Positions 1 to 48,708 of a stretch of 48,708 nucleotides of DNA are shown piece after piece. The notes below the pieces were generated by a model. It made no database searches and had not been told where the DNA came from. It worked only from the letters and a program-made list of their open reading frames with translations. The stretch covers positions 1 through 48,708 of the forward strand of contig JAJCYI010000066.1 in assembly GCA_029263015.1 (NCBI GenBank). Reading direction: 5' to 3'. The translations under genes were made by a program, and so were the position numbers. The DNA is from Saprospiraceae bacterium (GTDB lineage: Bacteria; Bacteroidota; Bacteroidia; Chitinophagales; Saprospiraceae). How positions within the stretch are numbered: position 1 is the first letter of the stretch; each line of letters starts with the position of its first letter.

Positions 1-90
1 AGAATACCAGTAAAACATGACATTTGGAAGCAACCCTGGTTTATTTATCGATAAGGTATTTTTAAAGCCTTATTGATAGTTAAAATCGGG

Positions 91-121
91 TTTGCTCAAA
101 CGCCTTGTTTTATTAGGTTTC
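91..121 (+). promoter_or_regulatory. Candidate promoter of the polysaccharide operon
   Basis: TTTG at 91-94, a 19-base spacer, then TAGGTTTC at 114-121. This fits the Bacteroidota consensus TTTG-N19-TAnnTTTG except for the last base. It would start transcription roughly 40 bases before the first gene at 172. No ribosome binding site is evident. Confidence 0.4.
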
Positions 122-171
122 TAAGGATTTCCAAACAGAAAAAGTAGTAAAGTCGAGCTTATTTCAAAAGC

Positions 172-1323
172 ATGAAAAAGCTCCTGTCCAACCTCATTGC
201 ATCACTCTTCTCGATTGTCGTCTTGTTTATTATTCTTGAAATAGGGGTTCGGGTATTCGTTCCAGCGGAATATTATGTGGTGACCCGTGGCAACCATGAC
301 TGGGAGGAAGACGAATTGCTGGGCTGGAAGAACAAAGCCCATTACGAAGACGTGGCCATCCGGCACAATAAATTGGTTCGCTATGAAACCAACGAGGATG
401 GCTTTCGCCCAGCCACTATTGCTCGGAAAAAAAATGGAAATGTAATTAGGGTCATGCTTTTTGGCAACTCTACCGTGAATGCCCGGGAAGTGCCTGAATC
501 AGAGACCATCCATTTTTACCTGGACTCTCTCCTCAACCTAACCAGTCAGCGATACGAGGTCATTAATGCGGGCGTGCTGGGCTATGCAACAGATCAGGCG
601 CTGCTGAATATCGAACGACATATTGATACGTATTCACCGGATATCGTGTGTTATGGGTATTGTATCAACGACTTGTACGCCAACAGTTCGGGACTGTATT
701 CGGGGTTGTACAAACCCTATTTTGAATTGGAAAATGGCTCCCTTCAACTTGTCCCTTTAGAAAAACAAAATACTGATATCCTGGGAGCCACGCGATCGTT
801 TTCGATTGCAGATTTATTACAATACTCAGCGTTGTGGGGGATAATGAGGCCTTATATTGAACAAGTGAAAATCAAATATTCAAAACAAGCCGAACTTGAC
901 CAAGGGGGCATGAATGAAATTGATCGCTATCAAAAACCCGTTGAAGGAGAACCCCATTTTCAAAAATTGGCGATGTTGGTTGATCGCATGGACGATGCCT
1001 GCGAAAAAAATGGGATTGCTTTTTTCTTCTACCCGCACCCTGAGGCGGTGACGGTTTGGCCTCCTTACCGCAAGCTGATCGGCAAAGAAAATCTCCATCC
1101 GAATATTATTGAAAATAAACTCCGTGAAATTGCGGACATGGATTCAACCCAATTTGTGGGAATGGTTGACCATTTTATTAAAAATGAAAATAAAGGCCCG
1201 TTCCATCTGCTGCCCAAAGACCCACATTGCAACGCTATGGGATACCGATTACAGGCGGAAGTGCTTTCTACGTATATCCGTGGCCTGACCCCAGAAAATA
1301 TTGCTGCTCCAGTCCATCAATGA
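172..1323 (+). CDS. Membrane-anchored SGNH/GDSL hydrolase-like protein, copy 1 of a tandem pair
   Basis: 383 residues. A hydrophobic stretch at about residues 7-30 looks like an uncleaved signal anchor, which would put the rest in the periplasm. SGNH-family blocks follow in order: GNS (Ser100, with Asn where GDS has Asp), NAG near 132-134, CIND (Asn166) and DPH (Asp350, His352). The acid lies two rather than the usual three residues before the His, so catalysis is not certain. Such proteins in glycan loci usually add or remove acetyl groups; that role is inferred from the glycosyltransferases downstream. It is the first gene of a tight operon: its TGA overlaps the next ATG as ATGA. It is closely similar along its whole length to the next protein, which points to tandem duplication. 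Confidence 0.72.
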   Translation: MKKLLSNLIASLFSIVVLFIILEIGVRVFVPAEYYVVTRGNHDWEEDELLGWKNKAHYEDVAIRHNKLVRYETNEDGFRPATIARKKNGNVIRVMLFGNSTVNAREVPESETIHFYLDSLLNLTSQRYEVINAGVLGYATDQALLNIERHIDTYSPDIVCYGYCINDLYANSSGLYSGLYKPYFELENGSLQLVPLEKQNTDILGATRSFSIADLLQYSALWGIMRPYIEQVKIKYSKQAELDQGGMNEIDRYQKPVEGEPHFQKLAMLVDRMDDACEKNGIAFFFYPHPEAVTVWPPYRKLIGKENLHPNIIENKLREIADMDSTQFVGMVDHFIKNENKGPFHLLPKDPHCNAMGYRLQAEVLSTYIRGLTPENIAAPVHQ

Positions 1324-2489
1324 AAAAATTGTTGACCAACATTTTGACCTCTTTATTATCCCTCATGGTAATGCTGGCTTTTTTGGAAATTGGGGTGCGG
1401 TTGTTTGTGGACGAGAGCCTTTACCTTTTCTCCAATGTATCAGATGATTGGGTTTTGGATGACGAAATAGGCTATAAAAACCGTCCGAATTATGTTGAAA
1501 AAAAACGGCATAAGGACAAGTTGGTTTCGCTCTCGACCAATGCTGATGGTTTGCAACCTGCTGGGTTAAAAAGAGAAAAAGCCATTGCTACGAAAAGAGT
1601 TATGCTGATCGGAAACTCAACCGTGTTTTCGAGGGACGTGCCCGAAAACGAGAAAATTCATTTCCTTTTGGATTCGCTGCTCAACCTATCAGAACAATCA
1701 TTTGAGGTAGTGAATACGGGAGCGACAGGCTATTCTACCGACCAGGCTTTGCTTACTTTAAAGCGTTATATCAGTTTGTACAAACCGGATTATGTTGGTT
1801 ATAATTATTGTATCAATGATCTTTATTTTAATACGCGGGATATGTACACGGGTATTTCCAAACCTTATTTTGAATTAGATGATGATGATATAAAGCTCAT
1901 TCCATGTCAACCAGAAAAATCTAATTTGAACCAGGACAAATTAGCTTTTAGGAACCTCGTACAATTGTCTGCGATGTATGGGCTACTTAGGCCTTATATT
2001 CAGCGGGTGCGTATGAAATATTCAAAACAGGAGGTTTTGGACCAAGGTGGTGCGCAGGATTTGGATATCTATAAAAAAAGAACACCAGAGGAACCGCTTT
2101 TTCAATTGTTGGAAAAATTGATCCAGGAAATGAATGCAACCTGCGAGGAAAATGAAGCTGAGTTTTTCCTGTATGCGCACCCGGAAGCAGTGACAGTTTG
2201 GGAGCCTTATAGGGAAGCTATAGGGCAGACCAATACCGATCCTTTTATTATTGAAAACAAATTGCATGAAATTGCGGCATGGGATACAATCCCTTTTTTG
2301 GGAATGGTGCAATCTTTCCTAAATAAAAAAGAAAAGGGGCCCTTCCATTTGCTGCCAAATGACCCACATTGTAATGGTGCTGGTTATTTGATACAGGCCG
2401 AAGTTATTGCTGATTTTGTTATGGAAAATAAAATAACGGAAAAATATATTTCCACAGAATTACAAAGCAAAATTTTAATTGGAAATTAA
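1320..2489 (+). CDS. Membrane-anchored SGNH/GDSL hydrolase-like protein, copy 2 of a tandem pair
   Basis: 389 residues from the ATG at 1320. A longer frame opens at 1227, but it lies inside the previous gene and the ATG at 1320 directly precedes the Lys-Lys-Leu signal-anchor start, matching copy 1. Blocks: GNST (block I), NTGATGY (block II), CIND (block III) and DPHCN (block V), the same degenerate set as copy 1. The two copies share stretches such as HPEAVTVW and IIENKL, so they are recent paralogues. The 4-base overlap with copy 1 implies translational coupling. The last residues (KILIGN) are encoded by an AT-rich word that also ends the GT2 gene at 4691. The substrate is unknown; glycan acyl transfer or removal is inferred. 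Confidence 0.72.
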   Translation: MKKLLTNILTSLLSLMVMLAFLEIGVRLFVDESLYLFSNVSDDWVLDDEIGYKNRPNYVEKKRHKDKLVSLSTNADGLQPAGLKREKAIATKRVMLIGNSTVFSRDVPENEKIHFLLDSLLNLSEQSFEVVNTGATGYSTDQALLTLKRYISLYKPDYVGYNYCINDLYFNTRDMYTGISKPYFELDDDDIKLIPCQPEKSNLNQDKLAFRNLVQLSAMYGLLRPYIQRVRMKYSKQEVLDQGGAQDLDIYKKRTPEEPLFQLLEKLIQEMNATCEENEAEFFLYAHPEAVTVWEPYREAIGQTNTDPFIIENKLHEIAAWDTIPFLGMVQSFLNKKEKGPFHLLPNDPHCNGAGYLIQAEVIADFVMENKITEKYISTELQSKILIGN

Positions 2490-3585
2490 AGATATAATTA
2501 TATCGCTTTTTGCGCTATTTATTTCGTTGGCGTTGGGTGAAATAATATTGAGGATGATGCCCGTTGAGGATCCTTACGAAATGGAAAAATATCCAACAAA
2601 ACACAATGGATATATTAAATCGCAATTCCCACCAATTGTACATTGGGAATTCAGTACAGAAGAGGGGTTGCTGGGTTTTGATGATAAAAAAACTTCTTTT
2701 ACTACTAATAGTTTAGGTTATAGAGGAGGAGAGTTTAAGGATGAGGAGTATAGGGTATTTGCCATAGGAGGGAGTACAACGGAGTGTCTATATATTGATG
2801 ATAAACAACAATGGCCATATCTTTTGCAAAATAAATTAAACCTCGCCGGCCACAATATAAATATCCAAAACGCTGGAAAATCAGGTGATGCGATTGATGA
2901 CCATATTGCCATGCTATCGCACAAAATTGTGCATTTAAATCCTGATTTGATTATAGTATACATGGGCATCAATGATGTGCTCCGACTGGTGTGCAACGAC
3001 AATCCATTGAAGTTTGATCGGACTGGACAGAAAATTCCTGTATTTAAACATTTCCTGTCTGAACTTCAATTATATAGAAGGGTGCACAATATTATTTCCA
3101 AAAATAAATACAAACACAATATAGCATTTGAGTCGGACTATGTTGATAAATCTGCATATATTAGAAGCTTCCCTTTGTCTGATTCAATTCCGAGAATAGA
3201 TACTGCTTTTTTTAAGAAGAAAATGGAGGTACTGTTAAATACCTGTAAGAATTCTTCAGGGGCAGACGTGGTGTTTATTCCACAACTGGCGACTTGGCAT
3301 ACTGATGACGAAGAATTAAAAAAATGGCACTGGTTAACTGAAATTTGTGGAATAAGGTACCAGCCAGAAGTGCTTACAGGAATAATGGATCAAGTCAATA
3401 CAATTATTGTTGAAGAATGTCATAAGCATGGAATTCTATTGATTGAACCAAGTATGGAGCCCACATCAGAATACTTTTACGACGACTGTCACTTCAACCC
3501 TAGAGGCTGTCAAAAATTTGCAGATATTCTTTTTGATTCATTGCAAGTGAAAATATTCAATCAAGAAAATGTTGATATTTTTTAA
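2479..3585 (+). CDS. SGNH/GDSL hydrolase-like protein with N-terminal anchor
   Basis: 368 residues from a TTG at 2479, chosen because the next in-frame ATG would remove most of the hydrophobic anchor (residues 5-25). It overlaps the previous gene by 11 bases. Blocks: GGST (Ser99), NAGKSGD (131-137), GIND (Asn165) and DDCHFNPRG near the C-terminus, where Asp three residues before His gives the canonical DxxH pair. It is therefore the most likely of the three to be a working esterase or acyltransferase. It is only distantly similar to the tandem pair before it. Its stop is followed at once by the ATG of the glycosyltransferase at 3586, so it is surely co-transcribed with it. Confidence 0.7.
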   Translation: MEIKDIIISLFALFISLALGEIILRMMPVEDPYEMEKYPTKHNGYIKSQFPPIVHWEFSTEEGLLGFDDKKTSFTTNSLGYRGGEFKDEEYRVFAIGGSTTECLYIDDKQQWPYLLQNKLNLAGHNINIQNAGKSGDAIDDHIAMLSHKIVHLNPDLIIVYMGINDVLRLVCNDNPLKFDRTGQKIPVFKHFLSELQLYRRVHNIISKNKYKHNIAFESDYVDKSAYIRSFPLSDSIPRIDTAFFKKKMEVLLNTCKNSSGADVVFIPQLATWHTDDEELKKWHWLTEICGIRYQPEVLTGIMDQVNTIIVEECHKHGILLIEPSMEPTSEYFYDDCHFNPRGCQKFADILFDSLQVKIFNQENVDIF

Positions 3586-4710
3586 ATGAAAATCCTCCAC
3601 ATTATTCCCACATATAAGCCAGCGTATATTTATGGAGGACCTATTTTTTCAGTCAGTCTAATTTGCGAAAATTTGGTAAAGGAGGGACATGAAGTTTTGA
3701 TGCTTACTACTACTGCAAATGGAAAGAATGAATTGGATGTGCCGATTGGTGAAATCCAAACGGTCGATGGAGTGCCGACTATTTATTTTAAACGTTGGAC
3801 AAAAGATCATACCCATATTTCACCTGCATTAATGTGGAATGTTTTTATAAAATGCAAAAAATATGATGCGGTTCATATTCATTCTTGGTGGAATATTCCA
3901 GTTATGGTATCCGTACTGCTTTGCTGGGTGCGCGGCGTAAAACCTATTTTGTCGCCACGCGGAATGTTGAGTGATTTTACATTTGAGAAGAATCATTCTT
4001 CCCTAAAAGGTATTTTTCACAATACCATTGGAAAATTTTTATTAAATAAAACACGTCTGCACTTAACGGCTGAGGCTGAACAAAAAGAATGTGAATCAAT
4101 TGGGACAGATAATTTTGTTTTACCCAACTATATTCAATTAAATAGTGCTAAATTCAAAATTCAAAATTTAAATAAAAAAGAAACATTCAATATTCTTTTT
4201 CTTTCCAGAATACATGTTAAAAAAAATATAGAAAATTTATTTAGGGCACTAGAAACAATCAATTTCGATTTTCAATTAAATGTTGCGGGAATGGGTGAGG
4301 AAAATTATTTGTCAGGATTGAAAAAATTGGCAAATAAACTCGGAATCGCCAACAAGATAAAATGGCTCGGAGAGGTTCATGGAAAAGAAAAATTTGAAGT
4401 TTATAGCAATGCTGATTTATTAGTGCTGCCATCGTTCAATGAGAATTTTGCCAACGTGGTCATCGAATCCCTTTCTACAGGAACCCCCGTCATGGTGTCC
4501 GAGCATGTGGGCCTGGCGGATTATGTCGAACAAAATAATTTAGGCTGGATCTGCGGAACAGACGCAGAAAATATTCGAAAATATTTAGAAATTATTTTTG
4601 CAGATAAAAACCGGTTGGAGGAGATTGGTAAAAAAGCTGTTGAAATAACGCAGCAGGATTTCTCCCCAACCGAGCTTACCAAAAGATACATTGTTCAATA
4701 TAAAAGATAA
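3586..4710 (+). CDS. Glycosyltransferase family 4 (GT-B fold)
   Basis: 374 residues, normal length for the family. The N-terminus has the GT-B Rossmann start (MKILHIIPTYKP) and the YGGPIFSV acceptor loop. The C-terminal half has the donor-binding region: LSRIHVKKNIENLF, then SNADLLVLPSFNENF and VVIESLSTGTPVM, with the two-Glu E-x7-E pattern of retaining GT4 enzymes. It should transfer a sugar from a nucleotide donor to a growing glycan at the cytoplasmic face. The ATG touches the TAA of the previous gene, and the end overlaps the next gene by 20 bases. The acceptor and sugar cannot be told from sequence. Confidence 0.9.
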   Translation: MKILHIIPTYKPAYIYGGPIFSVSLICENLVKEGHEVLMLTTTANGKNELDVPIGEIQTVDGVPTIYFKRWTKDHTHISPALMWNVFIKCKKYDAVHIHSWWNIPVMVSVLLCWVRGVKPILSPRGMLSDFTFEKNHSSLKGIFHNTIGKFLLNKTRLHLTAEAEQKECESIGTDNFVLPNYIQLNSAKFKIQNLNKKETFNILFLSRIHVKKNIENLFRALETINFDFQLNVAGMGEENYLSGLKKLANKLGIANKIKWLGEVHGKEKFEVYSNADLLVLPSFNENFANVVIESLSTGTPVMVSEHVGLADYVEQNNLGWICGTDAENIRKYLEIIFADKNRLEEIGKKAVEITQQDFSPTELTKRYIVQYKR

Positions 4711-5635
4711 TATCCCACCCTTCACTTTCATCATCCTCACTTTCAACGAGGAGGTGCATTTGCCCCGTTTGCTACAATCTATCAGAGGCTTGAATGCGCC
4801 GGTTTTTGTCATGGATTCGGGCAGTACAGATGCTACGATCAGCATTGCTGAAAAATATGGTGCAATAACTGCCTATAATAAGTTTGTCAACCACCCAAAA
4901 CAATGGGATTTTGCCCTTAACCATTTTTCGATTTCTTCTCCATGGATCATTGGATTGGATGCTGACCAGATCGTAACGCCGGAGTTGTTTGAATTATTAA
5001 ATGGTTTCAAAAATGAAACTGTTCCAGAGACGGTGAGTGGAATATATTTCAATCGCAAGAACTATTTTAAAGGGCGGTGGATAAAGCACGGTGGGTATTT
5101 CCCCAAATACCTTTTGAAGATGTTCCGGACAGGCGTTGGCCATTCTGACCTAAACCAAAACATGGATCATCGGTTTGTGGTGCAGGGTGAAACAACAATC
5201 TGGAAAAAAGGATACCTCATTGAGGAAAACCTGAAAGAAAATGACATTGCCAACTGGATCGACAAACACAATCGGTACAGCACTTTGCAGGCAAGAGAAG
5301 AGATTGAAAGAAAGTTGGGGAAAAGGCAGCAGCCTTTGCGGGCCAAATTGTCAGGAAACCCTGACCAGCGCGTGGCCTGGTTCAAACAATGGTGGTTCAA
5401 TGCACCTTTATTTGTGAGACCCATGCTTTACTTTCTTTACCGTTATTTTTTCAAACTGGGTTTTTTGGATGGGAAGGAGGGGTTTATTTTTCATTTTTTG
5501 CAGGCTTTTTGGTATCGGCTGATTATTGACATAAAAATTGATGAAGATTTAAAGAAATCAGCTCCAGAGGCGGGCCTTCCACAAACCGAAAAAATAAAAC
5601 CTCCCATATCCAAAAAATTGGAAATTGGAAATTGA
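4691..5635 (+). CDS. Glycosyltransferase family 2 (WaaE/KdtX-like)
   Basis: 314 residues from a TTG at 4691, which overlaps the previous gene by 20 bases; no in-frame ATG lies before the conserved FIILTFNEE strand. GT-A motifs are clear: TFNEE, VMDSGSTD and the metal-binding GLDADQ. The set TFNEE / DSGSTD with an adjacent WDFALN motif is typical of the lipopolysaccharide core glucosyltransferase type (WaaE/KdtX), though here the acceptor is unknown. A hydrophobic and aromatic stretch lies at about residues 235-280. The C-terminal KLEIGN tail is encoded by a repeated TTGGAAA word that runs into the intergenic space, so the natural end may have been extended by a repeat. Confidence 0.88.
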   Translation: MFNIKDNIPPFTFIILTFNEEVHLPRLLQSIRGLNAPVFVMDSGSTDATISIAEKYGAITAYNKFVNHPKQWDFALNHFSISSPWIIGLDADQIVTPELFELLNGFKNETVPETVSGIYFNRKNYFKGRWIKHGGYFPKYLLKMFRTGVGHSDLNQNMDHRFVVQGETTIWKKGYLIEENLKENDIANWIDKHNRYSTLQAREEIERKLGKRQQPLRAKLSGNPDQRVAWFKQWWFNAPLFVRPMLYFLYRYFFKLGFLDGKEGFIFHFLQAFWYRLIIDIKIDEDLKKSAPEAGLPQTEKIKPPISKKLEIGN

Positions 5636-5694
5636 GGGGACGTTCCGAATTTTACTTGTTTATTTTTTGACCAAACAAATCTACCAGAAAAAAG

Positions 5695-7452
5695 ATGATT
5701 TATACGCTTGGAATAAACGCATATCATGGCGATTCTTCTGCATGTATTTACAGGGATGGAGAGTTGATTGCTGCCACCGAAGAAGAGCGGATTCGCCGAG
5801 TGAAGCACTGGGCTGGATTGCCAACTGAAGCCGTGAAATTTTGCCTTGTCGAGGCCGGGATTGGACTTGAGGAAGTGGACGTAATTACAGTGTCGAGAGA
5901 CCCTTGGGCGAAATTTCCATTAAAGCTATTGCATGTTCTGAAGAACCGTACTTCTATAGGCGCTATTCGGGAAAAAGCTGCTCATATCGGAGGCATCAAA
6001 ACAATCAAAGCAGATGTTGCGCACGCCCTCGGACACAACGGCACACCTGTGAAGGCAAAGGTGAAATTCATTGAACATCATCGCAGTCACATGGCCAGTT
6101 CCTTTTTTGTGTCGCCGTTCGAGGAATCAGCGATCCTTTCGGTGGATGGCATGGGTGATTTCACTTCGACCATGCGCGGTACCGGAAAAGGCAATAAAAT
6201 CAGCGTTCTTGACAGTGTTTCCTTCCCACATTCAGTTGGATTCTTTTATACTTGTTTTACCCAGTTCCTTGGTTTCCCAAATTTTGGCGATGAATACAAA
6301 GTGATGGGGCTGTCACCTTATGGCACTCCAGATGAAGATTTGATGAAAAAAATCCGTGAGTTTATCAAGATCAAAAAGAATGGACTGTTCGAGTTGGACC
6401 TGAAATACCTGAACAGGGTAGGACAAGGAGATTGGGCGGGTATTGACAATGCTGGGAGGCCCTTCATCAAGCCCAAATTCAGTGATTATATGATCAGCAA
6501 GTTTGGCAAACCACGTGCAAAAGACGAACCACTGACAGCGTCTCACATGAACCTGGCGGCATCGGTACAGCGGGTGTGTGAAGAAGTCATTTTTCATATG
6601 GCCGAAGACCTGCAAAAGAAAACAGGGCTTAAAAACCTGTGCATTACCGGCGGGGTTGCTCAGAACTCAGTGGTCAATGGAAAGATCATCGAAAACACCT
6701 CGTTCGACCATCTTTTTGTACCACCTGCTGGGCATGATGGCGGTACATCGGTCGGATCTGCTTTGTTTTATTACCACCATGACTTAAATAAACCGCGGTC
6801 TCGATTTATGCACCAGGCATACACGGGAATGAGTTTTACCAATGATGAAATTGATGCGTTTTTAAAATCCCGGGACTTGAAAGGTTTTTATGTAAAAAAG
6901 TACACGGAAAACGAGCTGGTAGAAGTAGTCTCAGACAGCCTTGTGGATGGATGTGTAGTCGGTTGGTTTCAGGGAAAAGCTGAATTTGGCCCCCGGGCCT
7001 TGGGCAACCGGTCTATCATTGTTGACCCTTCCCGCAAGGATGCCAAGGATTTGCTGAACTCAAAAATCAAACGGAGGGAGAGTTTCCGGCCATTTGCACC
7101 TTCTATCTTAAAGGAAGCTACTGCCGAATATTTTGAACAAGTAGATGATGTGCCATACATGGAAAAAGTGTACCCTATCCGCAAGGAAAAAAGAGAACTA
7201 ATACCGGCTGTTACGCATGTCGATGGTACTGGAAGATTGCAGACAGTAGAAGAAAAAGATGCACCGAGGTATTATCGGTTGATTGCAGCGTTTGGCAAAA
7301 AATCAGGGGTGCCCATTTTACTCAACACCTCTTTTAATGAAAATGAACCGATTGTAAATACGCCAGAACATGCGCTGGAATGTTTCCTTCGTACTCAAAT
7401 GGATATTTTAGTATTGGAAAATTTTATTGTTAGCCGCAAGCCACTAAAATAG
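5695..7452 (+). CDS. Carbamoyltransferase of the NodU/CmcH/TobZ family
   Basis: 585 residues, full length. The N-terminal Kae1-like domain has GINAYHGDSSA, EEERIRRVKH, FIEHHRSHMASSF and SVDGMGD. GGVAQNSVVNGK follows, and the C-terminal domain has FGPRALGNRSI and a late PILLNTSFN. Family members use carbamoyl phosphate and ATP to carbamoylate hydroxyl groups of sugars or antibiotics. Between glycosyltransferases, it most likely carbamoylates a sugar of the surface glycan (inferred). A 59-base gap separates it from the GT2 gene; no clear promoter is seen there. An AT-rich stem-loop follows the stop. Confidence 0.9.
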   Translation: MIYTLGINAYHGDSSACIYRDGELIAATEEERIRRVKHWAGLPTEAVKFCLVEAGIGLEEVDVITVSRDPWAKFPLKLLHVLKNRTSIGAIREKAAHIGGIKTIKADVAHALGHNGTPVKAKVKFIEHHRSHMASSFFVSPFEESAILSVDGMGDFTSTMRGTGKGNKISVLDSVSFPHSVGFFYTCFTQFLGFPNFGDEYKVMGLSPYGTPDEDLMKKIREFIKIKKNGLFELDLKYLNRVGQGDWAGIDNAGRPFIKPKFSDYMISKFGKPRAKDEPLTASHMNLAASVQRVCEEVIFHMAEDLQKKTGLKNLCITGGVAQNSVVNGKIIENTSFDHLFVPPAGHDGGTSVGSALFYYHHDLNKPRSRFMHQAYTGMSFTNDEIDAFLKSRDLKGFYVKKYTENELVEVVSDSLVDGCVVGWFQGKAEFGPRALGNRSIIVDPSRKDAKDLLNSKIKRRESFRPFAPSILKEATAEYFEQVDDVPYMEKVYPIRKEKRELIPAVTHVDGTGRLQTVEEKDAPRYYRLIAAFGKKSGVPILLNTSFNENEPIVNTPEHALECFLRTQMDILVLENFIVSRKPLK

Positions 7453-7489
7453 AAATTTAGAAATCGGAACTATTCTAATTTCTAAATTT
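7453..7489 (+). terminator. AT-rich stem-loop after the carbamoyltransferase gene
   Basis: A perfect 12-base inverted repeat, AAATTTAGAAAT at 7453-7464 and ATTTCTAAATTT at 7478-7489, begins directly after the stop codon. It ends in T residues but has no GC clamp, so it may be a weak terminator or one of the locus-specific intergenic hairpins seen elsewhere in the window. Confidence 0.45.
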
Positions 7490-7557
7490 TGTTCACCTGC
7501 CATTCCAGTTCTTATTTCCCATTGCTTCTTTTTTTATAAACACAAACCCATTAAATT

Positions 7558-8559
7558 ATGATCCACGAAGCTTTTTATAATGGCACCTGCCCTTTGGATG
7601 AACCTTTGACGGTTCCGACAAGGGTAGATGAACAAACGGATAAGTACATCTCATTGAAAACCGAAGAGTCCGTCAAAAGCTATTATGATGAAAATGGTTA
7701 TGTCGTCCGGCGAAATCTTATTCCCCACGAGTTGTGCGATGAGATGCTCCGCAATTTTAAGGAAGAAGTAAAACCTTACAAAGGGCATATCTATCGGCAG
7801 GCCAGTGCCAATCCTGAAAAGCACAAGTTCACGGAACATAATTACATGCTCAACTCCATACTCAATCTGCAATCGGTGAGTAGCGAGAATTTTCCAAAAT
7901 TTAAGTCCAATGGGCTAAACGTACTGTCCCATGAAGCTATACAACATTCCTTGAACACGCTGATGGGTGAGCCAGGCAAACTTGTGCAGTCCATGTATTT
8001 TGAAGGCAACCCTGCTACTTGGGCGCACCAAGATTGTTACTATCTTGATTCTGAAAGAGACGGTGCCATGATCGGAATGTGGTTGGCATTAGAGGATATT
8101 CACCCAGGCGGCGGAAGGTTTTACATCTACCCCACCAGCCATAAAATAGACATCCGGAAAAATGGCGGTGATTTTGACATCGCTTTCAACCATGACCGCT
8201 ATAAGGTATTGGTGAAAAAAATCATCATGGATTTTGACCTCAAGTGCGAAGTGCCCATGTTACGGAAGGGCGATGTACTCTTTTGGGGTGGAAAAACCAT
8301 ACATGGGGCGCTGGACACCTTTGAACCACGGTATTCCCGCAATTCGATTACCGGCCATTTTATCCCTGAATCAACTAGGTTTATGCAGTTTCAAACTATT
8401 GTGAAGCCATTGCAGTTGAAAAAAATCAATGGCATAAATATCAATTTCCCAAAGGATCTCGATGTGGCTAAGAACAAGGCTATTTTTAAAGTTGAAACCA
8501 CATTCCCGAAAGCATTTCAGCTTGCAAAGAAAGTGGCTATCAAAATGGCAGTGAAGTAA
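7558..8559 (+). CDS. PhyH-type Fe(II)/2-oxoglutarate dioxygenase
   Basis: 333 residues. The phytanoyl-CoA dioxygenase fold is indicated by YYDENGYVVRRNLIP near residues 42-56, the HxD iron ligands His157 and Asp159 (WAHQD), and the distal His249 in KTIHGALD followed by Arg258 or Arg261 for 2-oxoglutarate. The GMWLALEDI strand and HPGGGRFYIYPTSH loop are typical of the family. These enzymes hydroxylate small molecules or lipids. In this locus the substrate could be a sugar, a lipid carrier or an acyl group; that is inference only. The gene is followed by a 303-base gap before the next glycosyltransferase. Confidence 0.88.
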   Translation: MIHEAFYNGTCPLDEPLTVPTRVDEQTDKYISLKTEESVKSYYDENGYVVRRNLIPHELCDEMLRNFKEEVKPYKGHIYRQASANPEKHKFTEHNYMLNSILNLQSVSSENFPKFKSNGLNVLSHEAIQHSLNTLMGEPGKLVQSMYFEGNPATWAHQDCYYLDSERDGAMIGMWLALEDIHPGGGRFYIYPTSHKIDIRKNGGDFDIAFNHDRYKVLVKKIIMDFDLKCEVPMLRKGDVLFWGGKTIHGALDTFEPRYSRNSITGHFIPESTRFMQFQTIVKPLQLKKINGININFPKDLDVAKNKAIFKVETTFPKAFQLAKKVAIKMAVK

Positions 8560-8862
8560 TTGACAGAATTTAGGGGGTCATGATTTTGTTGAGTGATTGC
8601 TCAGCAGGAGCATTTAACCCTGTTTTGTCAGGAATTTAGAAGGAAAGAACGTACCTTTGCCACTGCTTATTAATTACTGCTCTTTTTTAAATGTCTGTCC
8701 CCTCCCCCTTCTCACGTGTGCCTTATTTAGGATAAAAGTGCATAGGTGAGCGTTCTGGTCTTATTTTTTGTAACAAATCAGTAGTAAACCACCGTAAAAG
8801 CGAACAGCACGTATCGTCCCATTAGTCGATTATTGAACTTACACTAAATCCCAGATTAAGTC
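8560..8862. other. Non-coding gap of 303 bases
   Basis: No coding frame is supported here. A possible promoter (TACCTTTG at 8652-8659, with TTTG at 8624-8627 but a long 24-base spacer) lies upstream of the glycosyltransferase at 8863. The stretch holds a CACGTG palindrome and several short GAATTTAG words. It may be a long leader or a decayed gene; I cannot tell which. Confidence 0.4.
8652..8659 (+). promoter_or_regulatory. Possible -7 element before the second GT2 gene
   Basis: TACCTTTG matches TAnnTTTG. The nearest upstream TTTG (8624-8627) is 24 bases away, longer than usual. The resulting leader would be about 195 bases. Confidence 0.25.
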
Positions 8863-9636
8863 ATGAAGATATCGGTAATTACTGTTAGCTATAACAGCTC
8901 GAAGACCATAGAGGATACGCTTTGCTGTGTCCGTGACCAGACCTATAAGGATGTTGAGCATCTTGTCGTGGACGGAGATTCAAAGGATGGTACACAAGAA
9001 ATACTAAAAAAATACAGGAATGGCCTTTCGGCATTGATAATCGAACCTGATTACGGGATATACGATGCCATGAACAAAGGGATTCGGTCAGCAACAGGCG
9101 ATGTGATCGGCTTTTTAAATGCTGATGACAGTTACGTCAGCGACAAAGTGCTGGAGAAAGTTGCCGATGCTTTTGCCAACAATGAGACTGATTCGGTCTA
9201 TGGCGACCTTTGTTATGTTAGTGCTGAAAATACGAACGAAGTTTTACGGTTTTGGAAGGCAGGCAAATGTACCGAAAAAGGCTTCTTAAATGGTTGGATG
9301 CCACCGCACCCTACTTTTTTTGTAAAACGGTCTGTTTTGGAAAAATATGGCGTGTTCGATCCCACCTTTCGTTTTGCTGGGGATTATGAGCTGATTCTAC
9401 GACTGCTTTACAAGCACAATATTTCTACACATTATATCCCTTACTGTATGGTGAAAATGCGGATCGGGGGCGCTGGCAACAAGTGGATGGAAAACCGCCT
9501 GATCGCCAACCTTGAGGATCGTTTGGCTTGGAAGAAAAACAACCTGAAACCAAAGCCTTATACTACCCTCCTCAAACCGCTAAGGAAAATGTTTCAGTTT
9601 GTCGGGATGCGAAAAAAAGCAGCTTTCCTTTCTTAA
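8863..9636 (+). CDS. Glycosyltransferase family 2
   Basis: 257 residues. GT-A features: ISVITVSYNS at the start, VVDGDSKDGT, then DYGIYDAMNKG and FLNADD (the DxD-type metal site), then the PPHPTFFVKRSVLEKYG strand. This set is typical of GT2 enzymes that add a single sugar in exopolysaccharide or O-antigen clusters (the PGL/p-HBAD-like group). It is the last gene of the glycan locus; a strong terminator follows at 9697-9731. Because it sits 303 bases after the previous gene with a possible promoter of its own, it may be transcribed separately. Start: the ATG directly before the first beta strand. Confidence 0.9.
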   Translation: MKISVITVSYNSSKTIEDTLCCVRDQTYKDVEHLVVDGDSKDGTQEILKKYRNGLSALIIEPDYGIYDAMNKGIRSATGDVIGFLNADDSYVSDKVLEKVADAFANNETDSVYGDLCYVSAENTNEVLRFWKAGKCTEKGFLNGWMPPHPTFFVKRSVLEKYGVFDPTFRFAGDYELILRLLYKHNISTHYIPYCMVKMRIGGAGNKWMENRLIANLEDRLAWKKNNLKPKPYTTLLKPLRKMFQFVGMRKKAAFLS

Positions 9637-9696
9637 AAAATTGACAATCAATAATTTGTGAATTAAAATACTTTAAGCCTCTAAGAAAAAAATAAC

Positions 9697-9731
9697 AAAA
9701 AGCCCCTCGGGATATTCCCGAGGGGCTTTTT
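9697..9731. terminator. Bidirectional intrinsic terminator
   Basis: An 11-base-pair GC-rich stem, AGCCCCTCGGG (9701-9711) and CCCGAGGGGCT (9717-9727), has a 5-base loop and is flanked by A and T runs on both sides. It sits between the convergent GT2 and rhomboid genes and can serve both. Confidence 0.9.
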
Positions 9732-9734
9732 GTA

Positions 9735-10424
9735 TTATCCCTCGTCCCAATGCCTGCTTTCTTCTTCCCTTTCGGCCTTGGTCTTTTCAAATATATCCCT
9801 CGGTAGAAAGTAGTCAGAAGGCGCAGCATCCTCTTCCCAAACTGGCTGTTGCTCTTCCTCGTCGGCTTCAATTTGTTCTTTGAACCAATATGCAGTGAAA
9901 ATGCCGACAATCCCACCGAACAAGTGGCTTTCCCATGAAATGCCTTCCTGATTAGGTAAAATGCCAAGGAAATACCCACTGTACAATATCATAACGATGA
10001 GCGCAAGGATAATGGATTTGATACTCCTTCGGAAAATGCCAGTCCAGAAAACAAATGCTAACAGGCCATACACTATACCGCTTGCCCCAATGTGGAACAC
10101 CCGACGTCCGAATAGCCAGACCGCTAGGCCGGTTAGTAAATATATCATCAACATGCTCCGGTTGGCCACCCTTGGATAGAAATACACGATCATGGCCGAA
10201 AGGACAAACAAAGGGGCAGAATTGGAAATCAAATGCGGCATGCCGGAATGGATGAGCGGAGAAAAAAGGACACCCCTCAGCCCAAACAATTCTCTGGGGA
10301 AAACACCAAACTTGCCGAAATCCATTCCAGTGAGAATCTGGAAGAGGTGGATGCCCCAGATCAGCAAGATGAATTGCAGGGGCTTGTTTATACTGTCAAG
10401 GATGCGCTTTTTTTGTCCTGCCAT
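9735..10424 (-). CDS. Rhomboid-family intramembrane serine protease
   Basis: 229 residues with about six hydrophobic segments. Rhomboid landmarks: His64 and Asn68 (HLISN), the catalytic serine in GASG (Ser115) and the catalytic His167 in SWESHLFGGIVG. The family cleaves transmembrane segments inside the membrane. The C-terminal 45 residues are acidic and charged and probably cytoplasmic. The gene stands alone on this strand between a terminator and a lipoprotein gene. Its substrate is not indicated. Start: ATG giving a short charged leader before the first membrane segment. Confidence 0.9.
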   Translation of the reverse strand: MAGQKKRILDSINKPLQFILLIWGIHLFQILTGMDFGKFGVFPRELFGLRGVLFSPLIHSGMPHLISNSAPLFVLSAMIVYFYPRVANRSMLMIYLLTGLAVWLFGRRVFHIGASGIVYGLLAFVFWTGIFRRSIKSIILALIVMILYSGYFLGILPNQEGISWESHLFGGIVGIFTAYWFKEQIEADEEEQQPVWEEDAAPSDYFLPRDIFEKTKAEREEESRHWDEG

Positions 10425-10652
10425 TTTGGGAAATTAGATCATTATTTTAGAATCATGTTTATAACAAGACCTAAATATAGTTGTAGGTCGTTGATTTCAA
10501 CATAAATAATACACAGGGAACAAGGTGCTTGATAAAAAGTTAGAAGTCTGCTTTAAAACCAAAAAACCGACAAAATCCACAAAGGAGTGCTCATGGTACA
10601 AACTTCTATTTATCTTTCCAGCCTCAAACCAATTACTTCTCAACTCAATACT

Positions 10653-11156
10653 ATGATACGGTTCATTTTTATTTTGACGATGGCGGGTGCAATGTTTTCC
10701 TGCAAAAACGAAAAAGCAACAAAAGAACAATCCGCCGAACAACCCAATGCCAATACTCAAACGGCTCCAGCGCAGGAGGCCACGTTATCGAGTGTTCCGC
10801 TTGAATTGATACAGCGGATATGGGAGGAGGGTACTCAGGTGGATTATATTTACCATTATCATCCATTCACAATCAGTTTGAGCGAGCGGGCTGCCATTCA
10901 AAATACCATGCGCCACATTGCTGAGTCGCCGGCTCCTATAACCCCGGGATGCCAACCAGCGGGGATTGTCACTTTCCAAATAGACGGGGACATCGTACTC
11001 AGGGGGGATTTTTACTTTGACACCAACTGCACTTTTTTTGTTTTCTATGACAAGGATAAAAATAAATATTCAAACTACATGACCCAAGAAGGCATCACCT
11101 ATTTCAACAACCAGATACAGCAGGGCCTCAATTTGAGGAATCAAGCTCAACAATGA
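10653..11156 (+). CDS. Small lipoprotein of unknown function
   Basis: 167 residues from the ATG at 10653, chosen because it opens a typical lipoprotein signal (hydrophobic residues 3-14, lipid-attachment Cys17). A longer frame from 10587 would bury the signal. After the Cys comes a low-complexity linker rich in Glu, Gln, Ala and Thr, then a compact domain of about 120 residues. The latter part (VTFQIDGDIVLRGDFYFD) reads as alternating beta strands. It is expected to be anchored in the outer or inner membrane. I do not recognise the domain family. Confidence 0.7.
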   Translation: MIRFIFILTMAGAMFSCKNEKATKEQSAEQPNANTQTAPAQEATLSSVPLELIQRIWEEGTQVDYIYHYHPFTISLSERAAIQNTMRHIAESPAPITPGCQPAGIVTFQIDGDIVLRGDFYFDTNCTFFVFYDKDKNKYSNYMTQEGITYFNNQIQQGLNLRNQAQQ

Positions 11157-11337
11157 GCGGCAAGCCTTGACCCTTTAACGTGGGCATTTGGGGTGAATAA
11201 AACCCGTTTTCCCAAAACGAAAAATGCGGTTGGACGAATCAACTCCGAATCCCCTCAAAACCAGATGGCAATGTTTTATACTCGAAACTCACTGACTTAA
11301 AACTTACAAACTCACTAACTCACGTTAACTTACCGAT

Positions 11338-12249
11338 ATGCGTTTAGGCGTTATAGATTGTGGCACCAATACTTTTCATTTATTGGTAGTGGATGTGGAC
11401 CAGCATGGCAAGTTCACAAGGGTATATAAGGAGCGGAACTATGTCCGGCTTGGAGAAAACGGGCTAATGAAAATTGGTGAGATACCGTTCCAAAGGGGCA
11501 TTGTTTGTTTGGCTGACTACAAACGAAAATTGGCACAGTTGGAAGTGCAGGAACTAAAAGTGTTTGGTACGGAAGCACTGCGCCGTGCCTCTAATGGAAA
11601 GGAGTTCGTAGAAGCCGTGAAGATGCAAACGGGGGTTCAGGTAGATTTGATCACAGGTGAGGAGGAGGCAAGGTTGATCCACCTTGGAGTGATGCAAGCG
11701 GTGTCGCCATTTATCGGAAAGGGGTTGATTATGGATGTTGGCGGGGGCAGTGTGGAATTCATCATTGCCAGCGGGGCAGAAGTTTTTTGGGCGAGGAGTT
11801 TTCCGATTGGTGTGCAAGTACTTTTTTCTGAATTTCACAAAAACGATCCGATCAAAAAGACAGATGTACAGGCGCTGAAAGCATATCTTGAGAAGGCACT
11901 CCAACCTCTTTTCTTAGTTTTACAAAAACATGATACACCTTTTTTATTAGGAGCCTCTGGCTCTTTCGAGGTAGTGGAAGAATTGTTGTTCAATGAGCGA
12001 CAGCATGAACTTTACAGTACCGTTCCGGTAATGGATTATCACAAGGTACATGGTTTGATCGTTGGTTCTTCTTTGGCCGAACGACAAGCTATGGATCGGT
12101 TGCCCAATGAAAGGGTTGAGTTGGTGGTGGTGGCATTTGTGCTGATTGATTTTATTTTAAAAAAAGCAGGGATAAAAGAGATTGTTACTTCAGCCTATGC
12201 CATGAAAGAAGGTGTTTTGTATGAAATGATGAAAGCTACCCGATCTTGA
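11338..12249 (+). CDS. Ppx/GppA-family phosphatase
   Basis: 303 residues. Actin-like ATPase-fold motifs are clear: VIDCGTNTFHLLVVD, VFGTEALRRASN, ITGEEEARLIHLGV, IMDVGGGSVEF and FPIGVQVL. The length equals the two-lobed catalytic core of exopolyphosphatase / pppGpp phosphatase; the C-terminal HD-like domain of the long E. coli enzymes is absent, as in many Bacteroidota. The likely substrate is polyphosphate or guanosine pentaphosphate. The leader at 11285-11323 contains three AACTCAC words. It is a single gene, with lipoprotein genes on both sides. Confidence 0.9.
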   Translation: MRLGVIDCGTNTFHLLVVDVDQHGKFTRVYKERNYVRLGENGLMKIGEIPFQRGIVCLADYKRKLAQLEVQELKVFGTEALRRASNGKEFVEAVKMQTGVQVDLITGEEEARLIHLGVMQAVSPFIGKGLIMDVGGGSVEFIIASGAEVFWARSFPIGVQVLFSEFHKNDPIKKTDVQALKAYLEKALQPLFLVLQKHDTPFLLGASGSFEVVEELLFNERQHELYSTVPVMDYHKVHGLIVGSSLAERQAMDRLPNERVELVVVAFVLIDFILKKAGIKEIVTSAYAMKEGVLYEMMKATRS

Positions 12250-12340
12250 TATAATCTTTGTAGTGACTGAAACCCATTGAATTTAGGGTGTAAGTACAAG
12301 TTGCGTCCTAAATTAAGGCAATAACTCTGAAAAACATCAA

Positions 12341-12348
12341 TAAATTTG
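12341..12348 (+). promoter_or_regulatory. Possible -7 element just before the TPR lipoprotein gene
   Basis: TAAATTTG matches TAnnTTTG and ends five bases before the ATG at 12354, which would make the transcript leaderless or nearly so. No TTTG sits at the right upstream distance, so the call is weak. Confidence 0.22.
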
Positions 12349-12353
12349 CAGCT

Positions 12354-13379
12354 ATGAAAAAGAACTATTTGACTTTTATGTTGAGCTTTTCTCTATTGTT
12401 TTACTGGTCGTGCAGCGATAAGAGCAGCACCAATAATGAGCAGGAAACACCACAGACTGCCACGCTTTCTGGTCACCCGGCCATTGACAAGCTAACTCAG
12501 CAGATTGCAGAAAACCCCAACAGGGCTTCCCTTTATGCCAACCGCGGTGCAGTGTGGTTTGAGAATGAAAATTTTGATGAAGGCATCACTGATCTGGAAA
12601 AGGCCATTTCGCTCGATTCTACCAAGGCAGGATATTACCATGTGCTGGCGGACATGTACATGGACTATTACCGCTCCCGCCTCGGCCTTGTTACAATGGA
12701 AAAGGCTGCAACTTTATTCCCTGATCGAGTTCCCACTTTGTTGAAATTATCTGAATTCCAGATGATCCTCCAGCAGCATAATGATGCTTTGTTTACATTG
12801 GAGCAAATTCGGAAAAAAGACCCTCAGAATGCTGAAATGATGTTCATGTTTGGCAGGGTGTTCAAAGATATGGGGCGCAAAGAAGAGGCTATTGGTGCTT
12901 TCCAGTCAGCCGTCGAAAACGACCCCGACCTGCTTGACGCTTGGGTGAATTTGGCGGAGTTGCTGGCCGAAAAAGACTCCCCCTTAGTCGGTAAATACTT
13001 TGATAACGCACTTCGTCTGGATTCCAACAATATAGAGGCGCTCCATGCCAAGGCGTATTATTTATCGAACAAAAAAAACGATCTCGATGGAGCGGTCAAG
13101 CTGTACAAAAAGATCAATACCGTTGATCCACAATATGTAGAAGGTTATTACAACATTGGTCTGCTATACCTCGACATGGATTCTTTGGAACGGGCCTACC
13201 AGAGTTTTGATATTGCTGTGAAATACGCTCCGCAATATCCAGATGCGTACTACCACCGGGGCGTTGCAGCAGAGATGATGGACAATACAGAACAAGCTAT
13301 TGCCGACTATAAAAACGTGCTGAATTTTGATCCTGATTTTGCGGGAGCGAAAGCTGGACTGGATCGGTTGCAAAAATAA
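12354..13379 (+). CDS. TPR-repeat lipoprotein
   Basis: 341 residues. The signal peptide ends at Cys20 (FYWSC), giving a lipoprotein. The remainder is a run of about seven to eight tetratricopeptide repeats with the usual W/G/Y-A-P spacing, for example ANRGAVWFENENFDEGI, FMFGRVFKDMGRKEEAI, YYNIGLLYLDMDSLERAY and YYHRGVAAEMMDNTEQAI. TPR lipoproteins act as scaffolds for periplasmic or outer-membrane complexes; no specific partner is indicated. The papain-like protease gene follows 111 bases later on the same strand. An 8-base inverted repeat AATTTAGG/CCTAAATT lies upstream at 12280-12314. Confidence 0.88.
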   Translation: MKKNYLTFMLSFSLLFYWSCSDKSSTNNEQETPQTATLSGHPAIDKLTQQIAENPNRASLYANRGAVWFENENFDEGITDLEKAISLDSTKAGYYHVLADMYMDYYRSRLGLVTMEKAATLFPDRVPTLLKLSEFQMILQQHNDALFTLEQIRKKDPQNAEMMFMFGRVFKDMGRKEEAIGAFQSAVENDPDLLDAWVNLAELLAEKDSPLVGKYFDNALRLDSNNIEALHAKAYYLSNKKNDLDGAVKLYKKINTVDPQYVEGYYNIGLLYLDMDSLERAYQSFDIAVKYAPQYPDAYYHRGVAAEMMDNTEQAIADYKNVLNFDPDFAGAKAGLDRLQK

Positions 13380-13449
13380 GGATTGAAGGACAAACAGGTT
13401 TTAGACGTTTTGCCAAAATGCATTAAATTTAGAGTTTGGCTTACAACAG

Positions 13450-13477
13450 AATTTCTAATTTCTTAATTTTCAATTTC
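13450..13477 (+). repeat. Short AATTTC word repeat in the leader of the protease gene
   Basis: Four imperfect copies of AATTTCT lie in a row, 14 bases before the ATG at 13491. The stretch is almost free of G on the coding strand, like other leaders in this window. Confidence 0.5.
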
Positions 13478-13490
13478 AAAACAGACACTC

Positions 13491-15053
13491 ATGCCAATCA
13501 GAATGGAACAAGATCCGGAAAGGCGGCAGCCCCGGAGAGATAATAGTCCTCGCCGAAACCAGGGCGGCGGCGGCCTTGCACGATTGTTACCTTTTCTCCT
13601 ACCATTGCTATTAAAAAACCGTAAATTATTGATGATTGCTATAGTTGCAGGAGTGGTATGGTTCTTTTTTCTTGGTGGTAGTGAGCAATTATTCGGCACC
13701 CTCGAAGGTGGCGCGGAAGGTGGCGATCATGTGGAGCAATTCTCTTTTGGGGCAGCCTTGAGCGAGGAAGAATATTATAAAGCCGATGTATATGAACCAT
13801 TGGCTACCACGACCGCTTTGGGCAACCCACAATTACCGGCAGAGGTTTCCTTGTTGCAATATGCCCCCAAACGAATGCACCAGGGCCGGCAAGGCTCATG
13901 TGTAGGCTGGGCAAGTTCCTATGCCGCACGTACCATCCTACATTCACGGGCCTCTGGACAAAGCCCAAACAGCATGACATTCAGCCCTTCCTTTTTGTAC
14001 AATCATATTGCCTTGGATGGTTGCCAAGGAGCTTACATGAACAAAGCAATGGAGTTCCTTCATCAAAATGGCGATCTACCCTTCACCGAATTTCGATACG
14101 ACGAGCGTTCGTGCAGCAAAACTGCTTCCGGTTCGCAACAGACTGCCGCTTCCCAGTACCGAATAAAAGGGTACAACCGGCTTTCTAATGGCGCACGTGA
14201 TTTTGGGGTTGACCTGAATGGTGTTCGACAGCATCTTGCTGCGGGAGCTCCAGTGGTCATAGGCATGATGGTAGGTGGCTCGTTCATGCACCAAATGGTC
14301 GGTAAAAATTATTGGCAGCCAACCCAAAAGGACTATCAGCAATATGGTTTTAGCGGCCATGCCATGTGTGTGATCGGTTACGATGACAACAACCAAACAG
14401 TACAGCTCATGAACTCCTGGGGCTCTGAATGGGGCGATAACGGCACCGCATGGATCAGCTACCGTGACTTCCAGCAATTCACCAAAGAGGCTTACGGTCT
14501 TTACCCAATGGGAAATACCGCTAAGTACGATCCTGATAAATTGGCTATTAAGTTTGGGCTTATTGAAAATAATGCTCAAACCCTCATACCGCTCCGTGAA
14601 GTTGGCGATCGGGTTTTTCGTACCCGTGCCCCTATGTCGAAAAGCACCAAATTCAAAGTGGCTATCACCAACTCCATTGAGTGCTATATTTATGTATTTG
14701 GGCAAGAGACGGATGGTTCAAGTTATGTGCTGTTTCCCTATACTGAAAAACATTCGCCCTACTGCGGCATCACAGGCACCCGCCTTTTCCCTCGTGACCA
14801 CTCCATGACCCCTGATGATATTGGTAACCGCGACTACATCGCTATAGTAGTCTCTAAAAAAGAGTTAGATTGGGACGTACTCAACAGCCGCATCAATGCC
14901 AGCCGCCAACCAACTTATATTGGAAAGGTGCGCGATGCCATCGGCCAGCAGGAAATTCCAAATGTGAAATTCAGTGTGCCAGATGCGGTGGAGTTTAACT
15001 GTGATTTGAAAGGCAAGAATGTGGTGGCGACGGTGATCGAAATTGATAAGTAG
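13491..15053 (+). CDS. Membrane-anchored papain-like (C1 family) cysteine protease
   Basis: 520 residues. A basic, Pro/Arg-rich, Gly-rich cytoplasmic head (1-30) is followed by hydrophobic segments at about 31-41 and 45-63, then a protease domain. Catalytic residues: the oxyanion Gln134, Cys137 in QGSCVGWASS, His290 in GFSGHAMCVIGYDD and Asn308 in LMNSWGSEWGDNG, all in C1-papain order. A C-terminal domain of about 170 residues (350-520), rich in beta strands, follows; I do not recognise it. The enzyme should face the periplasm or cell surface. No separate inhibitory propeptide is evident; residues 64-115 could serve. The stop lies inside a hairpin shared with the convergent gene. Confidence 0.85.
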   Translation: MPIRMEQDPERRQPRRDNSPRRNQGGGGLARLLPFLLPLLLKNRKLLMIAIVAGVVWFFFLGGSEQLFGTLEGGAEGGDHVEQFSFGAALSEEEYYKADVYEPLATTTALGNPQLPAEVSLLQYAPKRMHQGRQGSCVGWASSYAARTILHSRASGQSPNSMTFSPSFLYNHIALDGCQGAYMNKAMEFLHQNGDLPFTEFRYDERSCSKTASGSQQTAASQYRIKGYNRLSNGARDFGVDLNGVRQHLAAGAPVVIGMMVGGSFMHQMVGKNYWQPTQKDYQQYGFSGHAMCVIGYDDNNQTVQLMNSWGSEWGDNGTAWISYRDFQQFTKEAYGLYPMGNTAKYDPDKLAIKFGLIENNAQTLIPLREVGDRVFRTRAPMSKSTKFKVAITNSIECYIYVFGQETDGSSYVLFPYTEKHSPYCGITGTRLFPRDHSMTPDDIGNRDYIAIVVSKKELDWDVLNSRINASRQPTYIGKVRDAIGQQEIPNVKFSVPDAVEFNCDLKGKNVVATVIEIDK

Positions 15054-15067
15054 GGAATACTCCCTAC
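15050..15067. terminator. Short convergent hairpin containing both stop codons
   Basis: GTAGGGA (15050-15056) and TCCCTAC (15061-15067) form a 7-base-pair stem with loop ATAC. The TAG of the protease gene and the TAG of the opposite gene both lie in the stem. There is no T run, so it may act with other factors or only as an RNA end structure. Confidence 0.45.
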
Positions 15068-15600
15068 GGCTTCTTCAATTCCCCTTTCACATCTATATCC
15101 AACACCCGTAGGCGCCATTTTTTGGCGTAACCATCCTTGTTAATATCAAAATGATACGTCCGCTGCTTGAACAGTTTTTTAATCAAAAAACCAATGCCTG
15201 CACTTGTTGCGGGAATGAGGTAAACGCTTTTGTCCACCTGCTGGAAAGGTTCATCCTGTAATGCCTCGTCCACCACTGAGTAAAGAGCCCAAACAGCGGC
15301 GAAGTTGAAAAACTGGTTGCCCAATGGCCGTGACCACTTTTGGGGCTTAAACGATCGGAGCGCAATAATACTGTCGAGGGGGACATGGTCTTTGGCGAAA
15401 AGCAACAGATTCTGCTCGTAAGAAATATCTTCGATCACACGGGTGTACCATTGGCCACCGATCATCTGGAAAGTGATTTCATGGCCAGGAAAATATTTGC
15501 GGGTCTTTGGGCTGTTTATTCTTTCCAATTGGAGGAACTTCTGCCCATAGGCAACATTCACCAAGAAAAAAGCAAACAAAAAAGATAACGTTGTTCGCAT
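15064..15600 (-). CDS. Secreted protein of unknown function
   Basis: 178 residues with a signal peptide (MRTTLSFLFAFFLVNVAYGQ, likely cleavage near residue 19). The mature part is basic and begins with a possible beta-rich domain around a GHEITFQ strand. A hydrophobic stretch at about residues 98-110 and another near 130-143 (SAGIGFLI) could be membrane segments. It lies 32 bases after rnpA on the same strand and is probably co-transcribed with it. I do not recognise the family; similar short secreted proteins occur widely in Bacteroidota. No function is assigned. Confidence 0.7.
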   Translation of the reverse strand: MRTTLSFLFAFFLVNVAYGQKFLQLERINSPKTRKYFPGHEITFQMIGGQWYTRVIEDISYEQNLLLFAKDHVPLDSIIALRSFKPQKWSRPLGNQFFNFAAVWALYSVVDEALQDEPFQQVDKSVYLIPATSAGIGFLIKKLFKQRTYHFDINKDGYAKKWRLRVLDIDVKGELKKP

Positions 15601-15632
15601 AGTCGGATTGATTTTCAGGAAAGAGGTTAATC

Positions 15633-16043
15633 TTATTTGGTTGGGTTGGATTTCAGGAAAATATTTTTCTTGAAAAAACGGTAATTGATGTTCCGCGCGG
15701 CTTTTTCGATCTCGTCGTAAGGCAAGTCCTCTTTAGCAGTATAGATGACCATAAACGAATACTGTCCGTCTGTTTTTTTCATTTTCTTATAAAGCCAGTT
15801 TTTGTTCAAGCGCCATGCCTCCCGTATCTTTCTTTTAATGCGGTTGCGGGCCACTGCCGATTTGAAATTCTTTTTGGGGACAGTAGCAGTGAACTGGATG
15901 GGGGCATCGCTTTTAGGTTCGTCCATTTTCAAAAAAACCAACCGCAGTGGGTAAGCTCCAAACGACTTTCCATCTTTGAACATCCGCCCAATTACCTTGC
16001 GGCTTTTTAGCCGTTCTGTTTTTTTGAAAGTGAATTTTTTCAT
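15633..16043 (-). CDS. rnpA: Ribonuclease P protein component
   Basis: 136 residues from the ATG at 16043; the frame stays open upstream to 16310, but that part overlaps the divergent fur-like gene and has no similarity to the family. Landmarks: the N-terminal FTFKKTERLKSRKVI, FTATVPKKNFKSAVARNR and the RNR signature in ARNRIKRKIREAWR, with a basic helix after it. It binds the RNase P RNA and helps mature tRNA 5' ends. The usual neighbour rpmH is not here; instead a small secreted-protein gene follows and a fur-like gene is divergent, sharing a 96-base promoter region. Confidence 0.95.
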   Translation of the reverse strand: MKKFTFKKTERLKSRKVIGRMFKDGKSFGAYPLRLVFLKMDEPKSDAPIQFTATVPKKNFKSAVARNRIKRKIREAWRLNKNWLYKKMKKTDGQYSFMVIYTAKEDLPYDEIEKAARNINYRFFKKNIFLKSNPTK

Positions 16044-16106
16044 GGTGAAATACAAAGTGCCAAAGTACGAAGTTGGGAGACAAGTGGTAAATTTTGACCT
16101 TTTGCC

Positions 16107-16114
16107 TACATTTG
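16107..16114 (+). promoter_or_regulatory. Possible -7 element for the fur-like gene
   Basis: TACATTTG matches TAnnTTTG and lies 25 bases before the ATG at 16140. No TTTG is found 19-21 bases upstream. A 10-base direct repeat TGACTGAAAA (16120-16129 and 16141-16150) overlaps the start region and could be a regulator site. Confidence 0.3.
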
Positions 16115-16139
16115 TTGTTTGACTGAAAAAAGTCAGGGT

Positions 16140-16610
16140 ATGACTGAAAAAATTGAAGAAACCATTCAGGAAGTTAAAAAAATTTTCTCTTCCCACCTTG
16201 AGCAAAACGCTTTCCGAAAAACGCCGGAACGCTATGCTATTCTTGAGGAAATTTATCGGCGCAACGACCACTTCGACGCCGAAGCTTTGTATATACACAT
16301 GAAGAACCAAAGCTATCGCGTAAGCAGGGCTACAGTATATAACACGCTCGACCTACTGGTGAACTGTGATCTGGTGAAGCGACACCAGTTTGGTAAAAAC
16401 CTGGCACTCTATGAGAAGTCGTTTGGCTACAAACAACATGACCACCTCATTTGTGAAGATTGTGGTAAAGTTGTTGAATTTTGCGACCCCCGCATCCAGC
16501 AGATCAAAGACATGATGGGAGATTTGTTAAAATTCCAAGTTACCCACCATTCATTAAACCTTTTTGGCAAATGTGACGGCGCTTGCGAGCGCACTAAAAA
16601 TAAATCGTGA
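16140..16610 (+). CDS. Fur-family transcriptional regulator
   Basis: 156 residues from the ATG at 16140; an upstream TTG at 16119 would add seven residues that repeat the same sequence and is less likely. The winged-helix half has [14 protein letters not shown] and [16 protein letters not shown]. The metal-binding half has [16 protein letters not shown] with a CxxC zinc site and a late Cys (GKCDGAC). Members sense iron, zinc or peroxide; this protein has the HxHxxC-type element, but I cannot choose among Fur, Zur and PerR. It is divergent from rnpA and 109 bases upstream of purA. Confidence 0.9.
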
Positions 16611-16620
16611 TTAGTAATTA

Positions 16621-16719
16621 GTGATTAGAACATCAGTGGTTAGTGATATAGGGGGAAACCAATCACCAGTCACTAATCACCAGTCACTAACCACCAGTCA
16701 CTAACCACCAATCACTAAC
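16621..16719 (+). repeat. Tandem 14-base repeats and hairpin abutting purA
   Basis: Four 14-base units (CACCAGTCACTAAC type) run from 16664 to 16719 and end exactly at the purA ATG. Reverse-complement words lie upstream: GTGATTAG at 16621-16628 matches CTAATCAC at 16673-16680, and GTTAGTGAT at 16639-16647 matches ATCACTAAC at 16711-16719. The region can fold in several alternative ways, each ending at the start codon. Confidence 0.85.
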
Positions 16720-18006
16720 ATGGTAATAGACGTGATTCTCGGCCTCCAGTGGGGCGACGAAGGGAAAGGAAAGATTGTTGATTATTTGGCGACCCAATAC
16801 GACGTGGTGGCCCGCTTTCAAGGCGGCCCCAACGCTGGGCACACCTTAAAATTCGACGGACAAAAATTTGTTCTCCATACCGTTCCCTCTGGTATTTTCA
16901 GGAAAGAATTAATCAACCTCATTGGCAATGGTGTGGTCATTGACCCGATCACTTTGCGGCGGGAACTTGGTGGCTTGAGAGAAGCTGGAGTCGAATATGC
17001 TGACCGCTTGCTGGTGGCCAAGAAGGCTCACCTTATCGTACCTACCCACCGCTACCTCGATGCCGCTTCGGAAACAGCGAAAGGCCATGCGAAAATTGGT
17101 TCCACATTAAAAGGAATCGGACCAACGTATATGGACAAGACTGGCCGGAACGGCCTGCGTGTCGGTGATATTTTGCTGGAAGAATTTCAGGAGCGATACA
17201 ATACTTTAAAACAAAAGCATCTTGGTCTTTTGGCAGCATTGCCCAACATAGATTTTGATCTGGAAACAGAGGAGAAAAAATGGTTCGAAGCACTGGACTC
17301 TTTACGCTCCTTGAAAATGGTGGATGGTGAATATTTTATCAACCAGCAATTGGCCGAAGGCAAAAGGGTGTTGGCTGAAGGCGCACAGGGTTCCATGCTC
17401 GACATTGACTTTGGCACCTATCCATTTGTTACTTCCTCCAATACTGTGACTGCTGGCGTTTGCAACGGACTTGGTGTGGCACCTAAAAACATCGGAGAGG
17501 TCATTGGCATAACCAAAGCTTATTGCACCAGGGTCGGCAGTGGTCCCTTCCCGACAGAACTGTTTGATGAAGATGGTGAATTTTTAAGAAAAGAAGGACA
17601 GGAGTTTGGTGCTACGACTGGCCGCCCCCGCCGTTGTGGTTGGATAGATTTGCCACAGTTGAAATACACTATTATGCTGAACGGCGTCACCCAGCTGGTC
17701 ATCACAAAAATTGATGTTTTAAATAAATTTGAAAAAATAAAAGCGGCTACCAAATATCGTTACGACGGCCAGGTCACGGATCGTTTGCCATACGATTTAT
17801 GCGGAGTGCCTGTAGAACCGTTGTACAAGTCGTACCCAGGTTGGAAACAAGCACTGGATGGGGTTATGGATTATGACGACTTGCCCGTAAATGCCAAAGC
17901 TTACCTTGCCACTTTGGAGCACCATTTAGGCGTTCCCATTACGATGGTTTCAACAGGGCCTGAGCGAAAGAGTTTGATTTTGAAAGGAGTGGAAGCGACT
18001 GTTTGA
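16720..18006 (+). CDS. purA: Adenylosuccinate synthetase
   Basis: 428 residues, the normal length. It joins IMP and aspartate using GTP to make adenylosuccinate, the first step of AMP synthesis, in the cytoplasm. Motifs: the GLQWGDEGKGKIVD loop with catalytic Asp, FQGGPNAGHT with catalytic His, IGSTLKGIGP, EGAQGSMLDIDFGTYP, TSSNT, GVCNGLG, TGRPRRCGW and the GTP-binding ITKIDVL. Nothing essential is missing. The start codon is fixed by the conserved N-terminus and lies directly after the 14-base tandem repeats, with no Shine-Dalgarno sequence. The repeats may control its translation. Confidence 0.97.
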   Translation: MVIDVILGLQWGDEGKGKIVDYLATQYDVVARFQGGPNAGHTLKFDGQKFVLHTVPSGIFRKELINLIGNGVVIDPITLRRELGGLREAGVEYADRLLVAKKAHLIVPTHRYLDAASETAKGHAKIGSTLKGIGPTYMDKTGRNGLRVGDILLEEFQERYNTLKQKHLGLLAALPNIDFDLETEEKKWFEALDSLRSLKMVDGEYFINQQLAEGKRVLAEGAQGSMLDIDFGTYPFVTSSNTVTAGVCNGLGVAPKNIGEVIGITKAYCTRVGSGPFPTELFDEDGEFLRKEGQEFGATTGRPRRCGWIDLPQLKYTIMLNGVTQLVITKIDVLNKFEKIKAATKYRYDGQVTDRLPYDLCGVPVEPLYKSYPGWKQALDGVMDYDDLPVNAKAYLATLEHHLGVPITMVSTGPERKSLILKGVEATV

Positions 18007-18069
18007 GAATTTTTTCAGACGGTTTAAATGCCTCAACAGCACTATAATTTAAATAGGATTATCCCCAAA

Positions 18070-18973
18070 ATGAAAAACCAAACCCCAAAAAGTAGTAGCA
18101 GACAATTGGACAGGAAGCGAGAAGGTAACTTCTACGATAAGATCATGAGGGAAAACCTGAAACAGATTTTCCTCCCTTTGGTTGAGAAGCAATTGCAGAT
18201 AAAAATCAAAAGTGTCAAACCTCTGTCCGACAAACAAGAAACCACATTAGAAAGGGAAACCGATGCTTTTTTGCTCATTGAAACCGACACAGGAGAAAAG
18301 TTTATTTTACACCTTGAATTCCAGGTCAAAGATGACCCAGACATGATTTATCGGATGATCGAGCATCATGGGCATTGAATTGAGGAAATACAAGATACCG
18401 ATCAAGCATGTTGTCATTTATTTGGGAGAAAGAGAACCGAAAATGATCACCCAATTGAAACCTGAAGAAGTATTTAGCTCTTTTGAAATGGTGAATGTGC
18501 ATAAATTCAAACCTGACAAGTGGTTGTCGTCCCAGGTGCCTGAAGAAATTATTTTGGCCGTTTTATCAGATTATCCGAAAAAAGATGCAGGGCGCATACT
18601 TGCCGCAATTTTTGATAAACTCAAGCGGGCATGCACCACCCCGAACAAGTTGGGCAAGTTCATCAAACAATTGATAATATTATCAAGACTGCGTAACTTA
18701 GAGTCCTTAACCATAAAAATTTCGGAAACCATGCCATTATTGATCGATATAGAAAAAGATGGGCTTTATCTCATGGGCCTTAAAAAAGGAAAAGAACTCC
18801 TTGAAATGGAGCAGCAAAAAGCGAATAACGAAAAGAAAGCCACCATTGTCAAAATGTTGGATGCTGGATTGAAAGTCGATCAAATAGCCAATTTTTTGAA
18901 CCTGTCGGAAAAAGAAGCTAAGACATTTTTAAAAGAAATAGAAAACGACAAAAAGGCAAAAAAGAAAAATTAG
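18070..18973 (+). pseudogene. Rpn-family (PD-(D/E)XK nuclease/transposase-like) gene broken by a frameshift
   Basis: Two overlapping frames make one family member. The first (from 18070, or 18028) carries FYDKIMRENLKQIFLPLVEK, TDAFLLIET and FILHLEFQ, the D...ExQ nuclease core. The second, starting near 18368, carries MGIELRKYKIPIKHVVIYLG and a charged C-terminus with KMLDAGLKVDQIANFLNLS. Dropping one G from GGG at 18370-18372 joins them as EHHGIELRKYK, a normal continuation. So this is a one-base insertion: recent inactivation, a sequencing error, or much less likely programmed slippage. Intact relatives stimulate recombination or act as mobile nucleases. It follows purA by 63 bases. Confidence 0.8.
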
Positions 18974-19004
18974 TAACACCTGCCAGTATCTTTTTCTCCA
19001 TCTG

Positions 19005-20060
19005 ATGTCCATACTCAAACTTGTAGAATACAGCATCTTCATCGGCAAGGCCGATCCTGAACTTTCCCAAATAATTTCGCAGGACAATTATTCAAAAATA
19101 GCTATTTTAGTGGATGAAAATACCCGCCAGCATTGCCTGCCCGTGTTATTGAAAAATATCGAAATCGAGCATAGTATTATCGAAATACCTGCGGGGGAGC
19201 AGCATAAAAACCTGAGTTCATGTCGCCATATTTGGGAAGAAATGATGCTGCAGGGGATGGATCGACATTCGCTTCTGCTCAACCTCGGCGGCGGAGTCAT
19301 TGGCGATATGGGTGGCTTTTGTGCCGCAACTTATATGCGGGGCATTGACTTTGTGCAAATACCGACAACCCTGCTTGCGCAAGTCGATGCTTCAATAGGC
19401 GGCAAACTCGGCATTGATTTCAACTTGGTCAAAAACAGCATTGGCCTTTTCAAAAATCCAAAAGCCGTTTTTGTTAACCCTGTCTTTTTGCAAACCCTAC
19501 CAGAGAGTGAAATCTGGAGTGGCTTCGCTGAAGTTTTCAAACATGCACTTATTGCCGATGCTGACCTGTGGCACGATCTGCAAAAAGTAACCAGTCTTTC
19601 AGCATTGGATTGGCAGCCGTTGTTGGCTCGCTCGCTCCGCATCAAAAAACAGGTGGTGGAGATAGACCCTTATGAAAAAGGCCTTCGCAAAGCCCTGAAT
19701 TTTGGGCACACCATTGGACATGCGGTGGAGAGTTTTTCATTCAGTGCGGATAAGCCCTTGCTACATGGCGAAGCTGTTGCCATTGGCATTGTCTGCGAAA
19801 GCTGGCTATCGAACAAAGAAGGAGGACTCTCTCAAAAATCGCTTGAACAGATAGCGGCTTTTGTAAAGAAACGCTATCCATCTTTTTCTTTTCAGGAAAA
19901 AGATTTCCCAAGGATAATGGAGTTTATGAAGAAGGACAAGAAAAACCGGGACGGTCGCATCAACTTTACCTTTATCCCAGAGGTCGGGAAAGTCGAATGG
20001 GATCAATATTGTGAAGAAGAAATTATTAGAGAAAGTTTGAGGTATTACCTTTCTATATAG
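19005..20060 (+). CDS. aroB: 3-dehydroquinate synthase
   Basis: 351 residues, normal length. It converts DAHP to 3-dehydroquinate in the shikimate pathway with NAD and a divalent metal. Motifs: PAGEQHKNL, LNLGGGVIGDMGGF (NAD site), MRGIDFVQIPTTLLAQVDASIGGKLGID (cut into the typical RG, PTTLLAQVD and GGK pieces), GFAEVFKHALI with the metal-binding Glu, and FGHTIGHAVE with a His ligand. No other aro gene is nearby. It begins 31 bases after the broken Rpn gene and may share its transcript. No own promoter is obvious. Confidence 0.96.
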   Translation: MSILKLVEYSIFIGKADPELSQIISQDNYSKIAILVDENTRQHCLPVLLKNIEIEHSIIEIPAGEQHKNLSSCRHIWEEMMLQGMDRHSLLLNLGGGVIGDMGGFCAATYMRGIDFVQIPTTLLAQVDASIGGKLGIDFNLVKNSIGLFKNPKAVFVNPVFLQTLPESEIWSGFAEVFKHALIADADLWHDLQKVTSLSALDWQPLLARSLRIKKQVVEIDPYEKGLRKALNFGHTIGHAVESFSFSADKPLLHGEAVAIGIVCESWLSNKEGGLSQKSLEQIAAFVKKRYPSFSFQEKDFPRIMEFMKKDKKNRDGRINFTFIPEVGKVEWDQYCEEEIIRESLRYYLSI

Positions 20061-20099
20061 CAAGAAAATTTCCAGTTACGACCAACCAGATAGTCTCCT

Positions 20100-20107
20100 T
20101 ACCTTTG
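20100..20107 (+). promoter_or_regulatory. Likely -7 element for prfC
   Basis: TACCTTTG matches TAnnTTTG and sits 19 bases before the ATG at 20127, giving a very short leader. The upstream -33 position has only TTA (20075-20077). Confidence 0.35.
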
Positions 20108-20126
20108 CGCCCCAATTTCAAAAAAA

Positions 20127-21719
20127 ATGTCATTGATCAAAGAAATAGAAAAACGCAAGACCTTCGGAATCATCTCTCACCCAGATGCCGGAAAAACGAC
20201 CCTGACTGAAAAACTGCTCTTGTTCGGAGGGGCCATACAGACAGCAGGTGCAGTGAAATCCAATAAGATCAAACGCACCACGGTTTCCGATTTTATGGAA
20301 ATTGAAAAGCAGCGGGGAATCTCTGTGGCGACTTCGGTAATGGCTTTTGAATACCGTGACAAAAAAATCAATATACTCGATACGCCGGGCCACCAAGATT
20401 TTGCGGAAGATACATACCGGACCCTGACGGCAGTGGACAGTGCCATCGTGGTAATCGATGTGGCAAAAGGGGTAGAGGCACAGACCGAAAAACTGGTGAA
20501 TGTTTGCCGTAGGCGAAGTACTCCGATCATTGTTTTTATCAATAAATTAGACAGGGAAGGAAGAGATGGGTTCGACTTGTTGGATGAATTGGAACAAAAA
20601 CTTGATCTCATCGTGCGGCCGTTGAGCTGGCCGGTAGGCATGGGACAATCCTTCCAGGGAGTCTATAGTTTGTATGAACAAAAGCTCGTCTTGTTTAGGC
20701 CGCATGGCAAACAAGCGGCAGATGAAGTGATCGAATTCAGCGACCTCGACTCTCCTGAATTAGAAAACCACATCGGTGAGCAGGCTGCAAAAACCCTGCG
20801 GGAAGAGATAACGATGATTGAAGAGGTCTATCCGCCATTCGACAAGGATGACTATATGGAAGGCCTATTGTCACCTGTGTTTTTTGGCTCTGCCGTCAAC
20901 AATTTTGGTGTGCGGGAATTGCTCGATTGCTTTGTGGATATTGCCCCGACTCCCCTTCCCCGACCGACTGAAGAAAGGGAAGTTGACCCAGCTGAAAAAA
21001 ATTTCACGGGATTTGTCTTTAAGATCCACGCAAATATTGACCCCCGCCATCGCGACCGAATCGCTTTTTTGCGCATCTGTTCTGGCACTTTCGAGCGGAA
21101 CACCAATTACCTCCATGTGCGCCACGGCAAAAAAGTCCGGTTTTCCAATCCCACAAGTTTCATGGCCTCCAAAAAAGAAATCGTGGACAAGGCATTTCCA
21201 GGCGACGTGGTCGGTCTGTACGATACTGGCAATTTCAAAATTGGAGATACATTGACAGAGGGGGAAGAGTTGCACTTTACAGGCATTCCAAGTTTTTCAC
21301 CAGAGCAGTTTCGTTATGTTGAAAACGGAGACCCGATGAAAGCAAAACAGCTTGCCAAAGGCATCAGGCAATTAATGGACGAAGGGGTGGCCCAGCTTTT
21401 CGTTAAAGAAAATAATAACAGAAAAATTATCGGGACGGTAGGCGCCCTGCAATTTGAGGTGATCCAGTATCGTCTTGAGCACGAGTATGGCGCCAAGTGC
21501 GTTTACGAACCAACCAACATGCACAAAGCTTGTTGGGTGACTTGCGATGACGACAAAGCTTTTAAAGAATTTCATGTTCGCCGCAAAAAAGATTTGGCTC
21601 GTGACAAGGACGGCAACTTGGTGTTCCTGGCAGAAAGTGCGTGGGCATTGAAAATGGCCCAGGACAACCACCCTGAAGTGGAGTTTTATTTCACAAGCGA
21701 CATGCGGAAGGAGCAATAA
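20127..21719 (+). CDS. prfC: Peptide chain release factor 3
   Basis: 530 residues, normal for RF3. It is a translational GTPase that removes RF1/RF2 from the ribosome after peptide release. G motifs: [15 protein letters not shown] (G1), [10 protein letters not shown] (G2), [12 protein letters not shown] (G3), NKLDREGRD (G4). The RF3-specific parts follow: [25 protein letters not shown] (quoted only to identify the domain II start at FVFKIHAN), and the C-terminal [18 protein letters not shown]. The 18-base-pair terminator after it is shared with the convergent small membrane protein gene. Confidence 0.97.
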
Positions 21720-21748
21720 CGGTTTACTTTTGGAACGGGATAGAAATG

Positions 21749-21788
21749 AAAAGAGCCTTGCTGTGACAACTCACAGCAAGGCTCTTTT
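21749..21788. terminator. Strong bidirectional intrinsic terminator
   Basis: A perfect 18-base inverted repeat (21749-21766 and 21771-21788) has loop CAAC, a GAGCCTTGCTGTGA core and A/T ends. It lies between prfC and the opposing 41-residue protein gene and can end transcripts from both sides. Confidence 0.92.
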
Positions 21789-21806
21789 AAAAATGGTTTT
21801 GATTGG

Positions 21807-21932
21807 TTAAAAAACCAATTTGCTATTTACCTGATAAAGGTAAATCAATAGGACGACAAATAGCAGGAAGTAGATGATGAACCACATCATGAATTTGCCT
21901 TTTTTACCTTCGTTTTCAATATGATCTGACAT
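21807..21932 (-). CDS. 41-residue single-span membrane protein
   Basis: From the ATG at 21932 the product has a charged head (MSDHIENEGKKGK) and one strongly hydrophobic segment (residues 17-33), then a short polar tail. A frame extending to 22001 would add 23 polar residues before the Met and would overlap the promoter, so it is rejected. The gene has its own well-matched promoter at 21971-22002 and ends near a strong terminator, which together argue that it is real. No family is recognised. Small one-span proteins of this kind often assist membrane complexes; no partner is indicated here. Confidence 0.6.
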   Translation of the reverse strand: MSDHIENEGKKGKFMMWFIIYFLLFVVLLIYLYQVNSKLVF

Positions 21933-21970
21933 GATTATATTTTTTTGTGAATTATTTTTATTGCGCAGCG

Positions 21971-22002
21971 CAAAAGTACATTGTGACTTATTAGTTTCCA
22001 AA
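21971..22002 (-). promoter_or_regulatory. Promoter of the 41-residue membrane protein gene
   Basis: On the minus strand: TTTG (22002-21999), a 20-base spacer, TACTTTTG (21978-21971). This matches the Bacteroidota consensus fully. Transcription should start near 21965, about 33 bases before the ATG. Confidence 0.62.
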
Positions 22003-22045
22003 TTCTGACCTTTTTCAAAATTGGTCTAAACAAATAGGGTAATCG

Positions 22046-22089
22046 GAAGTTGTACTTCCCGAACAGCCGCCCCCCAGAAGTACAAGTTC
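22046..22089 (+). promoter_or_regulatory. Inverted repeat upstream of dtd
   Basis: GAAGTTGTACTTC (22046-22058) and GAAGTACAAGTTC (22077-22089) pair at 12 of 13 positions around an 18-base C-rich loop. It lies 35 bases before the dtd start. It may be a regulator site or an RNA hairpin in the leader. Confidence 0.45.
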
Positions 22090-22124
22090 TCGTTACAACA
22101 AAACATAGGATAAAAATCAATACC

Positions 22125-22577
22125 ATGCGAGTAGTCATCCAACGAGTTTCCGAAGCATCCGTCACGATAGAAGAAAAGATAAATGCCCAAATCAATTTGG
22201 GCCTGCTGATCCTGCTCGGGATTGAAGAAACCGATGGACAAGATGATATTGACTGGCTCTGCAAAAAAATTAGCCAGTTGCGCATATTTGGTGATGAAGA
22301 TGGAAAAATGAATCGCTCTGTTCAAGATGTGGGCGGCGAAATGATTGTGGTCAGTCAATTCACCCTCCACGCCAGCACCCGCAAAGGCAACCGGCCTTCT
22401 TACATTCAAGCGGCCAAACCGGCTGTTGCCATTCCCCTTTATGAAAAATTTGTGGAAACGCTCCGTACCGTTTCAGGGTTGGCAGTTGGGACAGGTAAAT
22501 TTGGAGCGGACATGAAGGTGGCATTATTAAATGATGGGCCAGTGACTATTGTAATGGATTCGAAAATTAAAGCGTGA
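22125..22577 (+). CDS. dtd: D-aminoacyl-tRNA deacylase
   Basis: 150 residues from the ATG at 22125, where the conserved [13 protein letters not shown] begins; the frame opens earlier at 22050 but that part is not family-like. It frees tRNA from wrongly attached D-amino acids. Motifs: [20 protein letters not shown] (the SQFT element with catalytic Thr), KGNRPSY and the GPVTIVMDS end, which includes the GP motif that excludes L-amino acids. Length is normal. It is transcribed divergently from the 41-residue membrane protein gene. Confidence 0.95.
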
Positions 22578-22973
22578 GGAGGGATAAAGTCCAGTTATGT
22601 AGTGCCTGGACAGAAATTCCAAACATACAGGTAATCAATGAGTTACAATGATTATAGCACTCGAATGTTATTTTAATTTATTTTAATCCAAATATAAAAA
22701 ATACTGTAAATCAACATTTTGTAAAACAAGACATTTTTGGCTGTAAATTATTCGATTTTATTCAAAATTATTCGAGACCCTATATGAGGCTGAAATTCAA
22801 TGATAGCAAGGCTTTCAGGGTTTCCGTTCAGACACTATTTACTCTGTTTATTTTACTTGCGCAAGGTACAAAATCATCAAACAATTCAATCATCTACCCA
22901 TTTTACCCCATATGGGCGATTTCACGCCACGCCCATTTCCGTGAAATTTGTGCAACACCAAATTTTACGACCT
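22578..22973. other. AT-rich gap of 396 bases before the T9SS cargo gene
   Basis: No coding frame is supported. The stretch 22660-22780 is very AT-rich. It contains two copies of AAATTATTCGA (22745-22755 and 22765-22775), exactly 20 bases apart, which could be a two-site operator facing one side of the helix. No promoter fitting TTTG-N19-TAnnTTTG was found. The gene start at 22974 is preceded by a long untranslated part with apparent but unsupported open frames. Confidence 0.45.
22745..22775 (+). promoter_or_regulatory. Direct repeat pair AAATTATTCGA, possible operator
   Basis: Two identical 11-base copies with a 20-base period (about two helical turns) lie some 200 bases before the T9SS cargo start. 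The binding factor is unknown. Confidence 0.4.
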
Positions 22974-24089
22974 ATGCATACTTTTACAAAATTGTTGTTT
23001 TCAAAAAAAATCATTTTCAGCTTATTTGTCCTATGGATTTGTGCGGGCCTTACAGCGCAAATTACCATCAACGAGAATGTCGTTACCGACGACCTTGGCA
23101 AAACCATCAAAACTGTTTTGTATGAAACGAACCTCGGCATCAGTGGGCAACTGTCGCCTCTCGTCAATGCAGCTGGAGCCAATCAAACGTGGGATTTTTC
23201 CGACTTAAACTATGTGGACTCGACCGTCATCTTCGAAGAATTGATGACCATTGCACCTAACGATCCATATATTAACGACCCGAACCTTGCAGGCTCGACC
23301 TTCGTTTGGAAAGAAACCGTTCCACCAGTAACGGGAGGTTTGCCAGATACCGTTTTCCAGTACCGTTATGGAACATTACAAGGGGGCACTTGGCTCATGA
23401 AAGGTGCGGTTACCGTTGCGGATATAGATGGGGATGGCACGGTGGACAACTTCTTGCAATGGTTTTCGCCACCCAGCCTTCAAGTGCAGTTCCCTGTTAC
23501 TTTTGGTTCTGAATGGCACGACACGACCAGCTTAAAGCAGGATTTTATGGGCACGGTATTCACTTCCGCCATCATGCTCGATTCCAATTGGGTAGATGGG
23601 TGGGGGACACTCATCACGCCTACTGGTTCTGCTCCTGCCTTGCGGATACGAGACAAAGTCATCGACAGTGTTCCGAACGCGCCTATTGTAGATGTCAGCA
23701 ACAGCCTTGATTTTCAATCTGCTGATGGTAGCCAGTCTGCATCAATCGTTATCGAGGACGGGCGGGCATTTTATAGGGTGCGGACAGTGATAGGCGGCAC
23801 TACCCCAACTTTGGACCTGCCTTCGTTCAGCTTTCGGTTGGAGCAAAATTATCCGAACCCATTTAGTGAAAACACAACTGTTGTTTTTTCTATGGAAAAA
23901 GCTGAAAAAGCGAGACTCAGGGTGGTTGACATGAAAGGGGAAACCTGTGAGGTATTAGCCGATCAATTATTTCAAGCTGGACACCAGGAGTTGGAATGGA
24001 CACCGAATAACTTACCATCGGGAATGTACATCCTGGAAATGAAGGTGGGTAATATGATACAGCACCGGATGCTCAATTTGCAGAATTAG
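22974..24089 (+). CDS. Secreted protein with a T9SS type A sorting domain
   Basis: 371 residues from the ATG at 22974, chosen because it gives a clean signal peptide (about 28 residues, ending near LTAQ). The middle (30-285) is a beta-rich domain of unknown function with many Asp/Thr/Trp residues. The last 85 residues hold the T9SS signature: LEQNYPNPFSENT, then ARLRVVDMKGE and LPSGMYILEMKVGN. The protein should be exported by Sec, pass the outer membrane by T9SS and be surface-attached or released. PorX at 46329 supports an active T9SS. Its 3' end overlaps the opposite pyruvate kinase-like gene by 17 bases. Confidence 0.88.
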   Translation: MHTFTKLLFSKKIIFSLFVLWICAGLTAQITINENVVTDDLGKTIKTVLYETNLGISGQLSPLVNAAGANQTWDFSDLNYVDSTVIFEELMTIAPNDPYINDPNLAGSTFVWKETVPPVTGGLPDTVFQYRYGTLQGGTWLMKGAVTVADIDGDGTVDNFLQWFSPPSLQVQFPVTFGSEWHDTTSLKQDFMGTVFTSAIMLDSNWVDGWGTLITPTGSAPALRIRDKVIDSVPNAPIVDVSNSLDFQSADGSQSASIVIEDGRAFYRVRTVIGGTTPTLDLPSFSFRLEQNYPNPFSENTTVVFSMEKAEKARLRVVDMKGETCEVLADQLFQAGHQELEWTPNNLPSGMYILEMKVGNMIQHRMLNLQN

Positions 24090-25977
24090 TTTGACGCTTG
24101 TCCGCTTTTTCCATCATTGGGGACATCGCTGCGTTTTTCTCCCAAAAAGATTCCATGTCTCCTAAAATGGAGTCAAGCAAGCGAATGGCCTCAAGGATAA
24201 ACGGCCCCTTGTTCAGCATCACGCAATCTGCCCTTTGGGACATGACAACATCAGTGATTTCAGAGCGGGAGGGAATACCTTTTTTTGCCAGGCCTTCCAA
24301 TACCTGCGTCGCCCAGATGTCGGTAACATGGGCGGCCTGGCAAAGCGAAAGGATTTCTTCTTGCACCCTTCCGATGTTTTTCCAGCCGGTTTCGATGGCC
24401 AGGTCACCACGGGCGATCATCACACCGATAGGGTAAACTTGCATGGCCTCTAACAAGATTCTGGTGAGCTGGTCATAACCGCTTTTGGTTTCTATCTTCA
24501 AAATAATACCAAGCTTGTTCTTGGCATTTAATCGTTCCAGTTCAACTAATAATTCCTGTACATCTTGTGGCCGGTTCACAAAAGAAAAATTGACAACATC
24601 GGCGTGTTCGACCACGAAGGGTAAATCTTTTTTATCCTTTTCCGTTAAGCCGCTAATAGTAAGCTTGGTGTCGGGGAGATTTATTCCTTTTTCGGAGCGG
24701 AGCTTGGCAGTGCCACCTGAAGCATGGATTATTTCGATCACCATGCTTTCGCTGGTTTTCTTTCTAATGACACCTTCTATTTTACCGTCATCAAATAAAA
24801 TGCGGTCACCGATGTTGACTTGCTTAAATATAGCAGGGGCGGTGCAGGATATATGGGCTTTTGCGATGAGTTTGCCAGCTTCGTTATAATGTGCGGGTTC
24901 ACCGAGCAAAGATTCTTTGTCGAGGCGGAGCTGGTCGCCTGCTTTTAACAAGATCGGCACTTCAACTGGCATTATTTCACCGATATAAATTGCTTTACTT
25001 TCTTTGTTTATATCAGTAAACAAGGGCATGCCTTCCTCAATAAAAGTGGTCTTATTGCAATGTGCAAGCAATCCTTTTTTTTGTTTTTCTATTAATTGGA
25101 AAGTACGTTTTTTATTCCTGGCATCTTGAAAATACAAGGTTTCATTCCCGGTCAATTTATCAACTTCTTTCTGGCTGATGGGCACATGAATATGTCCTGG
25201 CTTTGGTTCGTCGCTGATCCAAATTAGCGATGGGTTCTTGATTCGCCCATAGTCGTCTTTTGGTGGCCTAATTTTTTTGACCTTGGGGCCTTGCACAAGA
25301 ACGCCGGTCCGAATTTTTGGTCCTGCAAGGTCCATGGCTATTTTGCATTTTTTTCTTAACGCTTTCGATGCTCGCCGGATATTATCAATGATTTTTTTCC
25401 ATGTTTCAGGATCATCATGGGCACAGTTGATCCGGGCGCAATTCATGCCAGCTTTCAGCATGTCCAGCACCATTTGGTAGTCGTTGGCAGCGGTGTTTGG
25501 CATTGTCACCATGATGCGGGTCCTTCGACTTTTTGTGCGATAACCGAGCAACTTTTTTGCATTGGTTTTTTGCGTATTGTTCCCTTTTTTAAACGATAGC
25601 TCACTGGAGGGTATTTCCAAAGGGGCATTGAGGAGGATTGCTTGCAGAATGGCCCGGGTGGTGTATAAATTGGCCAATACATGCGGCTGCGATGTCGCCA
25701 ACCTCGACAGCCCCATGTTGCCTAATCTTTTTTGTAAACCTCTTAAATCACGTGTGCGCAATACGCGGTAGTGCAATAGGTTGTAAACACTTTTTTTGTG
25801 GGCGGGGTGGATCTTGTCCAGCACATTTTTAAAATCATTTTCTACAGCCTTTGCTTTCACTATGATCGCATCTATCTTAGCGATCATCTCTTTTAATTTC
25901 AGTTGTTTTTTTAGCACTTTATTTAATTTTGGGCGATTGCTTTTCTTTGACTGTTTGTAACCACTTGCAAAGTCCAT
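24073..25977 (-). CDS. Pyruvate kinase-like protein with N-terminal extension and no C-terminal domain
   Basis: 634 residues. The first 150 are helical, basic and unlike pyruvate kinase. The barrel begins near 152 (TRIMVTMP, AGMNCARINCAH) and continues with AMDLAGPKIRTG, ADVVNFSFVNRPQDV, ILKIETKSGYDQL, GVMIARGDLAIETGW, ATQVLEGLAKKG and PSRSEITDVVMSQRADCVML. The catalytic-core motifs for Mg and phosphoenolpyruvate are mostly present, but the N-x-S-H potassium/ATP loop reads NCAH. An insertion of about 90 residues lies in the B-domain region, and the C-terminal allosteric domain is missing. It may still make pyruvate and ATP, but another substrate is possible. It lies 30 bases after the TonB-like gene. 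Confidence 0.82.
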   Translation of the reverse strand: MDFASGYKQSKKSNRPKLNKVLKKQLKLKEMIAKIDAIIVKAKAVENDFKNVLDKIHPAHKKSVYNLLHYRVLRTRDLRGLQKRLGNMGLSRLATSQPHVLANLYTTRAILQAILLNAPLEIPSSELSFKKGNNTQKTNAKKLLGYRTKSRRTRIMVTMPNTAANDYQMVLDMLKAGMNCARINCAHDDPETWKKIIDNIRRASKALRKKCKIAMDLAGPKIRTGVLVQGPKVKKIRPPKDDYGRIKNPSLIWISDEPKPGHIHVPISQKEVDKLTGNETLYFQDARNKKRTFQLIEKQKKGLLAHCNKTTFIEEGMPLFTDINKESKAIYIGEIMPVEVPILLKAGDQLRLDKESLLGEPAHYNEAGKLIAKAHISCTAPAIFKQVNIGDRILFDDGKIEGVIRKKTSESMVIEIIHASGGTAKLRSEKGINLPDTKLTISGLTEKDKKDLPFVVEHADVVNFSFVNRPQDVQELLVELERLNAKNKLGIILKIETKSGYDQLTRILLEAMQVYPIGVMIARGDLAIETGWKNIGRVQEEILSLCQAAHVTDIWATQVLEGLAKKGIPSRSEITDVVMSQRADCVMLNKGPFILEAIRLLDSILGDMESFWEKNAAMSPMMEKADKRQTNSAN

Positions 25978-26007
25978 TAACTTTGATTGGGGCAGTCTCG
26001 GAATGCA

Positions 26008-26448
26008 TCAAAAGTTATACGTGATGGTATATCCCCCATTCTTCTTTTCGGGCGTGCTCTCCTCCTCCTTCTTCTTTTCGGTATAATTGTATTGCACAGT
26101 TGCTGCGGCAACTCTAGTTTTCTTTTTTGGCAGCCGGAAATGTATCTGGATGTTCTTGTGGAAGACGACCCGTACACCTCTGGTTTTGGGTATTTGAAAT
26201 TCCAACATCATGGCCAACCGCTGGGCTTCCTCGTCGCAACCTGAGCCAATGCCTTTTATCACTTTGGTATCTGTTACTTTTCCACGGTGGTCAATGTCAA
26301 AGCGAACATATACGGTACCCTGGATTTTGTTTTCCAGTGCCTGCTTGGGGTAGCGGAGGTTTTTGCCAATGAATGCTTTCATGGCCTTTGGCCCACCTTC
26401 GTAAATGGGCTTTTTTAAAAAATGTTTTTCTTTGGATTCTTTTTTCAT
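26008..26448 (-). CDS. TonB C-terminal-domain protein without a membrane anchor
   Basis: 146 residues. The core at about 12-110 has the TonB-C features: IYEGGPKAMKAFIGKNLRYP, QGTVYVRFDIDHRGKVTD and VIKGIGSGCDEEAQRLAMM. Normal TonB has an N-terminal membrane helix and a proline-rich linker; neither is present, and no signal peptide is seen. It may be a cytoplasmic stray domain or a truncated TonB. The C-terminus is very basic and acidic in turns (KKKEEESTPEKK). It is 30 bases upstream of the pyruvate kinase-like gene and probably co-transcribed with it. Confidence 0.8.
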   Translation of the reverse strand: MKKESKEKHFLKKPIYEGGPKAMKAFIGKNLRYPKQALENKIQGTVYVRFDIDHRGKVTDTKVIKGIGSGCDEEAQRLAMMLEFQIPKTRGVRVVFHKNIQIHFRLPKKKTRVAAATVQYNYTEKKKEEESTPEKKNGGYTITYNF

Positions 26449-26486
26449 GTCTCATTTTAAATAGTCTGAACTTAAATAAGCCAGCA

Positions 26487-27554
26487 TCATTTCAAATCTT
26501 CGAAATAACCTTCCAAGGCTTCCAGTTGCTTCCTGTTTCCTAAAACAATAAAACTTGAATTCGCTTTCAAGACAGTGTCGGGGCTAGGGTTTACAACATA
26601 ATTCCCTTCTTGGGCACGGTAGGCGATGATGTTTGTCCCGGTTTTTTTTCTGATGTGGAGGTCTTTAATCGCGATCCCCTGACAAGAAGAGGGCAAGCTT
26701 TCATATTCTATTTCTTCAATTCCAATATCCGAATCCATCTCCCGGGTGAGGTAGGAAAAAAATTCCGTGGCCCCTGGTTTACTGACCAATGTGGCCATAT
26801 AAAAAGCACCGATCTGCTCCGGCATAATGACGTGATCTGCTCCGGCAAGTTCGAGTTTGCGTTGTGAACGAGCTTCTGATGCTCGGCTGATAATATTGAG
26901 AGAAGGACTCAACTGCCTGGCAGTCAGTACAATAAAAAGATTTTCTGAGTCATCGGGAAGGGCAGAAATGAGTGCTTTAGCTTTGGCGATGCCAGCCTCT
27001 TGGAGCACTTCGTCTTTGGTGGCGTCGTCGGGGACATAAAGGATTTTCTCATCGCTCTGTTGTATCTTTTCGACGACTTCTATGTCTCTTTCCACGACCA
27101 CAAAAGGAATATTATGACGGGAAAGGTTACTGCAAATCTCTTGTCCGTATTTGCCAAAGCCACAAATGATTACGTGATTTTCCAATTGCAAGATTTTTTT
27201 TCTGATCAGTGAAATATGTATGGATTTAAAAAATTTGCCATCTGCCACATAATAGGAAAACACAGCCAAAAGATAGGCGAAAACACCAATATTCAACAAA
27301 ATGAGCCCAGTGGAAAATAACTTGCCTAAGGGGCTAAGTTGTCGCACTTCGGCGAAGCCCACCGTGGAGATGGTGATGACGACCATATAAAAAGCATCCA
27401 GGAGTGAATATTCTTCTAAATACATGTACCCTGCTATTCCCAAAATTATTTCGCTCAAGACCAATGCTCTCGCTGTGCGGATATTGAGGAAAGTCTTCGG
27501 TAGCGTGTATAGCTCCCGACTCCCTATGAATTTTATTGGAGATCGTTTTTTCAA
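26487..27554 (-). CDS. MthK-like potassium channel with RCK domains
   Basis: 355 residues from a TTG at 27554 (no ATG precedes the first membrane helix). Two membrane helices at about 30-45 and 80-103 surround a pore loop with the filter TVGF (64-67, in ITISTVGFAEV). A TrkA-N/RCK domain follows (VIICGFGKYGQEIC, 128-141), with a nucleotide-type Rossmann fold, then a TrkA-C domain from about 265. It should conduct K+ under control of a cytoplasmic ligand such as Ca2+ or a nucleotide. The filter reads TVGF rather than TVGY, an accepted variant. The leader holds word repeats (27560-27594). Confidence 0.9.
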   Translation of the reverse strand: MKKRSPIKFIGSRELYTLPKTFLNIRTARALVLSEIILGIAGYMYLEEYSLLDAFYMVVITISTVGFAEVRQLSPLGKLFSTGLILLNIGVFAYLLAVFSYYVADGKFFKSIHISLIRKKILQLENHVIICGFGKYGQEICSNLSRHNIPFVVVERDIEVVEKIQQSDEKILYVPDDATKDEVLQEAGIAKAKALISALPDDSENLFIVLTARQLSPSLNIISRASEARSQRKLELAGADHVIMPEQIGAFYMATLVSKPGATEFFSYLTREMDSDIGIEEIEYESLPSSCQGIAIKDLHIRKKTGTNIIAYRAQEGNYVVNPSPDTVLKANSSFIVLGNRKQLEALEGYFEDLK

Positions 27555-27582
27555 ATATAATGATTGAATGGTTCAATGATAA

Positions 27583-27632
27583 AATGAGTGAATGGATATT
27601 CTATAATTTACCCATTCTATCATTCACTCATT
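27583..27632 (-). repeat. Inverted word repeat between M48 and channel genes
   Basis: AATGAGTGAATG (27583-27594) and CATTCACTCATT (27621-27632) are perfect 12-base reverse complements. They fill the 82-base gap from the M48 stop to the channel start, so the hairpin follows one gene and its second arm belongs to the leader of the next. Related words (GATTGAATGG, TCAATGAT) lie at 27562-27580. Confidence 0.75.
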
Positions 27633-27636
27633 AAAT

Positions 27637-28443
27637 TCAGTCCAAAAGTTGTTTGATGCGTGCGTATTCAGATTTGTTCATGTTTTTGCCACGGCAGCCC
27701 AATTCCTGCATTTTGGCCTTGATGTCGTTGACCCGGTTACCGGGATCGGGGTGGGTACTCAGGAATGCTGGCTGGCGATCGGCGTCCTCGCTTTGAATTT
27801 TTTGGAAAAAACCAGCGGCACCTGCAGCATAATTATCCGTGCCGCACAAGTAAATGACAGAGTAATCATCTGCCTCTGCCTCATGCTTACGGCTGAATTT
27901 CAGGGAAACAAGTCCAAGTGCAATTTGGCTAAAGCCGTCGGCGTCTCTATTGCCCATCAATATCTGACGGACAGCATCTACGCCCATTAATTTGGTCATT
28001 TGCTGGGTGGAATGGCGTTGGGCTGCATGAGCGATTTCATGTCCCATCACCCCTGCCAGTTGATCCTCTGAATCGAGGTACTTGATGAGGCCCGTATAGA
28101 CATAAAGGTATCCGCCGGGCACGGCAAATGCATTCAGCGTTTTATCGTCGTTAATGATCTTCACTTGCCAGGCAAATTCATTGCGATAGGCTACCTTTCC
28201 AGTGTTTAGCATTTTGGTCGTCAGGCCTCTGATGTACAGATAAACTTCTTCGTTGCCAGCTTCGGGCAGTAAAGGGTAGTTTTCTGGGTCACCTTCTATC
28301 TGTTTACTGAATTCTTTACCGAGGGTGATGTCATCCTGGATGCTGAATAAATTGAAGCCTCCACCGCTCTTGGTAGCACCGCAGTTCCAGAAAAGGGAAG
28401 AAAAAACAAACGCTGCGAATAAGATGATTTTTTTTGAAAACAT
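27637..28443 (-). CDS. M48-family metalloprotease lipoprotein
   Basis: 268 residues from the ATG at 28443; 20 extra residues from 28503 lie upstream of the signal peptide and inside the promoter. Lipid-attachment Cys21 (FWNCG). Zinc motif HEIAH (135-139) with third ligand in RKHEAEAD (188-190). Conserved NAFAVPGGYLYVYTGL precedes the motif, as in BepA/YggG and LoiP. Such proteases act in periplasmic protein quality control and outer-membrane assembly. The C-terminal STHPDPGNRV motif is also typical. It is followed by the channel gene on the same strand, and the PIG-L gene is divergent. Confidence 0.93.
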   Translation of the reverse strand: MFSKKIILFAAFVFSSLFWNCGATKSGGGFNLFSIQDDITLGKEFSKQIEGDPENYPLLPEAGNEEVYLYIRGLTTKMLNTGKVAYRNEFAWQVKIINDDKTLNAFAVPGGYLYVYTGLIKYLDSEDQLAGVMGHEIAHAAQRHSTQQMTKLMGVDAVRQILMGNRDADGFSQIALGLVSLKFSRKHEAEADDYSVIYLCGTDNYAAGAAGFFQKIQSEDADRQPAFLSTHPDPGNRVNDIKAKMQELGCRGKNMNKSEYARIKQLLD

Positions 28444-28451
28444 AAGGGATT

Positions 28452-28473
28452 GAGTGATGGGTTCTGAGTGATG
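28452..28473 (-). repeat. Word repeat in the leader of the M48 gene
   Basis: GAGTGATG at 28452-28459 and again at 28466-28473, with a 14-base period. On the coding strand this reads CATCACTC twice, just before the ATG at 28443 and downstream of the predicted promoter, so it is in the transcribed leader. Confidence 0.6.
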
Positions 28474-28486
28474 AAAAAATAGAAGC

Positions 28487-28516
28487 CAAAAGTAACATGT
28501 CATGTTGAGCTTCCAA
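28487..28516 (-). promoter_or_regulatory. Promoter of the M48 gene
   Basis: On the minus strand: TTG (28516-28514), a 19-base spacer, TACTTTTG (28494-28487). It fits the Bacteroidota consensus. Transcription would start about 38 bases before the ATG. Confidence 0.45.
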
Positions 28517-28636
28517 CCCGAAGTCTTTGCTTTTTTATAATACCTGATCTCAACTAAAGTGCATTCCTATCGTTTTGGTGATATTTGCAACATGGAGCCT
28601 ACTGTTTCATGTCTTTGTATTTGAAAAAATTACTCT

Positions 28637-31159
28637 ATGAAAAATAATATTAAAACATTTTTGTTCGCCCTCATGGCCATTTTATTTTTGCAAAATGGCT
28701 TTTCCCAAAAACCCGAAAAATGGACATCGGCGGATATCCACCATGCGATGAAAAAACTCAACGTACTCGGCTCGGCACTCTATGTGGCTGCCCACCCGGA
28801 CGATGAAAATACCCGCCTCATCTCTCATCTTTCCAATGGCATGTACATGAACACGGCCTATCTATCGCTGACCCGAGGTGATGGTGGTCAAAACCTCATT
28901 GGTACCGAAATACGGGAACTGCTCGGCCTCATTCGCACACAGGAATTACTGGCAGCTCGACGAACCGACGGAGGTAGGCAGATGTTTTCCCGGGCCAACG
29001 ATTTTGGTTACTCCAAGAATCCGGAAGAAACTCAGCGCATCTGGAACAAAGAAGAAGTCATGGCCGATATGGTGTGGGCCATCCGCAAGTGGCGGCCCGA
29101 TGTGATTGTCAACCGCTTCAACCACGAGACCAAGCGGCGCACACATGGGCACCACTCATCCTCTGCGCAGCTTTCGGTACAGGTGTTCGACATGGCCGCC
29201 GACCCGAATGTCTTTCCTGAGCAATTGAAATATGTGGATGTATGGCAGCCAAAGCGATTGTTTTTCAATACTTCGTGGTGGTTTTACGGTAGCCGAGACA
29301 AATTTGCAGAAGCAGATAAATCGAATATGGTGGTCGTGGATGCTGGCATGTACTACCCCTTGAAAGGAAAGTCGAACAATGAAATTGCCGCCGAAAGCCG
29401 TTCCATGCACAAGTCGCAGGGCTTCGGCAGTATCGGCACGAGGGGCGGTCAACTGGAATACTTGGATTTGGTCAAGGGTGACAAGCTCAGTGGAAATGAC
29501 AACCCGTTCGAGGGCATCAATACCAATTGGACGAGGGTCAAAGGCGGAGAACAAATCGGTATGCTCTTGAATAAAACATTGAAGAACTTTAATTATGAAG
29601 ATCCGTCGCTGAGTGTACCAAGTTTGATGAAAGCATACACATTGATCCAAAATTTGGAAGAAGGATACTGGAAAAAAATAAAATCAGCGGAGATCAAAAA
29701 GATCATTACCGCCTGCCTGGGATTGTTCGTGGAGGCCGTTGCAGATGACTATTCCGCAACCCCTGGCCAGCAAGTAGAACTGGCGATTGAAGCCATCAAC
29801 CGCTCGTCGGTGGAATGCCGCTTCCTCTCTGTGGAATATATTCCAATGGGGCAGGATTCGGTGCTCAACGTGGTCTTGGAAAACAACGAAGTATTGAAAT
29901 TCTGGCAAAAATTAGACCTGCCTGCCGACCTGCCCTATACCAACCCCTATTGGCTGAACGACCAATCGGAACTTGGCATGTACACGGTAAATGACCAGCA
30001 ATTGAGAGGCCTGCCGGAGACGCCACGGGCGTTCAAAGTGAAATTCAATTTCCTTATCGCTGGCGAGGCGATCTCGATTGAAAAAGAGGTGATACACAAA
30101 CACGACGACGACGTGAAAGGCGAGGTGTACCAGCCATTTGAGGTAATGCCATCGGTGTTTGTTAATTTGCAAAGCGAGGTCATGCTTTTCACCTCGGACA
30201 AGCCACAAGATGTAAATGTGGTTGTGAAATCGGGTGCTCCCAACATCAGCGGTAATGCGACCTTGGCCCGTCCACAAGGATGGCGCATTGAACCAGAATT
30301 CATTGATTTTAATTTGAAATTGAAAGGCGAAGAACAGATCGTCACATTTAAACTCTATCCACCAGCCGAGGCCACCGAAGGCAAGATTTCTCCTATCGCC
30401 ACAATCGGTGAAGAGAGCTATATTCGGGCGCTCACTACCATCGAATATGACCATTTTCCCACACAGTCTGTTCTGCAAAATGCAGTGGCCAAGGTGGCCA
30501 AAATGGATTTGAAGATTGCTGGCAACCGAATTGGCTACATTATGGGCGCTGGTGACAAAATCCCAGAAAGCCTCCGCCAGATTGGCTACCGGGTGGATAT
30601 TTTAGAAGACCACCAGCTCACCGTTGCCAGCCTCAAACAATACGATGCCGTCATTCTCGGCGTACGGGCCTATAATGTGCTGGACCGCATGAAGTTCCAC
30701 CAGTCTAAATTACTGAAATACGTGGAACAGGGCGGCACCATGATCGTGCAGTACAATACCAACCGCGGCCTTGTGCTGCCGATGGAGGAGATTGCTCCAT
30801 TCTCACTAAATATCTCCCGTGACCGGGTGACGGTCGAGGAAGCCGAAGTCCGCATCCTCGCCCCCGACCATGCAGTGATGAATTATCCGAACAAGATCAC
30901 CCAAAAAGATTTTGAAGGTTGGGTGCAGGAACGTGGCCTCTATTTCCCAAATGAATGGGCGGATGAATTCACCCCCATCCTATCCTCCAACGATTCTGGC
31001 GAACCTGCCCGTGATGGAGGTTTATTGGTCGCAAAATATGGAGAGGGATATTATGTTTATACTGGTTATTCTTGGTTCCGGGAATTGCCGCCAGGGGTGA
31101 CTGGGGCTTATCGGATTTTTGCGAATTTGATTGGGCTGGGGAATCGGGAAAGGCCGTGA
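28637..31159 (+). CDS. Large secreted PIG-L (LmbE-type) deacetylase with a C-terminal amidotransferase-like domain
   Basis: 840 residues. A signal peptide (about 23 residues, ending FSQ) leads to a PIG-L domain: AAHPDDE (51-57) with zinc ligands His53 and Asp56, SLTRGDGG, TRTDGG-type loop near 109, and the third-ligand region THGHHSSSA (169-177). A beta-sandwich region (about 380-610) and a domain with LKIAGNRIGYIMGAGDKIP, YDAVILGVRAYN and GGTMIVQYNT (625-720) follow; the last resembles the ThuA/class I glutamine amidotransferase-like fold. PIG-L enzymes remove N-acetyl groups from sugars. Secretion suggests breakdown or editing of an external glycan. It is divergent from the M48 gene. Confidence 0.87.
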   Translation: MKNNIKTFLFALMAILFLQNGFSQKPEKWTSADIHHAMKKLNVLGSALYVAAHPDDENTRLISHLSNGMYMNTAYLSLTRGDGGQNLIGTEIRELLGLIRTQELLAARRTDGGRQMFSRANDFGYSKNPEETQRIWNKEEVMADMVWAIRKWRPDVIVNRFNHETKRRTHGHHSSSAQLSVQVFDMAADPNVFPEQLKYVDVWQPKRLFFNTSWWFYGSRDKFAEADKSNMVVVDAGMYYPLKGKSNNEIAAESRSMHKSQGFGSIGTRGGQLEYLDLVKGDKLSGNDNPFEGINTNWTRVKGGEQIGMLLNKTLKNFNYEDPSLSVPSLMKAYTLIQNLEEGYWKKIKSAEIKKIITACLGLFVEAVADDYSATPGQQVELAIEAINRSSVECRFLSVEYIPMGQDSVLNVVLENNEVLKFWQKLDLPADLPYTNPYWLNDQSELGMYTVNDQQLRGLPETPRAFKVKFNFLIAGEAISIEKEVIHKHDDDVKGEVYQPFEVMPSVFVNLQSEVMLFTSDKPQDVNVVVKSGAPNISGNATLARPQGWRIEPEFIDFNLKLKGEEQIVTFKLYPPAEATEGKISPIATIGEESYIRALTTIEYDHFPTQSVLQNAVAKVAKMDLKIAGNRIGYIMGAGDKIPESLRQIGYRVDILEDHQLTVASLKQYDAVILGVRAYNVLDRMKFHQSKLLKYVEQGGTMIVQYNTNRGLVLPMEEIAPFSLNISRDRVTVEEAEVRILAPDHAVMNYPNKITQKDFEGWVQERGLYFPNEWADEFTPILSSNDSGEPARDGGLLVAKYGEGYYVYTGYSWFRELPPGVTGAYRIFANLIGLGNRERP

Positions 31160-31208
31160 GGTTGGTATCAGCCTTTTCATTGGAGGGCCAATTTTTGTCA
31201 CGTCGAAA

Positions 31209-31925
31209 TTAACCTAAATTTTCGAATGCATCGCTAAAGAACTCTTGGAGTTTGTGAAATTCATTAAAAACATAACTGCCGTTGGTGCAATCTTCGATAA
31301 ATAAGGGTAAAATATTGTACAGCTTCTGAAGTGAGTCTTTTTCAGCGGTTACTAAATCATAAAAACTTGCGCCATCAATTTCACGGATAAGTGGATTATT
31401 TGGGCATCTTGCTCCTTTGCCTTTATCCGAGGGAGTAAAAGATTTGTTATACCTGTTTTTATTTTTAGGAATGATAGCAACATAATATGCAGTAAAACCC
31501 TTGTATATACTACTTTTAGGCATCACCAATGAATCGAGGGAATGGTAAAGATCAGATAGTTTCCCTCCAGAAATGGTGTTGTGCTTGTTTTTAATTTCAG
31601 CTATGATTTTATTTTTCTTAGAAACCAAATCGACAATTTTTCCAGTACCAAGGTCTTCCCAATCGCATACGGAACCGAGAATGTCTTGATGGAAACTACC
31701 TATGTGATTCTGGAGGGATTTTTGAGATTGGCGAGTGAATTCTGCCTTAAGCCATGTTTGAAAGTCAAGATTAAACCCTGACATAGTGAATAATGCAGAA
31801 AATGGATCAATTACGTTTTTTCCAAATTTTTCTTCACCTTCGACATGCGCTTCTTTTGCTTTGGTCAATAAAAATTGTACAACTGTTTCAAGAGCTTCGT
31901 CACTAATCCATTTGAGCTTTGACAT
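31209..31925 (-). CDS. Type II restriction endonuclease, Eco47II/Sau96I family
   Basis: 238 residues. Family features: NVIDPFSALF near 37-46, NHIGSFHQDILG at 73-84, the nuclease core Asp99 then Glu110-x-Lys112 in IIAEIKNKHNT (PD-(D/E)XK type) and late LPLFIEDCTNG. Eco47II and Sau96I cut GGNCC; the same or a related site is likely here but cannot be proved from sequence. It lies 46 bases downstream of the methyltransferase on the same strand, so the protecting enzyme is made first from the shared promoter. The gene is richer in A and T than the genes on the outer sides of the island, which suggests transfer. Confidence 0.85.
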   Translation of the reverse strand: MSKLKWISDEALETVVQFLLTKAKEAHVEGEEKFGKNVIDPFSALFTMSGFNLDFQTWLKAEFTRQSQKSLQNHIGSFHQDILGSVCDWEDLGTGKIVDLVSKKNKIIAEIKNKHNTISGGKLSDLYHSLDSLVMPKSSIYKGFTAYYVAIIPKNKNRYNKSFTPSDKGKGARCPNNPLIREIDGASFYDLVTAEKDSLQKLYNILPLFIEDCTNGSYVFNEFHKLQEFFSDAFENLG

Positions 31926-31971
31926 ATTTTGCTATTTTAAAAAAAAATAAAAGTAGCATAATATTCCTTTT

Positions 31972-33189
31972 TTATTCATGGATTCTATTCAAAAAAGAGA
32001 CAATCGAATACCCAATCTCTCTCGCCAAATTCACAGGTACCGCATTTCCAATCTGTTTATACTGCTGTGAAACCGAACCAGCAAATTTCCATTCATCAGG
32101 AAAGGTTTGAATGCGGGCATATTCCCTAACGGTAAAAGGGCGGGTCTCATCAGGGTGGCATCTTTCAGTTTGTTTTTGAGCAGGGCTGCAAGTCAACGTC
32201 AAACTTGGTTCGTCCCAATTCATTCTTCTTGCCATGCCTGTTTTCCCGCCTCCCAAATAATAACTCTTCATCATATATTCCTTTTGAATATCTTCAGGTA
32301 AATCCCGCCAATATCCTCCTGGAGGCACTAAGTCCAGAACCTTTTCTTTATGCTTCGGGTATTTAGTTCCGGGAGATTCAGGGACGTCTGTTTTATAAAG
32401 GGACCCTTTTTTTAGAGCATCTTTTATTGCATATATATTTCTATATGGTTTTGGGAAATTAAATTCAATATCAATATCTTTTCTAATTCCAACAATTATA
32501 ACTCGTTCTCTTTTTTGAGGGACTTTATAAAATATTGCTTTTAATATTTTGGGTTCTAAAACACGATAGCCGATCTCATCTAAAATAGAAACCATGCCCT
32601 TTATTGTCCGCCCACCTTCATGGCGTAATAAGCCCCTGACATTTTCTCCAACACATAATAAAGGTTTTGTCTCATCAACTGCCCTGGCAAATTCATAAAA
32701 TAAAGTTCCGCGCGCATCTTCAATGCCTAATTTTTTTCCAGCATAGCTAAATGCCTGGCAGGGAAACCCACCGGTGACAACATCAACTTGTCCTTTATAA
32801 TCTTTAAAAGAAATACCTCTAATATCAGCTTCAACAACATCCCACATTGGTCTATTTATTCTTAATGTTTCAGCTGCCCAGTGATCTATTTCATTTAAAG
32901 CCAAACATTTTAATCCTGCTTTTTCCAGGCCTATCGCCATGCCGCCTGCACCAGCAAATAATTCTAAAGCAGAATATTTTTTCTTTGGCTTTACAAAATT
33001 ACCCTCTACATCTTCGTTGAATAAAAAATCCAATTCATCAAATATTTTTAATTGTCTTTTTTTATAATAACGGTAATTACTCATAGGCTCTCTAAAAGCT
33101 TGGAGTTTTCCATTATTGTCCCATCTTCTTAAAGTTTCCTTACTTTTACCTAAAAGGTCAGCGACCTCCGCAATTGAATATTTTTTCAT
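31972..33189 (-). CDS. DNA cytosine-5 methyltransferase with an N-terminal MerR-type HTH
   Basis: 405 residues. Residues 1-48 form a MerR-like winged helix (YSIAEVADLLGKSKETLRRW, then YRYYKKRQL). The C5-methyltransferase follows: ALELFAGAGGMAIGLEKAG (motif I), GFPCQAFS with catalytic Cys144 (motif IV), GENVRGL (VI), PQKRERVIIVG (VIII) and QIGNAVPV (X). It should methylate the site cut by the Eco47II-like nuclease encoded downstream. The HTH has a natural target in its own promoter region, which contains inverted repeats, so self-repression is likely. A vsr gene is divergent. The product is full length. Confidence 0.93.
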   Translation of the reverse strand: MKKYSIAEVADLLGKSKETLRRWDNNGKLQAFREPMSNYRYYKKRQLKIFDELDFLFNEDVEGNFVKPKKKYSALELFAGAGGMAIGLEKAGLKCLALNEIDHWAAETLRINRPMWDVVEADIRGISFKDYKGQVDVVTGGFPCQAFSYAGKKLGIEDARGTLFYEFARAVDETKPLLCVGENVRGLLRHEGGRTIKGMVSILDEIGYRVLEPKILKAIFYKVPQKRERVIIVGIRKDIDIEFNFPKPYRNIYAIKDALKKGSLYKTDVPESPGTKYPKHKEKVLDLVPPGGYWRDLPEDIQKEYMMKSYYLGGGKTGMARRMNWDEPSLTLTCSPAQKQTERCHPDETRPFTVREYARIQTFPDEWKFAGSVSQQYKQIGNAVPVNLAREIGYSIVSFLNRIHE

Positions 33190-33191
33190 AA

Positions 33192-33220
33192 AACCATATT
33201 ATACAACATTACACATGGTT
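33192..33220 (-). promoter_or_regulatory. Inverted repeat in the leader of the methyltransferase gene
   Basis: AACCAT (33192-33197) and ATGGTT (33215-33220) flank a 17-base centre and cover the predicted transcription start. With GCTCGAGC at 33231-33238 in the promoter spacer, it is a candidate site for the HTH of the methyltransferase. Confidence 0.4.
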
Positions 33221-33221
33221 A

Positions 33222-33253
33222 CAAATTTACGCTCGAGCTTTTGACATAACAAA
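33222..33253 (-). promoter_or_regulatory. Promoter of the Eco47II-like restriction-modification operon
   Basis: On the minus strand: TTTG (33253-33250), a 20-base spacer containing the perfect palindrome GCTCGAGC, then TAAATTTG (33229-33222). Full match to the Bacteroidota consensus. MerR-family proteins typically bind palindromes in such spacers. Confidence 0.6.
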
Positions 33254-33297
33254 CTATTTTGGTTCTTATTTTTCCACAAAATTTATTCACCCAATAA

Positions 33298-33780
33298 ATG
33301 CACAAATATCCCCTCCCCTCCGAAAAAATAATCGTCCCCCGTTTCGAGGAATCTGCGGGTTTCTACACCTCCGCCCAGCGCAGTCGGATGATGTCCAAAA
33401 TCCGCAGCAAAAATACCCGCCCAGAAATGCGGTTGCGGAAAGCGCTCTGGAACGCAGGTCTCCGCTATCGCCTCCACAACAAGCACCTGCCTGGCAAGCC
33501 TGACATTGCCATCCAAAAACTGAAGATCGCCATATTCGTGGATGGCGAATTCTGGCACGGCTACGAGTGGGAAAAGAAGCGTGGGAAAATCAAGAGCAAC
33601 CGGGCTTTCTGGATTCCGAAAATAGAACGGAACATGCAGCGTGACCGGGAAGTAAATGCCCTGTTGAAAAAGATGGGGTTCGAGGTGTTCCGGTTTTGGG
33701 AAAGTGAAGTGAAAAAGGAAATCGGAACCTGTATTAAGCAGGTATTGGATTATGTGGCGCATCAGAAGAAGTTTGGATAG
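33298..33780 (+). CDS. vsr: Vsr-type very short patch repair endonuclease
   Basis: 160 residues. Core motifs: RSRMMSKIRSKNTRPEM (28-43), KPDIAIQKLKIAIFVDGEFWHG with catalytic Asp69 and His87, and the W-x2-K-x3-N...RD helix (105-116). Vsr nicks next to T:G mismatches that arise when 5-methylcytosine deaminates, so it repairs damage made by its partner methyltransferase. Compared with E. coli Vsr, His64 and Cys66 are replaced by Asp82 and Glu84, and the other zinc cysteines are absent, so the zinc site is lost. It is divergent from the methyltransferase gene, 108 bases away. Confidence 0.9.
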   Translation: MHKYPLPSEKIIVPRFEESAGFYTSAQRSRMMSKIRSKNTRPEMRLRKALWNAGLRYRLHNKHLPGKPDIAIQKLKIAIFVDGEFWHGYEWEKKRGKIKSNRAFWIPKIERNMQRDREVNALLKKMGFEVFRFWESEVKKEIGTCIKQVLDYVAHQKKFG

Positions 33781-33959
33781 CCGATGATTGGTAACCAAAA
33801 AAAACTTCATTTCTTTCCCCCTTTCACATTTTCCCTTTCCTTTGCAACCATCTTTTCGATACCCCGTCAATAACCATTGGGCTATCCTGCCCGCTGCCAA
33901 CTTAGGATTTGAAAAATATAGCACTTATTATTTTTTAAATCCTTAAACCTTCTAACTGA

Positions 33960-35678
33960 ATGCATTGGATAGATTGGATCGTCATGTTCACCGTATTGAT
34001 CGGCATTATCGCTTATGGTGTTTGGAAAACCCGCAACGTGAGCAGCGTGAAAAGCTACCTCATGGGCGACCGGGAACTTGGCTGGTGGACCATCGGCCTG
34101 TCGGTGATGGCGACGCAAGCGAGTGCCATTACCTTTCTCTCTACTCCCGGGCAGGCGTATGACGACGGGATGCGTTTTGTGCAGTTCTATTATGGACTGC
34201 CGATTGCGATGGTGATTTTGGTGATTTTTGTATTGCCGATTTATTACCGTCTCAATGTTTATACGGCTTATGAGTATTTGGAGGGGCGTTTCGATTTAAA
34301 GACAAGAAGTTTGGCTGCAGTGCTGTTCCTGTTTTCGAGGGGCATGGCGGCGGGTTTTACCATTGCTGCACCGAGTATCATTTTGGCAAACATTATGGGT
34401 TGGGATTTACAGACAACTATCGTGCTGACGGGTGCTGTCGTGACATTTTATACTGTGTTCGGGGGCACCACGGCGGTCAGCGTAACGCAAAAACAGCAGA
34501 TGATCGTCATCATGCTGGGGCTGGTGGCAACGGCATTTATTATTGTCAGCCAGTTCCCGCAAGAGGTGTCTTTGGCCGATGCTGTAGGAGTAGCCGATGG
34601 ACTGGGGAAAATGGACGCTTTTGATCTTGAGTTCAGTTGGACGGAGCGCTACAATGTATGGACGGGCACAACGGCAGCACTGTTCCTGTTCCTTTCCTAT
34701 TTTGGGACCGACCAGTCGCAGGTGCAGCGTTATTTGTCGGGAAAATCTTTGCGGGAGAGTAGCCTGGGGCTGTTGTTCAATGCGGTGATAAAAGTACCGA
34801 TGCAGGCATTCGTGCTGTTTACAGGCATTTTGGTTTTCCTGTTTTTTCAATTTAACAAACCACCCGTGCATTATAACAAGGCCAACCTTGCCCTATTGGA
34901 AGAGAGCGACACCTATCGGCCAAAAGTCAATGAAATCAAGCAAGAGTTTGATGCTATGTTTGAAGAAAAACAATTGGCAGTACTCGATTTGGTAAATGCA
35001 AAGAACCAAAAAAATGAAGCAGCCATCCTGGCTAACGAGGCGAAAGTGGTTGACTTGAACGACAAGGAAAAGTCACTGCGGTCACAGGTAGATAATTTGA
35101 TTGATGGCTACTCAAAAGAAACGGGCAAACAGCTCGAGGCCAATGACAAGGATTATGTGTTTATCACTTTTGTTGTCAATTATTTGCCAAAAGGTATGGT
35201 GGGTCTTTTAATAGCGGTCATTTTTTGTGCGGCCATGTCGTCCATTGCTTCTGAACTGAATGCGCTGGCAACGACTTCCGTGATTGATATTTATAAACGG
35301 TCGATAGTGAAGAATGCCTCTGATAATCATTACCTCAAAGTCTCAAAAGCGATGACAATCGGCTGGGGTTCGTTGGTTATCTTTTTCGCTTCTTTTATCT
35401 TGCTTTTCGAAAACCTGATCCAAGCTGTGAACATAATTGGTTCGCTGCTGTATGGTACTATTCTCGGTATTTTCATGGTCGCTTTCGTTTTTAAAAAGGT
35501 CGGAGGAACGCCTGTTTTTATCAGTGCTTTGATCGGTGAGGCAGTGGTTATTTATATTTTTTGGTACGATCGGTTGGACGGAGTGGAGGATCTTGGTTTT
35601 TTGTGGCTGAACCCGATCGGTTGTGGTGTAGTCGTGCTGTGCAGTTTGTTGTTGCACCTGTTTCTCAAGAAAAAATAA
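33960..35678 (+). CDS. Sodium:solute symporter with a coiled-coil insertion
   Basis: 572 residues with about 13 membrane helices of the SSS family (LeuT fold). Typical stretches: YLMGDRELGWWTIGLSVMAT, ITFLSTPGQAY, TAYEYLEGRFD, GGTTAVSVTQKQQ and SYFGTDQSQVQRYLSGKS. A charged, heptad-like region from about 304 to 398 sits between helices and is far longer than in classical SSS proteins. The late helices resume at FVVNYLPKGMVGLLIAVIF (402-420) with SSIASELNALATTSVIDIYK. The substrate (sugar, amino acid or other) is unknown. It sits between two restriction-modification systems, neither of which needs it. Confidence 0.9.
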   Translation: MHWIDWIVMFTVLIGIIAYGVWKTRNVSSVKSYLMGDRELGWWTIGLSVMATQASAITFLSTPGQAYDDGMRFVQFYYGLPIAMVILVIFVLPIYYRLNVYTAYEYLEGRFDLKTRSLAAVLFLFSRGMAAGFTIAAPSIILANIMGWDLQTTIVLTGAVVTFYTVFGGTTAVSVTQKQQMIVIMLGLVATAFIIVSQFPQEVSLADAVGVADGLGKMDAFDLEFSWTERYNVWTGTTAALFLFLSYFGTDQSQVQRYLSGKSLRESSLGLLFNAVIKVPMQAFVLFTGILVFLFFQFNKPPVHYNKANLALLEESDTYRPKVNEIKQEFDAMFEEKQLAVLDLVNAKNQKNEAAILANEAKVVDLNDKEKSLRSQVDNLIDGYSKETGKQLEANDKDYVFITFVVNYLPKGMVGLLIAVIFCAAMSSIASELNALATTSVIDIYKRSIVKNASDNHYLKVSKAMTIGWGSLVIFFASFILLFENLIQAVNIIGSLLYGTILGIFMVAFVFKKVGGTPVFISALIGEAVVIYIFWYDRLDGVEDLGFLWLNPIGCGVVVLCSLLLHLFLKKK

Positions 35679-35685
35679 TGGCGAG

Positions 35686-35735
35686 AATTCTGCGACATCG
35701 AGAAAGTTCTATAGCTTCCTCGATGCCGCAGAATT
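35686..35735 (+). terminator. Stem-loop terminator of the symporter gene
   Basis: A 17-base inverted repeat (35686-35702 and 35719-35735) with one mismatch and a 16-base loop that can itself pair partly. It follows the stop codon by seven bases. T content after the stem is modest. Confidence 0.65.
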
Positions 35736-35796
35736 GATTGATAATTTCCTACCTAAAATTTTCTATCTTGTGCCGGAATAAACGAAACCGACTTAA

Positions 35797-36111
35797 TTGA
35801 AACACCTAAGATCAAACATCATTTACCCCTTTCGGGAAATATTGACAGCATTGCTATTTCTTATGCTGTCACTTCCACTTTGTTCCCAATCATTTTCATT
35901 TCAGCAGAATGACCACTTAGTTCCGCGCAACATCTTTAGCAACCCCATTGTATATCAAAGAATTGCCCGGCTCAGGCTCGACCCTTCGGAGCACAACCGG
36001 GCACTGGCCAGCTACGCTGCTGCTGTGCAGCAGGTAGCGGCCGTTTCGGAAGATGTTGATTTGAAAGGTCATAGTGAAGAAACATGGAAACATTTCGATA
36101 TTAAGCGGTGA
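35797..36111 (+). CDS. Short secreted protein, possibly a truncated gene
   Basis: 104 residues from a TTG at 35797; the next Met (residue 23) lies inside the signal peptide. A signal peptide ends near LCSQ (about residue 31). The mature part has FSNPIVYQRIARLRLDPSEHNRALASYAAAVQQ, which reads as a helical start of a larger domain (only its key part VYQRIARLRLD is quoted as a motif). It stops abruptly, and the sequence becomes AT-rich directly afterwards where the second restriction system begins. It is likely the 5' remnant of a longer gene cut by the insertion, but a genuine short protein is not excluded. No family recognised. Confidence 0.45.
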   Translation: MKHLRSNIIYPFREILTALLFLMLSLPLCSQSFSFQQNDHLVPRNIFSNPIVYQRIARLRLDPSEHNRALASYAAAVQQVAAVSEDVDLKGHSEETWKHFDIKR

Positions 36112-36170
36112 TGAAATTATAAGGAAACATGGTGTGGGTTTGCCTAAATATTTAATGAGATAAGTTTCCC

Positions 36171-36186
36171 TATTTTTGTAATTTTG
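36171..36186 (+). promoter_or_regulatory. Candidate -7 elements for the second methyltransferase
   Basis: TATTTTTG (36171-36178) and TAATTTTG (36179-36186) both match TAnnTTTG, 12-27 bases before the ATG at 36198. A GGAAAC (36123-36128) / GTTTCC (36164-36169) inverted repeat lies upstream and may be a regulator site. No TTTG at the standard distance. Confidence 0.35.
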
Positions 36187-36197
36187 ATTCACGATAT

Positions 36198-37763
36198 ATG
36201 AAAGCAGCAATAGATTTATATAGTGGCATAGGCGGGTGGACTTTAGGAATGAAGCTATCTGGAATAGAAAACTTAGCATCTTTCGAGTGGTGGAAAGATG
36301 CTAATCAAACTCACAATTTAAATTTCAATACAAATCATCAAGAAATAGACATAAGAAGGTTGGATCCAGCACAGGATTTAAATTTCAATAAAAAGATTGA
36401 TTTCGTGGTGGGAAGTCCTCCGTGCACTCAATTTTCGTTTGCAAATAAAGGGGGGAATGGGGATATTCAAGACGGCTTGGTGGACATTATTAAATTTTTA
36501 GAAATAGTAGAGTATTTAAAGCCAAAATACTGGGCCATGGAAAATGTGCCAAGAGTCGCTAAAATTCTCGAAAAGGAATTAAATGAAGGTTCTTTGCAAC
36601 GTTTTAGAAATTTAGTTAAAGTTATAGTAGTTGTCAATTCATCAGAATATGGTGTGCCCCAGAACAGGAAAAGAATGATGGCTGGGAATTTTCCAATCGA
36701 ATTATTTAAATCATATAGACAAAAAACAGAAATAAAAACAATAGGACAAATTATCGAATCTTTGAATGCTGAAAAAATAATAGACCCTAATTATGGCTAT
36801 ATAGAAGAGAAAAGTAAGGTGACGGAACTGGAAAATGAAAATGATTTAACTTTTGAAGAGGAACGAATTAATCGTGATGCTAAGACTTATCATCCTGTCT
36901 ATAACAAAATGTCCTTTCCAGAAAAAAGTGACAGGCCGAGCAGGACAATTACGGCAACTTGTACCAGGGTCTCAAGAGAGAGTATAATAGTAAAATCGGA
37001 AACAGGCTTTCGGAGATTAAATGTAAGAGAAAGGGGAGTGATTCAAGGTTTTCCAATTACGTATCAATTTTATGGAAAGACCTTGAATTCCAAAATCAAG
37101 ATGATTGGCAATGCCGTGCCTCCAATATTGACATATTATATTTTACAGAGTATGCTGGAATTGCCAGTGCAGGATATACAGCTTCCAAAAAATTCAGCGT
37201 ATATACATATTAAACCCAAATTTGCTGCACATAAATCTAATCTGGGTTTACCTCCAAGAAAATTTCCAGCTAAAAGGAAATTCAAATTTGCTGTACCGTA
37301 TTTAAGATATGGTAGTGGGGTTCGGTTTGAACTGTCCAACGATTTTGATAATGATCGACCAAATTGGTCTTTTAAATTTTTTCATGGCAATTCTAAAAAT
37401 ATCAAACGAATATTTTTAGATAATAAATTGAAGGAATCTTTAGCGCCGATTGTAAATACATCTCATAATGAGATATTTACAGAATGCATTAATTCGGTGG
37501 ATAAAGAATTTTACTCTTTTAACTCTCAAGTTCTCCAGGATAAATGGGCATCTTCTGATTCAAATATCGATGTCTTTAATTTTTTAGATAAGGTTGGTGA
37601 ATGTGTTGAAATAATATTAAAAACTGCTTCATTTAGCAATGTTGATAAAAATATTTTACAAATTATTATAAACGAAAATAATAAAAAATTAAACAAAAAT
37701 ATGGAAAGCCTAATAACAGGATTTTATTTTTTATCAAGTTTGAACAATAAAATATTTAAATAA
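36198..37763 (+). CDS. DNA cytosine-5 methyltransferase with a C-terminal extension
   Basis: 521 residues. Motif I DLYSGIGGWTLGM (6-18), motif IV GSPPCTQFS with catalytic Cys76, motif VI MENVPRV (114-120), motif VIII VPQNRKRM, a target-recognition region with RPSRTITATCTR, and motif X GNAVPPI near 325. The last 190 residues (about 345-521) are extra and AT-rich; they may bind DNA or be a fused partner. It protects the site of the nuclease gene that begins two bases after its stop. Base composition is markedly AT-rich, unlike the symporter before it, which suggests horizontal transfer. It is unrelated in detail to the C5 enzyme at 31972. Confidence 0.93.
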   Translation: MKAAIDLYSGIGGWTLGMKLSGIENLASFEWWKDANQTHNLNFNTNHQEIDIRRLDPAQDLNFNKKIDFVVGSPPCTQFSFANKGGNGDIQDGLVDIIKFLEIVEYLKPKYWAMENVPRVAKILEKELNEGSLQRFRNLVKVIVVVNSSEYGVPQNRKRMMAGNFPIELFKSYRQKTEIKTIGQIIESLNAEKIIDPNYGYIEEKSKVTELENENDLTFEEERINRDAKTYHPVYNKMSFPEKSDRPSRTITATCTRVSRESIIVKSETGFRRLNVRERGVIQGFPITYQFYGKTLNSKIKMIGNAVPPILTYYILQSMLELPVQDIQLPKNSAYIHIKPKFAAHKSNLGLPPRKFPAKRKFKFAVPYLRYGSGVRFELSNDFDNDRPNWSFKFFHGNSKNIKRIFLDNKLKESLAPIVNTSHNEIFTECINSVDKEFYSFNSQVLQDKWASSDSNIDVFNFLDKVGECVEIILKTASFSNVDKNILQIIINENNKKLNKNMESLITGFYFLSSLNNKIFK

Positions 37764-37764
37764 A

Positions 37765-38376
37765 ATGACAATTGGAGCTATGTATTCCCATCTAAATGGT
37801 TTTGAATGGATTCAGTACCATCAAAAAACTATGTGGGGAGAGATTGAATCTATAATTAGAAAAATAGATGCGGTTGAATATAAGACTAAAATCAGTAAAG
37901 AGAAAACGATGCAAGGGAAAAGACTGTATAATCCAACAGATTTAAATAAAAGAATGAAGGAGGATTTTGAAAAATTGGGTTGGTATGAGAGTAGAACAAA
38001 TTACTGGGTCACAGATGATTATAAATTGATCAGTCGGACTATGCATTTGGATGAAAAAGAGCAAAAGGCGATTATTAAGAAAATGGATAAAATTCCTATT
38101 AAGTCGTATAACCAAACAGATTTTGTAAAAAACCGAATCGCAGTTGAAGTCCAATTTGGGAAATATAGCTTTATAGCATATGATCTTTTTGTGAAACACC
38201 TTGCTTTTTATGTTGGTGACGCTATTGATGTTGGAATAGAAATCTTACCAATGAAGATTATGCAATCTGAAATGTCTTCTGGTCCTGGATATTATGAAGG
38301 AGCATTGTACGATTTGGCGCGACAAGGACGTGGCGTTCCTGCCGTACCAATAGTACTTGTAGGTATTGAACCCTAA
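37765..38376 (+). CDS. Restriction endonuclease, BglII/BstYI-like
   Basis: 203 residues. The C-terminal half matches the BglII-type core: Asp119, Glu128 and Gln130 in TDFVKNRIAVEVQFGKY give D-x8-E-x-Q, the same spacing as Asp84-Glu93-Gln95 of BglII. It continues with YDLFVKHLAFY, DVGIEILPMKIMQSEMSSG and PAVPIVLVGIEP, which are shared with this family. The protein should cut double-stranded DNA at a site protected by the C5 methyltransferase two bases upstream. The site cannot be read from sequence; BglII-like enzymes cut AGATCT or RGATCY, where C5 methylation would be of the inner C. The N-terminal 110 residues are not recognised. Confidence 0.78.
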   Translation: MTIGAMYSHLNGFEWIQYHQKTMWGEIESIIRKIDAVEYKTKISKEKTMQGKRLYNPTDLNKRMKEDFEKLGWYESRTNYWVTDDYKLISRTMHLDEKEQKAIIKKMDKIPIKSYNQTDFVKNRIAVEVQFGKYSFIAYDLFVKHLAFYVGDAIDVGIEILPMKIMQSEMSSGPGYYEGALYDLARQGRGVPAVPIVLVGIEP

Positions 38377-38497
38377 ATAAATAATCTCTGAGAATTTGTT
38401 AGGGGTATTGATTTCTTGTTTTCATTTCACTGGATTTTTTAATCAAAAAATTGAGTGTCAGGCTCACATACATTTGCCCTTAAACGACCATTCCCAT

Positions 38498-40894
38498 ATG
38501 CCTGAGAATAAATACGTCTGCATACACGGCCACTTTTACCAACCTCCACGGGAGAATGCCTGGCTGGATACAGTGGAATTACAAGAAGGAGCATTGCCTT
38601 TTCACGATTGGAATGAAAAAATCAACTTTGAATGCTATGCTCCGAATGCCGCTGCCCGTATCCTTGATGGGCAAAACAAGATTAAAAGGATCGTCAATAA
38701 CTATGCGCAGGTCAGTTTTAATTTTGGCCCGACCCTATTATCATGGATGGAAATCGCTGATCCGGTTACTTATAAAAAAATATTGGATGCAGACAGGTTA
38801 AGCCAAGAGCGCTTTGGGGGGCACGGAAATGCCTTGGCGCAAGTGTACAACCACCTCATCATGCCGCTCGCCAACAAACGTGATAAAAACACCCAAGTGA
38901 GGTGGGGCATAGCTGATTTTGAGCATCGCTTTAAGCGCAAACCAGAAGGAATGTGGCTCTCCGAAACAGCAGTTGACATGGCTACTTTAGAGGTGCTTGC
39001 TGAACATGGTTTGAAGTTTACGATACTTGCGCCCAGACAGGCCAAGGCATTTCGGAAAATAAACGGTGATGATTGGATGCCTTTAAAAGAGAGCATTGAT
39101 CCTCGCAGGGCTTATTTGTGCAAATTGGATTCGGGTCGCAGCATTACCTTGTTTTTTTATGATGGAAGTGTAGCGAAGGATGTCGCTTTTCAGAATTTAC
39201 TGAACAGTGGCGAGGCATTTGCCAATCGTCTTACTGGTGTTTTTGATGATAGTGATTCTGTGCAACTTTCACATATTGCGACTGATGGAGAGAGTTATGG
39301 GCATCATCACCGACATGGTGAAATGGCACTTGCCTGGGGGCTGGATCATATTGAAAAGCAAGGTTTCCGATTAACTAACTATGGAGAATTTCTTGAAAAA
39401 CATCCACCTGAGTATGAGGTGCAGATACATGAAAACAGCAGTTGGAGCTGTGTACATGGTGTAGAACGGTGGCGTTCGGATTGTGGATGCAAGACGGGTG
39501 GCGAAGCTCACTGGAATCAAGCATGGCGGAAACCATTGAGGGATGCGCTGGATTGGATCAGCGGTGAGCTGTGTTTGATTTTTGAAAAAGAAGGGAAGGG
39601 TTTGATGAAAGATGTTTGGACGGCAAGGGATGATTATATTTCCTTGATTTTGAATAGGAGAAAATCAAATACGCTAACTTTTATCCAAAAACATCAGAAG
39701 CGAAAACTGAATGACAAAGAGCAAACGATGATGCTCCGCCTGTTGGGAATGCAGCACCAGGCCATGCTGATGTACACCAGTTGTGCTTGGTTTTTTACAG
39801 AAATTTCGAGTATTGAAACAGATCAGGTATTGCAATATGCGCTGCGCGGGATGCAATATGCGAGGTATGTTACCCACGTTGATTTTAGAGACGAGTTTGA
39901 AAAAAGGCTAGAAAAAGCACCCAGCAATATTTATGAAAATGGCGCTGTCAGCTACCGCCAGAATGTGATTCCGGCACAGTCAAACCTGGTAAAAATAGGG
40001 ATGGGGTTTGCTGCTGCTGCGCTCTTCGATGAGGGTAATGGGGATGCCAGCTTTTTGCATTCCTGGGTGGAAAATGAAGTGTTTGATAGGTATGTTGCGG
40101 GTGTTCGACGCCTCGTCATTTGTCGTACCACCATCACTTCCCAATTAGATTTTGGTAAGAGGCACTTCAGTTTTGCCATTTTATATTTAGGTCAACAAAA
40201 CATGATTGGAAGTGTGTCGCTGGATATGAGCAGGAAGGGTTTTGACAAATTTCACCAAAAAATTATGGATGCTTTTAAGCGTTCAGACATTGGTGATGTT
40301 ATTAATTTATTGCAAGATTTTGGACCACGAAGATTCTCTTTTAAAGATATGGCGAAGGATGAAAAGAGGAGGATACTGCGAATGGCCATCAACCGGAACT
40401 TACCACCAGTGGAGGCTGTGATCCGCAATTTTTACAACGACAATTATCATTTGATGACTGCCCTCGAAGATAGCCACATTCCTATGATAGAAGGCTGGAA
40501 AAATATAGTCCAGTTCGTGGTGAACCAAGATTTGACGCATCTTTTTGAAAAAGGGAAAATCAGTGTAATGAAATTGAAAGAGCTGGTTTCAGAAGTCAAT
40601 CGTTGGGAAGTAAAGTTGCTGGATCCAGAAGGCTTGAGCCTGGCTATTGGTGAACGGGTTTTCAATGAATTGCAAAATGTGAATTCTACTGTGGAGCGTA
40701 TCATTGCTTTGAACGAAATATTGGAAGCGTTGCCCCAGTTGGGTATCCAACCAGAACTTTGGAAAAGTCAGAACCTTTATTATGACTTGAACAAAGGTTA
40801 TCGTGAAGGAGAATGGGTGTTTGTAAGCCAGGAGTGGAAGAATGCTTTCCTGAACTTCGGCAGACTCCTTGATTTCAGTGAAGAATGGACGTGA
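38498..40894 (+). CDS. GH57-family glycoside hydrolase with a DUF3536 domain
   Basis: 798 residues from the ATG at 38498, just before the conserved YVCIHGHFYQPPREN; the frame is open from 38396 but the first 34 residues are not family-like. Active-site motifs: GMWLSETAVD with the Glu nucleophile and HIATDGESYGHHH with the Asp acid. The second half (about 300-798) corresponds to DUF3536 with SWSCVHGVERWRSDCGC. GH57 enzymes are alpha-amylase, branching or alpha-mannosidase-type; the substrate is unknown. No signal peptide is seen, so it is cytoplasmic and may act on glycogen or an internal alpha-glucan. It begins after the second restriction system. Confidence 0.92.
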   Translation: MPENKYVCIHGHFYQPPRENAWLDTVELQEGALPFHDWNEKINFECYAPNAAARILDGQNKIKRIVNNYAQVSFNFGPTLLSWMEIADPVTYKKILDADRLSQERFGGHGNALAQVYNHLIMPLANKRDKNTQVRWGIADFEHRFKRKPEGMWLSETAVDMATLEVLAEHGLKFTILAPRQAKAFRKINGDDWMPLKESIDPRRAYLCKLDSGRSITLFFYDGSVAKDVAFQNLLNSGEAFANRLTGVFDDSDSVQLSHIATDGESYGHHHRHGEMALAWGLDHIEKQGFRLTNYGEFLEKHPPEYEVQIHENSSWSCVHGVERWRSDCGCKTGGEAHWNQAWRKPLRDALDWISGELCLIFEKEGKGLMKDVWTARDDYISLILNRRKSNTLTFIQKHQKRKLNDKEQTMMLRLLGMQHQAMLMYTSCAWFFTEISSIETDQVLQYALRGMQYARYVTHVDFRDEFEKRLEKAPSNIYENGAVSYRQNVIPAQSNLVKIGMGFAAAALFDEGNGDASFLHSWVENEVFDRYVAGVRRLVICRTTITSQLDFGKRHFSFAILYLGQQNMIGSVSLDMSRKGFDKFHQKIMDAFKRSDIGDVINLLQDFGPRRFSFKDMAKDEKRRILRMAINRNLPPVEAVIRNFYNDNYHLMTALEDSHIPMIEGWKNIVQFVVNQDLTHLFEKGKISVMKLKELVSEVNRWEVKLLDPEGLSLAIGERVFNELQNVNSTVERIIALNEILEALPQLGIQPELWKSQNLYYDLNKGYREGEWVFVSQEWKNAFLNFGRLLDFSEEWT

Positions 40895-40898
40895 TGGT

Positions 40899-41747
40899 TC
40901 AATTTTGCTTTGCGGATGTTTTCTCTAAAATTACGATGTCCTGAAATTCTTTACAATCTTCTTTTGGTAGGCCTCTCCATGAGCCAAGGAAAATATGGCG
41001 GATTTGAAAACCGTTTTCCTCAACCAGTTCTTTTTGCAAATAGCCTTTTTCAAATGCGACATTGGCACTTTTTACCTCATCGTCCATAAGTCGGTAATGC
41101 CCATAATCGAACGGAAAATCAAATCCATCTGGGAAGTGCCCTGTTTTTTCTTCGTACAAAAAAAAGGTGGCATAGATGATCCCGCCCGGTTTTAATACCC
41201 TAGCCATTTCATTAAAATAATTTTCCACTTCGTCGGCCACCATGTGGGTGAAAACAGAATTCACAACGGCTAAATTAAAAGAGCTGTCAGGGTATGGAAA
41301 TATGAATTGGTCTGGGTTTGTGCCATCTTTCCGGTAGAGGTCATTGTTTAATGGAATGTATTGGAATTGGAAATTTGGATATTTTGACGTTATGTTTTTT
41401 TGGCACCAATCAATACCTCGTTTCACCACATCGAAGCCTTCATAATGGCCTTGTTCGGTCAGGAATTTTGTCAATGGGATAGCAGTGCGGCCAATCCCGC
41501 TGCCAATGTCAAGGACGGTGCTGTCTTCTTTCAGTTGGCAAAATTCTTTGAAGTAGCCAAGTTGCATTTCGCCCATTTTCTTAAAATCCCCACTACCGGT
41601 ATAGATCATGCCTTTTGGGGGTGTCATCCTATCTTTTTTTCCAGCTAACAATTCCAATGTGTCAAGTGGTAGATAGAGTAACCTCCTAGCTGAAAAGCGC
41701 AAAGCAGGAGGGAGGGAATAAAACAGTTTTCGACCTAAATTCTTCAT
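40899..41747 (-). CDS. SAM-dependent methyltransferase
   Basis: 282 residues. Class I Rossmann fold: VLDIGSGIGRTAIPL (motif I), YEGFDVVKRGIDW (acidic motif II), FNLAVVNSVFTHM (motif III/IV) and MARVLKPGGIIYATFF (motif V). The protein begins with a basic, amphipathic stretch that may touch the membrane. It looks like a small-molecule or glycan methyltransferase, not a DNA or rRNA enzyme. A CAAAACTA at 41767-41774 gives TAGTTTTG on its strand, a possible -7 element. It ends four bases after the GH57 stop on the opposite strand, a tight convergent arrangement with no obvious terminator between them. Confidence 0.85.
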   Translation of the reverse strand: MKNLGRKLFYSLPPALRFSARRLLYLPLDTLELLAGKKDRMTPPKGMIYTGSGDFKKMGEMQLGYFKEFCQLKEDSTVLDIGSGIGRTAIPLTKFLTEQGHYEGFDVVKRGIDWCQKNITSKYPNFQFQYIPLNNDLYRKDGTNPDQFIFPYPDSSFNLAVVNSVFTHMVADEVENYFNEMARVLKPGGIIYATFFLYEEKTGHFPDGFDFPFDYGHYRLMDDEVKSANVAFEKGYLQKELVEENGFQIRHIFLGSWRGLPKEDCKEFQDIVILEKTSAKQN

Positions 41748-41766
41748 AGCAATAATTTCATAGCAG

Positions 41767-41774
41767 CAAAACTA
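41767..41774 (-). promoter_or_regulatory. Possible -7 element of the methyltransferase gene
   Basis: TAGTTTTG on the minus strand fits TAnnTTTG and is 20 bases before the ATG at 41747. No TTTG at the right distance upstream. Confidence 0.3.
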
Positions 41775-41835
41775 CTTGAATTAGGGCTGAGAGAATAATA
41801 AAATATCCAAGTTGGATTTGGTAGTAAAAAACAAA

Positions 41836-41860
41836 CTCCCGGGATCGTAAGATCCGGGAG
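41836..41860 (-). terminator. Intrinsic terminator of the S24 repressor gene
   Basis: CTCCCGGGATC (41836-41846) and GATCCGGGAG (41851-41860) pair with one bulged G around loop GTAA. On the minus strand a T-rich run (TTTGTTTTTTAC) follows the stem. It lies about 100 bases after the repressor stop. Confidence 0.7.
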
Positions 41861-41962
41861 CGCAATTCAAAAAAACAGCAGGGAAATTATGTCCGGAGTG
41901 GACATAAAATAAGCAGAAAATTCTTTTAGAAATGAGGGGTTATTCTCTCGTCTCTTAATACG

Positions 41963-42691
41963 TTATAGGTCACTTATTTTTCTGATTACTTTGTACAGTC
42001 TGGTATGCATGTTCACTTCTTCCACAAACGGGTCGTGCTCTAAGTGGTTGGCAGAGATCATTTTCAAGTGAGTGATTCTGGGGCCATGGTAGATGCGCTG
42101 TACATGTTTGACCCAAAGTGAGCTGTTGCTCTTGACGGCATATATGTCATTGTCCTTGACAGAGTCGAGCCTATCTACTTCTCGGCAGACGACCAGATCG
42201 TCGTCATTGATGACGGGTTCCATACTGTTCCCGTTGATTTGGAAAGCGACCAGGCCATTGCCGGGCAGGCCTGGCAACGAAAACCAAGAGTTTTCTTCTG
42301 TTTCAAAACTGTCAGGCCCCACAGTGCTGCCCGCAAAGGCTTCAACTGTGGTAAAAAGGATATTGCCACCAGAGAAGCTACCCTTATCACTGTTGCTCTT
42401 TGGCAGGTCGAAACCGAAAGGGGTACCTGTCCCATCAAGTAAATAATCCTCGTTGACACCATATTCACGACAAAATATCCTGGCCTGTGAATAACTGACG
42501 ACCCGTTTATCATTTTCGGTCAAAAAAGCTCGGATGATGTGGCCATAACCTTTATTGCTGAGGATTTTTTCAGCAACGTCACCGATGCCTTTTCCCTTCC
42601 GGTCGTTTTTGATGATGAGGCCTCTATCTTCCAACATTTGAAAGACTTTAATAAACCGATTGTTTAATTCTATGCGGTCTTCTCCGATCAT
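41963..42691 (-). CDS. S24-peptidase (LexA/CI-like) transcriptional repressor
   Basis: 242 residues. The N-terminus (1-90) is an XRE-type helix-turn-helix (NRFIKVFQML ... YGVNEDYLLDGTGTPF), followed by a cleavage-type Ala-Gly at 120-121 in VEAFAGS, then the S24 domain with GNSMEP (Ser156) and the general-base Lys195 in LWVKHVQ. This is the organisation of self-cleaving phage repressors and LexA relatives. It has its own promoter with overlapping palindromes, consistent with self-repression. No integrase, phage genes or umuDC homologue lie nearby, so it may be a chromosomal stress regulator or a prophage remnant. Confidence 0.85.
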   Translation of the reverse strand: MIGEDRIELNNRFIKVFQMLEDRGLIIKNDRKGKGIGDVAEKILSNKGYGHIIRAFLTENDKRVVSYSQARIFCREYGVNEDYLLDGTGTPFGFDLPKSNSDKGSFSGGNILFTTVEAFAGSTVGPDSFETEENSWFSLPGLPGNGLVAFQINGNSMEPVINDDDLVVCREVDRLDSVKDNDIYAVKSNSSLWVKHVQRIYHGPRITHLKMISANHLEHDPFVEEVNMHTRLYKVIRKISDL

Positions 42692-42738
42692 GATTAATTT
42701 TTTTAAGATGGGTTAAAATAAATTCAACAATACGGTTG

Positions 42739-42769
42739 CAAAAATAAAACAAATAATTGTAATTCCAAA
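42739..42769 (-). promoter_or_regulatory. Promoter and operator of the S24 repressor gene
   Basis: On the minus strand: TTTG (42769-42766), a 19-base spacer, TATTTTTG (42746-42739), an exact consensus promoter. The perfect palindrome CAAATATTTG (42766-42775) covers the TTTG, and the near-copy CAAATAATTG (42750-42759) lies in the spacer, 16 bases away. These are good candidates for the binding sites of the repressor itself. Confidence 0.62.
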
Positions 42770-42805
42770 TATTTGTTTAACTATTTTGATTTTTAAAACA
42801 TTTTA

Positions 42806-43375
42806 TCATCCAGGCTTTGCGTCTATTTGGTTCCAATCCTGCCTGAGGATGCTGAAAATGTCGAGATCGAGATAAGTTTTATAAATATAAAGCCCTTGCC
42901 TGAGCTTACCTTCTTTTGTAAATCCAAGTCTCAATGGGACAGCTTGGCTTTTTGTGTTGGAAGTTGCCACTTTCATTTCAATACGGTTCAGGTTCTTGGT
43001 ATTGAAGAGATGGTCAATAAAACGGTGACAGCTTTTAGTCATAATGCCTTGGCCCTGTAGAGTTTGGTGCAGCCAATACCCGATTTCGCAACTATTGTTT
43101 TCTTTGTTAAAATTGACAACACCTACAGACCCTGCCAGACGTTTCCCAGCTAGAATAAAAGTAGTTAAGCGGGTACCGTTGGTATTGTGCTGCATACTTT
43201 CCCCAATGAATTTTTCGGTATCTTCCACTTTTTGGGTGAGGTCTACCCAGGGAAGCCACTTGCGGAGATAATCACGCTGGCTATCAATGGCTTCGAAAAT
43301 GGCAACAGCCAGTTCAGGGCGAGCAAGATGGATAGTTAGGTGGTCGTCGATTCGTAAAAATGGCTTTAGTTTCAT
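42806..43375 (-). CDS. GNAT-family N-acetyltransferase (RimJ/RimL-like)
   Basis: 189 residues from the ATG at 43375, where MKLKPFLRIDDHLTIHLA begins; the frame is open to 43480 but that part is not family-like. GNAT features: VNFNKENNSCEIGYWLHQTLQGQGIMTKS (the strand EIGYWL and acetyl-CoA loop LQGQGIM are the key parts), then NRIEMKVATSNTKSQAV. It resembles ribosomal-protein Ser/Ala acetyltransferases that modify protein N-termini, but the substrate is uncertain. It stands alone, with the repressor on one side and a divergent sigma factor on the other. Confidence 0.9.
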   Translation of the reverse strand: MKLKPFLRIDDHLTIHLARPELAVAIFEAIDSQRDYLRKWLPWVDLTQKVEDTEKFIGESMQHNTNGTRLTTFILAGKRLAGSVGVVNFNKENNSCEIGYWLHQTLQGQGIMTKSCHRFIDHLFNTKNLNRIEMKVATSNTKSQAVPLRLGFTKEGKLRQGLYIYKTYLDLDIFSILRQDWNQIDAKPG

Positions 43376-43532
43376 ATTGCTATTATTAGCGAAAGGCAGA
43401 AAGGAACTACATACTTTCAAGATAAAAAATTCTTGGTGGATTAAACCGTTTACAATATGAATAGTCAATAGGGGGTGCAAAGAAATTTGCCAAACGACCG
43501 CCCTAAGTTGCTAAGATAAACTAAGCTGAAAT

Positions 43533-44105
43533 TTGAAAAAGCTATCTGTCGAAATAGTTGATAAGCAGATTTTGGATCTGTTGTCAAGGGAAACCAGCAT
43601 GGAGCGGGGCTTTCGGTTACTGATGAATACCTATCAGGAAAGACTCTACTGGCAGGTACGCCGTATGGTGTTCGACCATGAAGATGCCAATGATGTATTG
43701 CAGAACTGCTTGGTGAAAGTATATAAAAGCATCGGCAAATTTGAAAAAAAGTCGAAGTTGTACACTTGGTTGTACCGTATTGCCACGAACGAGGCCATTA
43801 CTTTTTTGAACAAGAAAAAACAAAAAATGACGACCTCGTTCGACAATGAAGAGAATAACCTCGCCAACCAATTGAGGGCCGATCCATATTTTGATGGCGA
43901 TGAAATACAAGTTCGGTTGAAAGAAGCAATTGCCAAGTTACCGAAAAAACAGCAACTGGTTTTCAACCTCCGCTATTTTGATGAAATGAGCTATGCCTCT
44001 ATGTCGAAACTTTTGGATACGTCCGAGGGAGCTTTGAAGGCATCTTTTCATCATGCTGTTAAAAAAGTGGAAGCCTACGTAAAGAGCATGGTTGAAGAAA
44101 TTTGA
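43533..44105 (+). CDS. ECF-type sigma-70 factor
   Basis: 190 residues from a TTG at 43533; the first ATG (43599) would remove the conserved ILDLLS...ERGFRLLM start. Region 2: YQERLYWQVRRMVFDHEDANDVLQNCLVKVYK and LYTWLYRIATNEAITFLNK (key motifs DANDVLQN and LYTWLYRIATNEA). Region 4: LPKKQQLVFNLRYFDEMSY and EGALKASFHHAVKKVE. It directs RNA polymerase to stress or envelope genes. A membrane protein and a Spy-like periplasmic protein follow, the usual partners in Bacteroidota. No match to TTTG-N19-TAnnTTTG is seen upstream, so it may start from its own ECF promoter. Confidence 0.92.
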   Translation: MKKLSVEIVDKQILDLLSRETSMERGFRLLMNTYQERLYWQVRRMVFDHEDANDVLQNCLVKVYKSIGKFEKKSKLYTWLYRIATNEAITFLNKKKQKMTTSFDNEENNLANQLRADPYFDGDEIQVRLKEAIAKLPKKQQLVFNLRYFDEMSYASMSKLLDTSEGALKASFHHAVKKVEAYVKSMVEEI

Positions 44106-44141
44106 AAGTGCTCAGATTTTTGAACAAGAATATTCAGGGAC

Positions 44142-44660
44142 ATGAAAAACAATGACAAAATAAAAGAGGAATTGGAACGGCTCTCCCCATTTTTGCTCAG
44201 GCAGAAAGACAAGCCGGAAGGGTTCGAAGTGCCAAAGGATTATTTTAAATCCTTGCCTGATTTTGTTTTGGAAAAGGTGGCCGAAAAACCAGCTTTTACA
44301 CAAGAACAATCGCCTAACTGGTTGGACAACTTGACGGTTTTATTCCAAAGCTTTTTTCAGCCACGTTATGTGTTGGCTGTTGCCTCTGTGGCATTGTTGC
44401 TGGTGGCTGGAATTTACTTTAGCTCATCTTCAGAAACAAACCAGCCCTTGGCCGAAGCAATACTAGGAGAATTATCGGACGATGTGCTACATAGCTATGT
44501 TTCTGACAATATTGTTGAATTTGAACTCTCCCTGTTTGAAGAACAATTGGCCGGGAACTTTGGAGAATCTTTCCCAACACCTGAATTAGATGGAGAAGAA
44601 GAACTCCTGGACGAGCTTCTCGATGATCTGTCAATTGAAGAATTGGAAGACCTACTTTAG
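44142..44660 (+). CDS. Single-span membrane protein, candidate anti-sigma factor
   Basis: 172 residues. The N-terminal 75 residues are charged and cytoplasmic (LERLSPFLLRQKDKPEGF, VPKDYFKSLPDFVLEKV). One membrane helix lies at about 86-102 (YVLAVASVALLLVAGIYF). The periplasmic tail is acidic and ends in a Leu/Glu/Asp-rich stretch. It lies 36 bases after the ECF sigma gene, the usual place for its anti-sigma partner, but has no zinc-binding HxxxCxxC motif. The assignment rests on position and layout only. The stop codon lies in the loop of a 6-base-pair hairpin (44650-44666). Confidence 0.65.
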   Translation: MKNNDKIKEELERLSPFLLRQKDKPEGFEVPKDYFKSLPDFVLEKVAEKPAFTQEQSPNWLDNLTVLFQSFFQPRYVLAVASVALLLVAGIYFSSSSETNQPLAEAILGELSDDVLHSYVSDNIVEFELSLFEEQLAGNFGESFPTPELDGEEELLDELLDDLSIEELEDLL

Positions 44661-44666
44661 GTAGGT
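44650..44666 (+). promoter_or_regulatory. Small hairpin at the end of the anti-sigma candidate gene
   Basis: ACCTAC (44650-44655) and GTAGGT (44661-44666) flank TTTAG, which holds the stop. It may weaken read-through into the Spy-like gene. Confidence 0.35.
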
Positions 44667-44774
44667 TATTTATCTCCAATACCCTTGATTCAAAATTTTA
44701 GGAACGAAATAATAACGTGTTTGAAACTTCTGCACAAGTTTGAGTTTCAAACGCGGTTCAACAGAATTTTAATT

Positions 44775-45245
44775 ATGAAAAAAATATTTTTTGGAATAGC
44801 ATTGGGGCTACTAATAGGCTCAACTGCCACTGCCCAGACCGGTAGGATGGGAGCACAACAAAAGGAAAGGATTAAATCTTTTAAGATTGCCTTTTTTACT
44901 GAAAAGCTGCAACTGACCCCTGATGAATCAAAAGAGTTCTGGCCACTTTTCGACCAGTTTGAAAATGAGCGGGAAGGGCTAAGGGGAAAGTATAACCTGC
45001 GAGGCAAAAAACTTGAACTCATGTCGGATGAAGAAGTGGGGGATTTCGTCATGAACCAGCTCGAAATGGAACAGGAAATGGTCAAAATCCGAAAAGACTA
45101 CGTGCTTAGGTTCATGAAAGTGATACCCATTCGAAAAGTGGCGATGTTGCAACGGATTGAGACCGAATTCAAAAAACAATTGCTCAAAGAAATCAGGGAG
45201 CGCCGTCAGAAGCGGTCCAACATGCAGGGGCACAACAAGAAATGA
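44775..45245 (+). CDS. Periplasmic Spy/CpxP-like protein
   Basis: 156 residues from the ATG at 44775, which opens a signal peptide ending near TATAQ (about residue 21); an earlier open frame from 44685 adds 30 non-signal residues. The mature part is all-helical and basic, with the LTPDESKEFWPLFDQFENER element that marks this family in Bacteroidota (it corresponds to LTxxQ motifs of Spy/CpxP). Such proteins bind unfolded proteins or metals in the periplasm and often feed back on the envelope-stress sigma factor encoded beside them. A strong terminator follows, closing a three-gene unit. Confidence 0.82.
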   Translation: MKKIFFGIALGLLIGSTATAQTGRMGAQQKERIKSFKIAFFTEKLQLTPDESKEFWPLFDQFENEREGLRGKYNLRGKKLELMSDEEVGDFVMNQLEMEQEMVKIRKDYVLRFMKVIPIRKVAMLQRIETEFKKQLLKEIRERRQKRSNMQGHNKK

Positions 45246-45253
45246 TTTTTATA

Positions 45254-45291
45254 AAAAAAGGGTTGAACGGAATTCCGTTCAACCCTTTTTT
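45254..45291. terminator. Perfect palindromic bidirectional terminator
   Basis: A 38-base perfect palindrome centred at 45272/45273 (AAAAAAGGGTTGAACGGAA and its complement) with A and T runs at both ends. It separates the convergent Spy-like and SGNH lipoprotein genes. Confidence 0.93.
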
Positions 45292-45308
45292 ACTTTACTT
45301 TTCCTCCT

Positions 45309-46046
45309 TTACTGCGTTGCTTTCCCTTCGTAAATTTGCTCCACAAGAGGTCGGATTGCCGCAGTCCACCTTTCATACCCACGCTTATTCAGATGCAGCA
45401 TATCTTTTATAAAAAGAGTGGGGTCTGGTTCTCCATTTTCGCCAAGCAGGGTTTCACTGATATCAATAAAACCGAGATTCGGGCGGCCATCTGCGAACTG
45501 CTTGACCATGCCATTCAATACTTGAAACTGTCGCCAGTTGGCCCATCGACTGGGAGATGGCTTGGCGGAGATAAAAATGACAGACGCTCCTGATAGGTTC
45601 TTCTCTGTTTCGCCAATGAATTTTTTAAAATCCTGAAAAACTACGGCTGCCGGATGTTCTTCCACAATATCATTTTCGCCACAGTAAAAAACGATCAAGT
45701 TAGGGGCGTATTTATGGACAATTCGGTCGGCATAATAGTTTACTTCGGGAATGGTTGACCCACCAAAACCCCTGTTGATGACAGAGAGCGGAGCGAAATC
45801 ACTGGCTAGTGATTCCCACAATCGGATGCTCGAACTTCCAGTAAAAAGGATACTTCCTTTGGTCGGCATTTCGGTTTTGTCGGCCAGCTCAAATGCTTGT
45901 ATTTCATGCTCGAAACGGTCCAGGTGCTCAACTTCACCTCGGGGCAAAAGGGTTCCGCTGTGAACATTGGGTTGGGTGTCCCTGCAACTGGGCAAAGCCA
46001 TTGCCAGGGTCAAAAGGAACACGGGGAAAAGGAAGGTTACTTTCAT
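45309..46046 (-). CDS. SGNH/GDSL hydrolase lipoprotein
   Basis: 245 residues from the ATG at 46046, giving a lipoprotein signal with Cys21 (ALPSC). SGNH blocks: FTGSSSIRLW (Ser72), NRGFGGS, YCGENDI and DMLHLNKRGY with the DxxH pair. These place it with the TesA/acetylxylan-esterase-like group that removes acetyl groups from glycans or glycerolipids. Unlike the first two anchored proteins in this window, all catalytic residues are present. It is a single gene. Confidence 0.87.
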   Translation of the reverse strand: MKVTFLFPVFLLTLAMALPSCRDTQPNVHSGTLLPRGEVEHLDRFEHEIQAFELADKTEMPTKGSILFTGSSSIRLWESLASDFAPLSVINRGFGGSTIPEVNYYADRIVHKYAPNLIVFYCGENDIVEEHPAAVVFQDFKKFIGETEKNLSGASVIFISAKPSPSRWANWRQFQVLNGMVKQFADGRPNLGFIDISETLLGENGEPDPTLFIKDMLHLNKRGYERWTAAIRPLVEQIYEGKATQ

Positions 46047-46216
46047 GGTCAGTTCTGTTTGTGTCAGCATGTTATAATAAACGGAGGGAAAATTAGCGAA
46101 AAAAAACAAAAAAGAGATTATAAGCTTTTCAATTGGTAAAAGTTGAAATAAACAGTTGCTCGGAGGCGTTCCCCAAAAAGAAGCCTGGTGAAAGCAAAAT
46201 GTGACTGGGCTTTACT

Positions 46217-46224
46217 TACTTTTG
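46217..46224 (+). promoter_or_regulatory. Possible -7 element for porX
   Basis: TACTTTTG fits TAnnTTTG about 105 bases before the porX ATG at 46329. No TTTG at the proper distance. Confidence 0.28.
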
Positions 46225-46328
46225 CCAATAGGCGGAGAAAATAAAACAGGATGGTTTTAACATGTATTTGGCGATACTTTTTACATTGTCCTTTTTACTT
46301 TTTCCTTTAAACCAACCACTCAATTTTT

Positions 46329-47885
46329 ATGGATAAAATCAAAATCCTCTGGGCTGACGATGAAATAGATTTGTTGAAACCCCAAATACTCTTTCTCGAA
46401 AAAAAAGACTACGAAGTGGTCACCGTGACAAACGGCCACGATGCGATCGAAGAATGTGAAACCATCAATGACTTTGACGTCGTGTTCCTTGATGAAAGCA
46501 TGCCGGGACTGACAGGGCTTGAAACCCTCTCCAAGATCAAAGAGAACAACCCCTTGCTCCCAGTCGTGATGATTACCAAAAACGAGGCAGAAGACATCAT
46601 GGAGGAAGCCATTGGTTCGCAGATTTCCGATTACCTCATCAAACCGGTCAACCCCAACCAAATTTTGCTGACCCTCAAAAAGATCATTGACAACAAACGG
46701 TTGGTAAGAGAAAAAACGACTTCAGACTACCAGCAGGAATTCCGCATGTTGTCCATGGATATCAATAGTGGGCCAGACTTCAAAGGATGGGTAGATGTGT
46801 ACCGAAAATTAATCAATTGGGAAATCAAAATTGACGATTCGGAGTCGGTAGAAATGGGAGATATTTTATCCACCCAAAAAAGCGAAGCGAATTCCGAGTT
46901 CAGCCGCTACGTTGCAAAGAATTATGAAAAATGGATCAACGAGACAGCAGAGTCTCCCGTTATGTCGCACAACCTGATGCGGCGGAAGGTGCTTACAAAA
47001 CTAAGCGACGAACGGCCAACTATCATGCTGTTGCTCGACAACCTCCGCTACGACCAGTGGCGGGCTATTGAACCGATCGTTTCAGAACTGTTCAGGGTGG
47101 AAGAAGAGAGTACCTTTTACAGCATCCTGCCTACCGCAACCCAATACAGCCGCAACGCCATCTTTGCTGGGATGATGCCGGCGGACATCGAAAATGCATT
47201 CCCAAAACTCTGGAAAAATGATACGGACGAGGGGGGCAAGAACAATTATGAGAGCGATTTCTTGATGGAGCAAGTGAAACGCACTGTCCGTAAACCGCTC
47301 AAGGTGGATTATAAAAAAGTCACGAGAGTAGCCCATGCCAAAGACCTGCTGGACAACATCATCAATTACCTCAATAACGACCTGATGGTGATTGTTTATA
47401 ATTTCATAGATATGCTCTCTCATGCCCGCACAGAGATGGAGGTGCTGAAAGAATTGGTCGGGGACGAAAAGGCATACCGCTCGCTGACTCGCTCCTGGTT
47501 CTTAAATTCACAACTTTGGGCAGCCCTGCAAAAAGCTGCCGAAAGGGATGTTCAACTTATTATCACAACTGACCATGGCACCATCCGGGTCAATACGCCA
47601 TCAAGGGTAGTGGGTGACCGCGATACCACGACCAACCTGCGGTACAAAGTTGGCCGCAACCTACAATACGAAAAAAAGGATGTGCTCGACTTCCGTAACC
47701 CTGGCGATGCTGGACTGCCACGTCCAAATGTGAGTTCGACGTTCATTTTTGCGAAAGACGACAAGTTTTTCCTTTATCCGAACAACTACAACCATTATAA
47801 TAATTATTATAAAAACACCTTTCAGCACGGTGGTATTTCCCTCGAAGAAATGATCTGCCCAGTGATACGGTTGACGTCTAAATAG
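46329..47885 (+). CDS. porX: PorX: T9SS two-component response regulator with a phosphatase domain
   Basis: 518 residues. The receiver domain (1-120) has WADDE (Asp10, Asp11), phosphorylation site Asp55 in VVFLDESMPG and Lys105 in YLIKPVNPN. A helical linker follows, then an alkaline-phosphatase/PglZ-type domain from about 215: LLLDNLRYDQW (Asp237), PTATQYSRNAIFAG (Thr271), a late ITTDHGTIRV and QHGGISLEEMICPV. This arrangement is specific to PorX of Bacteroidota, which controls type IX secretion with PorY and SigP. Neither partner is in this window. It supports the T9SS reading of the protein at 22974. Confidence 0.95.
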   Translation: MDKIKILWADDEIDLLKPQILFLEKKDYEVVTVTNGHDAIEECETINDFDVVFLDESMPGLTGLETLSKIKENNPLLPVVMITKNEAEDIMEEAIGSQISDYLIKPVNPNQILLTLKKIIDNKRLVREKTTSDYQQEFRMLSMDINSGPDFKGWVDVYRKLINWEIKIDDSESVEMGDILSTQKSEANSEFSRYVAKNYEKWINETAESPVMSHNLMRRKVLTKLSDERPTIMLLLDNLRYDQWRAIEPIVSELFRVEEESTFYSILPTATQYSRNAIFAGMMPADIENAFPKLWKNDTDEGGKNNYESDFLMEQVKRTVRKPLKVDYKKVTRVAHAKDLLDNIINYLNNDLMVIVYNFIDMLSHARTEMEVLKELVGDEKAYRSLTRSWFLNSQLWAALQKAAERDVQLIITTDHGTIRVNTPSRVVGDRDTTTNLRYKVGRNLQYEKKDVLDFRNPGDAGLPRPNVSSTFIFAKDDKFFLYPNNYNHYNNYYKNTFQHGGISLEEMICPVIRLTSK

Positions 47886-47965
47886 TTTTGAGTTGGGGAG
47901 TTTTGAGTTTTGGGTGACGCTACTCAATAATTCAAAACGCTCCAACTCATAACTCAAAACTCCCC
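47885..47965 (+). repeat. Inverted word repeat between porX and the SET gene
   Basis: GGGGAGTTTTGAGTT (47895-47909) and AACTCAAAACTCCCC (47951-47965) are perfect 15-base reverse complements, and more distant GTTTTGAGTT and CTCCAACTCA copies extend the pairing. The second arm ends exactly at the ATG (47966) of the next gene, as at purA. Confidence 0.85.
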
Positions 47966-48358
47966 ATGCAGCGCATCCCCTCCCTTTTCATAGCTCCCAG
48001 CGACTTAGGTGGTCGGGGCGTTTTTACTGGCGAACCAATCGAAGAAGGAGCGTTGATTGAAATTTGTCCGGTCATTGTTTTGCCGGAAAATGAATTGGAG
48101 GTAATCCACGGCACGTTCTTGCACGATTATTATTTCCTATGGGGCGATGAGCAAAAAGAATGTGCCATCGCACTAGGGAATGGCTCGCTCTACAATCATT
48201 CTTATCAGCCCAATGCCCGTTACCTTTTGGATTATGAGCATAATACGATTGATTTTTATGGTATTAAAAACATCGAAGCTGGCGAAGAGATTTTGGTGAA
48301 TTATAATGGAGAGCCGCATTTGCAGGGACGGGTTTGGTTTGATGGGGGGAAACGGTGA
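47966..48358 (+). CDS. SET-domain protein
   Basis: 130 residues. SET-fold signs: DLGGRGVFTGEPIEEGALIE (GxG start), LYNHSYQPNARY (the NHS...PN motif) and FYGIKNIEAGEEILVNYNG (GEE...NY end). It should bind SAM and transfer a methyl group to a protein lysine; bacterial targets are rarely known. The start codon touches the last base of a 15-base hairpin arm, with no Shine-Dalgarno sequence. It may be co-transcribed with porX, 80 bases upstream, but any functional link is only a guess. Confidence 0.88.
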   Translation: MQRIPSLFIAPSDLGGRGVFTGEPIEEGALIEICPVIVLPENELEVIHGTFLHDYYFLWGDEQKECAIALGNGSLYNHSYQPNARYLLDYEHNTIDFYGIKNIEAGEEILVNYNGEPHLQGRVWFDGGKR

Positions 48359-48708
48359 ATGATCCTGAATGGTTTTTTTGTGAACCTCTACATGTGTGCC
48401 TATAATTGTAATGTGTAATTTGTTGTTTGCCAGATATATGGGTAATGTCTTATGCTTGGTGAAAAGTATGCTAAGATAGTATGGCGGGAACTTTACCGAT
48501 GTCGAAATTAATCGCCAATGTACAACTGCAAAAAGCAGGTACTGTGAAAAGGAAAGCATAGAATCTTTACATAAGTAGGTGAACTCAAATAATCGACACT
48601 TTTGGCGGCCTCTTTTTCCGCCATACTTTGTTAAAAAAAATGACCGTAGCTATGGCTATGCTAATTTTTTTTGCCTTGTCTGACGAAAAAACCTGCCTGC
48701 CGGTAGGC
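48359..48708. other. Terminal gap of 350 bases with palindromes
   Basis: No supported gene. From 48601 it carries GGCGG...CCGCC, AAAAAAAAT (48633-48641) opposite ATTTTTTTT (48664-48672), with TAGC/GCTA between, and a GC palindrome (CCTGCCTGCCGGTAGGC, 48692-48708) cut by the window edge. These look like a dispersed intergenic repeat or a strong terminator region, but only one copy is visible. Confidence 0.5.

Follow-up and report, generated by a model that had tools for sequence, protein, structure and literature searches.

Intergenic gaps in a genus of Saprospiraceae carry tandem arrays of short units that often face a complementary array in the same gap, with the G-rich array on the left and the C-rich array on the right, independently of the direction of the flanking genes and with words that differ or are only partly alike among species at the same gap. 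One such pair lies between a fur-like gene and purA in the window, the whole stretch of 48,708 nucleotides that was analyzed, and these repeats point to a DNA-copying habit of the genus more than to a purA switch. We tentatively favor the explanation that facing short-unit arrays come to fill intergenic gaps by slippage together with snap-back template switching, and that the fur-purA hairpin would be a tolerated by-product, a view that we draw from comparing sequences.

Facing arrays between fur and purA

In G000, the genome of the window, the fur-purA gap is 109 nt long and the purA ATG begins at 16720 (Table 1). The initial annotation had described four 14-base units ending at the base before this ATG, complementary words after the fur-like gene, a leader nearly free of G, and a recurrence of the layout at two further sites with different sequence, all of which were borne out. 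TRF finds 4.0 copies of the 14-nt unit CACCAGTCACTAAC at 16664-16719 (95% matches, score 98), the complementary words at 16607-16628 and 16636-16646 lie behind and partly inside the stop codon, the C-rich array has 3 G in 59 bases, and inverted repeats of other sequence are found at 27583-27632 and 47894-47966. The unit CACCAGTCACTAAC is itself 2 x 7 nt, making the array eight 7-nt units whose last base directly precedes the ATG, and 16658-16715 is also called with period 7 (TRF, 68% matches). When 16601-16719 was shuffled 500 times with its dinucleotides preserved, none of the shuffles reached the tandem score of 39 and 2 matched the inverted-repeat score of 11. The predicted RNA fold of 16595-16735 has -35.9 kcal/mol (z -3.6), which was equaled by 0 of 200 shuffles.

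Table 1. Positions of genes, arms, and arrays in the window
Feature	Position	Strand	Evidence and remarks
TAnnTTTG promoter-like motif TACATTTG	16107-16114	+	Motif scan; upstream of Fur-like gene
Fur/PerR-family regulator gene, upstream cistron	16140-16610	+	ORF call, profile match; stop TGA 16608-16610
G-rich 5' arm	16607-16646	+	Inverted-repeat search, fold; 16607-16628 GTGATTAGTAATTAGTGATTAG plus 16636-16646 GTGGTTAGTGA; starts inside stop codon
Stretch separating the two blocks	16647-16657	+	Contributes to the loop in one of several pairing registers
C-rich, nearly G-free 3' arm	16658-16719	+	TRF, inverted-repeat search, composition
purA, adenylosuccinate synthase	16720-18006	+	NCBIfam NF002223 E 2.6e-166, TIGR00184 E 1.4e-150
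Second instance	27583-27632	.	Arms 27583-27594 (AATGAGTGAATG) and 27621-27632 (CATTCACTCATT); inverted-repeat score 12; polarity as fur-purA
14-nt tandem array (CTTTTTACATTGTC)	46277-46308	.	Divergent gap; C-rich, close to right gene; best inverted repeat of the gap only score 9
Third instance	47894-47966	.	Arms 47894-47909 and 47951-47966; score 16; polarity as fur-purA; right arm enters ATG of 47966 ORF

The purA ORF lies above two NCBIfam cut-offs (best E 2.6e-166), and the upstream ORF is Fur/PerR-like with a best E of 4.3e-23, a match under all listed cut-offs. TAnnTTTG is the -7 promoter element of Bacteroidota. A match to it stands before the Fur-like gene, and TACCTTTG precedes fur, by eye, in G008, G011, G012, and G002; with 4 matches against 3.0 expected in the scanned stretch, the motif is not rarer than chance and is weak alone. 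The motif scan of the fur-purA gap gave neither a sigma-70-promoter-like match nor a TAnnTTTG match. Since TAnnTTTG stands before fur and is absent from the fur-purA gap, the two genes are likely co-transcribed as a bicistronic mRNA. A test of 16611-16719 for Rho-independent terminators found no short-loop stem with a T run, and a search of the window at Rfam gathering scores returned 0 matches. An RnpA-like gene (15633-16043, minus strand; Pfam Ribonuclease_P, E 2.1e-18) is divergent from the Fur-like gene.

Counting G000 itself, 37 of 40 genomes had a fur match in a protein search; G013, with a partial fur match only, was left out of the gap comparison, and purA of G002 was not found at the locus. 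The layout is present in five of the eight insert-free genus genomes (G000, G001, G004, G008, and G012), where the array-bearing gaps measure 63-109 nt and are nearly filled by arrays. Their units are 7-nt in G001 and 8-nt in G004, G008, and G012, and the words differ from, or are partly like, those of G000. In G003, G005, and G010 the gap is 51-56 nt long without paired arrays or a hairpin, and purA of these genomes matched over residues 1-422 of 428. Inserts of 612-620 nt (G007, G009, and G011) or 251 nt (G006) occupy the gap in four genomes. These inserts are toxin-antitoxin like (stretches L016, L017, and L013 of G011, G007, and G009, and L018 of G006), and the one in G007 has a PIN-domain gene (Pfam E 9.4e-13, with Pfam run on the G007 protein alone).

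In a tree of Fur and PurA, G000 has as its sister (100/98) G010, a genome without the hairpin, and G001 with its 7-mer and G004 with its 8-mer are sisters at modest support (81/86), the unit being matched in both arms of each. The five fur-purA arrays are mutually more alike than random same-genome arrays (mean 0.40 vs 0.24, p 0.006), by which their full independence is partly rejected. The likeness is found mainly within {G000, G001} and {G004, G008, G012} and does not extend from the 7-mer group to the 8-mer group; only 3 of 10 array pairs rank within the top 3% of the null. An old array with its word rewritten in both arms and repeated new origins both fit these data. An erosion of the Fur C terminus by the array is only suggestive, Fur of G012 being longer by two or three residues.

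The convergent gap G000:C198:78963-79080 has counterparts in G001:C110, G004:C41, and G012:C246 with short inverted repeats (scores 13, 9, and 13), which include the stop and last codons of both genes and are species-specific in sequence.

Abundance, pairing, and polarity in the genus

In stretches of 13 genus genomes, tandem arrays (period 5-18) were found in 141 of 847 gaps, with genes called by a home-made hexamer script; 61 have period 7, 23 have period 8, and 32 have period 14 or 16. The arrays per gaps are 46/248 in G000, 22/181 in G008, 9/101 in G004, 17/51 in G012, and 47/266 in nine others, or, by gap class, 97/576 co-directional (0.168), 25/127 convergent (0.197), and 19/144 divergent (0.132), and these rates are biased in that six G000 contigs were chosen for matches to the fur-purA gap, several relatives' stretches for matching an array-rich stretch, and G008:C56 and G004:C34 for fur. 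In 408 kb of G000 (the window plus 20 stretches; gaps of 25-600 nt, tandem score at least 12), arrays occupy 45 of 242 gaps where 0.4 were expected, 28 with period 7 and 5 with period 14; periods 8 and 16 lead in G008 (14 of 22 arrays). Inverted repeats scoring at least 12 occur in 64 of 198 G000 gaps shorter than ~330 nt vs 2 of 396 shuffles; ordinary terminators and dispersed palindromes contribute to this count.

Ordinary short-loop terminator-like hairpins stand between convergent genes beside the array class (window 9637-9734, 21720-21806, and 45246-45308). Several G000 gaps share a dispersed palindrome of the GAAGTTGTACTTC type (window 22002-22124; L172 9748-9892; L162 7511-7973), and the palindromes AAATGTCGG..CCGACATTT and CCCCAACATGCTC, perhaps MITE-like, recur between genes (L163 16871-17281; L173 12077-12317; L176 1905-2349; L178 6246-6375; L169 16287-16694).

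The units are diverse: in the genus, the 78 period-7 arrays comprise 48 distinct units and the 47 period-8 arrays 37. More than ten were seen by eye in G000, where three of them, AATTGAG (7), AAAAAGT (5), and AGTGATT (4), make up 16 arrays. The G strand is without any C in 82 of 125 period-7/8 units. We rejected a stop codon in every frame as the cause of 7/8-nt units, as a stop is present in 0.728 of units vs 0.680 of letter-shuffled ones, a level so near that composition explains the stops.

A complementary partner array, defined by at least 12 of 14 complementary bases, stands in the same gap for 76 of the 141 arrays, where shuffled flanks gave an expectation of 4.5 and DNA of other gaps one of 3; the other 65 are without a partner at that limit. 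Polarity within the genus is very consistent and independent of gene direction, as 70 of 72 skew-clear pairs have the G-rich array on the left and the C-rich array on the right (4 further pairs are without clear skew). The ratio of G-left to C-left pairs is 45:1 in co-directional, 15:1 in convergent, and 10:0 in divergent gaps, both exceptions being in G000. Looser inverted-repeat counts, in which repeats outside arrays were admitted, gave 42:2 in G000, 33:5 in G008, and 13:2 in G004 (with 51, 17, and 11 neutral) and 49:8 in eight further genus genomes.

Both arrays lie near gene edges with a middle part between them, and the G-rich one consists mostly of G, T, and A. In co-directional, convergent, and divergent gaps, respectively, G arrays have a median distance of 4, 8, and 22 nt to the left gene, which is the nearer gene in 37/40, 11/12, and 7/10 cases, and C arrays have a median distance of 11, 0, and 12 nt to the right gene, which is nearer or equally near in 41/49, 10/12, and 8/9.

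The G-left/C-right order is invariant under reverse complement and is thus not an orientation toward transcription, and since polarity holds where the start or the stop codon is absent, neither codon constraint alone explains the rule. Array-free gaps have skews in their first/last 25 nt of +0.08/-0.31 (co-directional), +0.14/-0.11 (convergent), and +0.28/-0.27 (divergent) and are already G-poor at the right edge, so that seed composition may account for part of the polarity; this background is weakest in convergent gaps, and the rule still holds there.

Beyond the genus, arrays occupied 10 of 98 gaps (periods 8 and 21 four times each, 10 and 19 once each) in short stretches from nine further genomes of the family, and 2 of 100, one being an N run, in those from seven genomes of other families in the order. 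Skew-clear inverted repeats with a score of at least 12 in the stretches of these 16 genomes were 2 G-left vs 4 C-left, with three of the four C-left in G019, a count that does not support the polarity rule as general in the order and is too small to judge it. A scan for (TCACTAA)3 gave at least 120 loci, which are not independent, since some share a genome; the taxa among the matches listed are mostly Bacteroidota, and also Cyanobacteria, Clostridia, Planctomycetes, and others. An opposite array lies within 300 nt at 9 of the 120 listed loci, all 9 G-left. Of these 120 loci, 91 were usable for comparing ORF distances along the G strand: its 5' neighbor is the closer ORF at 56, and its 3' neighbor is closer or equally close at 35, a bias weaker than that in the genus.

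Origin of the arrays

Slippage covers the tandem part of the layout, and arm-to-arm copying needs either a template switch or selection on pairing. In the explanation that we favor, replication slippage would lengthen or shorten each array by ~7 or 8 nt per step, and the nascent strand would occasionally snap back onto a G-rich segment lying 5' in the same strand and copy it in a quasi-palindrome template switch. Such a snap-back copy would create or correct the opposite arm, so that the arms stay complementary while the word drifts. Fold-back places the copy 3' of the copied segment, and a preference for G-rich nascent segments would thus yield the observed order, G-left and C-right on both strands. 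The probable fur-purA bicistronic mRNA would then contain a large intercistronic hairpin as a tolerated by-product, with no dedicated purA switch.

Comparing one genome per species, we found 30 orthologous gap pairs that were both positive vs 17.8 in permutations (p 0.02), and no excess of shared presence by orthogroup (10 vs 11.1, p 0.80). At one gap, which precedes an ORF that begins with atgaaattc, a hairpin was called in 5 of 6 species; the sixth retains an eroded copy, and by eye the words are of two kinds. The orthologue data are compatible with arrays being made and rewritten by mutation, any selection being local at most; selection would also predict the presence correlation by pairs and the gap positive in 5 of 6 species.

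The main rival, which we hold to be somewhat unlikely, is an RNA hairpin under selection on transcripts of either strand, acting possibly as a 3'-end stabilizer, a processing or Rho barrier, or a cistron insulator, for which pairing would matter and the word would be free. It is consistent with the strong predicted fold of the fur-purA leader, with arms that adjoin stop and start codons, with predicted 180-nt minimum free energies of -45 to -81 in the five hairpin genomes vs -27 to -44 in the three without, with an ATG predicted to be more accessible in 4 of 5 hairpin genomes, and with the presence that orthologous pairs share slightly above chance, including the gap positive in 5 of 6 species. 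However, polarity is identical in divergent gaps, which show no clear avoidance, shared presence by orthogroup is not in excess, nearly half of the arrays (65/141) are partnerless at 12/14, and relatives have retained purA without the hairpin.

Improbable in our view is an origin as scars of double-strand-break repair, in which both 3' ends would gain the same G-rich repeats and then be joined, with the old spacer replaced, even though this would explain the polarity, the single unit in both arms, and arms flush with the genes. A replaced spacer would also suit array gaps that are nearly array-filled at 63-109 nt vs array-free ones of 51-56 nt. A Ku gene was found in 0 of 14 genus genomes (5 of the 40 searched have Ku), which makes Ku-based end joining unlikely, and we rejected this form of the idea. 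Moreover, the likeness of the fur-purA arrays suggests drift of an old array, and we know of no enzyme that adds heptamers.

We likewise give little credence to a mobile element, REP- or MITE-like, that inserted at gene edges. The three units named above do recur in G000, and many short array matches lie on other contigs of relatives, but the arrays have no fixed sequence, as their unit diversity shows. The exact TTAGTGA hairpin pattern occurs at 2 places in G000, both G-left and 0 C-left, and, in either polarity, in 0 of 394 other Bacteroidota genomes; this absence indicates that the exact pattern is too narrow a query.

A translational switch dedicated to purA, with alternative pairings that would hide or expose the ATG as the initial annotation proposed, is very unlikely. 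The array does stop at the base before the ATG, several pairing registers are possible, and the predicted unpaired probability of the ATG is only 0.16 in G000; however, this value is 0.53-0.70 in the other four hairpin species and 0.36-0.39 in the three hairpin-free ones, a prediction that shows no consistent hiding. In addition, G010, G003, and G005 keep purA behind a short gap without pairing, an outcome that the initial annotation had itself named as refuting its reading; G006, G007, G009, and G011 have other inserts there, and the window is without an Rfam match. As the layout is found genome-wide in co-directional, convergent, and divergent gaps, it is bound neither to start codons nor specifically to purA. 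What stands of the earlier reading is the layout, its recurrence with different sequence, and a strong predicted hairpin, and the purA-specific switch is not supported.

There is a slim chance that the genus has a dedicated end-extension activity, telomerase-like or templated in some other way, that extends both 3' ends of intergenic breaks with short G-strand repeats and joins them, the gaps then recording repair with the unit chosen anew each time; if so, the facing of repeats in Xanthomonas and at the nine G-left loci of various taxa would mark a process more widespread among bacteria. Regulatory repeats that form G-quadruplexes, the proposal made for Xanthomonas and Nostoc, are least probable: facing and ORF nearness on the G-strand 5' side match the available text on those repeats (PMC4692102), but a three-tetrad motif in only 2/141 arrays and a two-tetrad motif in 33/141 weaken them as a general cause.

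Relation to known repeats

The closest likeness is to the intergenic heptamer repeats GGGAATC of Xanthomonas and GGGGA(C/T)T of Nostoc (Rehm et al. 2015, PMC4692102). According to the available text of that paper, two Xanthomonas species have 70 and 75 close pairs "in convergent orientation," which we take here as G strands face to face, and the Xanthomonas repeats lie closer to the 5'-side ORF whatever its direction, some of them overlapping stop codons. In the same text, the repeats are mostly retained between the same genes with varying length and sequence, divergent gaps are under-represented, paired repeats are few in Nostoc, and quadruplexes are the main idea, with a function not found. 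Our arrays share the 7-nt intergenic units, the facing pairs, and a G strand closer to the 5' ORF; whereas that text describes one quadruplex-capable unit type per genome, the genus studied here has many 7/8-nt units, with a partner for 76/141 arrays. The arrays do not fit the GGGNATC unit or its quadruplex motif, as the window unit is CACCAGTCACTAAC and the three-tetrad motif is as rare as given above.

TAACTGA direct repeats of Beggiatoaceae, Cyanobacteria, and some Bacteroidetes (MacGregor 2015, PMC4679880) are, in the available text, located just 5' of start codons where canonical ribosome sites are rare, and they show 7-nt-step indels between two close strains. Heptamers directly upstream of a start codon are common to both systems, but the TAACTGA system has, as far as that text goes, a single unit and one indirect repeat vs 169 direct sets in its main genome, from which our arrays differ. 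The window unit is not TAACTGA, and the units that occur at least twice do not include it.

The STRR of cyanobacteria are heptanucleotide tandem repeats with one or few units per genome. Like these and the long simple sequence repeats (LSSR), the arrays of G000 are 7-nt tandem units in intergenic DNA beyond chance. Polymerase slippage was proposed for the heptamer-rich LSSR of Mrazek et al. 2007 (as described in the available text of PMC4679880). The descriptions of STRR and LSSR at hand do not include facing pairs of fixed polarity, which the genus arrays have. Template switching at quasi-palindromes in yeast raises arm identity in imperfect inverted repeats (PMC3820800), and the available text has nothing on tandem arrays kept complementary genome-wide.

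Rho-independent terminators likewise place a hairpin after the stop codon, and the array class differs in that it is also found in divergent gaps. REP/REPIN elements are linked to a RAYT transposase gene. They are a conserved palindrome copied genome-wide, and our arrays differ from them in that the units vary among loci. A literature search limited to open-access papers, with subscription papers outside it, found no description of many-unit facing arrays in Bacteroidota, and the word Bacteroidota is absent from the available text of a 2026 survey of perfect inverted repeats (PMC13155455).

Our findings indicate that an orientation rule of the Xanthomonas type needs no quadruplex-forming units, since it holds in this genus for dozens of 7-8-nt words, at start and stop edges alike. 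The question moves from regulation by the repeat to the process that writes G-first, C-second arrays, and why it does so in 7s and 8s, and with arrays in ~1/6 of sampled gaps the genus is well suited to catching this process in strain comparisons or mutation-accumulation lines. The findings also caution against calling such hairpins riboswitches or terminators. The larger pattern is a variant of the heptamer repeats with a very consistent polarity within the genus.
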